A stretch of 48,780 bases of DNA from Deltaproteobacteria bacterium (GTDB lineage Bacteria > Myxococcota_A > Polyangia > Polyangiales > JADJMO01). The position numbers and the translations under genes are program-made. The stretch is taken from the NCBI GenBank assembly GCA_022843175.1, contig JALHOE010000028.1, positions 12,720-61,499 on the forward strand, written 5' to 3'. A model generated the notes under the pieces. That model ran no database searches and had not been told where the DNA came from. It saw nothing but the letters and a program-made list of their open reading frames with translations. Below are positions 1 to 48,780 of this stretch, piece after piece (positions within the stretch are counted from its first letter, which is position 1; each line of letters starts with the position of its first letter).

Positions 1-137
1 CGCGTCGGCGTTCGCGTTCGCGTCGGCGTTCGCGTTCGCGTCGGCGTTCGCGTTCGCGTCGGCGTTCGCGTTCGCGTCGGCGTTCGCGTTCGCGTCGGCG
101 TTCGCGTTCGCGTCGGCGTTCGCGTTCGCGTCGGCGT
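1..137. repeat. 18-bp tandem repeat, about 7.6 copies
   Basis: The unit CGCGTCGGCGTTCGCGTT repeats without visible mismatch from the first base to about position 137 and probably continues to the left. Because 18 is a multiple of three, every frame is open through the array. On the plus strand it would read as RVGVRV, ASAFAF or RRRSRS repeats, and on the minus strand one frame reads NANADA. One plus frame leaves the array and stops at 179-181, so the array could be the low-complexity tail of a gene that starts outside the window. The sequence alone does not decide this. Confidence 0.9.
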
Positions 138-150
138 GTGGCGGCGGGAT

Positions 151-176
151 AGGCGCGCGCGTCAGCGAGCGCCTAG
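151..176 (-). repeat. Dispersed 26-bp palindromic (REP-like) repeat, copy A
   Basis: Read on the minus strand, this block matches 44901-44926 at 25 of 26 positions. It folds as a GGCGC/GCGCC stem, one mismatch, three more pairs and a four-base loop. It sits just before the TAA at 179-181 of the plus frame leaving the tandem repeat. It may be a terminator hairpin or a dispersed REP-type palindrome. Confidence 0.65.
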
Positions 177-200
177 TTTAACGAACTATGGGCTCTCTGT

Positions 201-233
201 GCGGGCTCCCCGAGCCTGCCGGCGGGAGCCCGC
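201..233. terminator. Strong hairpin, possible terminator
   Basis: GCGGGCTCCC (201-210) is perfectly complementary to GGGAGCCCGC (224-233) with a 13-base loop. There is no T-run, so an intrinsic terminator is not proven. It lies between the repeat region and the start of the four-helix-bundle gene. Confidence 0.35.
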
Positions 234-270
234 CGAGATCGGCTCGGCGTGGCTCACAAGGAGCTACGTG

Positions 271-577
271 ATGTTGCGAGTCTACGACGAGGTCCTCGAG
301 ATCATCCGCGCCGCCGCACCTCTGGTTCACGAGCTCCGCAAGCGCAGCCCGAACCTCGCCGATCAAGCCGAGCGGGCGTTGAGCGCGGTGCCGTTGCGCA
401 TCGCCGAGGGCAGCTACAGCCGACGCGGCGCACTATCACGGCGGCGCCGGCTCGATGCAGGAGGCGATCGGCGCCTTCGACACCGGCGCGGCGTGGGGGT
501 GGATCGCGCCGCTCGATCCCGCTCTGCGCGATCGCATGCAGCGCGCGCGGGCGGTGCTGTTCAAGAACGCGCGGTGA
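271..577 (+). pseudogene. Four-helix-bundle protein (23S rRNA IVP-like), frameshifted
   Basis: An AAGGAG ribosome site (258-263) precedes ATG 271. The first frame gives an N-terminus typical of the four-helix-bundle / 23S rRNA intervening-sequence family, with LRVYDEVLEIIRAAAPLV, then RSPNLADQAERA, then RIAEGSYSRRG. Near position 430 the family-like sequence moves to another frame, which continues GGAGSMQEAIGAFDTGAAWG and ends at TGA 575-577. Each half alone is too short for the family; joined they give about 100 residues, near the usual 110-130. Either the gene is broken by a one-base change or the base call is wrong. No function can be assigned beyond the family; members are small helical proteins of unclear role. 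Confidence 0.65.
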
Positions 578-585
578 AGCGGTGG

Positions 586-612
586 CGGGCCGGCGCCTGC
601 AACGCCGGCCCG
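586..612 (+). terminator. Perfect 10-bp stem hairpin after the four-helix-bundle gene
   Basis: CGGGCCGGCG (586-595) pairs with CGCCGGCCCG (603-612) around a 7-base loop, starting 9 bases after the stop at 577. It has no T-tract, as is common in high-GC genomes. Position and symmetry suggest a terminator. Confidence 0.5.
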
Positions 613-664
613 TCGCGTCGGGCATTCCCGTTCTTCGGGAGCCACCGCGGGAGCTGTGACCAAT

Positions 665-685
665 GCCGAGGCGCAAACCCTCGGC
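665..685 (-). terminator. Hairpin downstream of the minus-strand gene at 700-1218
   Basis: GCCGAGG (665-671) pairs with CCTCGGC (679-685) around a 7-base loop. It lies 14 bases past the stop of the minus-strand gene ending at 700. With 586-612 it forms a pair of hairpins between convergent genes. Confidence 0.45.
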
Positions 686-699
686 CCGCGCTCAGCGGC

Positions 700-1218
700 T
701 CAGTCGTCCGACTTCTTCTTCTTGGCGGCCGGCTCGGTGGCCTTCTCGTCGCCGTCGCCGTCGTCGTCGTCCTTGTCGGGGTCGTTGGTCTCTTCCTTCT
801 CGCCCTTGAACTTCACGCCGTCGGTCTGCACGGCGACGAGCTTGATCTTGTCGAGGAACCAGGTGGTCTGGGTCTTCTTCTTCTTGCCGATGCCCGTGCT
901 CTTGCTCGTGTACGAGAACTGATACTCGATATCGCCCTCGCACTTGGACGGGAGGTTCTCGCCGGCGCTCGGCCAGGGCGAGCCCTTCACGTGCGCCACG
1001 CCGGTGTTCTTCTCGCCGCGCGACTTGATCGTGACGTTCGCGTTGATGAGGCCGCGAGTGTTGCCGCCGCACATCGCAGACGCCGTGCCGCCCATGTGCC
1101 GCAGCGACTGGTTGAGCGCCTTCTGCACGATGTCCTCGGGGACCTTCTTCTCGAGGAACTTGCACCCGAAGGTGGTGGACGCGAGCGCGATGACGAACAG
1201 AGATCCTGCGAGCTTCAT
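700..1218 (-). CDS. Secreted or lipid-anchored hypothetical protein with acidic C-terminus
   Basis: The 172-residue product starts at ATG 1218, chosen because GGAGGA precedes it and a signal peptide follows at once (MKLAGSLFVIALASTTFGC). The Cys at residue 19 could be a lipidation site, but the preceding TFG is a weak lipobox. The middle has a few beta-rich stretches and a conserved-looking GTASAMCGG segment. The C-terminus is an Asp/Glu tract (DPDKDDDDGDGDEK) followed by KKKKSDD, so it is highly charged and probably disordered. I do not recognise a domain. It is likely exported; its neighbour at 1279-2169 is also an exported lipoprotein on the same strand, 60 bases upstream. Confidence 0.75.
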   Translation of the reverse strand: MKLAGSLFVIALASTTFGCKFLEKKVPEDIVQKALNQSLRHMGGTASAMCGGNTRGLINANVTIKSRGEKNTGVAHVKGSPWPSAGENLPSKCEGDIEYQFSYTSKSTGIGKKKKTQTTWFLDKIKLVAVQTDGVKFKGEKEETNDPDKDDDDGDGDEKATEPAAKKKKSDD

Positions 1219-1278
1219 GAGGGTTCCTCCAAACGGGACGGCCAGCGTATTCACTGCATCCGCCCGTTGGGAAGCCCG

Positions 1279-2169
1279 TTACGGCTTCGGGTGGGCCTCG
1301 AAGAATGCCCAAATCCGCGCCGGCAAATCTGCAGACAAATCGAACGGAATGTGCGTGGTCCCCTCCATACGCCACAGCTCCACGTCGCCGTTGGGCTTAC
1401 ACCCGGTCCAGCGCGTGACTTTCGTCTCCGCGCCCGCGACTTTCAGGTCGATATCGAGCGGCGCGGCGGTGGAGTCCGCTGCCCCGCACCCGTTCCACCG
1501 AGCCCATGAGTCGACGATGCTCTGCACCGACGGGAACGTGGCGAGGGTGGCCGCGCCGCCCTCGTAGGGGACGGTCTCATCCTTGGTGCCATGCATGTGC
1601 CTGATCGCGACCGGCTCGCTCGGCTTGCAGCTCGCGGCGTCGCTGTAGAACGGCGGCGCCAACGTCACCGCGGCGGCGAACTTCGGCGCCGCGTCGCACG
1701 CGAGGCGATACGACATCGCGCCGCCGTTGGAGTGACCGAGGAGGAAGATGCGCTTCTTGTCGAGCGTGTAGCGGGTGCCGATCTCGTCGACGAGGCCGGT
1801 CAGGTACTTCACGTCGTCGACGCCCTTCTTCTCGAAGTCGCAGCAGGTGTCGACCGCGTTCCAGAAGCGCCGCCCCTTGCTGTCGGGCGTGCCGTCGGGC
1901 GCGACGAGGAGGAACTTCTTCTCCTCGACCAGCTTCGCCATGTTGAAGTACGCGGCCTGCGCGTACCCGCCGGCGCCGAAGCCGTGGAGGAGCACGACGA
2001 GCGGGATCGGTTTCTTGCGATCCCACGACTCGGGCGCGCGAAAGTAGGGGACCGGTCGGTCGCCGCCGAAGATCGGATCCTCTTGGACGGCGCTGTCGGG
2101 CGGCGCGGCCTCGGGCGACGAACCGGAGGAGCAACCGAGGACCAAGCAGAGCGCCACGGGGAATCGCAC
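1279..2169 (-). CDS. PHB depolymerase / LpqC-family esterase lipoprotein
   Basis: The 296-residue protein starts at GTG 2169 with a short signal and lipobox-like VLGC (Cys 13), so it is probably anchored on the cell surface or in the periplasm. It has the alpha/beta-hydrolase features of the polyhydroxybutyrate depolymerase / LpqC esterase family: the oxyanion strand VVLLHGFGAGG (residues 58-68), the nucleophile elbow GHSNGGAM with Ser147, and a DTCCDF segment near residue 110 typical of the family. A C-terminal His lies in TTHIPFD. Family members hydrolyse short polyesters or feruloyl esters; the substrate here is not readable. A GAAGCC/GGCTTC inverted repeat (1271-1288) overlaps the stop codon. 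Confidence 0.85.
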   Translation of the reverse strand: MRFPVALCLVLGCSSGSSPEAAPPDSAVQEDPIFGGDRPVPYFRAPESWDRKKPIPLVVLLHGFGAGGYAQAAYFNMAKLVEEKKFLLVAPDGTPDSKGRRFWNAVDTCCDFEKKGVDDVKYLTGLVDEIGTRYTLDKKRIFLLGHSNGGAMSYRLACDAAPKFAAAVTLAPPFYSDAASCKPSEPVAIRHMHGTKDETVPYEGGAATLATFPSVQSIVDSWARWNGCGAADSTAAPLDIDLKVAGAETKVTRWTGCKPNGDVELWRMEGTTHIPFDLSADLPARIWAFFEAHPKP

Positions 2170-2229
2170 GGCGAGAGTCTAGCCGGTGCTCGGCTCGACG
2201 GAGCGTTCGAGGTCGTCCATCCTTGACCG

Positions 2230-2364
2230 ATGGGACCCTATCGCTCGCTCGAGCGCGACGAGCCGCGCGACGACCCCTGGCCGCTGAGCCTGTTGGTCGT
2301 CGCCGCGGTCCTCGCGTGGTGGCTGGTCGAGCACGCAATCGGCTCGATCGCCGGCCGGTTCTAA
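2230..2364 (+). CDS. Small single-pass membrane protein (44 aa)
   Basis: ATG 2230 to TAA 2362-2364 encodes 44 residues: a charged N-terminus (YRSLERDEPRDDPW), then one hydrophobic span of about 18 residues (LSLLVVAAVLAWWLV), then a short tail AIGSIAGRF. The layout is that of a small tail-anchored or inner-membrane peptide. It starts 60 bases from the divergent esterase start (2169) and its stop overlaps the stop of the minus-strand gene at 2361 by three bases. No clear ribosome site was found. The fit between intergenic space, charge pattern and membrane span argues for a real gene, but chance cannot be excluded at this length. Confidence 0.5.
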   Translation: MGPYRSLERDEPRDDPWPLSLLVVAAVLAWWLVEHAIGSIAGRF

Positions 2365-3155
2365 CGCCCCTTGAACTCGGGCTTGCGCTTCTGCAAGAAG
2401 GCCATCAGTCCCTCGCGCGCGTCCTCGGTGCCGAGGAGCACGCCGAGCTTCTCGCGCAGCATCGGGAGCGCGTCCTCGATGCGCTGGGAGTCCTGCGCGT
2501 AGAGCGCCTCGAGGCCGTGCTTGAGCGCGAGCGGCGCCTTGCCGGCGAGCTTGCCGGCGAGCTCTGCGACGCGCGCGTCGAGCTCTTCGGGGGGGTGGCA
2601 CTCGTTGAGCAGCCCGAGCTCCGCCGCCTCGTGCGCGTCGATGCGCTCTCCGAGGAGCATCATCTGGGTGAGCCGGCGGCGGGGGACCAGCCGGGTGAGC
2701 ACCGCCATGATCATCATGGGGAACAGTCCAACGTCGACCTCGGGGGTGCCGAGCTGCGCGTCGATCGACGCGAACGCGAACGTGGACGCCGCGACGAGCC
2801 CGAGCCCGCCGCCCATCGCGTGGCCGTTGACCTTGGCGACGAGCGGCTTGCTGTAGCCGCACATCGTCGGGAGCAGCTTGGCGTAGTCGCCCCCGTCGCT
2901 GTCGAACGGCTGGAGCGCGCCGCTCTCGCCGGCGGTGATCGCGGAGAAGTCGGCGCCGGCGCAGAAGGCCTTTCCTGCGCCGGTGAGCACGACGACGCGG
3001 ATCGCCTCGTCTTCGGCGGCGTCGGCGAGCGCCCAGCGCAGCTCGTTGACCATCTCGGGCCCGATCGCGTTGCGGCGCTCGGGGTTGTTGAGGGTGATCG
3101 TGGCCACCGGCCCCTCGGCGACGACGATGATCTTGCGATACGCGCGCGGTTCCAT
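2361..3155 (-). CDS. Enoyl-CoA hydratase/isomerase family (crotonase) protein
   Basis: The product is 264 residues from ATG 3155, which overlaps the upstream stop as TGATG; a GTG three bases earlier is an alternative. Crotonase-fold marks are ERRNAIGPEM near residue 25, the oxyanion segment GKAFCAGADF, NGHAMGGGLGLV and LGTPEVDVGLFP. In classical hydratases two glutamates act; the one after GGG is replaced here by Gly (GGGLGLV), while the PEV glutamate is kept. The reaction may therefore be isomerisation, hydration by a single acid/base, or another crotonase reaction. It is translated together with the BKACE gene upstream, which points to breakdown of a specific acyl-CoA in the cytoplasm. Confidence 0.88.
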   Translation of the reverse strand: MEPRAYRKIIVVAEGPVATITLNNPERRNAIGPEMVNELRWALADAAEDEAIRVVVLTGAGKAFCAGADFSAITAGESGALQPFDSDGGDYAKLLPTMCGYSKPLVAKVNGHAMGGGLGLVAASTFAFASIDAQLGTPEVDVGLFPMMIMAVLTRLVPRRRLTQMMLLGERIDAHEAAELGLLNECHPPEELDARVAELAGKLAGKAPLALKHGLEALYAQDSQRIEDALPMLREKLGVLLGTEDAREGLMAFLQKRKPEFKGR

Positions 3156-4054
3156 CACTGCTTCTTCAGGTTGAGGAGCTGGTAGGTCTCATCGATCGTC
3201 GCGGGGCGGCGACCGATGTCGCGCACCATGCGGACCGCCACGTCGACGAGCTCGCCGTTGGACTGCGCGACCTTGCCGTTGGGCAGGTAGAAGTTGTCCT
3301 CGAGGCCGCAGCGGATGTTGCCGCCGAGGACCAGCGCCGCGGCGATCATCCGCCACTGCGGACGCGAGATGCCGATCACCTCCCACTCCGAACCGGCCGG
3401 CATCAGCTTGGTCTGCAGCTGGAGCGACTCGATGGTCGGGGGGATGCCGCCGAGCACGTTGAGGATGAACGAGAACTGCAGCGGCGGCTTGAGGATGCCC
3501 ATGTCGAGCAGCGGCCAGATCCCGTGGGTGTGGCCGGTGTCGAAGCACTCGAGCTCCGGCTTCACGCCGGCCTCGTTCATCGCCGAGAGCATCTTGATGA
3601 TCTTCCCGTAGGTGTTGGGGAAGACCATGTCGAACACGAAGTTCTTCCGCTTCTCGGAGTACTTCGCGTAGTTCATCGTGCCCATGTTGAGCGCGGCGAT
3701 CTCCGGCTTCGACTCGCGGATGTACGTGGTCTGGTCGCTCACGTCCTCGAGGATGGTGCCCGTCGAGTAGTTGAGGACGATCGGCGAGCGCTTGCGGACC
3801 TCCTCCTTGATGCGCGCAAAGGTCGCCGGGTTGAACGTGGGCGAGCCGTCGTCGTTGCGCGCGTGGATGTGGGCGACGGTGGCGCCGGCCTCGAACGCGC
3901 GGCGGCACTCCTCGCCGATCTCCTCGGGCGTGTAGGGGATGTTCTTGCACTGATCGCGGTTGGCGAGGACGCCGGTGACCGCGCAGGTGACGACGCACGC
4001 TTCGCGCACGTCGTGCGAGGGCATCTTGCCCAGACCGGTGGTGGGATCGCTCAT
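3155..4054 (-). CDS. Beta-keto acid cleavage enzyme (BKACE, DUF849 family)
   Basis: The 299-residue protein starts at ATG 4054 with GGAG upstream. The AHIHAR motif (His62, His64) supplies two ligands of the catalytic metal in this TIM-barrel family, and LNYSTGT, ELECFDTGH and GGNIRCGLEDN are further family marks. BKACE enzymes condense a beta-keto acid with acetyl-CoA, giving acetoacetate and a new CoA thioester; the founding member acts on 3-keto-5-aminohexanoate in lysine fermentation. Substrate specificity varies widely and cannot be read here. It sits 10 bases after marR and overlaps the crotonase gene, so the three form one operon. Confidence 0.9.
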   Translation of the reverse strand: MSDPTTGLGKMPSHDVREACVVTCAVTGVLANRDQCKNIPYTPEEIGEECRRAFEAGATVAHIHARNDDGSPTFNPATFARIKEEVRKRSPIVLNYSTGTILEDVSDQTTYIRESKPEIAALNMGTMNYAKYSEKRKNFVFDMVFPNTYGKIIKMLSAMNEAGVKPELECFDTGHTHGIWPLLDMGILKPPLQFSFILNVLGGIPPTIESLQLQTKLMPAGSEWEVIGISRPQWRMIAAALVLGGNIRCGLEDNFYLPNGKVAQSNGELVDVAVRMVRDIGRRPATIDETYQLLNLKKQ

Positions 4055-4064
4055 CTCGTGTCTC

Positions 4065-4538
4065 CTATTTCTCGGTCTTCTCGGCGACCTGCTTGCGGAC
4101 GTTCGTGGCCAACTTGTCGAGCAGCTGGAGGAGCTGGCCGAGCTCCTCTCGGTTGAGCGCCTGCTCGAACGCGCTCTTGAAGATCTCGAACGGCTCGAAC
4201 TTCATCGAGCGCGCGAGCTCGTGCCCCTTCTTGGTGAGCCGAATGTGAACGACGCGCCGGTCGTCGGACGAGCGCTTGCGCTCGACGAGGCCCTCGCGCT
4301 CCATGCGGTCGACGATCCCGGTGACGGTGCTGTTCTGCGCGTTGATCCGCTCGGAGAGCTCGCTGAGCGAGAGGTCGCCGATGTCCTCGAGGATCTTCGC
4401 GACCGAGAGCTGCGGTCCGGTGAGGCCGTGCCGCGCCGCCTGGTCCTTCGTGAGGCGACGAGACTCCGTGTAGAGGTAGATGATCGCTTCGACGATGCGA
4501 TCGACCTGCTGCTTGTAGTTCTCCGGGATGCGCGCCAT
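4065..4538 (-). CDS. MarR-family transcriptional regulator
   Basis: The 157-residue protein from ATG 4538 has a winged helix at about residues 50-110: LSLSELSERI, then NSTVTGIVDRMEREGLVER as recognition helix, then SSDDRRVVHIRLTKKG as the wing. MarR proteins act as dimers, usually repressors released by a small ligand, often an aromatic or acyl-CoA compound. It is the first gene of an operon with BKACE and a crotonase. The ATG directly abuts a palindromic block (4539-4569) that recurs at the start of the acyl-CoA carboxylase gene at 6844, so it probably controls itself and that gene. There is no ribosome site before the ATG, consistent with a leaderless transcript. Confidence 0.92.
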   Translation of the reverse strand: MARIPENYKQQVDRIVEAIIYLYTESRRLTKDQAARHGLTGPQLSVAKILEDIGDLSLSELSERINAQNSTVTGIVDRMEREGLVERKRSSDDRRVVHIRLTKKGHELARSMKFEPFEIFKSAFEQALNREELGQLLQLLDKLATNVRKQVAEKTEK

Positions 4539-4569
4539 GGGAATTGTTTAGCGTACGAAACTTTCGCGT
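4539..4569 (-). promoter_or_regulatory. Putative MarR operator/promoter, copy 1 (autoregulation)
   Basis: Read on the minus strand, this 31-base block contains the palindrome CGAAAGTTTCG (4556-4566) followed by GCTAAACAATTCCC and then the marR ATG. It matches 6811-6841 at about 26 of 31 positions, including 14 identical bases around the palindrome. TAAACA lies six bases before the ATG, where a leaderless -10 element would sit. Binding by MarR is inferred. Confidence 0.6.
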
Positions 4570-4653
4570 TCTTCGCTCTGGCGTCAAGCCGCAACAGGCC
4601 GATCCCTGTCGCATCCATCCACGGTGCGACGGTTTCCGAGGGAAAACGGGCTC

Positions 4654-5490
4654 GTGAGGCGCACCGCCCTCGCGCTCGCGATGCTGCTGCTCCCCGCCTC
4701 GGCTCGCGCGCAGGACACCGCGCCCCCGATCGCGGAGGGAAACACCGATCAAACGCGGCTCGCCGGCCAGCTCGGCGGCACGTGGTCGTCGGGCAACAGC
4801 AAGAGCTACTCCACGAACTTCCAGGCGCGCGTCTCGCACCGCCGCGGCGACGAGCAACTCATGTGGAGCGGCGCGCTCAACTACGGCCACGCCACCGCGC
4901 CCAAGCTCGATGACTCCGGGGATCCGGACGCCGAGGAGCACCGCTTCAAGACCGACTCGCTCTATTACACGCGCCTCCGCTACGACCACTTCTTCCTCGA
5001 GAAGAACGCGGTCTTCCTCGCGGCGCTCGCGTTCCGCGACACGTCCTCCGGGTTTCGCGCGCGCTACTCGCCGTACCTCGGCTATCAGCGGACGCTCGTC
5101 GCCGTGGAGTCGTTCGAGGCGTGGGTCGACGTCGGGTATCGCGCCGCGCACGAGATCTTGTGGCTCGACCGTAGGGCTCGGGCCGACGGGTTCGCGGAGC
5201 GGCGGTGGGTCCACGGCCCGCTCGTGACGCTGGGCATCGAGCTGAAGCTCAACGACACCCTCGACCTCGACATCTCGGTCGAGGGCCAGCAAGCGGTCAA
5301 CCGCGAGAAGGACTTTCGGGTCTACAGCATCACCAACCTGACCAACCACGTCGGCAAGGGCTTCTCGCTCGGCATGAACTTCAACGTGCGGTATCTCCAC
5401 GAGCCGATCGGAGATCGTTCGCCGCTCGATACGCAGCTTCAGCTCGTGGCGTTGCTCGACCACACCATCGAGGGTGCGAAGAAGAAGTGA
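4654..5490 (+). CDS. DUF481-family outer-membrane protein
   Basis: I place the start at GTG 4654 because GAGGGA (4638-4643) is well spaced before it and a signal peptide follows directly (LALAMLLLPASARAQ, cleavage after ARA). The 278-residue product resembles the DUF481 family of putative outer-membrane beta-barrels: WSSGNSKSYSTNFQ near the N-terminus of the mature protein, alternating aromatic strands such as TDSLYYTRLRYDHFF and SGFRARYSPYLGY, and a terminal strand ending VALLDHTIEG. A GTG at 4624 would add ten residues without a ribosome site. It diverges from marR across 115 bases. The family's function is poorly known. Confidence 0.85.
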   Translation: MRRTALALAMLLLPASARAQDTAPPIAEGNTDQTRLAGQLGGTWSSGNSKSYSTNFQARVSHRRGDEQLMWSGALNYGHATAPKLDDSGDPDAEEHRFKTDSLYYTRLRYDHFFLEKNAVFLAALAFRDTSSGFRARYSPYLGYQRTLVAVESFEAWVDVGYRAAHEILWLDRRARADGFAERRWVHGPLVTLGIELKLNDTLDLDISVEGQQAVNREKDFRVYSITNLTNHVGKGFSLGMNFNVRYLHEPIGDRSPLDTQLQLVALLDHTIEGAKKK

Positions 5491-5561
5491 CGAATCGGTG
5501 GAACCGACGCTGTCGCGTCGAGCTCTGCGCGATGCGCTGCGCTGCGCGCCATCTATCGAGT

Positions 5562-6773
5562 ATGCGGCCCGTCCTCGTTCTCTCTCTCGTTGCTCTGTTG
5601 GGCTGCAAGCGCGGCGAGGCCGTTCGCACGACCGCGGCCGCTCCTCCGACGCCTGCGGCCACCGGGGGCGGCCCGAGCGCGCCGCTGCTGCCCGGCGCGA
5701 CGTGCGCGTTCCCCTCGAAGATCGAGGAGGACGTCACGATCAAGGCGGGGTGCGTCGCCGACGTGCGGAGCAACGTGCTCGTCGCGAACGGTCGCACGCT
5801 GACGATCGAACCCGGCGTGACGCTGCGCTTTCACGGGGCGAGCTACCTCGAGATCGGCCACAAGGGCTCGCGCCTCGTCGCACGCGGCGAGAAGAGCCAG
5901 CCCATCGTCTTTACGTCTGCGGCGTCCTCGCCCCGCCGCGGCGACTGGGTGGGCCTGGTGTTCGACGACGCCCCCGGCGAGGGCACCGTGATCGAGCACG
6001 CGATCATCGAGTACGCCGGCCGGGAGAGCCACGGCGGGCAGGGCGCGTTCACCGCGTTTCGCGCGTTCCCCGAGCGCCGCGTCACGGTCCGCAACGTGAC
6101 CTTCCGCCACAACGAGACCGCGGTCGCGAACCGACACGCCGGCTCCACGTTCGCCGCCTTCGAGCGCAACATCTTTGCCGACAACACCCGCGCGATGCGG
6201 GTGAGCCCGTCGGTGCTCGCGGCGATCGGCGAGGGCAATGAGCTCGCCGACGTCACCGAGATCACCGGCGGCACCGTGACCAAGAAGGGCACGTTTCCCA
6301 AGAGCGCTGGCGGCTACCTCGTCGCCGAGCCGATCTACGTGAACGGCGAGGGAGCCGAGGTCGCGTCGCTCACCCTCGCGCGGGGCAGCGTGCTGCGGTT
6401 CGCTCCGAAGACCTGGCTCGAGGTGGGCACCGGCGGCCCGGCCGAGCTGTTCGTCGCGGGCGTCACCCTCACGAGCGCCGCAGCCAAGCCCGCGCCCGGC
6501 GACTGGGTCGGCCTCTTCTTCGGCGACAAGACCAAGCGCGCGCACGTGACCGACACCCGCATCGAGTACGCGGGCGGCGAAGAGCACAACGGCGACGCCG
6601 CCGTGACGTTCGTCGGCAGCAAGAGCTGGCAGGCGCTCGACGTGCACTTCGGGGGCGTGACGTTTCGCCACCTGCAGCAGGCGCACTTCTCGTCGAACGG
6701 CGAGGGCTGCTCCAAGGCGCTCGATCCGCGCCACGGCATCGGCTGGGCCGGCGTGACCGAGCCCTGCCGCTGA
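5562..6773 (+). CDS. Lipoprotein with duplicated beta-helix-like domain
   Basis: ATG 5562 gives 403 residues. The signal MRPVLVLSLVALLGC has a lipobox ending at Cys15, followed by a Pro/Ala/Gly linker. Two similar halves follow: each has a segment on high-temperature-like beta-helix rungs (LTIEPGVTLRF and LARGSVLRFAPKTWLEVG), a GDWVGLVF or GDWVGLFFGD motif, and an IEYAGRESHGG or IEYAGGEEHNG motif. Such rungs occur in right-handed parallel beta-helix surface proteins. The internal repeat shows the domain was duplicated. It follows the DUF481 gene by 71 bases on the same strand. Role unknown; surface binding or carbohydrate contact is only a guess. Confidence 0.75.
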   Translation: MRPVLVLSLVALLGCKRGEAVRTTAAAPPTPAATGGGPSAPLLPGATCAFPSKIEEDVTIKAGCVADVRSNVLVANGRTLTIEPGVTLRFHGASYLEIGHKGSRLVARGEKSQPIVFTSAASSPRRGDWVGLVFDDAPGEGTVIEHAIIEYAGRESHGGQGAFTAFRAFPERRVTVRNVTFRHNETAVANRHAGSTFAAFERNIFADNTRAMRVSPSVLAAIGEGNELADVTEITGGTVTKKGTFPKSAGGYLVAEPIYVNGEGAEVASLTLARGSVLRFAPKTWLEVGTGGPAELFVAGVTLTSAAAKPAPGDWVGLFFGDKTKRAHVTDTRIEYAGGEEHNGDAAVTFVGSKSWQALDVHFGGVTFRHLQQAHFSSNGEGCSKALDPRHGIGWAGVTEPCR

Positions 6774-6807
6774 TCTCGGCCGTTTCGGGGACCCTCCGTG
6801 TTCCCCC

Positions 6808-6841
6808 TTGACGCGAAAGTTTCGCACACGAAACATTCGCC
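6808..6841 (+). promoter_or_regulatory. Putative promoter plus MarR operator, copy 2
   Basis: TTGACG (6808-6813) fits a -35 element. Two inverted repeats follow, CGAAAGTTTCG (6814-6824) and the weaker CGAAACATTCG (6829-6839). The block 6811-6841 is nearly the same as the marR upstream block and ends two bases before the carboxylase ATG (6844). No ribosome site is present, so the mRNA may be leaderless and the operator would cover the whole core promoter. Confidence 0.6.
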
Positions 6842-6843
6842 GC

Positions 6844-8421
6844 ATGTCCGAATCCCTGCTCCGCCAGCTGGTCAAAGACCTCGAGGAACGTCGTGCGCAG
6901 GTGAAGCGCCTCGGCGGTGAGGAGCGGATCGCGAAGCAGCACCAGCGCGGGAAGCTCACGTGCCGCGAGCGGCTCGAGAAGTTCTTCGACGACGGCGTGT
7001 ACTTCGAGATCGGCACCCACGGCACGCAGATGGGGCTCGCTTCGGGCGCCGACGGGCGGGACAAGCCGCCGGCCGACGGCGTCGTCACCGCGTTCGGCAA
7101 GGTCGACGGGCGGATCGTCTGCGCCGCGGCCTACGACTTCACGGTCAAGGGCGGCAGCATCGGACCGACCGGCGAGGAGAAGGTCACGCGGCTGCGCTCG
7201 ATGGCGCTCACCGGTCGCCACCCGATCGTGTGGTTCATCGACAGCGGAGGCGCCCGCATCGATCCCGGTTCGTCCCACGTCGACCAGATCTCGCAGTTCG
7301 CCGGCACCGGCTTCCTCTTCCGCGAGCAGGTCGTGATGAGCGGCGTCGTGCCGCAGGTCGCGGCGATGGTCGGCCCCGGCGCCGCGGGCACCGCGTACAT
7401 CCCCGGTCTCGCCGACTTCGTGCCCATGGTGAAGGGCATCGGCTCACTCGCGCTCGCGGGCCCCGCGCTCGTGAAGGCCGTCACCGGCCAAGAGATCGGC
7501 GAGCAGGAGCTCGGCGGCTCGAAGGTGCACTGCGAGGTCAGCGGCGTCGGCGACGTCGAGGTGCCGACCGACGAGGAGTGCGTGGCGCTCTGCCGCCGCT
7601 ACCTCAGCTACTTCCCGTCGAGCTGCGACGACATGCCGCCGGTCCTGCCGTGCACCGATCCGATCGAACGTCGCGACGACGCGCTGCTCGACCTGCTCCC
7701 CGACTCGAACCGCAAGCCGTACGACATGTACAAGCTGATCAAGATGGTCGTCGACCATGGCGAGATCCTCGACATCAAGCCGCGGTTCGGGCGCTCGCTC
7801 ATCACCTGCCTCGCGCGCATCGGCGGGCGGAGCGTGGGCATCATCGCCAACCAGCCGATGCACATGGGCGGCATCCTCGAGAACGACAGCGCGGACAAGG
7901 GCGCGCACTTCATTCAGATCTGCGACGCGTTCAACATCCCGCTGGTGTTCCTCCAGGACGTGCCCGGCTTCATGGTCGGCAGCAAGGTGGAGCACGCCGG
8001 CATCATCCGCCACGGCGCGAAGATGTTGCACGTGATGTCGGCGGCGACGGTCCCCAAGCTCACCGTCGTGGTGCGCAAGGCCTACGGCGCCGGCTATTAC
8101 GTCATGTGCGGCCGCGCCTACGAGCCCGATCTGATCGTGTCGTGGCCCACCGGCGAGATCAGCGTGATGGGCGCCGAGGGCATGCTCGGCATCGCTGCGC
8201 GCAAGATGTTCGGCGACAACGAGCCGCCGCCCGAGGTCAAAGAGGGGATCCTCAAGGAGATCCGCGGCCGCATCGACATCTACAAGTCGGCTGGCTGGGC
8301 CTATATCGACGACGTCATCGATCCCCGCGACACGCGCCGCGCGCTCGCGTGGGGCCTCGAGCTCTCGGCGCGCAAGAAGGCGCTCCGCCCGACCAGGAAG
8401 CACGGCGTCATCCCGGTCTGA
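6844..8421 (+). CDS. Acyl-CoA carboxylase, carboxyltransferase (beta) subunit
   Basis: The 525-residue protein is full length for the propionyl-/methylcrotonyl-CoA carboxylase beta family. It has RGKLTCRERLEKFFDDG near residue 40, the N-terminal crotonase half with DFTVKGGSIGPTGEEK and WFIDSGGARI, and the C-terminal half with GIIANQPMHMGGILENDSA, FLQDVPGFMVG and RKAYGAGYYVMCG, which lie around the acyl-CoA and biotin sites. It transfers CO2 from carboxybiotin to an acyl-CoA; the biotin carboxylase/BCCP partner is not in the window. ATG 6844 was chosen because the shared operator abuts it. Its stop directly touches the stop of the minus-strand kinase gene. Likely co-regulated with the BKACE operon. 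Confidence 0.92.
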   Translation: MSESLLRQLVKDLEERRAQVKRLGGEERIAKQHQRGKLTCRERLEKFFDDGVYFEIGTHGTQMGLASGADGRDKPPADGVVTAFGKVDGRIVCAAAYDFTVKGGSIGPTGEEKVTRLRSMALTGRHPIVWFIDSGGARIDPGSSHVDQISQFAGTGFLFREQVVMSGVVPQVAAMVGPGAAGTAYIPGLADFVPMVKGIGSLALAGPALVKAVTGQEIGEQELGGSKVHCEVSGVGDVEVPTDEECVALCRRYLSYFPSSCDDMPPVLPCTDPIERRDDALLDLLPDSNRKPYDMYKLIKMVVDHGEILDIKPRFGRSLITCLARIGGRSVGIIANQPMHMGGILENDSADKGAHFIQICDAFNIPLVFLQDVPGFMVGSKVEHAGIIRHGAKMLHVMSAATVPKLTVVVRKAYGAGYYVMCGRAYEPDLIVSWPTGEISVMGAEGMLGIAARKMFGDNEPPPEVKEGILKEIRGRIDIYKSAGWAYIDDVIDPRDTRRALAWGLELSARKKALRPTRKHGVIPV

Positions 8422-10113
8422 CTACGAAGCCGGGAGCTCGAACCACATCGTTGTGCCGACCTCGACGGCGCTCTCCGCCCAGATTCGCCCGCCGTGTGCC
8501 TCGACGATCCCCCTCGCGATCGCGAGGCCGAGGCCGGTGCCGGGCTGCTTGGCGTCGGGCGTGCGATAGAAGCGCTCGAAGAGCCGCGGCAGGTGATCGG
8601 GGGCGATGCCGGGGCCCTGGTCGCGCACGAAGAAGCGTACGCGCCCCTCGCCGCGCGTCGCGCCGAACGTGATCGCACGACCGGCGGGGGTGAACTTGAG
8701 CGCGTTGCCGAGGAGGTTCGCGACGACCTGACCGAGTCGATCGCGGTCGGCGTGGATCGCCGGTAGCTCCTCGTCGAGCTCGACGCTCAGCGCCAGCTGC
8801 TTCTCGTCGGCGAGCGGGCGATGGAGGTCGACGGTGTCGCGCACGAACTCGTTCACCGCGAGGTCCGCCCGCTCGAGCACCAGGGCGCCCGCGTCGATCC
8901 GCGCGATCTCGAGGAGGTCGTCGAGGAGGCGGGTGGTGCGCGCGAGGGCGCGCTGCGCGCGCTCGATCGAGGCGATGCCGGCGCGCCCGACCACGTCGGG
9001 CATCCCCGCGAGTCGCTGGAGCGTGAGCCCGACGATGCTCAGCGGATTGCGCAGGTCGTGCGAGACCACGGCGATCATCTGCTCGCGGGCGAGGATCGCC
9101 TGCTGGGCGTTATGGTGCACCCGCGCGTTCTCGATCGCGAGGGCGCTGCGGGAGGCGAGATCCTCGGCGAACGCGATGTCGGAGGTGGTGAACTCCGCCC
9201 GCCCCTCGCGCCGGATGATGGTGACGACGCCGATGCCGCCGGAGCGCGAGCGCAGGGGCACCGCCAGCGCGTGCGCCGGCGAGAGCTGCTCTATGAGCGC
9301 GCGGTGATCCTCGTTCATCGCCACCGCCTCGCGCGCGGCGGTGGGGCGGACGTCGTAGACAATGGTGCGCCCGTACTCCATCACCGCGATCGCCGGGTGC
9401 CGCAGGTTGTCGCGGCGCGGGGGATAGTCCATCAGGCGCTTGAGCAGCGGGCGGTCGCCCGGATCGCGGTGCTCGCACACCACCCGGCGCACCGTCTTCG
9501 CGTCGATGAGCTCGATCCACCCGTAGTCGCCGAGCGCGGGGATCGCGATGCGAGCCAGCGCCGCGAGGGTGCGCTCGAGATCGAGCGACTCGTTGAGGAC
9601 GCGCGTGGCGTCCGCGAGCAGCCGGGCCTGCCGCGCCATCTCCTCGGCGTGCGCGCGGGCGACGGCCTCGTCCTCGGACTTGCGCCGCTCGATCGCGTAG
9701 CGGATGGCGCGCGTGAGCGAGCGCACGTCCTCGTTGCCCTTCTCGAGGTAGTCCTGCGCACCGGCCTGCACCGCGTTGAGCGCGAGGCGCTCGTCGCGGT
9801 TGCCGGTGAGGACGATGAACGGTGTGCGCGGCGCGGCCTCGCGCATCCGCCGGACGGTCTCGAGGCCCGAGACGTCGGGCAGGGAGAGGTCGAGGAGGAT
9901 GACGTCGAAGGTCGTCGAGCCGATCGCCGCGCGTGCGCTGGTGAGATCCTCGACGATCGCGCAGTCGAACGCGGGGTCGCGCGAGTCCGCCAACGTCTCC
10001 TCGAGGAGGCGCGCGTCGGCCAGGTTGTCCTCGACGATCAGCACGCGCAGCCGCTCCGCCGCGACCGCGGCCAGGCGAGAGGTCGCCGCGTGCTGATCGA
10101 CGGCTGGGTTCAA
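8422..10113 (-). CDS. Receiver-GAF-histidine kinase hybrid
   Basis: The 563-residue soluble protein starts at TTG 10113, overlapping the upstream stop as TTGA. Domains in order: receiver at about 22-140 (LIVEDN acidic pair, phosphoacceptor in ILLDLSLP, Lys in YLEKGN), GAF-like at about 165-330, HisKA with the phosphorylated His in [11 protein letters not shown] near residue 353, and an HATPase domain with [15 protein letters not shown] and GTGLGLAI. A receiver placed ahead of a kinase core suggests that kinase output depends on phosphorylation by another protein, probably the upstream kinase. Third gene of a coupled operon; its ultimate output is not in the window. Confidence 0.9.
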
Positions 10114-10561
10114 CGCCCGTGCTCCCCCGGCAATCGCACCACCGTGAGCCAGAAATCGTCGATTTGTTTCACCACGGCAAGGAACTGCTCGAGATCGACG
10201 GGCTTGGTGATGTAGCAGTTGGCGTGGAGCTCATAGCTCTTGAGGATGTCGCGTTCGGCGCTCGAGGTGGTGAGCACCACGACCGGGATCCGGCGGAGGT
10301 CGGCGTCCGCTTTGATCTCCTGCAGCACCTCCTGGCCGCCCTTCCGTGGGAGGTTGAGGTCAAGCAGGATGAGGTCGGGACGCGGCAGCTCCGCGTACTC
10401 GCCCTCGCGGCGCAGCATCGAGAGCGCCTGGACGCCGTCCTCCGCGATGCGCAGGGTGTTCGCCACCTTGCCCTCGCTGAGAGCCTCTTCGGTGAGCCGG
10501 ACGTCGGCCGGGTTGTCCTCAACGAGGAGGATCTCCACCGCTCGCCCGCGATTCGAGTCTG

Positions 10562-10565
<4 letters not shown>
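10110..10565 (-). CDS. Single-domain response regulator (CheY/Rcp1-like)
   Basis: The 151-residue protein consists of one receiver domain: acidic pocket LVEDNPAD, phosphoacceptor Asp in LILLDLNLP, Thr in VVLTTSS, and Lys in YITKPVD. There is no output domain. The long insert and the LNLPRKGG motif match the Rcp1-like regulators that usually follow multi-PAS or phytochrome-type kinases. ATG 10565 overlaps the kinase stop as ATGA, and its own stop overlaps the TTG of the next gene, so all three proteins are made from one message. It probably carries phosphate from the first kinase or competes for it. Confidence 0.92.
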
Positions 10566-13516
<2,951 letters not shown>

Positions 13517-13567
13517 GAGTACCCGAAGGGCATGGGATGATGAAACGTCGGTCGCGTTGCGCGACCC

Positions 13568-14938
13568 TCAGTACCACATGCCCGCGGTCACGCCCCACGC
13601 GAGGTAGTTGCGGGCGTAGTCGCCGTACGCGCCGATGCGCCACGCGGTGTCCGAGTCGAGGAGCCCGAACACGCTCCACTCGAACAGCCGCACCTCGACG
13701 CCCAAGGTGCCGTGCAGGCGCGACGATGACTGCGTGAAGCGGGTGGGCTCGAGGTAGCTGCCGGCGCGCACCTGGATCGCGTTGGCGAACGGTTCGGCCT
13801 CGATGCCGAGGCGCGGCGTCACGCTCGCGCGTTGCCCGGAGCGCTCGACCTTCTGGTTGAGGAAGCTCTCGACGCCGACCGCGTCGCGCACGGGGCCGCT
13901 CACGAGCGTGCTCGCGACGATCAACAGCTTCTCGCGCGGCAGCGCGCGATACTTCTGCTTGGCCTTCTCCTCGACGTATTTCTTGTCGACCACGCGGCGG
14001 ACGCCGCCGTCGGGGAGCTTCTGCTCGCGCAGGTAGTCGTCGGGCGGGTGGTGGGTGTTCACCCACTGCTGGTTGAGCGGGCGCCCGAGCTGGAACGCCA
14101 CCGCGGCCTCGACCTCCCAAGGAAGCTCCACCGACTGCGGCAGGTAGAGGCGGCGGTTGAGGTCGACGTACTTGAGGCCGTGGACGGGGTCTCCGCCGTC
14201 GTACTTCACGTCGGCGGTCGACGAGGCCGAGGGCTCCATCACCGAGCGTCCGGTGAACGCGAACCGCAAGGGGAGGGAGAGCGGCGCGATGAGCACGCCG
14301 GCCTCGGTGCCCGCGCTCCCGGTCGAGAACAGGGAACGGTCGGCCACGTCTCCCTGTCGCGCGTTGATGCCGAGCGACACGCCGCGCAGACCGGCGCCGA
14401 TCACGAGCTGGCCGTCGAACAGCGAGCGGGCGACGAGGAAGTTGCCGCGAAGCAGCTGCATCCGCAGCGCGGGCGCGGTGTCGTCGGCCTTGCCGAGCTC
14501 GTACTGCTGCGCCTGCGCGGAGAAGCCGACGCCCCAGCTGCCGAACTGGAGGTTGAGACCGGCGGTGAAGAAGACGAAGTTGTTGTACGAGAAGCCGACC
14601 GACCCGTTGTTGTCGAAGTCGGTCTTCTTGAGCGAGTTGGGGAACGTGACGCCGAGGTCCCAGTCGTAGTCGAACCAGGAGTGCGAGTTGGCGGCCCGCA
14701 CGGCGGGCGAAGCGGCGTTGACCTGAAACCCGGCGACGCCCTCGGCGATCGGCGCGTACGCCCCGCCGAGGCCGGTCATGCGCGCGCCGCCGAGGACCGG
14801 CCCCTGGAAGAGATCGATCTTGTAGTTGTTGGTGAAGAAGCCGTCGGTCCCCTCGGGGCCGAGCGCGGGGCCGAGGTGGTCGGCGCTCGCCGTCCCCGCG
14901 GTGAGGACGAGCGCGCACGCGCACGCCCAACGTTTCAT
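13568..14938 (-). CDS. Outer-membrane beta-barrel protein (FadL/UPF0164-like)
   Basis: The product has 456 residues from ATG 14938 and a signal peptide (MKRWACACALVLTAGTASA). The mature N-terminus contains GGARMTGLGGAYAPIAEG and FQVNAASPAV, a pattern seen in FadL-like and UPF0164 outer-membrane proteins where an N-terminal hatch precedes the barrel. Alternating aromatic strands follow and the chain ends with ...YLAWGVTAGMWY, a typical barrel end with an aromatic last residue. A charged loop (VVDKKYVEEKAKQKYRALPREK) lies in the centre. Its start overlaps the stop of the TerB-like gene (ATGA), so the two are co-translated. Transport of hydrophobic compounds is the family role; here it is only inferred. 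Confidence 0.8.
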   Translation of the reverse strand: MKRWACACALVLTAGTASADHLGPALGPEGTDGFFTNNYKIDLFQGPVLGGARMTGLGGAYAPIAEGVAGFQVNAASPAVRAANSHSWFDYDWDLGVTFPNSLKKTDFDNNGSVGFSYNNFVFFTAGLNLQFGSWGVGFSAQAQQYELGKADDTAPALRMQLLRGNFLVARSLFDGQLVIGAGLRGVSLGINARQGDVADRSLFSTGSAGTEAGVLIAPLSLPLRFAFTGRSVMEPSASSTADVKYDGGDPVHGLKYVDLNRRLYLPQSVELPWEVEAAVAFQLGRPLNQQWVNTHHPPDDYLREQKLPDGGVRRVVDKKYVEEKAKQKYRALPREKLLIVASTLVSGPVRDAVGVESFLNQKVERSGQRASVTPRLGIEAEPFANAIQVRAGSYLEPTRFTQSSSRLHGTLGVEVRLFEWSVFGLLDSDTAWRIGAYGDYARNYLAWGVTAGMWY

Positions 14939-15297
14939 TGGCGGCCGCGCGTCGACATCACCGCGCGCCGTGCGTCTTCGGCGTCGAGGCCGAGGACCTT
15001 GGCGAGCTTCCCGAGGAGCGCGCGCTCTGCCGCCGTCTCCTCGCCGTCCGCTGCGATGAGGAGGGCGGCGTTGGCGAGCAGCGTGTCGCGCTCGTCGGTG
15101 TCGAGGCTGCCGAGGTTGAGGTCGTCGAGCTTGCGCGGCTTCTTCGCCCAGGCGTGGAGCTCGGCCTCTTCCTCGTCCGACGCGTCGAAGCCGGCGAGCA
15201 GGCCGTCGACGACGGAGGCCTCGGGGCCGTCGACCGAGCCGTCGGCCCACGCCAGGGCGATGAGCGCCTGCACAATCAGCTTCTCGCGCGCGGTCAT
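14935..15297 (-). CDS. TerB-like (tellurite resistance/co-chaperone-type) domain protein
   Basis: This 120-residue helical protein starts at ATG 15297. IVQALIALAWADGSVDGPEASVVDGLL near residue 8 and NAALLIAADGEETAAERALLGKLAKVLGL near residue 77 are two helical hairpins with acidic loops, the hallmark of TerB domains, which bind divalent metal in TerB and also occur in DjlA. It has no signal peptide, so it should be cytoplasmic. It overlaps the start of the outer-membrane protein gene by four bases. The pairing with an exported barrel is odd for a cytosolic helper and its role is unclear. Confidence 0.75.
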   Translation of the reverse strand: MTAREKLIVQALIALAWADGSVDGPEASVVDGLLAGFDASDEEEAELHAWAKKPRKLDDLNLGSLDTDERDTLLANAALLIAADGEETAAERALLGKLAKVLGLDAEDARRAVMSTRGRQ

Positions 15298-15352
15298 GGC
15301 GCCGGAGGATATACCAGAGGTCGAGCTCGGCAGGAGCCGGTCGAGCTCACGC

Positions 15353-16654
15353 ATGAGCGGCGCGCGTTCTGCAAGCGCTCCGTGTGTGGTCATCGCCGGA
15401 CGCCGCAGACCTGAGGTCGGGCTGAGCACCGACGAGCCGGCTGAGGACAACGAGCGCGGCGAGACCGCCTTCCCGCAGTCCGAGACGGTCCGCGTCGACC
15501 CTGCTCGCGCCGGCGCGGGGCTGCACGTTGTCCTGACGCAGCGCCGGTCCGACATCGTCGAGCGCTTCGTCCGCAGCTTTCGCGAGGAGCACGTCGGAGC
15601 CCTCGATGCGTCCCGCGCGGCGGTGATCGACGATCTGGTGTTCTTCCTCGCCGATCTCGCCGACGCCCTCCGCGACTCGATCCCGCCGACCAGTGAGCGC
15701 GCGCGGCGCCACGGCAACCGGCGTCAGATGGCCGGGTTCGACCTCGGCGCCGTGCTGCGCGAGTACTCGGTGCTCCGCAGCTGCATCCTCGGCGTCGCGC
15801 ACGATCATGGCCTCTCGCCGTCGGCCGACGAGCTCTCGTTCCTCGACCGGGCGATCGACAGCGCGATGTCCGAAGCCGTCCTCGCCTACTCCGAGCAGCG
15901 CGACGCCGAGGTGCGCGTCGAACGCGAGGCGCTCGAGGCCGAGCGAGCGCGGCTCGCAAAGGCTGTCGCCTCGCGCGACGACGTCCTCGCGATCGTGTCG
16001 CACGACCTGCGGAACCCGCTCACGTCGATCTCGCTCGGCGTGGCGCAGCTGCGGCGTCACGCCGGGGACCCCGAACGTCAGGAGCGCATGCTCGACTCGA
16101 TCGAGCGCTCGGCGCAGCGGATGACCACGCTGATCGAGGACCTGCTCGCCATCGCGAAGATCGACGCCGGTCAGCTCGCGCTCAATCTCGCCGACGCCTC
16201 TTGCCCCGCGTTGGTCGACGACGCGCTGACCGTCGTCCGACCCCTGGCCGAGGCGAAATCCATTGAGCTCGCGTCGTCCGTGCCCTCGGCGCTGCTTCGC
16301 TGCGATCGCGACCGGCTCCTGCAGGTCCTCGGCAACCTGCTCGGCAACGCGCTGAAGTTCACGCCCGAGAACGGCACCATCACCCTCGAGGCCGAGCTCG
16401 ACGAGCGGGTCGCGCGCTTCACCGTTCGCGACACCGGGCCGGGCATCCCCGAGGAGTCGCTGCCCTACGTGTTCGACCGGTTCTACCAGGGGCCGGGGCG
16501 CAGGCGCGGGGGCGCAGGTCTCGGGCTGGCGATCGTGCGCGCGATCGTCGAGGCGCACGGCGGCACGATCAGCGTTCACAGCGCGGTGGACGCCGGCACC
16601 ACCTTCGAGTTCACGGTTCCGCTCGCCGCAGCGGCGCGACGATCTACAGTTTGA
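15353..16654 (+). CDS. RsbR-N-like domain fused to histidine kinase
   Basis: About 433 residues from ATG 15353; later in-frame GTGs are possible. After roughly 45 variable residues comes a helical domain (IVERFVRSFREEHVGALDAS to LDRAIDSAMSEAVLAYSEQ, about 60-185) that resembles the RsbRD-type N-terminal domain found in stressosome-related and globin-like sensors. A short coiled coil leads to HisKA with [13 protein letters not shown] (His near residue 215), then HATPase with [16 protein letters not shown] and GAGLGLAIVRAIVEAHGG. No membrane span. It diverges from the TerB-like gene and is followed by a tiny gene three bases later. A cognate regulator is not adjacent. Confidence 0.85.
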   Translation: MSGARSASAPCVVIAGRRRPEVGLSTDEPAEDNERGETAFPQSETVRVDPARAGAGLHVVLTQRRSDIVERFVRSFREEHVGALDASRAAVIDDLVFFLADLADALRDSIPPTSERARRHGNRRQMAGFDLGAVLREYSVLRSCILGVAHDHGLSPSADELSFLDRAIDSAMSEAVLAYSEQRDAEVRVEREALEAERARLAKAVASRDDVLAIVSHDLRNPLTSISLGVAQLRRHAGDPERQERMLDSIERSAQRMTTLIEDLLAIAKIDAGQLALNLADASCPALVDDALTVVRPLAEAKSIELASSVPSALLRCDRDRLLQVLGNLLGNALKFTPENGTITLEAELDERVARFTVRDTGPGIPEESLPYVFDRFYQGPGRRRGGAGLGLAIVRAIVEAHGGTISVHSAVDAGTTFEFTVPLAAAARRSTV

Positions 16655-16656
16655 GG

Positions 16657-16881
16657 GTGCGCACCTTCGTTGAGCGTTGGTACGGCGAGAACGTCACCTA
16701 CGACGTGATGTTCGACAGCGTCACCCGTCAGTTCGACGTCGTGGCCGGCGAGCTGGTTGTCTTCAGCGCGGGCGAATTCGTTGCCGTCCTGCACTGGTGC
16801 ATGCGCCCCGAAGCGCCGCTCGAGATCCGCACCGCCGATGCGCTCGAGCTCTCCCCTCCGTGGTCCCCCGACGACGAGTGA
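16657..16881 (+). CDS. Small conserved-looking hypothetical protein
   Basis: The 74-residue product starts at GTG 16657, two bases after the kinase stop; a TTG at 16651, overlapping that stop, would add two residues. The sequence (RTFVERWYGENVTYDVMFDS, then FDVVAGELVVFSAGEFVAVLHW) is mixed alpha/beta with no signal or membrane span, and ends in SPPWSPDDE. Tight coupling to the histidine kinase suggests it works with it, perhaps as a small regulator. It runs directly up to the stop of the minus-strand transglutaminase gene. I do not recognise a family. Confidence 0.6.
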   Translation: MRTFVERWYGENVTYDVMFDSVTRQFDVVAGELVVFSAGEFVAVLHWCMRPEAPLEIRTADALELSPPWSPDDE

Positions 16882-17751
16882 CTACTCCCCCTGACGGACG
16901 CGGACCTCGACGGTCATGCCGAGGTAGTCCTCCTTGCCGCCCGCGAAGGAGCCCGAGAGCGGGGCCACCTGCGCGGGCTCGCGCGCCACGGCGACGCGGA
17001 CCAGCGTGTCGCCCCCGAAGAGGCCGTTGGTGGGATCGATCTCCACCCATCCGGCGCCCGGCACGTACACGGCGACCCACGCGTGCGTGGTGCCGAGCTC
17101 CTCGGGCTCGTCGACGTCGAGCTTCGGGTCGTAGAGGTATCCGCTGACGAAGTGCGCGGCGATTCCCAGGTGCCGACAGCCCTCGATCATCAACGCCGCG
17201 AAGTCGCGGCACGTGCCCTCGCACTGGGTCAGCGTCAGGCTCGGCGACTGGACGCCCTCGCCGTCGCGAGGCGTGTATTTCATGGCGCGGATCGAGTCGA
17301 CCATGCCCTGCAACAGCGCGCGCGCGGGCGTGGTGTGGTCGCCGCCCCACATGAACTGCTTGGCCCAGTTGGCGATCCGGTCCTCGGGATCGCCGAGCCT
17401 TGGCGTGCTGGTGGCGACGAGATCCGCCTCCTCGAGATCGTGGTACTTGAACGGCCACCACGCGTTGGCGCGGTCGAGCGCGAGGTAGCCGTCGAGCCCG
17501 TAGTGTTCGACCTCGAGCGTGCTCTCGAACACCAGCTCCGGCGCCGGCTCGGTGAACGTCGCGATGGCGACCGAGTTGCCGAAGGCGTCGTGCTGCCAGC
17601 GGAGGGTCGGCGTCGGCGTGATCCGCAGCTTGGTGGTGATCAACCGTAGGTCGTGGCTGTCGCGCGGGCGAAAGACCAGGCGGTGCGGCCCGAACTCCAC
17701 CGGCTGCGCGTAGCGGTAGACCGTGCGGTGAAAGATGCGCAGACGCTTCAT
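16882..17751 (-). CDS. Transglutaminase-like cysteine protease family protein
   Basis: The 289-residue protein starts at ATG 17751. The N-terminal domain (FHRTVYRYAQPVEFGPHRLVFRPR) is the bacterial transglutaminase N-terminal beta region. The catalytic triad of the core domain is visible: Cys181 in EGTCRDFA, His223 in TTHAWVAVY and Asp239 in EIDPTNG. Such proteins are usually papain-like proteases or amidases rather than cross-linking enzymes, and no signal peptide is seen, so it should be cytoplasmic. Its ATG overlaps the stop of the DUF2085 gene as ATGA, so both are co-translated. Substrate unknown. Confidence 0.9.
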   Translation of the reverse strand: MKRLRIFHRTVYRYAQPVEFGPHRLVFRPRDSHDLRLITTKLRITPTPTLRWQHDAFGNSVAIATFTEPAPELVFESTLEVEHYGLDGYLALDRANAWWPFKYHDLEEADLVATSTPRLGDPEDRIANWAKQFMWGGDHTTPARALLQGMVDSIRAMKYTPRDGEGVQSPSLTLTQCEGTCRDFAALMIEGCRHLGIAAHFVSGYLYDPKLDVDEPEELGTTHAWVAVYVPGAGWVEIDPTNGLFGGDTLVRVAVAREPAQVAPLSGSFAGGKEDYLGMTVEVRVRQGE

Positions 17752-18233
17752 CGCTCGCTCTCCACGGCGGGGCGCGACGCCGCGATGAGGGTGAGCGCGA
17801 CGGGCCATGCGAGCAGCACGCCGGTGAGCAGCCGCAGTGGGTGATAGGGGCGGTGGGCGGTGGTGTCCTGCACGAAGACTTCGAGCACCATGAGCGCGGC
17901 GGCGCCGAGAAGCCACCCGCGTCGTGTGCTCGCAGCGAGCGACGGTCGCGCGACGAGGCCACCGATGAGCAGGCCCCCGTAGATCCCGAGGCAACGCGAG
18001 CACACCGGAAACACCTGCCCGCCGAGCGCGAGCGAGCGCTCGACGAGGCCGTGGCATTGGAATCGGAACCACGGGGCGAGCACGCGCGGGAGCGCTGCGT
18101 CGATCAGGGAGAGCGACCAAGAGATGAATGGGAGTGCGCCGGCCAACGTCAGAGCGGCACGAATTACCGGCGTTCGCAGCACGAGACGAGCGTACCCCAG
18201 CCCGCCGCCACCGTTCCTGGTGACCGACATCAT
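17748..18233 (-). CDS. DUF2085 family membrane protein
   Basis: I start at ATG 18233 (MMSVTRNGG), giving 161 residues; an ATG at 18305 would add 24 residues but would run through the putative promoter of the divergent gene. The core FQCHGLVERSLALGGQVFPVCSRCLGIYGG is the DUF2085 signature, with a CH plus CxxC set that could bind metal or haem. Hydrophobic spans surround it (IRAALTLAGALPFISWSL, LLIGGLVA, LLGAAALMVLEVFV, LLTGVLLAWPVALTLIAA). Probably an inner-membrane protein of unknown function, co-translated with the transglutaminase-like gene. Confidence 0.82.
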   Translation of the reverse strand: MMSVTRNGGGGLGYARLVLRTPVIRAALTLAGALPFISWSLSLIDAALPRVLAPWFRFQCHGLVERSLALGGQVFPVCSRCLGIYGGLLIGGLVARPSLAASTRRGWLLGAAALMVLEVFVQDTTAHRPYHPLRLLTGVLLAWPVALTLIAASRPAVESER

Positions 18234-18283
18234 GTGTTGGCCGGGTGCCCGGGGCAGATCGCAGCACAGCGCTGCGTTCTCGC

Positions 18284-18313
18284 TACACTGAGGGTCGCGA
18301 GCCATCCGAGGAG
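18284..18313 (+). promoter_or_regulatory. Putative -10 element and ribosome site for the 18321 gene
   Basis: TACACT (18284-18289) is a good -10 hexamer with no convincing -35. GAGGAG (18308-18313) is a strong ribosome site. The next codon at the normal distance (7 bases) is ATT 18321, in frame with the downstream gene; the first in-frame ATG is at 18378, 64 bases from the ribosome site. Confidence 0.5.
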
Positions 18314-18320
18314 CCCTGCC

Positions 18321-19037
18321 ATTCCCGCCACGACCGAACGTTCATCGGCCATCGCCACCGAGACCCAGCGCACCCTGATGCGCCTGCTCGACTCGGCTTT
18401 CGGCGACGACACGACGGCGCGGGTGCTCATCCACGCAGCGCTCCGCTCTGCCCGTCGCACGACGCTGCCGGTCGAAGCCGACTCGCTCCTCGACTTCGTC
18501 CGCGCGCACATGATGGGCTCACTCACCGAGGAGCTGGGCCCGCGGGTGGTCTCGGCGCTCCTCGACCAGCTCGGCGAAGAGCTCGCCGCCGTCGAGCCGC
18601 CGAGCACCCGACGCCTCGCCCACGACTCGGTCTCGCGCATGCCGGCCGCCACGAGCGAGGTCCCCAAGAGCTCGGGGGTTCGCCTCCGCAGCCAGGTGCT
18701 CATCGTCGATCACGACCGCTTCGCGCGCTCGAACCTCGCCCGCACGCTGATCACCAGCGCGTGCGATGTCGCCGCCGCCGAGACGCCGCTCGACGTTCGC
18801 TCGCTCGACTCGCACATCGACGTCGCCATCGTGAACATGGACGTCCCCGAGGTCGCCGCGGTGCTCGGCGCGCTCCTCGCCAGGGAGCCGGACATCCGCA
18901 TCATCGCCATCGCCAACGAGAACGCGGGCGCCGAGGCCCTCCTCAGCGCGGCCCGGGTGCGCACGTTTCGGGTCATCCCGCGCTCGATGCGTCCACCGGA
19001 CGTCGTCGACCTGATCAAGCGCATCTCGCTCGCCTGA
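18321..19037 (+). CDS. Helical domain plus degenerate receiver protein, paralogue A
   Basis: From ATT 18321 the product has 238 residues. An N-terminal helical domain (LMRLLDSAFGDD to SLTEELGPRVVSALLDQLGEEL, about 20-95) is followed by a Pro/Ser linker and a receiver-like domain (VLIVDHDRFARSNLARTLITS). The phosphoacceptor position reads AIVNMDVPE, with Asn where a true receiver has Asp, and the usual Lys is not evident, so it is probably a pseudo-receiver. The protein at 28393-29025 has the same order and similar sequence. That paralogue has about 18 residues before the shared LxRxLD motif, which supports the ATT start over ATG 18378. Function unknown. Confidence 0.75.
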   Translation: MPATTERSSAIATETQRTLMRLLDSAFGDDTTARVLIHAALRSARRTTLPVEADSLLDFVRAHMMGSLTEELGPRVVSALLDQLGEELAAVEPPSTRRLAHDSVSRMPAATSEVPKSSGVRLRSQVLIVDHDRFARSNLARTLITSACDVAAAETPLDVRSLDSHIDVAIVNMDVPEVAAVLGALLAREPDIRIIAIANENAGAEALLSAARVRTFRVIPRSMRPPDVVDLIKRISLA

Positions 19038-19049
19038 GCTCGCCCGAGC

Positions 19050-19652
19050 TTATGGCGTGACGGTGGTCGCCTCGGCGACGAGCGAGAAGACGCGCTCCAT
19101 GCGATGCATGTCCTCGGGGTCGGGCGTGTTCGGATCGTCGACCTTCTCGTGCACCACCGACGTGACCCCGACCGCGACGCAGCGCGAACCGTCGAGGTAG
19201 TAGGTCCACCACGAGAGCGTGGCCGCGCCGCGGACGCCCTCGGCCGCGTGCAGCGGCACGACGTAGTGCAGGCGCGGCACCTTCTCGCCCCTGCGCGTGT
19301 CCTCGCTGATCATCGGCGGGCTGGTGAACACGCCGGCGGCGCTGATCGCTTTCGCCATCGCGTCGCCGTGCGCCTTGGCGCAGCTGTTGAGCGCGAGCGG
19401 CTTGGGCGCTCCGTCGACGACCGCGACGATCACGAAGGTTGGTCCGTTGTCGGAGCGGATGCGCAGGAGGATGGTGTCCTTGCCCACGGTGGGCGTCGCC
19501 CAGGCGAGCCCCGCGGCGAGCGGCACCTTGACCCGACCGTCGGCGGTCACCGCGTAGCCGCTGATCTCCGTGCCGCCGGCGACGAACGTATCGCCCTTGC
19601 CGCGACCGGACGCGCAGCCGAGCGCGATGGCCGCGGCCCACGCGAGCTTCAC
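19050..19652 (-). CDS. Probable lipoprotein of unknown function
   Basis: The 200-residue product starts at GTG 19652, overlapping the stop of the FolB-SDR gene (GTGA). The N-terminus VKLAWAAAIALGCASG is a short signal with a lipobox-like ALGC. The rest is soluble and beta-rich: ISGYAVTADGRVKVPLAAG, DTILLRIRSDNGPTFVIVAV, and LSWWTYYLDGSRCVAVGVTS near the end, with two further Cys that might form a disulphide. No domain recognised. It is the last gene of a minus-strand run that begins with the Crp/Fnr gene, so it is probably co-expressed with the GH31 lipoprotein. Confidence 0.7.
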   Translation of the reverse strand: MKLAWAAAIALGCASGRGKGDTFVAGGTEISGYAVTADGRVKVPLAAGLAWATPTVGKDTILLRIRSDNGPTFVIVAVVDGAPKPLALNSCAKAHGDAMAKAISAAGVFTSPPMISEDTRRGEKVPRLHYVVPLHAAEGVRGAATLSWWTYYLDGSRCVAVGVTSVVHEKVDDPNTPDPEDMHRMERVFSLVAEATTVTP

Positions 19653-20836
19653 GGCGCCCCGGAGAGGCCATAGCCGCCGCAGACGTCGAGCGCCGCGCCG
19701 GTGACGTACGCGGCCGCGGGCGAGGTGAGATAGGCGAGCCCGGCGACGACGTCGCCGACGCGCCCGAGCCGTCGCAGCGGGATGTCCTCGACCGACACCG
19801 GCAGGTCGATCGAGATCTCGAGGACGCCGGGGTTGAGCAGGTTGACGGTGATCCCGTGCGGCCCGCACGCGTCGGCGAACGTGCGCGTGAGGACCGCGAG
19901 CGCCGTCTTCGACACGTGATACGCGGAGCTCGCCGGCCGCCCGACGACCTCGTAGGAGCCGGCCTGACCGACGTTGACGATTCGCCCGAACCCTCGGTTC
20001 GCGGCGATCGACGCGTCGACCACCGCGCGCGAGAGGTGAAACACCGCGTCGAGGTTGACCCGCATCGTCTGGCGCCACTCGTCGCCGTCGACGTCGAGGA
20101 TGCCCTTGGGCACGTAGTGCCCGACGTTGTTGACGAGCACGTCGATGGGGCCGAGCTCGCGCGCGACGGTGGAGGCGAGCCCCTGCACCGCGGCGGCCTC
20201 GCTCAGATCGGCCGCGAACGACGCGAAGCGCGCGCTCGGGTGCCGCGCGCGGAGCGCCCGCACCGCCTCTTCGGCTTCGCTTTGGCTCGAGCGGTAGTGA
20301 ATGGCGACGTGCGCGCCGCGCTCGGCGAGGTGCTCGGCGATCGCGCGGCCGAGGCGCTTGGCCGAGCCGGTGACGAGCGCCACGCGGCCCGCGAGATCTT
20401 GCTCGCCCTCGCCCGGCTGGGAGAGCTCCGTCTTCGCGTCGACGTCGGGGGCGCGCACCCGGCGGCGGTGCTCCCACTCGAGCCGGGTGATCTTGCGCAT
20501 CACCCCGACGTAGGCCGCGCTCGGCAGCTCGCGGGTGATCTTGCGGATGCGGATGTCGAAGCTCGACGCCGGATACGACTCGAACACCAGGTCGGTGACC
20601 TTCTCGACGACGACCTCGAGGTAGCCGAAGTTCTTGCCCTGCAAGAGCGCCTCGACGCGGCGCACGAGGTCGCCGTAGTCGATGGTGTCCTCGAGGCGCC
20701 GCGAGTGGATCACCTTGCCGAAGTCGAACCCGAGCTCGAGGTCGAGCTGGACCTTCTGCAGCTGGCCCTGCTCCCACTCCCAGATCCCGATCTTGCAGAG
20801 GACCTCGAGGTTGTGGACGACGACGGTTTCGATCAT
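19649..20836 (-). CDS. Dihydroneopterin aldolase (FolB) fused to pteridine-reductase-like SDR
   Basis: 395 residues. Residues 1-120 match FolB: IETVVVHNLEVLCKIGIWEWE, LDLELGFDFGK, DTIDYGDLVRRVE and FGYLEVVVEKVTDLVF. FolB converts dihydroneopterin to 6-hydroxymethyl-dihydropterin in folate synthesis. After a linker, residues 150-395 are a short-chain dehydrogenase with ALVTGSAKRLGRAIAEHLAE (the RxxR-type NADPH loop seen in pteridine reductases/FolM), VNNVGHY and catalytic SAYHVSK (YxxxK). A fusion of aldolase and reductase would couple two pterin steps in one cytosolic protein. It starts 4 bases after the GH31 stop and overlaps the next gene. Confidence 0.88.
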   Translation of the reverse strand: MIETVVVHNLEVLCKIGIWEWEQGQLQKVQLDLELGFDFGKVIHSRRLEDTIDYGDLVRRVEALLQGKNFGYLEVVVEKVTDLVFESYPASSFDIRIRKITRELPSAAYVGVMRKITRLEWEHRRRVRAPDVDAKTELSQPGEGEQDLAGRVALVTGSAKRLGRAIAEHLAERGAHVAIHYRSSQSEAEEAVRALRARHPSARFASFAADLSEAAAVQGLASTVARELGPIDVLVNNVGHYVPKGILDVDGDEWRQTMRVNLDAVFHLSRAVVDASIAANRGFGRIVNVGQAGSYEVVGRPASSAYHVSKTALAVLTRTFADACGPHGITVNLLNPGVLEISIDLPVSVEDIPLRRLGRVGDVVAGLAYLTSPAAAYVTGAALDVCGGYGLSGAP

Positions 20837-20840
20837 GGGC

Positions 20841-23282
20841 TCACTTGTCCGAGACGGTACCGAGGATCCTGACGACGACCTTGCGGGACGCTGCGCCGCC
20901 GACGATCTCGAGCGAGCCCGACGCGTCTCCCAGCTTACCCGGTCCGACCACGTGGTATCCGGCGGCGTCGCGGCACGGCGCCACGAGCGGCGTTTCGCAG
21001 GCGGGGACCGCGGCGCCGTTCCACTGAGGGGCCAGCGGCGAAGATGTTCCGAGCCCCCGCATTCGGTATTCGAGCCCTGAGGTCTCGCGCACGGTCGCGT
21101 CCGGACCGAGCGTCACGAGGAGCTCGCGATCGTCGCCGATGTCGACGTCGCGGACGACGCCCTTGGCCTCCGCGATCACCGTGCGGACCTCCGGCGGGAA
21201 CATCGGAATGATGGAACCGCGCCGGAGGTACACCGGGATGGTCAGCTCCGGCCACTGCACCCACTCGCTCGCCGTCGGCAGGTATACGTCGCGCTTGGTC
21301 TGTCCCTTGAGCGTGATCGGCGCGACCAGGATCGACGACCCGAGCATGAACTCGTCCCCAACGGTCCACGCCTTGCCGTCGCTCGGGAACTCGACCGCGA
21401 GGTGACGCATGATCGAGATGCCGGTGTCGTGCGCCTCCTTCGCGAGGAGCTCGAAGTACGGGGTGAGCTGCTGGTGAAGGATCGCGTACTTGCGGAAGTG
21501 CGCGGTCGTCTCTGCGTCGCTCGCGAGGTTCCAGTTCTTGAGCGGCTGGGTGCCGTGGTGCGTGCGCATCACCGGGGTGAACGCTCCGAGCTCGGTCCAG
21601 CGGAAGAACGTCTCCTTGTTCGTCGGCGCGCGGAGCGCGACCTGATAACCGGCGATATCGCTCCCGTAGGTGGACACGCCAGCGATCGACAGCCCGAGGC
21701 CCATCGGCACGACGGTGGGCAGGCCGTCGTCGAGGCTCAGGTCGGTGGCCTGGTCGCCCGCCCACACCACGTCGGGAAGCGGTGTGGCGCGCAGCCAACC
21801 CGAGCGCATGAACGTGAGCGCGCGGTTGCCCTCGCCGAGCGCCGCGCGCTGCGCCTCGCCCCACTGCTGCGGGTAGAGGTTGTGCGACGTCCACGGATCG
21901 CTGCCGTCGGCGAGCTTGCTGTCGAGCGGCAGCCACTCGCCGTAGTCGCCCATCCAGCCGTCGACCCCGAGCGCGAGGTTCGCCTTCAGCTTGTCGGTGA
22001 CGAACTGCTTGGCCGCGGCGTTGGTGAGGTCGATCATCCCCGCCGGCTTCTGCTTCACGTTGCTGAACTCGTAGATCGCGCCGTCCTGCTTCTTCACCAG
22101 GTAGCCCTTGGGCGCGGTCTCCTTCCAGATGTTGAGGTCCTTCTCCACGAAGGTGTTGAAGTACGTGAAGCTCGCGAAGCCCTGCCCGTGGAGCTCGCTC
22201 ACGAGCTTCGGCAGCTCGGGGTAGAGCACCGGGTCGACGTCCCACTCCTCGGCGAGCTTGTAGTCGTCGCCGACGAACCGGCCGCCGCGCCAGTCCTCGT
22301 ACCAGATGGCGCTCGACGGGATGTCCTTGTCGCGTAGGTATTGACCGAACGCGCGGACCTTGTCGCTGCCGCCGATCGTGTCGTTCCACGGCGCGAACGC
22401 CAGGCGTGAGGGGACGCGCGGCCGACCGAACGCCTCGGTCGAGCGCGTCAGCGCCTGCTTGGGCGAGGGGCCGTCGAAGATGTGGAACGCCAGCGTCTGA
22501 CCGGTGACGTCGCCGGTGACGCGCAGCGCGCTCTCCTCCGAGGGCGCGCACATGCCGAACACGCTCCGGCCGTTGGTGTCGAGGGCGCCGACGTAGCCGC
22601 GCTTCGCGAGGTACACCGGGACCGGATACGAGCTCGCGTGTCGCGTGCCGGCGAGGTACCAGATGGGCAGCGGATCGTCGTTGTCGCGCTTGCCGATGCC
22701 CGGCTCGCTCACGAACAGCGGGACGATCGTGCCGCGGTGATCGACGTCGCGCGCCTGGGCGCCGAAGCCGAGGAAGTGGTCGTCGTCGTCGCACTTGGCC
22801 GCGATCGACGCCCACACGCGCCCCGTGGGGACGGCGTCGGGTGTGACGAAGAAGCGCAGCTCGCCGTCGCGCGCGGTGTTGATCTGCACCGATGCGACCT
22901 TGCCCGCGTCGTCGACCGCGTCGAACGCGATGCCGTTGACGGTGGTGATCTTGGCTGCGCGACGCGCCGAGCGCCACCGCGTCCCGGTGTCGGTGAACTG
23001 ATAGCTGCCGTAGAGCGCTTGCACACGGGTCTCGACCGTGCGCACGGCGATGCCGGTGAGCGGGGGCGGATCGCTCTCGTCGGTCGGCGCGGCGATCTCG
23101 CGCGGCGGCAGCCCGTCGAAGAGGAGCCGCCCGTCGGCGGCAGTGATCGAGACGCGGAGCGGATCGGGCTCGACGCGAACGCGAAAGCCGCCGATCGTCT
23201 GTTCGACGGGCGGCGGCTTCGGCGCTTCCTGTTCCGAGGAGCAGGCGATCGTGAACGCACACAGCGCGCAGACACGCTTCAT
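20841..23282 (-). CDS. GH31-family alpha-glycosidase, putative lipoprotein
   Basis: The 813-residue protein starts at ATG 23282. MKRVCALCAFTIACSS provides a signal with a likely lipidated Cys, so the enzyme should act outside the cytoplasm. The GH31 barrel has the nucleophile Asp446 in GWMGDYGEWLP and the likely acid/base Asp510 in VVWAGDQATD. The sequence around both resembles the YihQ-type subgroup more than classical alpha-glucosidases (usual WxDMNE). The sulfoquinovose-recognition residues of YihQ cannot be confirmed, since the EDWRGGR loop is only loosely alike. Substrate is therefore an unknown alpha-linked sugar. It lies between the Crp/Fnr gene (19 bases upstream) and the FolB-SDR gene. 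Confidence 0.88.
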   Translation of the reverse strand: MKRVCALCAFTIACSSEQEAPKPPPVEQTIGGFRVRVEPDPLRVSITAADGRLLFDGLPPREIAAPTDESDPPPLTGIAVRTVETRVQALYGSYQFTDTGTRWRSARRAAKITTVNGIAFDAVDDAGKVASVQINTARDGELRFFVTPDAVPTGRVWASIAAKCDDDDHFLGFGAQARDVDHRGTIVPLFVSEPGIGKRDNDDPLPIWYLAGTRHASSYPVPVYLAKRGYVGALDTNGRSVFGMCAPSEESALRVTGDVTGQTLAFHIFDGPSPKQALTRSTEAFGRPRVPSRLAFAPWNDTIGGSDKVRAFGQYLRDKDIPSSAIWYEDWRGGRFVGDDYKLAEEWDVDPVLYPELPKLVSELHGQGFASFTYFNTFVEKDLNIWKETAPKGYLVKKQDGAIYEFSNVKQKPAGMIDLTNAAAKQFVTDKLKANLALGVDGWMGDYGEWLPLDSKLADGSDPWTSHNLYPQQWGEAQRAALGEGNRALTFMRSGWLRATPLPDVVWAGDQATDLSLDDGLPTVVPMGLGLSIAGVSTYGSDIAGYQVALRAPTNKETFFRWTELGAFTPVMRTHHGTQPLKNWNLASDAETTAHFRKYAILHQQLTPYFELLAKEAHDTGISIMRHLAVEFPSDGKAWTVGDEFMLGSSILVAPITLKGQTKRDVYLPTASEWVQWPELTIPVYLRRGSIIPMFPPEVRTVIAEAKGVVRDVDIGDDRELLVTLGPDATVRETSGLEYRMRGLGTSSPLAPQWNGAAVPACETPLVAPCRDAAGYHVVGPGKLGDASGSLEIVGGAASRKVVVRILGTVSDK

Positions 23283-23301
23283 GCGCGCGGACGCTAGTAG
23301 G

Positions 23302-24018
23302 TCAGACCTCGGGACGCTCGCTCTTGCGCGCGGGCGGCGGCAGGTTTGACTCGCGCTGACGGCGCGAGCCCCACCACAGACCGGAGCGGTTCGAGCGGAG
23401 CCAGCCACGACGCTCCCACTCGGCGAGCGTGCGCGAGACCGTCTCGGTGGTGGCGTGGACCATCATCGCGAGATCGCAGCGGCGAAGCGGCAGCGGCAGG
23501 TAGCGCCCGTCGTCGAGCGGGGAGCCGTGTCTCTCGGAGAGACGGTCGAGCAGGCTCATTAGCCGCTCCTCGACCGAGCCACCGACGAGCTCGGGGACGC
23601 GCCTGAGGTAGCCGCGGGACTCCTTGGCGAGCGCCTCGCCGAAGCGCTGGGATGCCCCGGCGTTGGCGTGGATGGCCGCGAGCAGGATCGCTCGGTCGAC
23701 GACGGCAACGTCGCAGGTCCGCATCGCGACCACGGCGACCGGCGAGGGCGCCGCGTCGATGGTCAGGGAGGGCAGGGGGAGGGTCGGACCGCGGAGGACG
23801 TCGACCAGGATTCGCCCCTGGGTGACCTTCACCAGACCCTGGAGGAGGACCGGCACCCCGGCGTTCGCCTCGCCCTCGCTGATGAGCGGGCGGTCACGCT
23901 CCACTCGCGTGAGGTGAGCGCGCGCAAGCACGTCCGCGTAGTGATGACGCGGTAGCTCTGCAAAGACGGGAATCTTCCGAAGTTCAGCGGCAAGATCGAG
24001 CGGCGCAGCGACTCGCAT
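23302..24018 (-). CDS. Crp/Fnr-family transcriptional regulator
   Basis: 238 residues from ATG 24018, with AGGAAGG upstream on the minus strand. The cyclic-nucleotide-binding fold spans about 14-120 (IPVFAELPRHHYADVLARA, LISEGEANAGVPVLLQGLVKVTQG); the phosphate-binding cassette of true cAMP binders is not obvious and no four-Cys Fe-S set is present. The HTH_Crp winged helix is at about 150-212 with RRCDLAMMVHATTETVSRTL as recognition region. A charged C-terminal tail follows. It is the first gene of a run with GH31, FolB-SDR and a lipoprotein gene, so it probably controls them in response to an unknown ligand. Confidence 0.9.
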   Translation of the reverse strand: MRVAAPLDLAAELRKIPVFAELPRHHYADVLARAHLTRVERDRPLISEGEANAGVPVLLQGLVKVTQGRILVDVLRGPTLPLPSLTIDAAPSPVAVVAMRTCDVAVVDRAILLAAIHANAGASQRFGEALAKESRGYLRRVPELVGGSVEERLMSLLDRLSERHGSPLDDGRYLPLPLRRCDLAMMVHATTETVSRTLAEWERRGWLRSNRSGLWWGSRRQRESNLPPPARKSERPEV

Positions 24019-24256
24019 TCGGGGTCCAACCTTCCTGCGCCCGAAGGCGCGGCGAGCCCCTAAAAAGCGGGGCGGCCCTCCCGGAACGAGCTTACCCGGC
24101 AGGTGTTCTCGGGCAATGCGGGGGGTCTACTTGCCGACGTGTCGTTGACTCAGAGCAGTTGAGCAAATCAGTGTTGCGCAAATTCCCGCGCATTACGAGG
24201 TCCGCTTCGGTAACCGCTGAGGCTGAACTTTTGCGCCTTAACTGTACGCGAGCTCT

Positions 24257-27200
24257 TCAACGCCAGCGTGCACGGACGAGCACGAACTTGTTCGTGATCG
24301 TCTCGTTGGTGACCTGCTCGGTCCAACGCGAACCGTTGGGCGGTGCGCCGAGCACGCCGCGCAACATGTCGTCGATCTTCGACACACGGCTGAACTCGGT
24401 GACGAAGTAGACCGCGCCGGTCTTGCCCTTGATGTCGCCGAGCCACGTGCGCATGCGATCGGCGCCGCGCTCGCCGGCCGTCGCGCCCTGACCCATGCCG
24501 TTGCCGAACTCGATGAGCCGACCGCCGGAGTAGAAGTTCTCGCCCTTCCAGTTCATCTCGAACGCGACGAGCGGCTCCTTGGTCGACTTGCGATCCTTGT
24601 AGTACGCCTCGAAGAGCGGGCGCTGACCCCAGTGCGGGGCGACCTTCATCATGTAGACGTCGAGCGTCCACGCGCTGAACAACGCCGCGCACGCGATCAG
24701 CGCGACGACCGCCTGCCGGCGCCACGCGCGCGCGACGAGCACGACCATCAGCACGGTGATCGCGAGGCCGAAGCCGAGGAGCGCCGGGGTGAACGAGAGC
24801 TCCTTGGGCCACAGGCGGTCGTAGCGATAGGTGTAGAGGTGGATCAGGCGCTCCTGGCCCTTGATGTCGGCCTCGGGGCGCGACGCGAGGTCGCGGGTGA
24901 CGAGCGCCGCGCAGAACGCGCCTGCGAGGGCGACCGCGCCGATCATCAGGCTCTTCACGTAGGACGAGCTCGTGTCGCGCGACGCCGTCGGCTCGTCGAG
25001 CTCGCGATACGACGTGGCGTGGGGCTCGCTCACCAGCGTGTCCTCGGAGGACTCGCTGGGCGTGCCGGTGAGGCGCTGGGCGACGAACGCGAGGACGAGG
25101 CCCGCGCCGCCGAGGACGAGCGCGATCGTGGCCGCGGGCGGGACCGGTCCGAGCTGCGTCTCGACGCGGCCGAAGAAGGAGCCCGCGGCGAGCCGCGAGA
25201 ACCCGTACGCCGCGAGGCCCACGCCGGCGACGGTGGCGACCAGCCACGGCATGCGCTTCTGCGCCTCGGCGACGCGGCCCTTGCCGAGCGCGTCGTCGAG
25301 GAAGATGCCGGTGAGGAGACCGGCGGCCGGACCCGCGGGGAAGACGTAGTGGTGGAACTTCGTCTTCATGTACGTGAAGAGCGCCCACGCGAAGATGAAC
25401 CACATGACGAGGAACGTCATGACGTCTCGTTCGCGTTCCTCTTGCACGCTGAGCACGCGGCCCTGCTGCTGCCAACGCGTGCGGGCCCACCAGATCAGGC
25501 CGGCCGGGACGAGGCCCGTCCACGGCCACATGCCGTAGCCCATCTGCCACACGAAGTAGCGGATCGACACGTCGTCGCCGGTGTTGGTGTCGTGCACGTG
25601 GTCGAGCGCGCGCTTCCACATGTGGTGGACGAAGAGCTGCTGGATGAACTCGTCGCCCATGCGGACGTACATCGCGACGAACCACGGCGCGCCGACGATG
25701 GCGAGGATGAGCACACCGGAGATCAGCTCGAGCCGCACGAGGTCGCGCCACTTGCGGGCGGTGACGACGTACGCGCCGGCGACCATGACCGGGAGGATGA
25801 AGCCGGCGACGCCCTTGCCCATCGACGAGATGGCGGCGAACACCCAGGCCACGAGGAAGCAGAGGCGCGAGATGCGGCGCTCGTTGCGGTTGATCGTGAG
25901 TAGGCCGCCGAGGACGCCGAGCCAGAGCAGCCCCTGGAGCACCGGCTGGAACTCGCGATGGACGTTCGGCTTGAGGTCGCACGGCCACTTGCCGATGCGC
26001 ATGAGCCGCTCGAACGAGTCCCCCGTGGTCGGCGACATCCAGCACTCGAGGCCCGAGCCGCTGCGGTACTCGTCGCCGTGCGGCTCGAAGCCGAAGGCGC
26101 CCTGCGTCACCAACGTCATGTTGCGCGACATGAGGTAGATGGCCTGCGGGAGCGCGCAGATGAGGATCACGCCGATCGCCAGGTGGAAGCCGGAGACGGT
26201 GAAGGTGTGCTTGCCGAACTTGATCGGCACGCCCTTCACCGTCTGGTCGTCGTCGGTGGTGAGGCCGATGATGAGGAGCGACATCGCCGCCGTGATCGAG
26301 GCGACGAAGGGCATGTCGGTGATCGACTGGTGCGAGAGCATCGACCAGTAGCCCATGGTCGAGAGCACGATCGCCGAGATGAGTCCGGCGCGGCGGCCGC
26401 GCACCTGGGCGACGGCGCGGTACGCGAGGTAGAGCGCGATCACCGACAGCGCGAGCGAGGGCAGACGGACGATCCACTCCGGGTGGGTCGGGTCGCCGCC
26501 GATCTCGGCCGGCGCGATCATGCCGTCGGGCCGGTATTTCACGCCGAACGTGGCCATCGCGAGCGCTTGGATCCAGAAGTCGAGGATCGGCTTGCTGAGG
26601 AAGAAGCCCTCTTCGGCCCACCAGATCGTGATCCAGTCGTCGCGCGCGAGGATCTCGCGCGAGACCTCGCCGTAGTGCGTCTCCCACGGGTCGATGAGGC
26701 CGTGGGCGCCGAGCGTGGGCAGGTAGAGCACGCAGCAGAAGACGATGAGCCAGAAGCCCTCGCGCTCGCGGAGCGGGCGCGCGACGTCGTCGACCAGGCC
26801 GAGCGCGGCGAGCGTGCGATAGCCGAGCGCGCAGGTGGCGATCCAGCCGACGGTGATGAAGATGCCCCACAGGATCCCGCTCGCGTAGGCCATCAGGCTC
26901 ATCGTCGAGATGAGCGCGAGCAGCGTGGCGGCGAAGGGGACGAGCGCGTCGTTCGCGTCGCGGACGCCCTCGGCGACGCGCGCCGGCGGCAGGATCGCCA
27001 CGCCGCGCTCGCGCTTCCTGGCGAAGCCGACGCGCCACGGGATGTGGTCGTCGAACGAGCCGATGAGGTGCAGCGCGCCGATCGCGGCGATGACGACGCC
27101 GACGAAGCCGACCGGGACGCCCCACCGCCACTGCGCGTCCCGCGCCATGAGCAGGAACGACAACAGCACGCCGGCGCCGAAGACGAGGCCGCCGCTCTTG

Positions 27201-27388
27201 AGGTTCAGAGGGTGACCGCCGCGCGTGAACGCGAACGGCGAGTCGGTGGGCTCGTCGGACTTCGACTCGGCGGGCTTGGACGCCTCGACCGGTTCGGCGG
27301 GAGCGGGAGCGGGAGCGGGAGCGGGGGCGTCGTCGGTGGCGACGGGCTCCTTCTCGGGCTCGGCGGGCGAGGTGTCGGGTTCGGCCAT
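24257..27388 (-). CDS. Large ArnT/PMT-like membrane glycosyltransferase
   Basis: 1043 residues from ATG 27388. A disordered N-terminus (about 1-55) rich in Ala, Pro and Glu includes an APAPAPAPAP stretch encoded by a short GC-rich tandem repeat near 27300-27327. Many membrane spans follow. The first extracytoplasmic loop holds HGLIDPWETHYGEVSREIL and SKPILDFWIQALAM, matching the acidic catalytic loop and the KP...W motif of the GT-83/ArnT and PMT_2 families, which transfer sugars from polyprenyl phosphate to lipid A, proteins or other acceptors. The protein is nearly twice the length of E. coli ArnT, with extra membrane spans before and after the core. The donor and acceptor are unknown. Confidence 0.85.
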   Translation of the reverse strand: MAEPDTSPAEPEKEPVATDDAPAPAPAPAPAEPVEASKPAESKSDEPTDSPFAFTRGGHPLNLKSGGLVFGAGVLLSFLLMARDAQWRWGVPVGFVGVVIAAIGALHLIGSFDDHIPWRVGFARKRERGVAILPPARVAEGVRDANDALVPFAATLLALISTMSLMAYASGILWGIFITVGWIATCALGYRTLAALGLVDDVARPLREREGFWLIVFCCVLYLPTLGAHGLIDPWETHYGEVSREILARDDWITIWWAEEGFFLSKPILDFWIQALAMATFGVKYRPDGMIAPAEIGGDPTHPEWIVRLPSLALSVIALYLAYRAVAQVRGRRAGLISAIVLSTMGYWSMLSHQSITDMPFVASITAAMSLLIIGLTTDDDQTVKGVPIKFGKHTFTVSGFHLAIGVILICALPQAIYLMSRNMTLVTQGAFGFEPHGDEYRSGSGLECWMSPTTGDSFERLMRIGKWPCDLKPNVHREFQPVLQGLLWLGVLGGLLTINRNERRISRLCFLVAWVFAAISSMGKGVAGFILPVMVAGAYVVTARKWRDLVRLELISGVLILAIVGAPWFVAMYVRMGDEFIQQLFVHHMWKRALDHVHDTNTGDDVSIRYFVWQMGYGMWPWTGLVPAGLIWWARTRWQQQGRVLSVQEERERDVMTFLVMWFIFAWALFTYMKTKFHHYVFPAGPAAGLLTGIFLDDALGKGRVAEAQKRMPWLVATVAGVGLAAYGFSRLAAGSFFGRVETQLGPVPPAATIALVLGGAGLVLAFVAQRLTGTPSESSEDTLVSEPHATSYRELDEPTASRDTSSSYVKSLMIGAVALAGAFCAALVTRDLASRPEADIKGQERLIHLYTYRYDRLWPKELSFTPALLGFGLAITVLMVVLVARAWRRQAVVALIACAALFSAWTLDVYMMKVAPHWGQRPLFEAYYKDRKSTKEPLVAFEMNWKGENFYSGGRLIEFGNGMGQGATAGERGADRMRTWLGDIKGKTGAVYFVTEFSRVSKIDDMLRGVLGAPPNGSRWTEQVTNETITNKFVLVRARWR

Positions 27389-27571
27389 GAGAAAGCAAGC
27401 AAGCGCGGGACGCTCGCGGACGCCTTGTCTCGCGAGATGCGCGGCGGGGCAAGAGGGCGATGCAGGGGGGGACGAGGGAACGAGGCCGATCGACCGGCAA
27501 TTCCCCGCCAAAAGGCCGCGACTCGCGCGTCCGGGGGTTGAGCCAATCCGTGCAAGGGGCGGAGGGCCCGA

Positions 27572-27588
27572 CCGCGGGTTTTCCGCGG
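27572..27588. other. CCGCGG-GTTTT-CCGCGG hairpin in the 27389-27624 intergenic region
   Basis: A perfect 6-bp inverted repeat with a GTTTT loop lies between the divergent glycosyltransferase and Kazal-lipoprotein genes, 37 bases before the latter. It could be an operator or a structured leader. The rest of this 236-base gap shows no gene or clear promoter. Confidence 0.3.
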
Positions 27589-27624
27589 ATCCGGGCTGGC
27601 GAAGACCTTGCTACGCATGGGCGT

Positions 27625-28392
27625 ATGTCGAGGCTCCCCCTGGCCCTCCTGCTCGCGGTTCCCCTCGTGGCGTGCGGGGGCAAGGTCGACCTGCCGTCCG
27701 ACGGCGACGACTCCGGCACGACGACCGACACCGGCGGCTCCGCGAGCGACACCGCGCCGAGCGACGGCAGCCCGATCGACACCGGCCCCGGCGAGTGCAC
27801 CCGCGACAGCTGCGGCCCCGCCCCCGGCGCGCCGGCGGAGATGTGCTGGGACGGCAGCGTCGGCGGCATGACCGGCCGGTGCATTCGTCTGTCGAGCGGC
27901 GGGTGTGGCTGGGAGTTCCGCGACTGCCCGCCGCCCAAGCCGTGCATCTCCGCTGCGGAGTGCGGCAAGCCGAACCTCTTTTGCCGGGTCTCGCTCGGCA
28001 ATTGCGGCAAGCCGGGCACCTGCGCGCTCAAGCCGGAGGGTTGCGATCTGCTCTACGCGCCGGTGTGCGGCTGCGACGGCAAGACGTATGGCAACGAGTG
28101 CGCCGCGCAGACCGCGGGCATGACCGTCTCGTACAAGGGCGAGTGCAAGACCACGACGACCGGCTGCGCCGGCGGCTGTGCGAAGAGCGAGTTCTGCAAG
28201 TACCCCGACGGCGCGTGCGGCGGCGCGGGCGCGTGCACCAAGCTGCCGATGGGTTGTCCCGACCTCTGGGCGCCCGTCTGCGCCTGCGACGGCCGCACCT
28301 ACGGCAACTCGTGCGACGCCGCGATGGTCTCGCAGAGCATCGCCTTCAAGGGCGAGTGCAAGCCGCCGCCGCCGCCCGATCCGGGCGGCTGA
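27625..28392 (+). CDS. Lipoprotein with two Kazal-type protease-inhibitor domains
   Basis: 255 residues from ATG 27625. The signal MSRLPLALLLAVPLVACGG ends in a clear lipobox (VAC) and is followed by an acidic Ser/Thr/Gly linker. Two Kazal domains are plain: CDLLYAPVCGCDGKTYGNEC near residues 130-165 and CPDLWAPVCACDGRTYGNSC near 210-247, each with the C-x-P-V-C-G/A-C-D-G-x-T-Y-x-N-x-C pattern. A Cys-rich region before them may be a further module. Kazal domains inhibit serine proteases; a surface-anchored form could guard the cell or a partner against secreted proteases. The start diverges from the glycosyltransferase and the stop abuts that of the 28393 gene. Confidence 0.9.
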   Translation: MSRLPLALLLAVPLVACGGKVDLPSDGDDSGTTTDTGGSASDTAPSDGSPIDTGPGECTRDSCGPAPGAPAEMCWDGSVGGMTGRCIRLSSGGCGWEFRDCPPPKPCISAAECGKPNLFCRVSLGNCGKPGTCALKPEGCDLLYAPVCGCDGKTYGNECAAQTAGMTVSYKGECKTTTTGCAGGCAKSEFCKYPDGACGGAGACTKLPMGCPDLWAPVCACDGRTYGNSCDAAMVSQSIAFKGECKPPPPPDPGG

Positions 28393-29025
28393 TCAGAGCA
28401 CCCGCCGCACCGTCTCGGCGATCTGCGCGGAGGACGCGTCGCGCGGGACGGCGACGTGCCCGCTCGGCGCGCTGCCCACGAACAGCACCGCGTCGACCTT
28501 GGCGTTCAACAGATCGTCGGGCGTATCGAGCGGCAGGACGTCGAACCCGCACTGCACGAGGACGCGCGCCACCGACGCGCGCGTCCACCGATCGCGCTCG
28601 ACGACCGCGACGACCTTCCGCAGCGCCGAGGAGTCGGTGGGCGCGGGGGATTGGATCGTGGGGAGCGAGGCGGGCACCTCGGTGATCGGCGGGACCGTGA
28701 GGGGCGGCACGTTGGAGAGGATCGTGCGCGGGGACGCGAGGCGCGTGTCGGAGCGTCGCAGCTGCGACAGCTCAGCGACGAGGTCCTCGAAGAGCGCGGC
28801 GACGAGGCGCGGACCGAGCTCCTCGGCGAGCATCGGGCAGAGGTGCTCGCGACCGAACGCGAGGAGCTCCTCGCTCGCCTCGGGGAGCGTGGAGCGTCCG
28901 GCGCTCTCGAGGGCGCCATCGACGATGCGATCGGCCGACTCGCGGTCGTCGAACGCAGCATCGAGCATGCGCGCGAGCGCCCATTGCGCAGGGCTCGCCA
29001 CACTCGGCTCCGGCCGCACCCCCAT
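28393..29025 (-). CDS. Helical domain plus degenerate receiver protein, paralogue B
   Basis: 210 residues from ATG 29025. The N-terminal helical domain (ALARMLDAAFDDRESADRIV, then LLAFGREHLCPMLAEELG, about 16-92) aligns with the protein at 18321-19037, most strongly in the LxRxLDxAFxD and EELGPR(L/V)V motifs. After a Pro-rich linker comes a shortened receiver-like domain (VVAVVERDRWTRASVARVLVQ). Its phosphoacceptor strand reads AVLFVGSAPS with no Asp, so it cannot be phosphorylated in the usual way. It sits between the Kazal lipoprotein (stops abut) and a membrane protein 9 bases upstream on the same strand. Function unknown. Confidence 0.72.
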   Translation of the reverse strand: MGVRPEPSVASPAQWALARMLDAAFDDRESADRIVDGALESAGRSTLPEASEELLAFGREHLCPMLAEELGPRLVAALFEDLVAELSQLRRSDTRLASPRTILSNVPPLTVPPITEVPASLPTIQSPAPTDSSALRKVVAVVERDRWTRASVARVLVQCGFDVLPLDTPDDLLNAKVDAVLFVGSAPSGHVAVPRDASSAQIAETVRRVL

Positions 29026-29034
29026 GACGACAGC

Positions 29035-29823
29035 TTAGCGGTCCTTGCCGAGCCAGACGAACCAGAGAAACGCCAGCACCACGAGGATCGCGAGCGCGGT
29101 CAGCGAGCGCTGGAGTCGGGTTTTCGACGGGGGCGGCTTGCGGGCCTGGTAGCGGACCTCGACCAGGTCTCCGGCCGTGGAAACCAGGGCGATCGCGATC
29201 GCGGCACCGACCATCCGCGCGAGCACGGCGCGGTCGGGGACATTGCTTCCGACGCGAACGATCTGCATGGCCACTGCCGCCGCGACACCCACCGCGACCC
29301 ACAGCGGCAACGCGCCGAGCCGCGGCAGCGGGTGGCGCGGGACGAGCTTCGGGGGCGGGGACGCGTCCTTCACCAGCGCGGCGTCGAGCTCCTTCATCGC
29401 CATGCGCGCGACGTCGTCGGACGCGCCGATGGTGGGGCCCGCGCCGCCCTCTGCGCCGCGCGGCGCCGCGACCGCCTGCGGACGAATGAGCACGAGCCCG
29501 ACCGCGGTCCAGGCGATCGCGCCGACGAACACCTCGACTGGATCGGCGAGCGCGGTGGCCGATTGCGGGCCGAGGATCCACGCCGCGGCCGAGGGCACCA
29601 CGAACCCGGCGATGAGAATGGCCACCAGCCCGCGTCCGCCGCGGATGATCACCGCGCCGGCCGCGAGGATGCCGAGCACCGCCAGCGTCGCCGCGATCCG
29701 CGGGGGCCACGTGGCGCCGGGGAAGTAGCCGGCCGGCCGCACGGTCGTCCACCACGCCACGAGGGTCGCGGCGGCGACGGGCAGGGCGTCGCGGAGGCGA
29801 TCGCGATCTTGAGCCGCCTGCAT
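29035..29823 (-). CDS. Polytopic membrane protein of unknown function
   Basis: I start at ATG 29823 (MQAAQDRDRLRDALP), giving 262 residues. About six hydrophobic spans are visible, including ATLAVLGILAAGAVII, VAILIAGFVVPSAAAWIL, VFVGAIAWTAVGLVLI, LWVAVGVAAAVAMQIV, MVGAAIAIALVSTAG and LTALAILVVLAFLWFVWL, with a charged cytoplasmic loop between the third and fourth. No family recognised. It is followed after 9 bases by the pseudo-receiver gene and preceded by ttcA 11 bases away, so the three minus-strand genes probably share a transcript. Confidence 0.7.
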   Translation of the reverse strand: MQAAQDRDRLRDALPVAAATLVAWWTTVRPAGYFPGATWPPRIAATLAVLGILAAGAVIIRGGRGLVAILIAGFVVPSAAAWILGPQSATALADPVEVFVGAIAWTAVGLVLIRPQAVAAPRGAEGGAGPTIGASDDVARMAMKELDAALVKDASPPPKLVPRHPLPRLGALPLWVAVGVAAAVAMQIVRVGSNVPDRAVLARMVGAAIAIALVSTAGDLVEVRYQARKPPPSKTRLQRSLTALAILVVLAFLWFVWLGKDR

Positions 29824-29834
29824 CGCGCCCGAGA

Positions 29835-30719
29835 CTAGACGGTTTCGGAGCGGATCAACCGCTCGAGCGGGATGGTGCCGTCGGCCACCGCCTCTTCGGT
29901 GGGCGCGTCGCCCACGACCGGCAGCCCGAGCTTGCGCCACAACCCCGCGTCGAGGAGGTGGCTCGCGCGCACGTTGCGCAGCGCCGCGAGCATCGAGACC
30001 TTGGTGCCGGGGTTGTTCGCCTCCATGTCGTTGAGCAGGCGCTGCATCTGTTTGCGCTGCAGGTTCTCCTGCGAGCCGCACAGATCGCAGGGGAGGATCG
30101 GGAAGCCCTGCAGCTCGGCGAAGCGAGCGATGGTGTCCTCGGCGGCGTAGACCAGCGGGCGGATCACCGTGTTGCGGCCGTCGTCGCTCTTGAGCTTCGG
30201 CGGCATCGCCTTGAGCTGGCCGGCGAACACCAGGTTGAGCATCAGCGTGGCGAGCACGTCGTCCCGGTGGTGGCCGAGCGCGATCTTGGTGCAGCCGAGA
30301 TCTTGCGCGAGCGTGTAGAGGATGCCGCGCCGCAGCCGCGAGCAGAGCGAGCAGTAGGTCTTGCCCTCGGGGATCTTCGAGGTGACCACCGCGTAGGTGT
30401 CCTCGAACACGATCTTGTGCGGGTAGCCCTCGGCCTCGAGGTAGCTGCGGAGCGTGTCGACCGGGTAGCCGGGGTGGCCCTGGTCGAGGTTGACGGCGAC
30501 GAGCTCGAAGTCGATCGGCGCGGCCTTTTGGAAGCGGCGGAGGAGGTGCAGCATCGTGTAGCTGTCCTTGCCGCCGCTGATCGCCACCATCACCTTGTCG
30601 CCGGCCTCGATCATCGAGAACTCGCCGATCGCGCGGCCCATGTCCTTGGCGAGGCGCCGTTCGAGCTGATCGCGCTCTTCTGCGGAGCTCTTGGGGACGT
30701 GGGCGGCGCGCGCGGTCAT
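29835..30719 (-). CDS. ttcA: tRNA 2-thiocytidine biosynthesis protein TtcA
   Basis: 294 residues from ATG 30719. The N-type ATP pyrophosphatase loop ISGGKDS lies at residues 47-53. The TtcA-defining cysteines are Cys123 and Cys126 in YCSLCSRLRRG, and a second CxxC (Cys211, Cys214) occurs in PCDLCGSQ. TtcA thiolates cytidine 32 of certain tRNAs using ATP and a sulphur donor; the first CxxC set binds an Fe-S cluster. Length and motifs fit a complete enzyme. It diverges from moxR across 53 bases. A housekeeping RNA-modification gene next to a MoxR cluster is likely just chromosomal neighbourhood. Confidence 0.95.
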   Translation of the reverse strand: MTARAAHVPKSSAEERDQLERRLAKDMGRAIGEFSMIEAGDKVMVAISGGKDSYTMLHLLRRFQKAAPIDFELVAVNLDQGHPGYPVDTLRSYLEAEGYPHKIVFEDTYAVVTSKIPEGKTYCSLCSRLRRGILYTLAQDLGCTKIALGHHRDDVLATLMLNLVFAGQLKAMPPKLKSDDGRNTVIRPLVYAAEDTIARFAELQGFPILPCDLCGSQENLQRKQMQRLLNDMEANNPGTKVSMLAALRNVRASHLLDAGLWRKLGLPVVGDAPTEEAVADGTIPLERLIRSETV

Positions 30720-30772
30720 GGGCCGCGGGGTGTAGCGCGACAGGGCGTCGCGGTCACGTTACCCTGGCCGGC

Positions 30773-31801
30773 GTGACCGACATCGTGCGTCTCGACCCCG
30801 CCGCGGCAGCCGACCTGGTGAAGAAGATCCGCGCGGCCATCGGGCGCGTCCTCGTCGGACAGGACGAGGTGATCGAGCAGGTGCTGTGGGGCATGGTCGC
30901 CGGCGGGCACGTGTTGCTCGAGGGCGCGCCGGGCCTCGGCAAGACGCTGCTCGTGCGCGCGCTCTCCGCCGCGGTTCACCTCAAGTTCTCCCGCATCCAG
31001 TTCACGCCGGACCTCATGCCGAGCGACGTGACCGGCACGCACATGCTGGTCGAGGGCGACGGCAAGGGCCGCCGCTTCGTCCTGCAAAAAGGGCCGATCT
31101 TCGCGCAGGTGGTCCTCGCCGACGAGATCAACCGCGCGACGCCCAAGACCCAGAGCGCGCTCCTCGAGGCGATGCAGGAGCACTCGGTCACCCTCGCCGG
31201 CGAGAAGCACGTGCTCGAGGAGCCGTTCTACGTCCTCGCCACCGAGAACCCGATCGAGATGGAGGGCACCTATCCGCTGCCCGAGGCGCAGCTCGATCGT
31301 TTCCTCTTCAAGGTGATGGTGCCCTCGCCCACCGAGGACGAGCTCGTCCAGGTGCTCAGCCGCACCACCGGCCAGATCACCGACATGCCCGAGCCGGTCG
31401 TCTCGCGCGACGAGCTGCTCGGTCTCCGCGTCACCTGCCGCGACGTCGCGATCGCCGAGCCGATCCTCCGCTACGCGGCGCGCCTCGTCCGCGCGTGCGA
31501 TCCCACGATGCCCGAGGCCCCGGCGATCGTCCGCCGCGCGATCCGCGTCGGCGCCGGCGTCCGCGCCGCGCAGGCCCTCGTGCTCGGCGCCAAGGCCTCC
31601 GCGCTCGCCACCGCGCGCATGCACGCCGGCTTCGAGGACATCCAGCGCGTCGCCAAGCCCGCCCTTCGCCACCGCATGATCCGCTCGTTCGAGGGCGAAG
31701 CGGACGGCATCACGACCGACCAGGTGGTCGACGCCGTCCTCGCCGCGATCCCGTCTCGGCCGGCGGACGTCACGCGCGAAGTCGCCGCCTCCCGCGGCTG
31801 A
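30773..31801 (+). CDS. MoxR-family AAA+ ATPase
   Basis: 342 residues from GTG 30773. Walker A is GAPGLGKT at 51-58, Walker B ends in LADEINR with Asp/Glu 117-118, and TENPIEMEGTYPLPEAQLDR is the sensor-1 and pore region of MoxR proteins. These act as chaperone-like ATPases that mature or activate partner complexes, usually with VWA-domain proteins. Such partners are present: DUF58 at 38050 and BatA-like VWA proteins at 46182 and 48317. It is the first gene of the plus-strand block and is separated from it by about 290 bases holding an inverted-repeat element. Confidence 0.93.
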   Translation: MTDIVRLDPAAAADLVKKIRAAIGRVLVGQDEVIEQVLWGMVAGGHVLLEGAPGLGKTLLVRALSAAVHLKFSRIQFTPDLMPSDVTGTHMLVEGDGKGRRFVLQKGPIFAQVVLADEINRATPKTQSALLEAMQEHSVTLAGEKHVLEEPFYVLATENPIEMEGTYPLPEAQLDRFLFKVMVPSPTEDELVQVLSRTTGQITDMPEPVVSRDELLGLRVTCRDVAIAEPILRYAARLVRACDPTMPEAPAIVRRAIRVGAGVRAAQALVLGAKASALATARMHAGFEDIQRVAKPALRHRMIRSFEGEADGITTDQVVDAVLAAIPSRPADVTREVAASRG

Positions 31802-31855
31802 TCGCCCTCCCGCCGGCCGCGGGCCGCCGGACCGCCGGGCCGGTGACCGATCCAG

Positions 31856-31992
31856 ATTCCGATCTACTCGCTATTCGCGTTAGTTCGACACGCATCGCGA
31901 GTTTGTGCGCGCAGCAACCCGCACCCATCGGCCTTCGAGCCCCCTTTCGGGCCCACGATCCGATCTAACGCGTATAGCGAGTAGATCGGAAT
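31856..31992. repeat. 28-bp near-perfect inverted repeat, 81-base spacer
   Basis: The arms 31856-31883 and 31965-31992 are reverse complements with one mismatch near the centre. The 137-base element is less GC-rich than its surroundings and lies between moxR and the HTH-like gene at 32093. It could be a MITE-like remnant, a pair of operator sites, or a long RNA hairpin. No transposase is nearby and no T-run follows. The flanks (31802-31855, 31993-32092) hold no gene. Confidence 0.85.
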
Positions 31993-32092
31993 TTCAGCCG
32001 GTTGCCCGGGGCGGGGCGGGGGGCGTCCGGGCACGGTGGAGCGCAGTGTGCCGCGTGCGCAACTCCGCCAGCGGCTTGGTCGAGGGGCGCGC

Positions 32093-32794
32093 ATGCGTGC
32101 AAAGGTTCGACCGGGCCCCGAGCCCATGCGGCTGCGTTTGGAGATGTTGGACGTAGACGAGCTCGTCGAGGCGTTGCGCGAACACGTCTCTCTCGCCCAG
32201 ACGGGGAGCGGTCCGCCGCCCCGCCGCAGTCCGCGGCGTCTCCTCGAAGCGGTACAGCTCGCGCATGACGCGAACCGAGCGCGTGCGCGCATTGTAGAAG
32301 GCGCTCCGGTTCCACCGCGCTGGCTTGCGGCGCTCGGGAATGTCGCGACGTCGCGCGTGCGGCAGCTCCTTCGCGATGGCGGGCTCCAGTGGCGCGGCAA
32401 GGGCGTCGACCCGGCGAGCGCGGCGCGTTGGCTGAAGCGGGAGGAGCCCCGGTTCGCGGGGCGACGGCGGCTCGTGGCGACGAGGCCGTCGTGGTGGGGG
32501 CGCACCGTCAACAAGTGGGTCTTCTTCGCCTCGATGGACGCGGCGACGAAGTCGGTTCTACCGAGCGGCTGCACCTTTCGATTCGATGTCAGCGATACGC
32601 CGTGTTTCGAGGTCGCGCCGTGGGCGCGGCTGGACGACCCGACCGTCGAAGCGCTGCGGGCGCGGGTCTGCGAGTTGCTCGAACCGCTCGGCCCCCACCT
32701 TCCTGCCTTGCCGCGCGAGGAGGACGGCTCCATCGACGGGGGATGCTCGGAGCGCTCTCCCCCGCCGCCATCGCCACCTCAAGCCGCAATGTGA
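32093..32794 (+). CDS. Hypothetical protein with possible helix-turn-helix
   Basis: I choose ATG 32093 because GAGGGG (32082-32087) precedes it by five bases; other in-frame ATGs lie downstream. The 233-residue protein has an acidic helical start (MLDVDELVEALREHVSLAQ), a central segment NVATSRVRQLLRDGGLQW that could be a helix-turn-helix followed by a basic wing, then a C-terminal beta-rich domain (WWGRTVNKWVFFASM, CTFRFDVSDTPCFEV) and a low-complexity Pro/Ser tail. Its stop overlaps the start of the hotdog gene (ATGTGA). No family recognised; DNA binding is a guess. If true, the inverted repeat just upstream is the natural candidate target. Confidence 0.6.
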   Translation: MRAKVRPGPEPMRLRLEMLDVDELVEALREHVSLAQTGSGPPPRRSPRRLLEAVQLAHDANRARARIVEGAPVPPRWLAALGNVATSRVRQLLRDGGLQWRGKGVDPASAARWLKREEPRFAGRRRLVATRPSWWGRTVNKWVFFASMDAATKSVLPSGCTFRFDVSDTPCFEVAPWARLDDPTVEALRARVCELLEPLGPHLPALPREEDGSIDGGCSERSPPPPSPPQAAM

Positions 32795-33252
32795 TCCGTG
32801 ACTTCTGGGATCGGGTGCACCGCATCCCCGGCGGGTCGCGGCTGTTCAGCAAGGCGATTGGGCTCGCGGCGCCGTACACCGCGACGATCGGAGCGCACGT
32901 CGAGGTGCTGCGGGTGGGGCACGCCGAGGTGACGCTGCGAGACCGGCGGGCTGTCCGCAATCACCTCGACTGCGTGCACGCCATCGCGCTGTGCAACCTC
33001 GCCGAGCTCGCGGGCAACGTGGCGATCGCGTACTCGATGCCGAACGACGCGCGGTTCATCGTGGCGGGGTTGAACATCGAGTACCTCAAGAAGGCGCGCG
33101 GGAAGATCCGCGCGGTCGTCGACGCGCCGGTCCCGGAGTCGAGCGCGCGACGCGAGTACGACGTCGTCGTGCGGATGCTCAACGACCGTGGCGAAGAGGT
33201 CGCCCGCGCCACCCTCCGCACCCTGGTTGGGCCGAAAAAGGCTGGGAACTAA
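32791..33252 (+). CDS. Hotdog-fold DUF4442 family protein (thioesterase-like)
   Basis: 153 residues from GTG 32791, overlapping the preceding stop as GTGA. NHLDCVHAIALCNLAELAGN in the middle is the hotdog helix of the DUF4442/PaaI-like group, where NxxxxVHA and the following acidic residue line the CoA-ester pocket. A C-terminal sheet (GKIRAVVDAPVP, YDVVVRMLNDRGEEVARATL) completes the fold. Members are expected to hydrolyse acyl-CoA or related thioesters, but few are characterised. Its place inside a MoxR/ABC/DUF58 block is unusual; it may serve the cluster or be a passenger. Confidence 0.85.
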   Translation: MIRDFWDRVHRIPGGSRLFSKAIGLAAPYTATIGAHVEVLRVGHAEVTLRDRRAVRNHLDCVHAIALCNLAELAGNVAIAYSMPNDARFIVAGLNIEYLKKARGKIRAVVDAPVPESSARREYDVVVRMLNDRGEEVARATLRTLVGPKKAGN

Positions 33253-33279
33253 GCTCGCACGCCCGGCGTTGCGGAGTCT

Positions 33280-35373
33280 ATGCTGCGGGTCCGGATGCGT
33301 CGCTTCCTCTCCGCGGTCGTCGCGTCGGTCGTGTGCTCGTTGTCGGCGATCGCGTTCGCCGCGCCGCGGCTCGACGTCGCGCACGTGCAGGGCAAGGAAG
33401 CGCCGTGGGTCGTCGGGTGGAACGAGGCGGTCGTCGCGCTCGACAACGCCGACGGCGCGGCGTGGCGCGGCGAGGTCTTGATCGACTCGTCGTACGACCG
33501 CCACCCGGATTCGCGCGGGAGCGTGCGGGTGCCGGTGTCTCTCTCGGCCGGTGAGTCCGTCCGGCTGCTGATCCCGTTCCACCTCCACGCCGGCACGTTC
33601 CCCAACGTGATTCTGCGCACCACCGGCGAGGGCGAGGCCGCGAGCCAGGCGCTCACGCTCACCCGCGGGATCGAGGGCGTCGCCACCATCGTCGAGATCC
33701 AGGGCAAAGAGGCGCGTGGCGCCAAGCTCGTCGACGTGCCGGCCAGCTCGAGCTTCGACGACGAGAAAGAAGAGGGCGGCGTTCCCACGCCGCCCCCGCA
33801 CCACATCCCGCCCAAGCACGGCCCGATGCCGACGATCCCGGCGCCCCCGAGCGGCTACACGTCGCTCGCCGTCGCGCAGGTGTCCACCGTGCAGATCGCG
33901 CGCGAGTCGGGCGATCCGATCCTCCCGGACATCGCCGGCGGCTGGAGCGGCGCGGTGCTGGTCGTCGCGCCGAGCGACATCCTCGCGCGGCTGCAGGGGC
34001 GCTCGCTCGACTCGCTCGAGCACTGGGTGCTCGCGGGCGGCACGCTCGCGATCGCGGTCACCCGCGAGGAAGACCTCCGCAGCGAGCCGCTCAAGCGCCT
34101 CCTCGGCGCCGAGACGCGCATGACGAGCGGCGCCGGCGCAGCGGTGATGACGTTCGGCGGCGGCAACCTCGTGCGCGGCGACGTGAGCAAGGAGGGCGAC
34201 GACGGCGACTACGTCGCCCACGGCCTCGGGCAGACGTGGCTGCTTCGTCGCGACCCGTGGGCGCGCACGTTCGACCCCAAGAGCCCGAAGTCGATCTACG
34301 GGCTCTGGCACTCCGGCAAGACGCGCCGCGCGCAGACGATCTCGCTGCCGGCCGGCACCGGGCTGCGGTTTCAGGACGACGACCGCGTGCGCAAGTTCAT
34401 CGACCCGAACCACGGCTTCCGGCCGTCGCTCGGCGTCGCGGCGGTGCTCGTGGTCCTCTACGCGCTCCTCGTGGGCCCGCTGGCCTTTGGCCGCGCGCGC
34501 AAGCTCGGGCAGCCGCTGTCGGTGCTCCGAGCCACGCCGCTCCTCGCGCTCGGGCTGTTCGTGTTGCTGGTCGGCCTCGGCAAGCTCGGCAAGGGCTTCA
34601 AGGGGCGCGCGCGTCGCCTGCAGGTGCTCGAGCTCGCCGGCGGCTCCACCAAGGGGAGCGCCACCACCTTTCATGCGTTCTATGTCGCCGACCCCAACGT
34701 GGTCGAGGTCGTCGCCAGTCGGCCGATCGACACCGTGCACGTCGTCGAGCCCTTCAGCGAGGGCGATCCGATCGAGCTCGACCGAGGGAGCATCGCGGTG
34801 CGCGGGGTGCGGGCGCACCCGTGGCAGACGATCGTCGTCGCCGAAGAGGGCGCGCGCGACGTCGCGGGCGGCATCGTCCTCGAGGGCAACGGGCAGAAGC
34901 TCACCCTCATCAACAAGACCAACTGGACGCTCGAGCACGTCGTCCTTCACCCGGAGACGATGGCCGCGGCGCCCGCGCGCTCGCGCTACTTCGCCAAGGT
35001 CCTCCCCGGCGAGACGGTCGTCGCGCGCGACGGCATCGCGGTTGACCGGCGCGTGCGCCCGCTGCCGTATCACTTCGTCGCGGGTGGCGGCGGCGGCGAG
35101 CCGCTCATCAAGGACAACGACCCGTCCGCCGACGCGATCGACGCGCTCGATGCGCTCGTCACGGCGTGGTCGGGCTCGAGCTTTCCGGCCGGCGAGCCGG
35201 TGCCGTTCACGCAGCCGGTGGCCACGGCGCTGGTGCGCACGAGCGGCGGGCAGTCGTCGGGGCTCACCATCGAGCGCGAGGCCATCCTCATCCGCGTGCT
35301 CGGGCTCGGTGGCGGCAAGGGCAAGGGCGACCTCGAACAGGAGCCGCCCAAGGGCAAGGAGCAGACGCTGTGA
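33280..35373 (+). CDS. Large membrane-anchored protein of the MoxR/ABC cluster
   Basis: 697 residues from ATG 33280; ATG 33295 is an alternative. A signal peptide (VVASVVCSLSAIAFA) is followed by a large extracytoplasmic part with a Pro/His-rich loop (PTPPPHHIPPKHGP). Two membrane spans occur near residues 388-440 (VAAVLVVLYALLVGPLAF and LLALGLFVLLVGLG), then a second soluble region and a Gly/Lys tail. Similar two-part proteins occur beside ABC-2 transporters and DUF58/VWA genes, where they resemble the GldG/auxiliary component. The stop overlaps the ATPase start as GTGA, so it should act with the transporter. Confidence 0.75.
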   Translation: MLRVRMRRFLSAVVASVVCSLSAIAFAAPRLDVAHVQGKEAPWVVGWNEAVVALDNADGAAWRGEVLIDSSYDRHPDSRGSVRVPVSLSAGESVRLLIPFHLHAGTFPNVILRTTGEGEAASQALTLTRGIEGVATIVEIQGKEARGAKLVDVPASSSFDDEKEEGGVPTPPPHHIPPKHGPMPTIPAPPSGYTSLAVAQVSTVQIARESGDPILPDIAGGWSGAVLVVAPSDILARLQGRSLDSLEHWVLAGGTLAIAVTREEDLRSEPLKRLLGAETRMTSGAGAAVMTFGGGNLVRGDVSKEGDDGDYVAHGLGQTWLLRRDPWARTFDPKSPKSIYGLWHSGKTRRAQTISLPAGTGLRFQDDDRVRKFIDPNHGFRPSLGVAAVLVVLYALLVGPLAFGRARKLGQPLSVLRATPLLALGLFVLLVGLGKLGKGFKGRARRLQVLELAGGSTKGSATTFHAFYVADPNVVEVVASRPIDTVHVVEPFSEGDPIELDRGSIAVRGVRAHPWQTIVVAEEGARDVAGGIVLEGNGQKLTLINKTNWTLEHVVLHPETMAAAPARSRYFAKVLPGETVVARDGIAVDRRVRPLPYHFVAGGGGGEPLIKDNDPSADAIDALDALVTAWSGSSFPAGEPVPFTQPVATALVRTSGGQSSGLTIEREAILIRVLGLGGGKGKGDLEQEPPKGKEQTL

Positions 35374-36320
35374 TCCGCGCGCGTCATCTCACCCATCGGT
35401 ACGGCGACCGCGAGGTCCTCCGCGACGTGAGCTTTCACGTACGCAAGGGCGAGATCTTCGGGTTCATCGGCCCCAACGGCGCGGGCAAGACCACGACGAT
35501 CCGCATCATGTCGACGCTCATGGAGCCGTCGTCGGGCCGCGTGGAGATCGACGGCATCGACGTCGAGGTCGACCCCGAGGCGGTGCGAAGGCGCATCGGC
35601 TACATGGCCGACCACCCCGGCGTCTACGAGCGCGTCACCGTCGGCGAGTACCTCGACTTCTTCGCCGCGGCCTACCGCGTGCCGGTCAACGATCGCGCGG
35701 GCACCGTCGCCGCGGTCGTCGAGCTGACCGACCTCGGCTCGCTCCGCGATCGCCTGGTGGCCGAGCTGTCGAAGGGCATGAAGCAGCGCATCCAGCTCGC
35801 GCGCACGCTCCTCCACGATCCCAAGGTGCTCATCCTCGACGAGCCCGCGTCCGACCTCGACCCGCGCGCGCGCATCGAGATGCGCGACCTGCTCATGGAG
35901 CTGCGCCGCATGGGGAAGACGATCTTCCTCTCGTCGCACATCCTCGCGGAGCTCGCCGATATGTGCACCAGCGTCGGCATCCTCGAGAAGGGCCGGCTCG
36001 TCGCGTCGGGCCCGGTGGACGCGATCGCGCGCGCCCTCGACACCGGCGGCGACGACAAGCCGCGCCGCCGCGCGCGCCTCCGCGTGCTCGGCTCCACGCT
36101 GATGGTCACCGACGTGCTCGCGTCCAAGGGCGTCGACGTCGAGGCGATCGGCGACGCCGCCAACGGCAACTGCGTCATCGCCTACGACGGCGACGACGCC
36201 GCGCTCGCCGAGCTCATCCGCTCGGTGGTGATGGCCGGCGTGCCGCTGATCGGCGCCGAACCGGAGCGCAACGAGCTCGAACGCATCTTCCTCGAGGTCA
36301 CCCGCGGAGAGGTCCAATGA
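35370..36320 (+). CDS. ABC transporter ATP-binding protein
   Basis: 316 residues from GTG 35370. Walker A GPNGAGKTT lies near residue 36, the signature ELSKGMKQRIQLARTL is near 130, Walker B is VLILDEPASDLDP, and the H-loop is LSSHI. The Gln-loop region reads IGYMADHPGVYERVTVGEY, typical of ABC-2 type exporters. About 90 extra C-terminal residues form a regulatory domain (RARLRVLGSTLMVTDVLAS). It pairs with the permease whose ATG overlaps its stop (ATGA) and with the membrane protein upstream. Substrate unknown; such systems export lipids, polymers or antibiotics, or support motility machinery. Confidence 0.94.
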   Translation: MIRARHLTHRYGDREVLRDVSFHVRKGEIFGFIGPNGAGKTTTIRIMSTLMEPSSGRVEIDGIDVEVDPEAVRRRIGYMADHPGVYERVTVGEYLDFFAAAYRVPVNDRAGTVAAVVELTDLGSLRDRLVAELSKGMKQRIQLARTLLHDPKVLILDEPASDLDPRARIEMRDLLMELRRMGKTIFLSSHILAELADMCTSVGILEKGRLVASGPVDAIARALDTGGDDKPRRRARLRVLGSTLMVTDVLASKGVDVEAIGDAANGNCVIAYDGDDAALAELIRSVVMAGVPLIGAEPERNELERIFLEVTRGEVQ

Positions 36321-38053
36321 GCACGCCGTTCTCCACCCGCGCGCGTCCGGCGCCGCGCGGCGGCGGCTTCGTCGGCGAGCCCAACCCGCTGCTCGTTCGC
36401 GAGCTCCGCCAGTCGCTCCGCCTGCCGCGCCTGCCGTGGCAGATCAGCGCGGTCGTCGCGCTCGTCGGCCTCGGCATGCTCTCGATCGGCAGCCTCGAGG
36501 GCCCGCGCGGGCGGCCGGCGCAGCTCGGCGTCGGCTTGTTCCAGGGGTTCGTCTCGGTGCTCTTCGGCTACGTGTGCCTCATGGGTCCGGCCACCGCGGC
36601 CGGCGCGATCGCCACCGAGCGCGAGGGCCGCACGCTCGAGCCCCTGCTCCTCACCGGCCTCACGCCGAGCGACGTGGCGCGTGGGAAGTTCCTCGCCGCG
36701 TTCGGGACGATCGCGCTCCAGGTGATGGCGCTCTTCCCGCTCGCCGCCATCCCGTTCCTCTTCGGCGGCGTCACCGCGGCCGAGCTCATCGTCGCGATGC
36801 TCTACGTGATCATCGCGGCCGCCGTGTCGGTCGCCTTCGGCCTCGCCGTCGCCTCGCGCACGCAGACCCTGCGGAGCGCGCTCGCGGTCTCGGTCATTCT
36901 CCCGGCCGCCGCGCTGCCGGTCGGCTTCGGGATCATGCTCGCCCTCGGCGAGGCGGTGACCCGCCGCAAATGGCCGTTTCTCCAGGGCGGCGGGCCGATC
37001 TGGTGGGCGAGCGCGTACACCTCGGTGCCGTTCGGGCTCGACTACATCCTGTGGCTGGTGCTGTGGCCGCTGCTCGCGATCGGCCTCCCCTTCTGGCTCT
37101 TTACGTCGATGACCGCGGCCAACCTCGCGGGCGCCAACGACGACCGCTCCACCGGCGTGAAGCGTTGGTTCCTCGGCGCCACGCTCGCGATCTCGATCGT
37201 CGGCTTCCTCACCTGCTTCCGCGTCGAGGCCTCGGGCGCGCTCGCGGCGGCGATCGTGATGCAGGTGCTCATCGCGGTGCTGCTCATGATCGGCGTCGCC
37301 CTGATCGTGGGCGATCCGCTCGCTCCGAGCCGACTCGTGCGCGCCCGTTGGGAGCGGCGCGGCGCGGGGCCGATGCGGCGCTTCCTCGGGCCCGGCCTCA
37401 TCCGCGGCGCGATGCTGGTGCTGCTCTCGGCGCTCGTCGCGCTCGCCGCGTGCTTCGCCGGCGGCGCGATGGGCTCGCAGCTCGGCGGCCTGCGCAACGT
37501 CCTCGGCACCGCCTCCACCAGCGCCGGCCAGGCGAGCGCCGCCAACGCGCTCGCGGTCGTCATCATCTACACGTTCCTCTTCACCGTGTTCCTCGTCGGT
37601 TTCGCGGCCTTCCTCCGCACGCGCCGCAAGTCGGCGGCCCCCGCGGTCGCGCGCGCGTGGACGATCGCGGTCACCATCATCGCGCTGGTGGTGCCGTGGA
37701 TCCTCTTCACGATCCTGGGCTCGCTCGATCGATCCAGCCGCGAGGCTGCGATCTTCGCCGCGCCGAGCCCCGCGTACGCGTACTACGCGTTCGAGCGCGA
37801 GCTGAAGCGCTACGGCGGCGGCACTGAGCACACCGTCGCCGCGCTCGCCGCCGCGCTCGCCTGGGGCGCCGCGGGCCTCATCCTCCTCGGGCTCGCGTGG
37901 GAGCGCGCGCGTCGCGCCGTGGCCACGCAGGAGCGCGCCGTGCTCGTCACCCAGCGCCGCCTCGACGAAGAGGCCGACGACGACGACGACGACGACGAAC
38001 CGCTCAAGGCCGAGCCCCCGCCGATGCCGGGCACCGAAGAGCCGCCGCCGTGA
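36317..38053 (+). CDS. ABC-2 type transporter permease
   Basis: 578 residues from ATG 36317 with about 12 hydrophobic spans. The N-terminus NPLLVRELRQSLR and the following TEREGRTLEPLLLTGLTPSD motif are characteristic of ABC-2 permeases of the NatB/gliding-type group. The C-terminus is an unusual acidic tail (EEADDDDDDDEPLKAEPPPM) that is encoded by a GAC repeat and should face the cytoplasm. Stop and start overlap the neighbours on both sides, so it is translated with the ATPase and DUF58 protein and most likely forms one complex with them. Confidence 0.92.
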   Translation: MSTPFSTRARPAPRGGGFVGEPNPLLVRELRQSLRLPRLPWQISAVVALVGLGMLSIGSLEGPRGRPAQLGVGLFQGFVSVLFGYVCLMGPATAAGAIATEREGRTLEPLLLTGLTPSDVARGKFLAAFGTIALQVMALFPLAAIPFLFGGVTAAELIVAMLYVIIAAAVSVAFGLAVASRTQTLRSALAVSVILPAAALPVGFGIMLALGEAVTRRKWPFLQGGGPIWWASAYTSVPFGLDYILWLVLWPLLAIGLPFWLFTSMTAANLAGANDDRSTGVKRWFLGATLAISIVGFLTCFRVEASGALAAAIVMQVLIAVLLMIGVALIVGDPLAPSRLVRARWERRGAGPMRRFLGPGLIRGAMLVLLSALVALAACFAGGAMGSQLGGLRNVLGTASTSAGQASAANALAVVIIYTFLFTVFLVGFAAFLRTRRKSAAPAVARAWTIAVTIIALVVPWILFTILGSLDRSSREAAIFAAPSPAYAYYAFERELKRYGGGTEHTVAALAAALAWGAAGLILLGLAWERARRAVATQERAVLVTQRRLDEEADDDDDDDEPLKAEPPPMPGTEEPPP

Positions 38054-38967
38054 GCGACGGCGACGACGACAGCGAGCTGCTCTCCGCCGGCGAGCTCGCG
38101 GAGCTCGATCGCCTGCGTCGTCACCTCGCGCTCCGCACGGCGACCGAGGGGCAGGGCTCGCGCATGTCGCGGAGGCGCGGGCAATCGCCGGAGTTCGTCG
38201 ACCACCGCCACTACGCCCCGGGAGACGATCTCCGCCGCCTCGACTGGAACGTGCTCGCGCGCAGCGAGCAGACGGTGATCAAGCGCTACCGCGCGGAGGA
38301 GGAGGCGGCGGTGCGCGTCGCGCTCGACGTGTCCGCGTCGATGGGCATGGGCGAGCCGGCGAAGCTCAAGCTCGCGCGCAAGATCGCCGCGGCGATCGGC
38401 TACGTCGCGCTCGCCGAGGGCGAACGCGCGCAGATCGCCACCATGAGCACGCGGGGCGTCGAGATCGGCGCGCCCAAGCGCGGCAAGGGTCAGTGGGGCG
38501 CGATCCGCGATCGACTGCGCCGCGTCACCGTCGACGAGACCAACGCCGACGTCACCCTCGCGCCGGACACCACCGTCGCCGAGCTGCTCCGCCGCGCCGG
38601 CCGCGCCGGCATCCTCGTCCTCATCACCGACGCGCTCGCCCCCAACGGCGACATCGAGGCCTGGCCGCGCGCCATCGGGCGGGCGCGGTCCGCGGGGCAC
38701 GACGTGCGCCTCGTGCAGATCCTCTCGCCCGAGGATCTCGACCCGCCGTGGGACGGAGATCTGCAGCTGGTCGACGCCGAGAGCGGCGGCGTGGTCGACG
38801 TCACGTTCGACGCCCGCGCCCGCGAGGCCTACGTGCGGCGGCTCGAGTCGCTCGTCACCGCGCTTCGCGAGGGGTGCCGCCGCGCCAAGGCGGCGTATGC
38901 TCGCGCGCGGAGCGACGAAGAAGTGGTTCCGGTGGTCCGCAGGCTCGCGGGAGGAGCGCTCGACTAA
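38050..38967 (+). CDS. DUF58 (VWA-like) protein
   Basis: 305 residues from GTG 38050, which overlaps the permease stop. The DUF58 signature PGDDLRRLDWNVLARSEQ (about 57-74) is complete and is followed by KRYRAEEEAAVRVALDVSASMG, the start of a VWA-like fold with a DxSxS metal site. VWA core strands appear as ILVLITDALA. DUF58 proteins are standard partners of MoxR ATPases, here at 30773. It has no membrane span and should be cytoplasmic. Its stop overlaps the next start as TAATG. Confidence 0.93.
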   Translation: MSDGDDDSELLSAGELAELDRLRRHLALRTATEGQGSRMSRRRGQSPEFVDHRHYAPGDDLRRLDWNVLARSEQTVIKRYRAEEEAAVRVALDVSASMGMGEPAKLKLARKIAAAIGYVALAEGERAQIATMSTRGVEIGAPKRGKGQWGAIRDRLRRVTVDETNADVTLAPDTTVAELLRRAGRAGILVLITDALAPNGDIEAWPRAIGRARSAGHDVRLVQILSPEDLDPPWDGDLQLVDAESGGVVDVTFDARAREAYVRRLESLVTALREGCRRAKAAYARARSDEEVVPVVRRLAGGALD

Positions 38968-40091
38968 TGCGACTCATGTGGGTGGTGTTGTTCCTCGGGT
39001 GCGGCGGCAAGGTCGTAGGCGACGGCACCGACGCAGGGCCGGATCTCTCGCCCGAGCCCGAGCCGACGGGCGTCGTCGAGGGCGTCGAGTCGCGCATCGC
39101 CGCGGGCGGCGCGCACACCTGCGCGATCGTCGACAACAGCGTGCGCTGCGTCGGTTTGATCAACGAAGCGGCCCACACCCGCGCGCTGCGGGTCGAGCTC
39201 CCCAACGCCAAGCAGCTCGTCGCGGGCGCCACGTTCACCTGCGCGCGCATGCAGAACGGCACCGTGCGCTGCTTCGGCAGCAACGACGGCGGGCAGCTCG
39301 GCGACGGCACGAAGGTCTCGCGCAACCAGCCGGTCCGCGTGCGCTCGCTGGTCAACGTCGTCGACATCACCGCCGGCGCGTATCACGCGTGCGCGCGCCA
39401 CAAGGACGGCAGCGTCAGCTGTTGGGGTCTCAACTACGACGGTCAGCTCGGCGACGGCACCGCCAACGACGCGCCGGTCGCGGTCAGGGTCGCCGGCATC
39501 ACCGACGCCACGGCGATCTCCGCGGGCTGGACGCACACCTGCGTCGCGTCGAACGCGGGCGTGAAGTGCTGGGGCGCCAACCACCGCGGCCAGCTCGGCG
39601 ACGGCACCCTCGTCGGGAGCAAGACGCCGCGGTCCGTGCTCGGGGTCGTCGGCCGCGTCACCGCGCTCTCGTCGGGCGAGGACCACAACTGCGCGCTCGC
39701 CGAGGGCTCGGCCTACTGCTGGGGCCGCAACTTCGACGGCCAGGTGGGCGACGGCACCGACGTCAACAAGACCTCCGCCGTGCGCATCGCGCTCGCCGAC
39801 GTGTCCGCGATCTCGCTCGGCAAGATGCACAGCTGCGCGCTCCACAGCGGCGGCTCGGTGTCGTGCTGGGGCGCCAACCGCGTCGGACAGCTCGGTGTCG
39901 GAGACAACACACCTAGCCGCACACCGCGTCGCGTGGCCTTCGACGGTCGCGCGACCGCCCTCGATATCGGCCATGATCACGGCTGTTTGAGCGAAGGGGC
40001 GCGCATCCTCTGCTTCGGCGAGGGGAGCGACGGTCGCCTCGGCACGGGCGACGGGTCCGATCGGTCCGCGCCGGTTGCAGCCACGTTCTGA
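38967..40091 (+). CDS. RCC1-repeat lipoprotein
   Basis: 374 residues from ATG 38967 with GGGAGGAG upstream and overlap of the DUF58 stop. The short signal MRLMWVVLFLGCGG ends in a lipobox. Six to seven RCC1-type blades follow, each with a variant of HTCAxxxxGxVxCWGxNxxGQLGDGT, for example at AYHACARHKDGSVSCWG and WTHTCVASNAGVKCWG. Paired Cys in each blade suggest disulphides in an exported beta-propeller. Such lipoproteins are abundant in myxobacteria; ligands are unknown. Coupling to DUF58 may be functional or the start of an unrelated run. Confidence 0.88.
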   Translation: MRLMWVVLFLGCGGKVVGDGTDAGPDLSPEPEPTGVVEGVESRIAAGGAHTCAIVDNSVRCVGLINEAAHTRALRVELPNAKQLVAGATFTCARMQNGTVRCFGSNDGGQLGDGTKVSRNQPVRVRSLVNVVDITAGAYHACARHKDGSVSCWGLNYDGQLGDGTANDAPVAVRVAGITDATAISAGWTHTCVASNAGVKCWGANHRGQLGDGTLVGSKTPRSVLGVVGRVTALSSGEDHNCALAEGSAYCWGRNFDGQVGDGTDVNKTSAVRIALADVSAISLGKMHSCALHSGGSVSCWGANRVGQLGVGDNTPSRTPRRVAFDGRATALDIGHDHGCLSEGARILCFGEGSDGRLGTGDGSDRSAPVAATF

Positions 40092-40125
40092 GTGCTAGGC
40101 TCCCCGCGGCAACCGGGGGGGTTCG

Positions 40126-41373
40126 GTGGACGAAGGTCGAGAGTCCGCGGAGCACCTCCGCGAAGCGGTCGAGGAATCGCTGGTCGACGAGCTGTACGCG
40201 CGGAGCCGCGCGTCGTTCCTCGGGCTCGGGCTCGTGCTCGTCATCCTGCGCCTGCTGCTCGACGACGTGTTCAAGCGCTCGAGGGAGATCCCCTACGCGT
40301 TCGGGTTCCTCGTCGCCGTGTTTCTGGTGCGCATCGTGGGCGTGAGCTACGCGCGCCGGAAGAGCGGCTGGTTCGCGTCCACCCGCCACCGGCACGTGGC
40401 GTTCGCGATCGGTTCGTCGATCACCGCGCTCGGGTTCTGCGCCATCAACGTCGTCGCCTTCCCGCACCTCGATGCCGTGCAGATCGCGACGCTGGCCGTG
40501 TGCCACACCGGCATCACCGCGATCGCCCTCTTGAGCATCGGCACGAGCCCGATCGTCTACCACCTCTACATGCTGCCGATCCTCGGCCCGATGCTCGTCC
40601 TCACGGCGATCGGCCCGCACGGGGCCGGGCTGCGGCTCCTTCCGGTGATGATCGTCCTGTTCATGACGGTGCTGTCGATGATGGCGCTCAACGAGTACCG
40701 CACGCGCCGCGACAACATCCTCTTGCGCCTCCGCATCGCCGACATGGCGCTGGTCGACGCGCTCACCCAGCTCCGCAATCGCCGCTACCTGCAGGAGTTC
40801 ATGGGCACCGAGGTGGAGCAGGTCCTCCGCGACTGGGCCGGCAAGGGACCGCGCAAGAAGCTGTGGCTGATGATGGTCGACCTCGACCACTTCAAGAACG
40901 TGAACGACCGCTTCGGGCACGACGCGGGAGACGCCGTCCTTCGGCAGCTCGGGGCGATCCTCCGCGACACCGTGCGGCGGCAGGACGTCGTCGCGCGGTG
41001 GGGCGGCGAAGAGTTCGTCATCGTCGCGCGCGACGTGGAGGGCGGTCCGGCGGGGGCGCTCGCGGAGCGAATTCGTGAGCGCGTCGCCGCGCACCGGTTC
41101 GCGCTGCCCGGCGGCGACACGATCCCGCTCACTTGCTCGATCGGCTACTCGGTGTATCCGTTCGTCGCGACGAGCCCGCGCGCGCTCGCCTGGACCGACG
41201 TCCTCGCGCTCGCCGACGCGGGGCTCTACCGCGCCAAGCAGCAGGGCCGCAACCGCGTGGCCGGCATCCTCAGCGGCGAGACCGCCGACAAGAGCGGCAG
41301 TGCGAACGTCGACGAGGTGAAGAACGACGTCGAACGCGCGAGCCAATCGGGGATCGTGCGGCTCGTCGGGTAG
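40126..41373 (+). CDS. Membrane-bound GGDEF diguanylate cyclase
   Basis: 415 residues from GTG 40126. About six membrane spans fill residues 28-190 (LGLGLVLVILRLLL, FGFLVAVFLVRIVGV and others), followed by a GGDEF domain with VDALTQLRNRRYLQEFM, VDLDHFKNVNDRFGHDAGD and the active-site motif RWGGEEF. RRQD five residues before GGEEF fits the RxxD inhibitory site, so product feedback is likely. It makes c-di-GMP from two GTP, controlling motility or biofilm traits. It follows the RCC1 gene by 34 bases. The membrane part matches no named sensor I recognise. Confidence 0.92.
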   Translation: MDEGRESAEHLREAVEESLVDELYARSRASFLGLGLVLVILRLLLDDVFKRSREIPYAFGFLVAVFLVRIVGVSYARRKSGWFASTRHRHVAFAIGSSITALGFCAINVVAFPHLDAVQIATLAVCHTGITAIALLSIGTSPIVYHLYMLPILGPMLVLTAIGPHGAGLRLLPVMIVLFMTVLSMMALNEYRTRRDNILLRLRIADMALVDALTQLRNRRYLQEFMGTEVEQVLRDWAGKGPRKKLWLMMVDLDHFKNVNDRFGHDAGDAVLRQLGAILRDTVRRQDVVARWGGEEFVIVARDVEGGPAGALAERIRERVAAHRFALPGGDTIPLTCSIGYSVYPFVATSPRALAWTDVLALADAGLYRAKQQGRNRVAGILSGETADKSGSANVDEVKNDVERASQSGIVRLVG

Positions 41374-41388
41374 CCGCGACCGAGACGG

Positions 41389-42360
41389 CTAGAACCGGCC
41401 CGTCAGCGAGAAGCCGGTGGGGGTGACCACCAGCGCGGTGTCCTTCGACTTGGGCGCCCTGAACGTGAGGTAGAGCGATACGCCGGCGGCCGCGACCGTG
41501 CCGACGATCAGGATGTCGGTCACGACGGCGTACGTTTTCGTGCGTGAGCTCGCCGCGTCGAGATCGTCGCGCGTGGTGTTCGGCGTGGAGCGCTTGTCGG
41601 CGAGATCGCTCGACGAGGTGAGCGCGAGGATGCCCACCGTGCCGGCGCCCACGGCGAGCGCGCCGGTGACGCCCCACGCGAGCCATGGGACCGGCCTGCC
41701 GGGCTCGGAGGGCTCGGCCGGCTTGGGCGTGGTGGCGGTGGTGGTGGCGGGGGGCGCGGTCGTGGTGGAGGTGGCCTTCGGCTCGTCGAGCTCGAGCTTC
41801 ACGGTGACGGCGTCGCTGCCGGCGACGGTGAGCACCTTGGTGGCGGCGGGCTTGCCGGCGAGCTTGGCGCTGACCTTCCGCTTCCCCGCGTTGACCGTGA
41901 TCGGGCCCGTGAGCGGCGAGATGCCGATCGCCAGATCGTCGACGCTCACCTCCGCCCCGGAAACGTCGACCTGGACGGTGATCGTCGCCACGAGGGGCTT
42001 GAGCTCGCCGAGATACTTCTCGACCTCGGCGTGACGCTTGGGGTCGACCTTCTTGCCGCCCTCGTTGAGGTAGCCGTTGAACGCGTCGAGCGCGGCGGCG
42101 TGGTCGTTGAGCTGTTTGTGAATGAGGCCGAGGTTGTAGAGAATCTTGAAGGTGGGGTGCAGCTCGTAGGCGCGGCGCATCTCGACGAGCGCGGCCTCGT
42201 AGGCGCCCTGGTCGTAGAGCTTGAGCCCACGTTCGTAGCGCGCGCGGGCTTCGGCCTTCTGCGCCTCGCTCGGCAGCGGCTTGGTGTCCTTGTCGGCGAG
42301 CGCCGGCAACGACTGCGCGGTCAGCGCCGCGATGAGCGCGAGCGCGGGGAGGCGCTTCAT
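41389..42360 (-). CDS. TPR/PEGA-type exported protein paired with a Ser/Thr kinase
   Basis: 323 residues from ATG 42360, which overlaps the kinase stop (ATGA); ATG 42366 would add two residues. A signal peptide ends at SLPALA. TPR-like helices follow (ARARYERGLKLYDQGAYEAA, YNLGLIHKQLNDHAAALDAF). A PEGA-like beta region (TITVQVDVSGAEVSVDD...GPITVNAGKRKVSAKL) precedes a Thr/Pro linker and two membrane spans near the C-terminus. The layout is common downstream of myxobacterial kinases and probably anchors in a membrane with its repeat domain in the periplasm. Role: scaffolding or ligand contact, inferred. Confidence 0.85.
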   Translation of the reverse strand: MKRLPALALIAALTAQSLPALADKDTKPLPSEAQKAEARARYERGLKLYDQGAYEAALVEMRRAYELHPTFKILYNLGLIHKQLNDHAAALDAFNGYLNEGGKKVDPKRHAEVEKYLGELKPLVATITVQVDVSGAEVSVDDLAIGISPLTGPITVNAGKRKVSAKLAGKPAATKVLTVAGSDAVTVKLELDEPKATSTTTAPPATTTATTPKPAEPSEPGRPVPWLAWGVTGALAVGAGTVGILALTSSSDLADKRSTPNTTRDDLDAASSRTKTYAVVTDILIVGTVAAAGVSLYLTFRAPKSKDTALVVTPTGFSLTGRF

Positions 42361-43991
42361 TGCCATGGATCTCCCGGATCGAGCGCGGGCTTCGTCTTGG
42401 TGGTGGTGGCCGACGGCGCCGCGGCGGCCGTCGCGGTGACGGTCGGTGCCACGGGCTTGGCGACGCCGACGGCCGGTTGCTTCTTGGCGGTGACGACCGG
42501 CGCCGCATCGGGCTTGCTCGACTCGTCGGAGAGATCTTCGACGGCGGGCTTCGCCTTCGCGGTCGGCTCGATGGCCGCGGGCTTCGGCGCGGCGGGCGTG
42601 AGCGCCGGTGGCTCGGCCTCTTCGCCGCGCTGTCCGCGCAGCACGAGCACGATCAGCGCGCCGAGCAGGATCACCCCGGCCGCCGCGAAGAGCAGCGCGC
42701 GCGAGCGGGGCCGCGGGGGGGCCGAGAGCGTGACCGTCGTGGAGTGCTTCGTCAGCACCGAGTCGTTCGGCGAGAGCGGCGGGAGGTCGATCGGCGGCGG
42801 GGCCGGTTGCTGACGCGACACGACCGACACCGGCGTGCCCCCGCGCGCTTGTGGTGCCGCGACCACGGTGGGCTGGATCGTCTGCTCGCCGGTGACGGCG
42901 AGGGCTTGCTCCTCGCTGAGCGACGCGTGCTCGCCGCTGCCGCCGGTGCGCAGGATCTCGCCGCTGCCGGTGGAGAGGAGCGACTTCCACGAGGGGACGA
43001 CGTCGCGCAGCTCTTCTTCGATCTTCAGCCGCAGGGAGCGGCGCGTGTCGGTGAACAGGTGGAGCGTGTACTTGCCGAGATCGCGCCGGCGCACCCCGCC
43101 GAGCTTGTTGACGTAGGCGTCGAGCGCGGACTGCAGCTCGGCGGCCGTTTGGTAGCGGTCGCGCGGCTTGACCGCGAGGGCCTTCATGCAGATCGCCTCG
43201 AGCGCGGGATCGACCGACGGTTCGAAGCTGCTCGGCGCGGGGATGTCGCGCTGGTGGAGCCGATGCGCGATCTGGATGTCGTTGAGGCCCTTCCACAGAC
43301 GGGTGCCGGTCGCGGCCTCCCAGATCATGGCGCCGACCGCGAACACGTCGGCGCGGCGATCGATGTTGGCGCCGTCGAGCTGCTCGGGCGGCATGTAGGG
43401 GACCTTGCCCTTGAGCACGCCGGTGCGCGTGTGGGTCGCCGAGTCGACCGCCTTGGCGATGCCGAAGTCGAGGACCTTCACCTCGCCCTCGTAGGTGACG
43501 AAGATGTTCTGCGGCGAGCAGTCGCGGTGCACGAGCCCGAGGGGCGTGCCGTCGAAATCGACGAGCTCGTGCGCGTAGTGCAGGCCCCCGCACGCCTCGG
43601 CGAGGACGTGGAGGTGGAACGCGAGGGGGATGCGCTGCAGCGGACCGCCCTTCGGTCCCGCGGCGATCGCGCGCTTGGCGATCGCGTACAGCGATTGCCC
43701 CTCGAGGTACTCCATCGCGATGAAGTACTCGTCGTCGTGCTCGCTGACCTCGTTGGTCTGGACGACGTTCGGGTGGTTGAGGCGCGCGGCGATGCGGGCC
43801 TCGTTGAGGAACATCCCGAGGAACTCCGGGTCCTGGGCGAGCTCGGGGCGGAGCCGCTTGATCACCTGGAGCTTGTTGAAGCCCTTGGGCCCCTGAGCGA
43901 CCGCGAGGAACACGTCGCCCATGCCGCCGCTCCCCAGCTCGACGAGGAACCGGTACTTGCCGATGCTGAGGGCTTCGGGACGCGCGGCCAT
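42357..43991 (-). CDS. Membrane-anchored Ser/Thr protein kinase
   Basis: 544 residues from ATG 43991. The kinase domain has GSGGMGDVFLA (P-loop), VIKRL (Lys), HRDCSPQN (catalytic loop), DFGIAK and the APE equivalent MPPEQLDG. All key residues are present, so it should be active; CSPQN in place of LKPxN is typical of the myxobacterial branch. A long linker rich in Pro and Thr, one membrane span (LLFAAAGVILLGALIVLVL) and an Ala/Pro/Lys extracytoplasmic tail follow. It is co-translated with the TPR/PEGA protein. A 14-bp palindrome lies 10 bases before its start. Confidence 0.92.
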   Translation of the reverse strand: MAARPEALSIGKYRFLVELGSGGMGDVFLAVAQGPKGFNKLQVIKRLRPELAQDPEFLGMFLNEARIAARLNHPNVVQTNEVSEHDDEYFIAMEYLEGQSLYAIAKRAIAAGPKGGPLQRIPLAFHLHVLAEACGGLHYAHELVDFDGTPLGLVHRDCSPQNIFVTYEGEVKVLDFGIAKAVDSATHTRTGVLKGKVPYMPPEQLDGANIDRRADVFAVGAMIWEAATGTRLWKGLNDIQIAHRLHQRDIPAPSSFEPSVDPALEAICMKALAVKPRDRYQTAAELQSALDAYVNKLGGVRRRDLGKYTLHLFTDTRRSLRLKIEEELRDVVPSWKSLLSTGSGEILRTGGSGEHASLSEEQALAVTGEQTIQPTVVAAPQARGGTPVSVVSRQQPAPPPIDLPPLSPNDSVLTKHSTTVTLSAPPRPRSRALLFAAAGVILLGALIVLVLRGQRGEEAEPPALTPAAPKPAAIEPTAKAKPAVEDLSDESSKPDAAPVVTAKKQPAVGVAKPVAPTVTATAAAAPSATTTKTKPALDPGDPWQ

Positions 43992-44000
43992 GGGACGGAA

Positions 44001-44014
44001 ACCGAGGCCTCGGT
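44001..44014. promoter_or_regulatory. Perfect 14-bp palindrome between divergent kinase and secreted-protein genes
   Basis: ACCGAGGCCTCGGT is its own reverse complement. It lies 10 bases upstream of the kinase ATG (43991) and 79 bases upstream of the ATG at 44093. A dimeric regulator could bind here and act on both genes. No recognised consensus; chance is possible. Confidence 0.4.
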
Positions 44015-44092
44015 AGCCTACGGCTTCGGGGTGGGGTGCGTCCAAGAGGTAAGGAACAAGCGCACCTGATCGGAAGGATGTATCTTCCTCCG

Positions 44093-44890
44093 ATGCGGTC
44101 GGTCGCGGCCGTCCTGGCTGCCGTGATTCTGGGGACGTCGCTGTCGATGACGGTGGCGCATGCGGATCGTCCCGACTCCGGCCAGGGCGCGCCCGAGCCC
44201 ACGCCCACGCCCACGCCGGTTCCGACGCCCACGCCCACGCCCACACCCACGCCGATCCCTACGCCACCGCCCGTGGTGATCGCGCCGACGGTGAACGCGG
44301 GCAGCACGGTGGTCGTGAACAACCCACCGCCCTTCGGCGGCGGCGACCCGAACGTGGTCACGCCGGGCAGCGTGCCCGTCGTGGTGCGAAACCCGATCGC
44401 GACCGAGCACCGCTTGCTCACCGTCGACGGGACGATCCTCGGCTCGTGCCCCGGCAACTGCACCTTCAAGGTGCCGCCGGGCACCTACTACCTCGAGTCC
44501 TCGGACACCGACGAGCACCGCAGCGGCAAGAAGAAGATCGTCGTCACCGGCCCCACCCTCGTCGACGTGTCGCCCGGCTCGAAGTCGCAGCGCACGACCG
44601 GCCTCATCCTCGGCGGCGTCGGCGCCGCGCTGTTCTTCGTCGGGTTCTTCGGCACGGTGCTCGTCGCCGCGAGCAACCCGAGCGACTTCGAGTGCCGCAA
44701 CTACGGCGAGTGCGAGTCCACGAGCGTCGTCCCCTACGTGATCGCGCTCGTCGCGGGCGTCGCCGGCACCACGACCGGCTTCGTCATGTTCGGTACCTCG
44801 GGCACCAAGATGAAGGCGAGCAGCTACGCCCCCGCTGCGGTTGGGGTTGCGCCCATGAAGAATGGGCTCGGGTTCACGGTCGCGTTTTGA
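44093..44890 (+). CDS. Exported Pro/Thr-linker protein with two C-terminal membrane spans
   Basis: 265 residues from ATG 44093, chosen because a signal peptide follows at once (MRSVAAVLAAVILGTSLSM...AHA). An in-frame ATG at 44078 would add five residues. A PTPTPTP linker (44198-44272) leads to a PEGA-like beta region (GSCPGNCTFKVPPGTYYLES), then two spans (GLILGGVGAALFFVGFFGTVL and VVPYVIALVAGVAGTTTGFVM). Layout is like that of the protein at 41389: exported beta domain plus two spans. An inverted repeat GGAAG/CTTCC lies just before the start and may affect translation. Function unknown. Confidence 0.75.
   Translation: MRSVAAVLAAVILGTSLSMTVAHADRPDSGQGAPEPTPTPTPVPTPTPTPTPTPIPTPPPVVIAPTVNAGSTVVVNNPPPFGGGDPNVVTPGSVPVVVRNPIATEHRLLTVDGTILGSCPGNCTFKVPPGTYYLESSDTDEHRSGKKKIVVTGPTLVDVSPGSKSQRTTGLILGGVGAALFFVGFFGTVLVAASNPSDFECRNYGECESTSVVPYVIALVAGVAGTTTGFVMFGTSGTKMKASSYAPAAVGVAPMKNGLGFTVAF
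44198..44272 (+). repeat. Pro-Thr coding repeat (CCCACG units)
   Basis: A degenerate CCCACG hexamer array within the 44093 gene encodes the PTPTPTP linker, with Val and Ile breaks. Length variation between strains would be expected by slippage. Confidence 0.8.
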
Positions 44891-44900
44891 ATATTTGAGT

Positions 44901-44954
44901 CTAGGCGCTCGCTTACGCGCGCGCCTGGTTTGGGCGCTCGTGACGCGCGCGCCG
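44901..44954. repeat. Dispersed palindromic (REP-like) repeat, two tandem copies B and C
   Basis: Copy B (44901-44926) matches 151-176 on the opposite strand at 25 of 26 positions. Copy C (about 44931-44954) has the same GGCGC/GCGCC arms but a two-base shorter centre. Both lie between the convergent stops at 44890 and 44963. Each can fold as a hairpin, so they may act as a bidirectional terminator. Confidence 0.7.
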
Positions 44955-44962
44955 GAGCGACG

Positions 44963-46126
44963 TCAGGTGAGGGCGAGGCGCTCGGGGAGGCGGAACTCCG
45001 CGGTCGCGCCGGCGAGGCCGAGCTCGACGACCTGGTCCCAGTACTTCATGCCGGTGACGTAGGCCGTGCGGTCCGCCCACGACGAGCGGATGCGCACGTT
45101 CTCTGCCGCGGTGACGATCGCGCGCATCGTCGGGACCGCGTAGCGGAACGCGTTGCGCGGGATCGCGAGCTTGTCGGCGAGCTCGTCGCCGATGAGGCTC
45201 CGCGAGACGCCGTAGCCGAACTGCACCTGCTTCTCGGCCAGCGCTCTCTGCCGCTCGGTCTTCGCCATGTGGAGCGGGTGCTCGAACAGCGCTTTGACGA
45301 GCGCGCGCGAGTCGTCGTCGGGCTCGCCCATCGTGCGCTCGATGAGGCGCGCGAGCGGCATCGCGTCGAACTCCGACGTCGGGAGGATCTCGCGGTCGAC
45401 GCCGATCACCCGGCCGACGTACCGCCAGAGCGACATATAGCTCTCGGACTCCTCGCGCGAGATCTTCACGCCGAACTGGCGGAGCCCCTCGAGCACCGAG
45501 AGCGAGAAGAGGAGCGTCGTGCCGGCCATGTCGTGTTGGTTGACCGGCTTGCCCCACCTCGCCGAGTCCCACTTGTCCGAGTGGATCAGCATGCGGCGCA
45601 CCTGCGCGTGCATCAGCCGGACCTTCACCGTGATCTGGAAGCCGTCGGAGAAGCGGCGCATGCCGCCGGGGCGACAGACCGCCTGCACGAAGCGCGCGGT
45701 CTCGTTGAGGCGGCGCGACGCGCTCTCGACGAGGCGACCGGAGAAGACCAGCGGCTTGTTGCCGCCGGGCGACGCGTAGCCGACGACGAGCGACTGGGTA
45801 CCGAGGCAGATGCCGCCGAGCACGCCGACCCGCATCAGGAGCGCGCCGCCGCGATCGAGCGCGGCGTCGTCGACCCACGGCGGCACCGCGTCGAGCTCCG
45901 CGAACAGCGCGCGGAACGACTCCGGCGCGTCGGGCACCGCGGAGATGCCGTGCGACAGCGCGTGCTCGAGCATCTTCCAGCCGCGCCCGGGGAGCTCGCC
46001 GATCGACTCGACGACCGCGTCGGCCAACGGATCGACCTCGTTGAGGAACGGCGCGAGGCGGTCGACGCGCGCGCCGAACTCCCTCCGGGCGGCTGCGAGG
46101 TTGGAATAGCGCGTGGGGAAACCCAT
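44963..46126 (-). CDS. Latex-clearing-protein/MpaB-like oxygenase (DUF2236)
   Basis: 387 residues from ATG 46126 with no signal peptide. The central helical core holds ITVKVRLMHAQVRRMLI and NQHDMAGTTLLFSLSVLEGL, the region that in latex clearing protein contributes the haem-binding His and the active-site Arg/Thr. An acidic pair near the C-terminus and KQVQFGYGVSR are also family-like. Family members include rubber oxygenase and the fungal MpaB group; most bacterial ones have unknown substrates, probably polyprenoid lipids or terpenoids. It diverges from the VWA gene across 55 bases and converges on the 44093 gene across the palindromic repeats. Confidence 0.82.
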   Translation of the reverse strand: MGFPTRYSNLAAARREFGARVDRLAPFLNEVDPLADAVVESIGELPGRGWKMLEHALSHGISAVPDAPESFRALFAELDAVPPWVDDAALDRGGALLMRVGVLGGICLGTQSLVVGYASPGGNKPLVFSGRLVESASRRLNETARFVQAVCRPGGMRRFSDGFQITVKVRLMHAQVRRMLIHSDKWDSARWGKPVNQHDMAGTTLLFSLSVLEGLRQFGVKISREESESYMSLWRYVGRVIGVDREILPTSEFDAMPLARLIERTMGEPDDDSRALVKALFEHPLHMAKTERQRALAEKQVQFGYGVSRSLIGDELADKLAIPRNAFRYAVPTMRAIVTAAENVRIRSSWADRTAYVTGMKYWDQVVELGLAGATAEFRLPERLALT

Positions 46127-46181
46127 AACCGTGGATCTTGAGGTCTTCGGGGCCGGTCGACCACTGCTAACCTCCGGGCCG

Positions 46182-48239
46182 ATGGGCTCGCTCGGGCTGC
46201 TCCTGCCGAAAGCGCTGTGGCTCGCTGCCGCCGCGCTGCCGCTCGTGCTGCTCTACGTGCTCAAGACGCGTCGGCAGCGGGTCCGGGTCGCGAGCGCGGC
46301 CATGTTCGATCTGGCGCGCCGCGAGGCCACCGCGCGCGATCCGTGGAAGCGGCTCACGCCCGAGGTCGCGCTCTTGCTCCAGCTCCTCGCGCTGATCCTG
46401 CTCGCGTTCGCGTTCGCCCGGCCGGTGTCGAAGGGCGCAGCGTACGACGCCGACGCCGTGGTGATCGTGATCGACCGCTCCGCCTCGCTCGGCACCCGGG
46501 TCAAACCCATCGTCACCGACAAGAAGGGCACCTCGCCCACGCGCATGACCCGCGTCAAAGAGGCCGCCACCAAGCTCGTCGAGGACGTCGGGATCGGCGC
46601 CGAGGTGGCGGTGGTGGTCGCGGGGCGCGACGCGCACGTCGTCACGCCGCTCGCCCGCGGGGCCAAGGGCGCCAAGGCGTCGATCGCCGCGATCGAGCCG
46701 GGGCTGATCGAGGGCGATCTCCAGGCGTCGCTCGACGTCGCGCGCGATCTGTTGCGCGGTCGCGCCGGTCGCCGACGCGTCGTCCTCTTCACCGACGGCG
46801 CGCTCGCCCGCACCCCCACCTGGCTCGACGAAGAGGGCGGCGCGCAGCTCGACGTTCAGGTGGTCGATCTCGTGCGCCCGGGCGAGCCCCCGCGCGAGGG
46901 AAACATCGGCATCGTCCGCCTCGACATCCGCCGCGGCGCGACGGTCACCGCCGGCGATCGGGTCGAGGTCGGCGTGGTGCTCGCTGCGTACGGCGCCCCG
47001 GCCGACGGCCGCGCGCGGTTCGTCACGCTTCGCCGGATCGACCGCGCCACCGCCCTCGACGCGCAGAAGCTCGAGATCGGCGCGTCCAACCGCGCCGCCG
47101 TCACCCTCGGCTTCTCCCCCGCGGCCGACGGGAGCGACGAGCTCGCGACGCTGGTCGTCGAGCTCTCGCCGAACGACGCGCTCTCGCTCGACGACTCGGC
47201 GCAGGTGGTGGTGCCGCCGCCGCGCACGATGCCGGTGGTGCTCGGCTCGTTCGGCATCGGCGGCTCCACCTGGATCGCCAAGGCGCTCGCCGCCGATCCC
47301 GAGGTGAAGCTGCAGAAGACCACGCCGGACAAGCTGTTCCAGCTCGGCGTCGAGCCCTGGTCGCTGATCATCGTCGCCGACAGCTGCCCCTCCACCGCGC
47401 CGGGCGGCGGCGACGTGCTGGTCGTCAACCCGCCCCCCGGTCCGTGCGCGGGCCGCACCATCGGCGCGGCGGTCAGCGGCGCCGCGCTCCCGCCGATCAC
47501 CTCGTGGTCACCGAGCGATCCGCGCCTCCGCTACGTCGACCTCGAGGGCATCAAGCTCGGGCGCGTCGTGCCGATCGCGCCGTTCGGTGGCGACGCCACC
47601 AAGGGTGCCGCCGAGCTCGGGCCCGCGGCGTTGGTGCGCGCCGAGGGGCTCGCGGCGATGGCCGACGCGTCCACCCTCGATCGCACGATCACGATCTGGG
47701 GCTTCGACCCGGCCGACGGCGATCTCGCGCGCAAGGCGTCGTTCGTGCTCCTCGTGCGCGATGCGGTCGACATGGCGCGTTCGCGGCGCGATCGATCGTG
47801 GGCGCCGAGCACGCGCGCCGGCATCGCCGCGCGGATCGTCGCCGCCGCCGGCGCCAAGGAGATCGTCGTCAAGCGTCTGCCCGGCGGCGAGGTCGTCGCC
47901 ACGGCGCCGGTCCTCGAGGGCGTCGCCCTCATCGAGGGTCTCGATCGCGCGGGGCCCTATCAGCTCATCGGCGCGGCCACGGGCGCGCCGCTCACGGTGT
48001 CGCTCCTCTCCGAGCACGAGAGCGACGTCGAGCGGTTGGTCGAACCGCTGAGGCAGAAGGTCTCGGCCATGGGCACGGTGCCGACGGGCAAGCCGAATGA
48101 AGCCGCCGCTGTGCGCGCCCGCGCCGATCTGCGCTGGATCGTCGCAGCCGTCGCGGCGTTGTTCCTCGCCCTCGACGCGCTGTGGCTCACCCGTCGCGGC
48201 TCCCGCGCGGTCGCGCGGCTCTCGCGTCGCGCATCCTAG
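46182..48239 (+). CDS. BatA-like membrane protein with VWA domain
   Basis: 685 residues from ATG 46182. An N-terminal BatA region has two membrane spans (LWLAAAALPLVLLYVL and LLLQLLALILLAFAFA). The VWA domain starts VVIVIDRSASLG (MIDAS DxSxS) and contains VVLFTDGALA. A long beta-rich part follows and a C-terminal span (IVAAVAALFLALDALWL). The domain order is that of BatA/aerotolerance-type proteins that pair with MoxR and DUF58. Those partners lie about 8 kb upstream, so the cluster is split by unrelated genes. The ribosome site is weak. Confidence 0.9.
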   Translation: MGSLGLLLPKALWLAAAALPLVLLYVLKTRRQRVRVASAAMFDLARREATARDPWKRLTPEVALLLQLLALILLAFAFARPVSKGAAYDADAVVIVIDRSASLGTRVKPIVTDKKGTSPTRMTRVKEAATKLVEDVGIGAEVAVVVAGRDAHVVTPLARGAKGAKASIAAIEPGLIEGDLQASLDVARDLLRGRAGRRRVVLFTDGALARTPTWLDEEGGAQLDVQVVDLVRPGEPPREGNIGIVRLDIRRGATVTAGDRVEVGVVLAAYGAPADGRARFVTLRRIDRATALDAQKLEIGASNRAAVTLGFSPAADGSDELATLVVELSPNDALSLDDSAQVVVPPPRTMPVVLGSFGIGGSTWIAKALAADPEVKLQKTTPDKLFQLGVEPWSLIIVADSCPSTAPGGGDVLVVNPPPGPCAGRTIGAAVSGAALPPITSWSPSDPRLRYVDLEGIKLGRVVPIAPFGGDATKGAAELGPAALVRAEGLAAMADASTLDRTITIWGFDPADGDLARKASFVLLVRDAVDMARSRRDRSWAPSTRAGIAARIVAAAGAKEIVVKRLPGGEVVATAPVLEGVALIEGLDRAGPYQLIGAATGAPLTVSLLSEHESDVERLVEPLRQKVSAMGTVPTGKPNEAAAVRARADLRWIVAAVAALFLALDALWLTRRGSRAVARLSRRAS

Positions 48240-48316
48240 TCCTGGCTCCGTCACGTTGTGTTGAAAACGAGCCGCGCCTCGTCGCGCGGACGCGCCCGCG
48301 CTAGGTTTGCGCGCGC

Positions 48317-48780
48317 GTGAAGTCGTACTCCATCGCCGCTGGTCACCCGATCGTTCTCGCGATCGGGTTGACCGTGGCGTTGCTCGTCGCCATCCAGCTG
48401 TGGCGCAAGGACCTCGCGCTCTCGCGGTCGCGGCGCATCGCCGCGTCGATCCTGGCGTGGCTCGCGCTCGTGGCCGCGGTGCTCGCGGCGGCGGAGGTCG
48501 AGCTGATCCGCCCGGCCGATCGGATGACGGTCGTCGTCGCCTCCGATCGTTCGCGCTCGATCGATCTCGTGCCCAACGCCGAGGCCAAGCTCCGCGCCGA
48601 TCTCCTCGCGGCCGAGGGCAAGATGCTCAAGGACGATCGCCTCGGCGTCGTCCGCTTCGGCGCGAGCGCCGCGCTGTCGGAGCCGCTTCACGCCAAGGGC
48701 GAGGCGGGCACTCCGGTCGAGCCGACGATCGGCCGCGACGCGACCGACCTCGAGGCGGCGATCCGGCGCGCGGTCGACGA
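48317..48780 (+). CDS. Second VWA-type membrane protein, truncated by the window edge
   Basis: GTG 48317 opens a frame that stays open to the last base, giving at least 154 residues. Two N-terminal hydrophobic spans (PIVLAIGLTVALLVAIQLW and IAASILAWLALVAAVLAA) precede a VWA-like strand TVVVASDRSRSIDLV with the DxSxS metal motif, then LLAAEGKMLKDDRLGVVRFG. This matches the glutamine-amidotransferase-like/VWA protein that often follows a BatA-type gene. It is 77 bases downstream of the first VWA gene. The end and further domains lie outside the window. Confidence 0.82.
   Translation, partial: MKSYSIAAGHPIVLAIGLTVALLVAIQLWRKDLALSRSRRIAASILAWLALVAAVLAAAEVELIRPADRMTVVVASDRSRSIDLVPNAEAKLRADLLAAEGKMLKDDRLGVVRFGASAALSEPLHAKGEAGTPVEPTIGRDATDLEAAIRRAVD

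Follow-up and report, generated by a model that had tools for sequence, protein, structure and literature searches.

Two palindromic sites in a Polyangiales genome as probable operators of a MarR-family regulator of acyl-CoA genes

The window, the whole 48,780-nt stretch of DNA analysed here, contains two sites built on a 16-bp palindrome, GTTTCG-N4-CGAAAC, one before a marR gene and the other before an acyl-CoA carboxylase carboxyltransferase gene. Both are very probably operators of the MarR protein encoded at 4065-4538, which, judging from sequence comparison, would repress its own operon, the carboxyltransferase gene, and at least two further loci until released by a ligand.

The marR gene (4065..4538, minus strand) encodes a 157-aa MarR-family regulator whose match to PF01047 (E 4.5e-16; 58.9 bits against a cut-off of 24.6) establishes a MarR winged-helix domain, and its profile is matched by many solved MarR structures. 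The stretch NSTVTGIxDRME, the expected recognition helix, is nearly invariant among the MarR orthologues. Downstream on the same strand lie genes for a beta-keto acid cleavage enzyme family protein (BKACE; 3155..4054, PF05853, E 1.8e-87) and a crotonase-family enoyl-CoA hydratase/isomerase (2361..3158, PF00378, E 3.5e-51). Because marR and BKACE are separated by 10 bases and BKACE overlaps the crotonase gene by 4 bases, the three genes form a single operon. The carboxyltransferase gene (6844..8421, plus strand; 525 aa, PF01039, E 2.5e-142) lies 2.3 kb from this operon and is transcribed in the opposite direction. Its product is of the propionyl/methylmalonyl type, matches propionyl-CoA carboxylase beta chains in the PDB, and has TIGR01117 as its best NCBIfam match, with a score below the model's cut-off. 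A DUF481 gene (4624-5490) diverges from marR and could be co-regulated, as the marR operator is located upstream of it, at a distance of ~60 bases or more from its start; other families carry a different exported-protein gene in the divergent position.

Each palindrome lies within a 31-base block that a sequence-only reading of the window had singled out, at 4539..4569 (minus) before marR and 6811..6841 (plus) before the carboxyltransferase gene. The blocks stand where that reading placed them, ending 0 and 2 bases before the ATGs at 4538 and 6844, and are identical at 25 of 31 positions instead of the roughly 26 it had counted. They had been described as centred on CGAAAGTTTCG, which occurs exactly in both (minus 4566-4556; plus 6814-6824) and in only three copies in the 9.75-Mb genome. 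This centre is misplaced: the conserved palindrome, seen upstream of marR in 23 relatives, is centred 7-8 bases closer to each ATG, and CGAAAGTTTCG comprises its left arm plus flank and nothing more. As an operator in its own right CGAAAGTTTCG was rejected, since its third genomic copy, at an unrelated gene (L001), scores only 1.9 bits by weight matrix and most relatives lack the 11-mer. The marR operator, GTTTCGTACGCTAAAC (4546..4561, minus; 31.5 bits), departs from the palindrome by one mismatch. The carboxyltransferase-gene operator, GTTTCGCACACGAAAC (6819..6834, plus; 34.1 bits), has perfect arms, flanked by outer arms GCGAA/TTCGC that extend it into a longer palindrome spanning 6813-6840.

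The weight matrix was derived from 19 marR promoters, all outside the window's family. Scanning the window with it places the carboxyltransferase site first (34.06 bits) and the marR site second (31.47), with the next match at 13.5 bits; the top score in 200 order-3 random windows is 17.8. Ranked first and second by a matrix from other families, the two blocks stand far above chance.

Orthologues of the regulator are found in Sorangium, Polyangium, Minicystis, Labilithrix, and Sandaracinus (order Polyangiales, Myxococcota). Taking one genome per species gives 80 loci, of which 79 have enough upstream DNA to be testable. A motif search in relatives, the check that the sequence-only reading had proposed, finds the palindrome before marR in all 79, each at 21.4 bits or more, against a median of 7 bits for the best other place per locus. 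Some of these loci share contigs with the matrix training genomes and do not count as independent; the majority, among them the cultured strains of Sorangium, Polyangium, and Minicystis, played no part in building the matrix. The marR-BKACE-crotonase order is kept in nearly all relatives, and the marR operon also takes in the carboxyltransferase gene in Sorangium, Polyangium, Minicystis, and many members of families f12 and f6. The window's family has this gene detached from the operon, with an operator of its own in 5/5 genomes, and the 16-mer before the G003 copy is identical to the window's marR operator. In the distant relative's locus L180, the carboxyltransferase gene, set ~0.8 kb apart, likewise carries its own operator, at 38.5 bits. 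An operator at detached carboxyltransferase genes is the outcome that the regulon idea predicts, here tested on other genomes. Together with the four-gene operons elsewhere, these counts lend good support to the proposal that MarR controls itself, BKACE, the crotonase, and the carboxylase as one pathway.

Outside the order, the 235 genomes sampled from the phylum contain just one orthologue (G093), which has genes for BKACE and a carboxyltransferase as neighbours and a related site whose spacer is longer by one base. Counted against a MarR regulon is G027 (L041/L199), which retains marR and the operator while BKACE and the crotonase gene are gone from the neighbourhood and an 802-aa gene follows. 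In two Sandaracinus-type loci (L233, L254), several repeated half-sites GTGCGAAAC lie downstream of the main operator, upstream of marR, and their repetition suggests multiple MarR binding.

The genome-wide survey consisted of pattern searches followed by matrix scoring of the matches. Plain counts of TTTCGNNNNCGAAA were rejected as a survey because they are too unspecific in AT-richer genomes, as was a one-mismatch survey, which returns ~70-100 sites per genome, mostly by chance. A degenerate-pattern search combined with the matrix yields four strong loci in the window's genome (G000): marR, the carboxyltransferase gene, and two others, both with orthologous sites in the sister species G001. 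The first of these (C48:15089-15102; L140:3090; 32.8 bits), a perfect 24-bp palindrome of the AGATGTTTAGTGTGCTAAACATCT type, lies between a gene for a MopE-motif lipoprotein and a TerB-like/acyl-CoA (AMP) ligase operon, and its sister counterpart (G001:C4:113543; L142; 30.4 bits) is conserved in position. The second (C70:35092-35105; L141:5093; 24.2 bits) lies between genes for a histidine phosphatase and a divergent MerR protein, with a counterpart at G001:C138:35120 (22.2 bits). The histidine phosphatase was rejected as an order-wide target: it is present in only 3/56 genomes, with no site at its G020 copy, which makes it at most a genus-level regulon member. Elsewhere, a site precedes an acyl-CoA dehydrogenase-thiolase operon in G053 (f5; 33.8 bits), and in genus g2 a weak site (~12 bits) with a perfect core precedes an MFE-2-like dehydrogenase gene divergent from the carboxyltransferase gene. 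The theme of this predicted regulon is acyl-CoA degradation. Two f6 genomes (G051 and G033; L144-L151) have more strong operator sites than other families, several of them before lipoprotein or exported-protein genes instead of acyl-CoA genes.

Both window sites coincide with promoter-like elements. A putative -35 element of marR, TTGACG (4582..4587, minus), is followed after N17 by AAAGTT (4564-4559), so that transcription is predicted to begin near 4552 and the leader to measure about 12-14 nt. For the carboxyltransferase gene, a putative TTGACG (6808..6813, plus) is followed after N17 by a weak -10, AAACAT (6831-6836), with a predicted start at 6843-6844 and a leader of 0-1 nt; here the operator lies within the spacer, between -35 and -10, a geometry peculiar to the window's genome. 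TTGAC occurs in 67/79 relatives, mostly 17-20 bases upstream of the TA that precedes TTTCG, and the palindrome therefore covers the -10 region and predicted start. This is a usual position for a repressor, and the regular succession of TTGAC, ~17 bases, and operator bears out the earlier proposal that the operator covers the core promoter.

Other origins for the shared block were weighed against a MarR operator. Chance, or recent duplication of a promoter between neighbouring genes, would fit two blocks just 2.3 kb apart with 25/31 identity; its probability is practically nil, as none of the 200 random windows reaches the block scores and the persistence of the element throughout the order and at unlinked carboxyltransferase loci has already refuted it. 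It is also quite improbable that the block merely represents a class of strong promoters (TTGAC-N17-TATTTC) or serves some other regulator. The element does sit mostly in a promoter-like frame, but its downstream arm, CGAAA, lies beyond the -10 and is conserved equally to the upstream arm; it is rare genome-wide, G000 having four strong copies, and its position with respect to the -35 is different at the window's carboxyltransferase gene. Although one G000 site adjoins a MerR gene, the element is attached to marR throughout, not to merR.

A separate question is whether, as the sequence-only reading had it, leaderless transcription explains why the operators abut start codons, with operator, promoter, and translation start forming one unit. 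We consider this full version unlikely. In its favour, neither window ATG is preceded by a Shine-Dalgarno-like motif, as that reading had observed, whereas BKACE, the next gene after marR, has AGGAG, and the AAACAT of the carboxyltransferase promoter ends 7 bases before the ATG. Of the 57 relatives in which marR has just one candidate start codon, the predicted leader is 6-11 nt in 24, with a Shine-Dalgarno motif in 0/24, against 57/76 for the BKACE genes of the same loci. Against it, the predicted leader is longer in the other 33, with a Shine-Dalgarno motif in 11/33, and in sister species G001 ~37-39 nt separate the operator from the start of either gene, each behind a Shine-Dalgarno motif; at the G001 carboxyltransferase gene TTGACG-N17-GAATCT overlaps the operator, the leader is ~40 nt long, and GGGGAGGAGG precedes the ATG. 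The transcription starts are moreover predictions, and the -10 boxes in the window are weak. Strictly leaderless transcripts are thus not generally supported, the window's carboxyltransferase gene alone being predicted to start within a base of its ATG. Given the split of 24 versus 33 loci, a short Shine-Dalgarno-free marR leader is, on predicted starts, a recurring but inconstant arrangement. Tentatively, in much of the order (Sorangium, Polyangium, Minicystis, Labilithrix) one 16-bp palindrome might serve as repressor site, -10/start region, and nearly the whole marR 5' leader, the autorepressor being translated from a near-leaderless, Shine-Dalgarno-free mRNA and the downstream genes via normal ribosome sites.

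The sites, their palindromic form, promoter position, conservation, and target genes are read directly from the genomes compared, and the MarR regulon built on them would operate as follows. By analogy with the MarR family, a dimer of this MarR would bind GTTTCG-N4-CGAAAC. The bound protein would overlap the -10 and start of the marR-BKACE-crotonase promoter and, as family members do, block RNA polymerase. MarR would then be freed from the DNA by a ligand, a step likewise modelled on MarR biology; this ligand is probably one of the pathway's acyl-CoAs or beta-keto acids. With MarR released, expression of MarR, BKACE, the crotonase, and the carboxyltransferase would rise together, as would that of two or more further loci.

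For a myxobacterial order with large genomes, in which we found no description of such an acyl-CoA regulon, these results provide a regulator together with its operator and a list of targets. By tying BKACE to carboxyltransferase, crotonase, acyl-CoA ligase, and beta-oxidation genes, they also reduce the range of substrates to be considered for BKACE, and cultured Sorangium or Polyangium would allow a direct test of the recurring short Shine-Dalgarno-free marR leader. A literature search without subscription papers found none linking BKACE to a MarR regulator, none containing the operator strings, and none useful for mapped Sorangium transcription starts. The regulon, of ordinary MarR type, is thus unreported in the literature searched, which, with subscription papers missing, is weak evidence of novelty.

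Among known systems, operators of the SlyA/RovA type have the consensus TTAGCAAGCTAA, TTAG-N4-CTAA (PMC5797941). They share with the sites here two 4-base arms at a 4-base spacing (TTCG-N4-CGAA versus TTAG-N4-CTAA), and since TTTAG-N4-CTAAA occurs at some of the present sites (G000:C48), the two share one architecture. The half-site here is mostly TTTCG/CGAAA, however, the targets are acyl-CoA genes, and the regulator scores 32.4 against the SlyA model (NF002926), below its cut-off of 120. By score its best NCBIfam relative is HpaR (TIGR02337), and at 65.6 against a cut-off of 121.2 it is not HpaR itself. As with HpaR and other autoregulated MarR repressors of catabolic operons, the regulator gene adjoins catabolic genes and the operator lies on the core promoter; the pathway genes differ, being BKACE, crotonase, and carboxyltransferase. 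LiuR, PsrA, and FadR, which regulate acyl-CoA and branched-chain catabolism, are MerR, TetR, or GntR proteins with other operators. Their regulons resemble the one proposed here in that one regulator serves scattered acyl-CoA degradation genes through small palindromic operators, whereas the protein used here is a MarR that belongs to none of those families.
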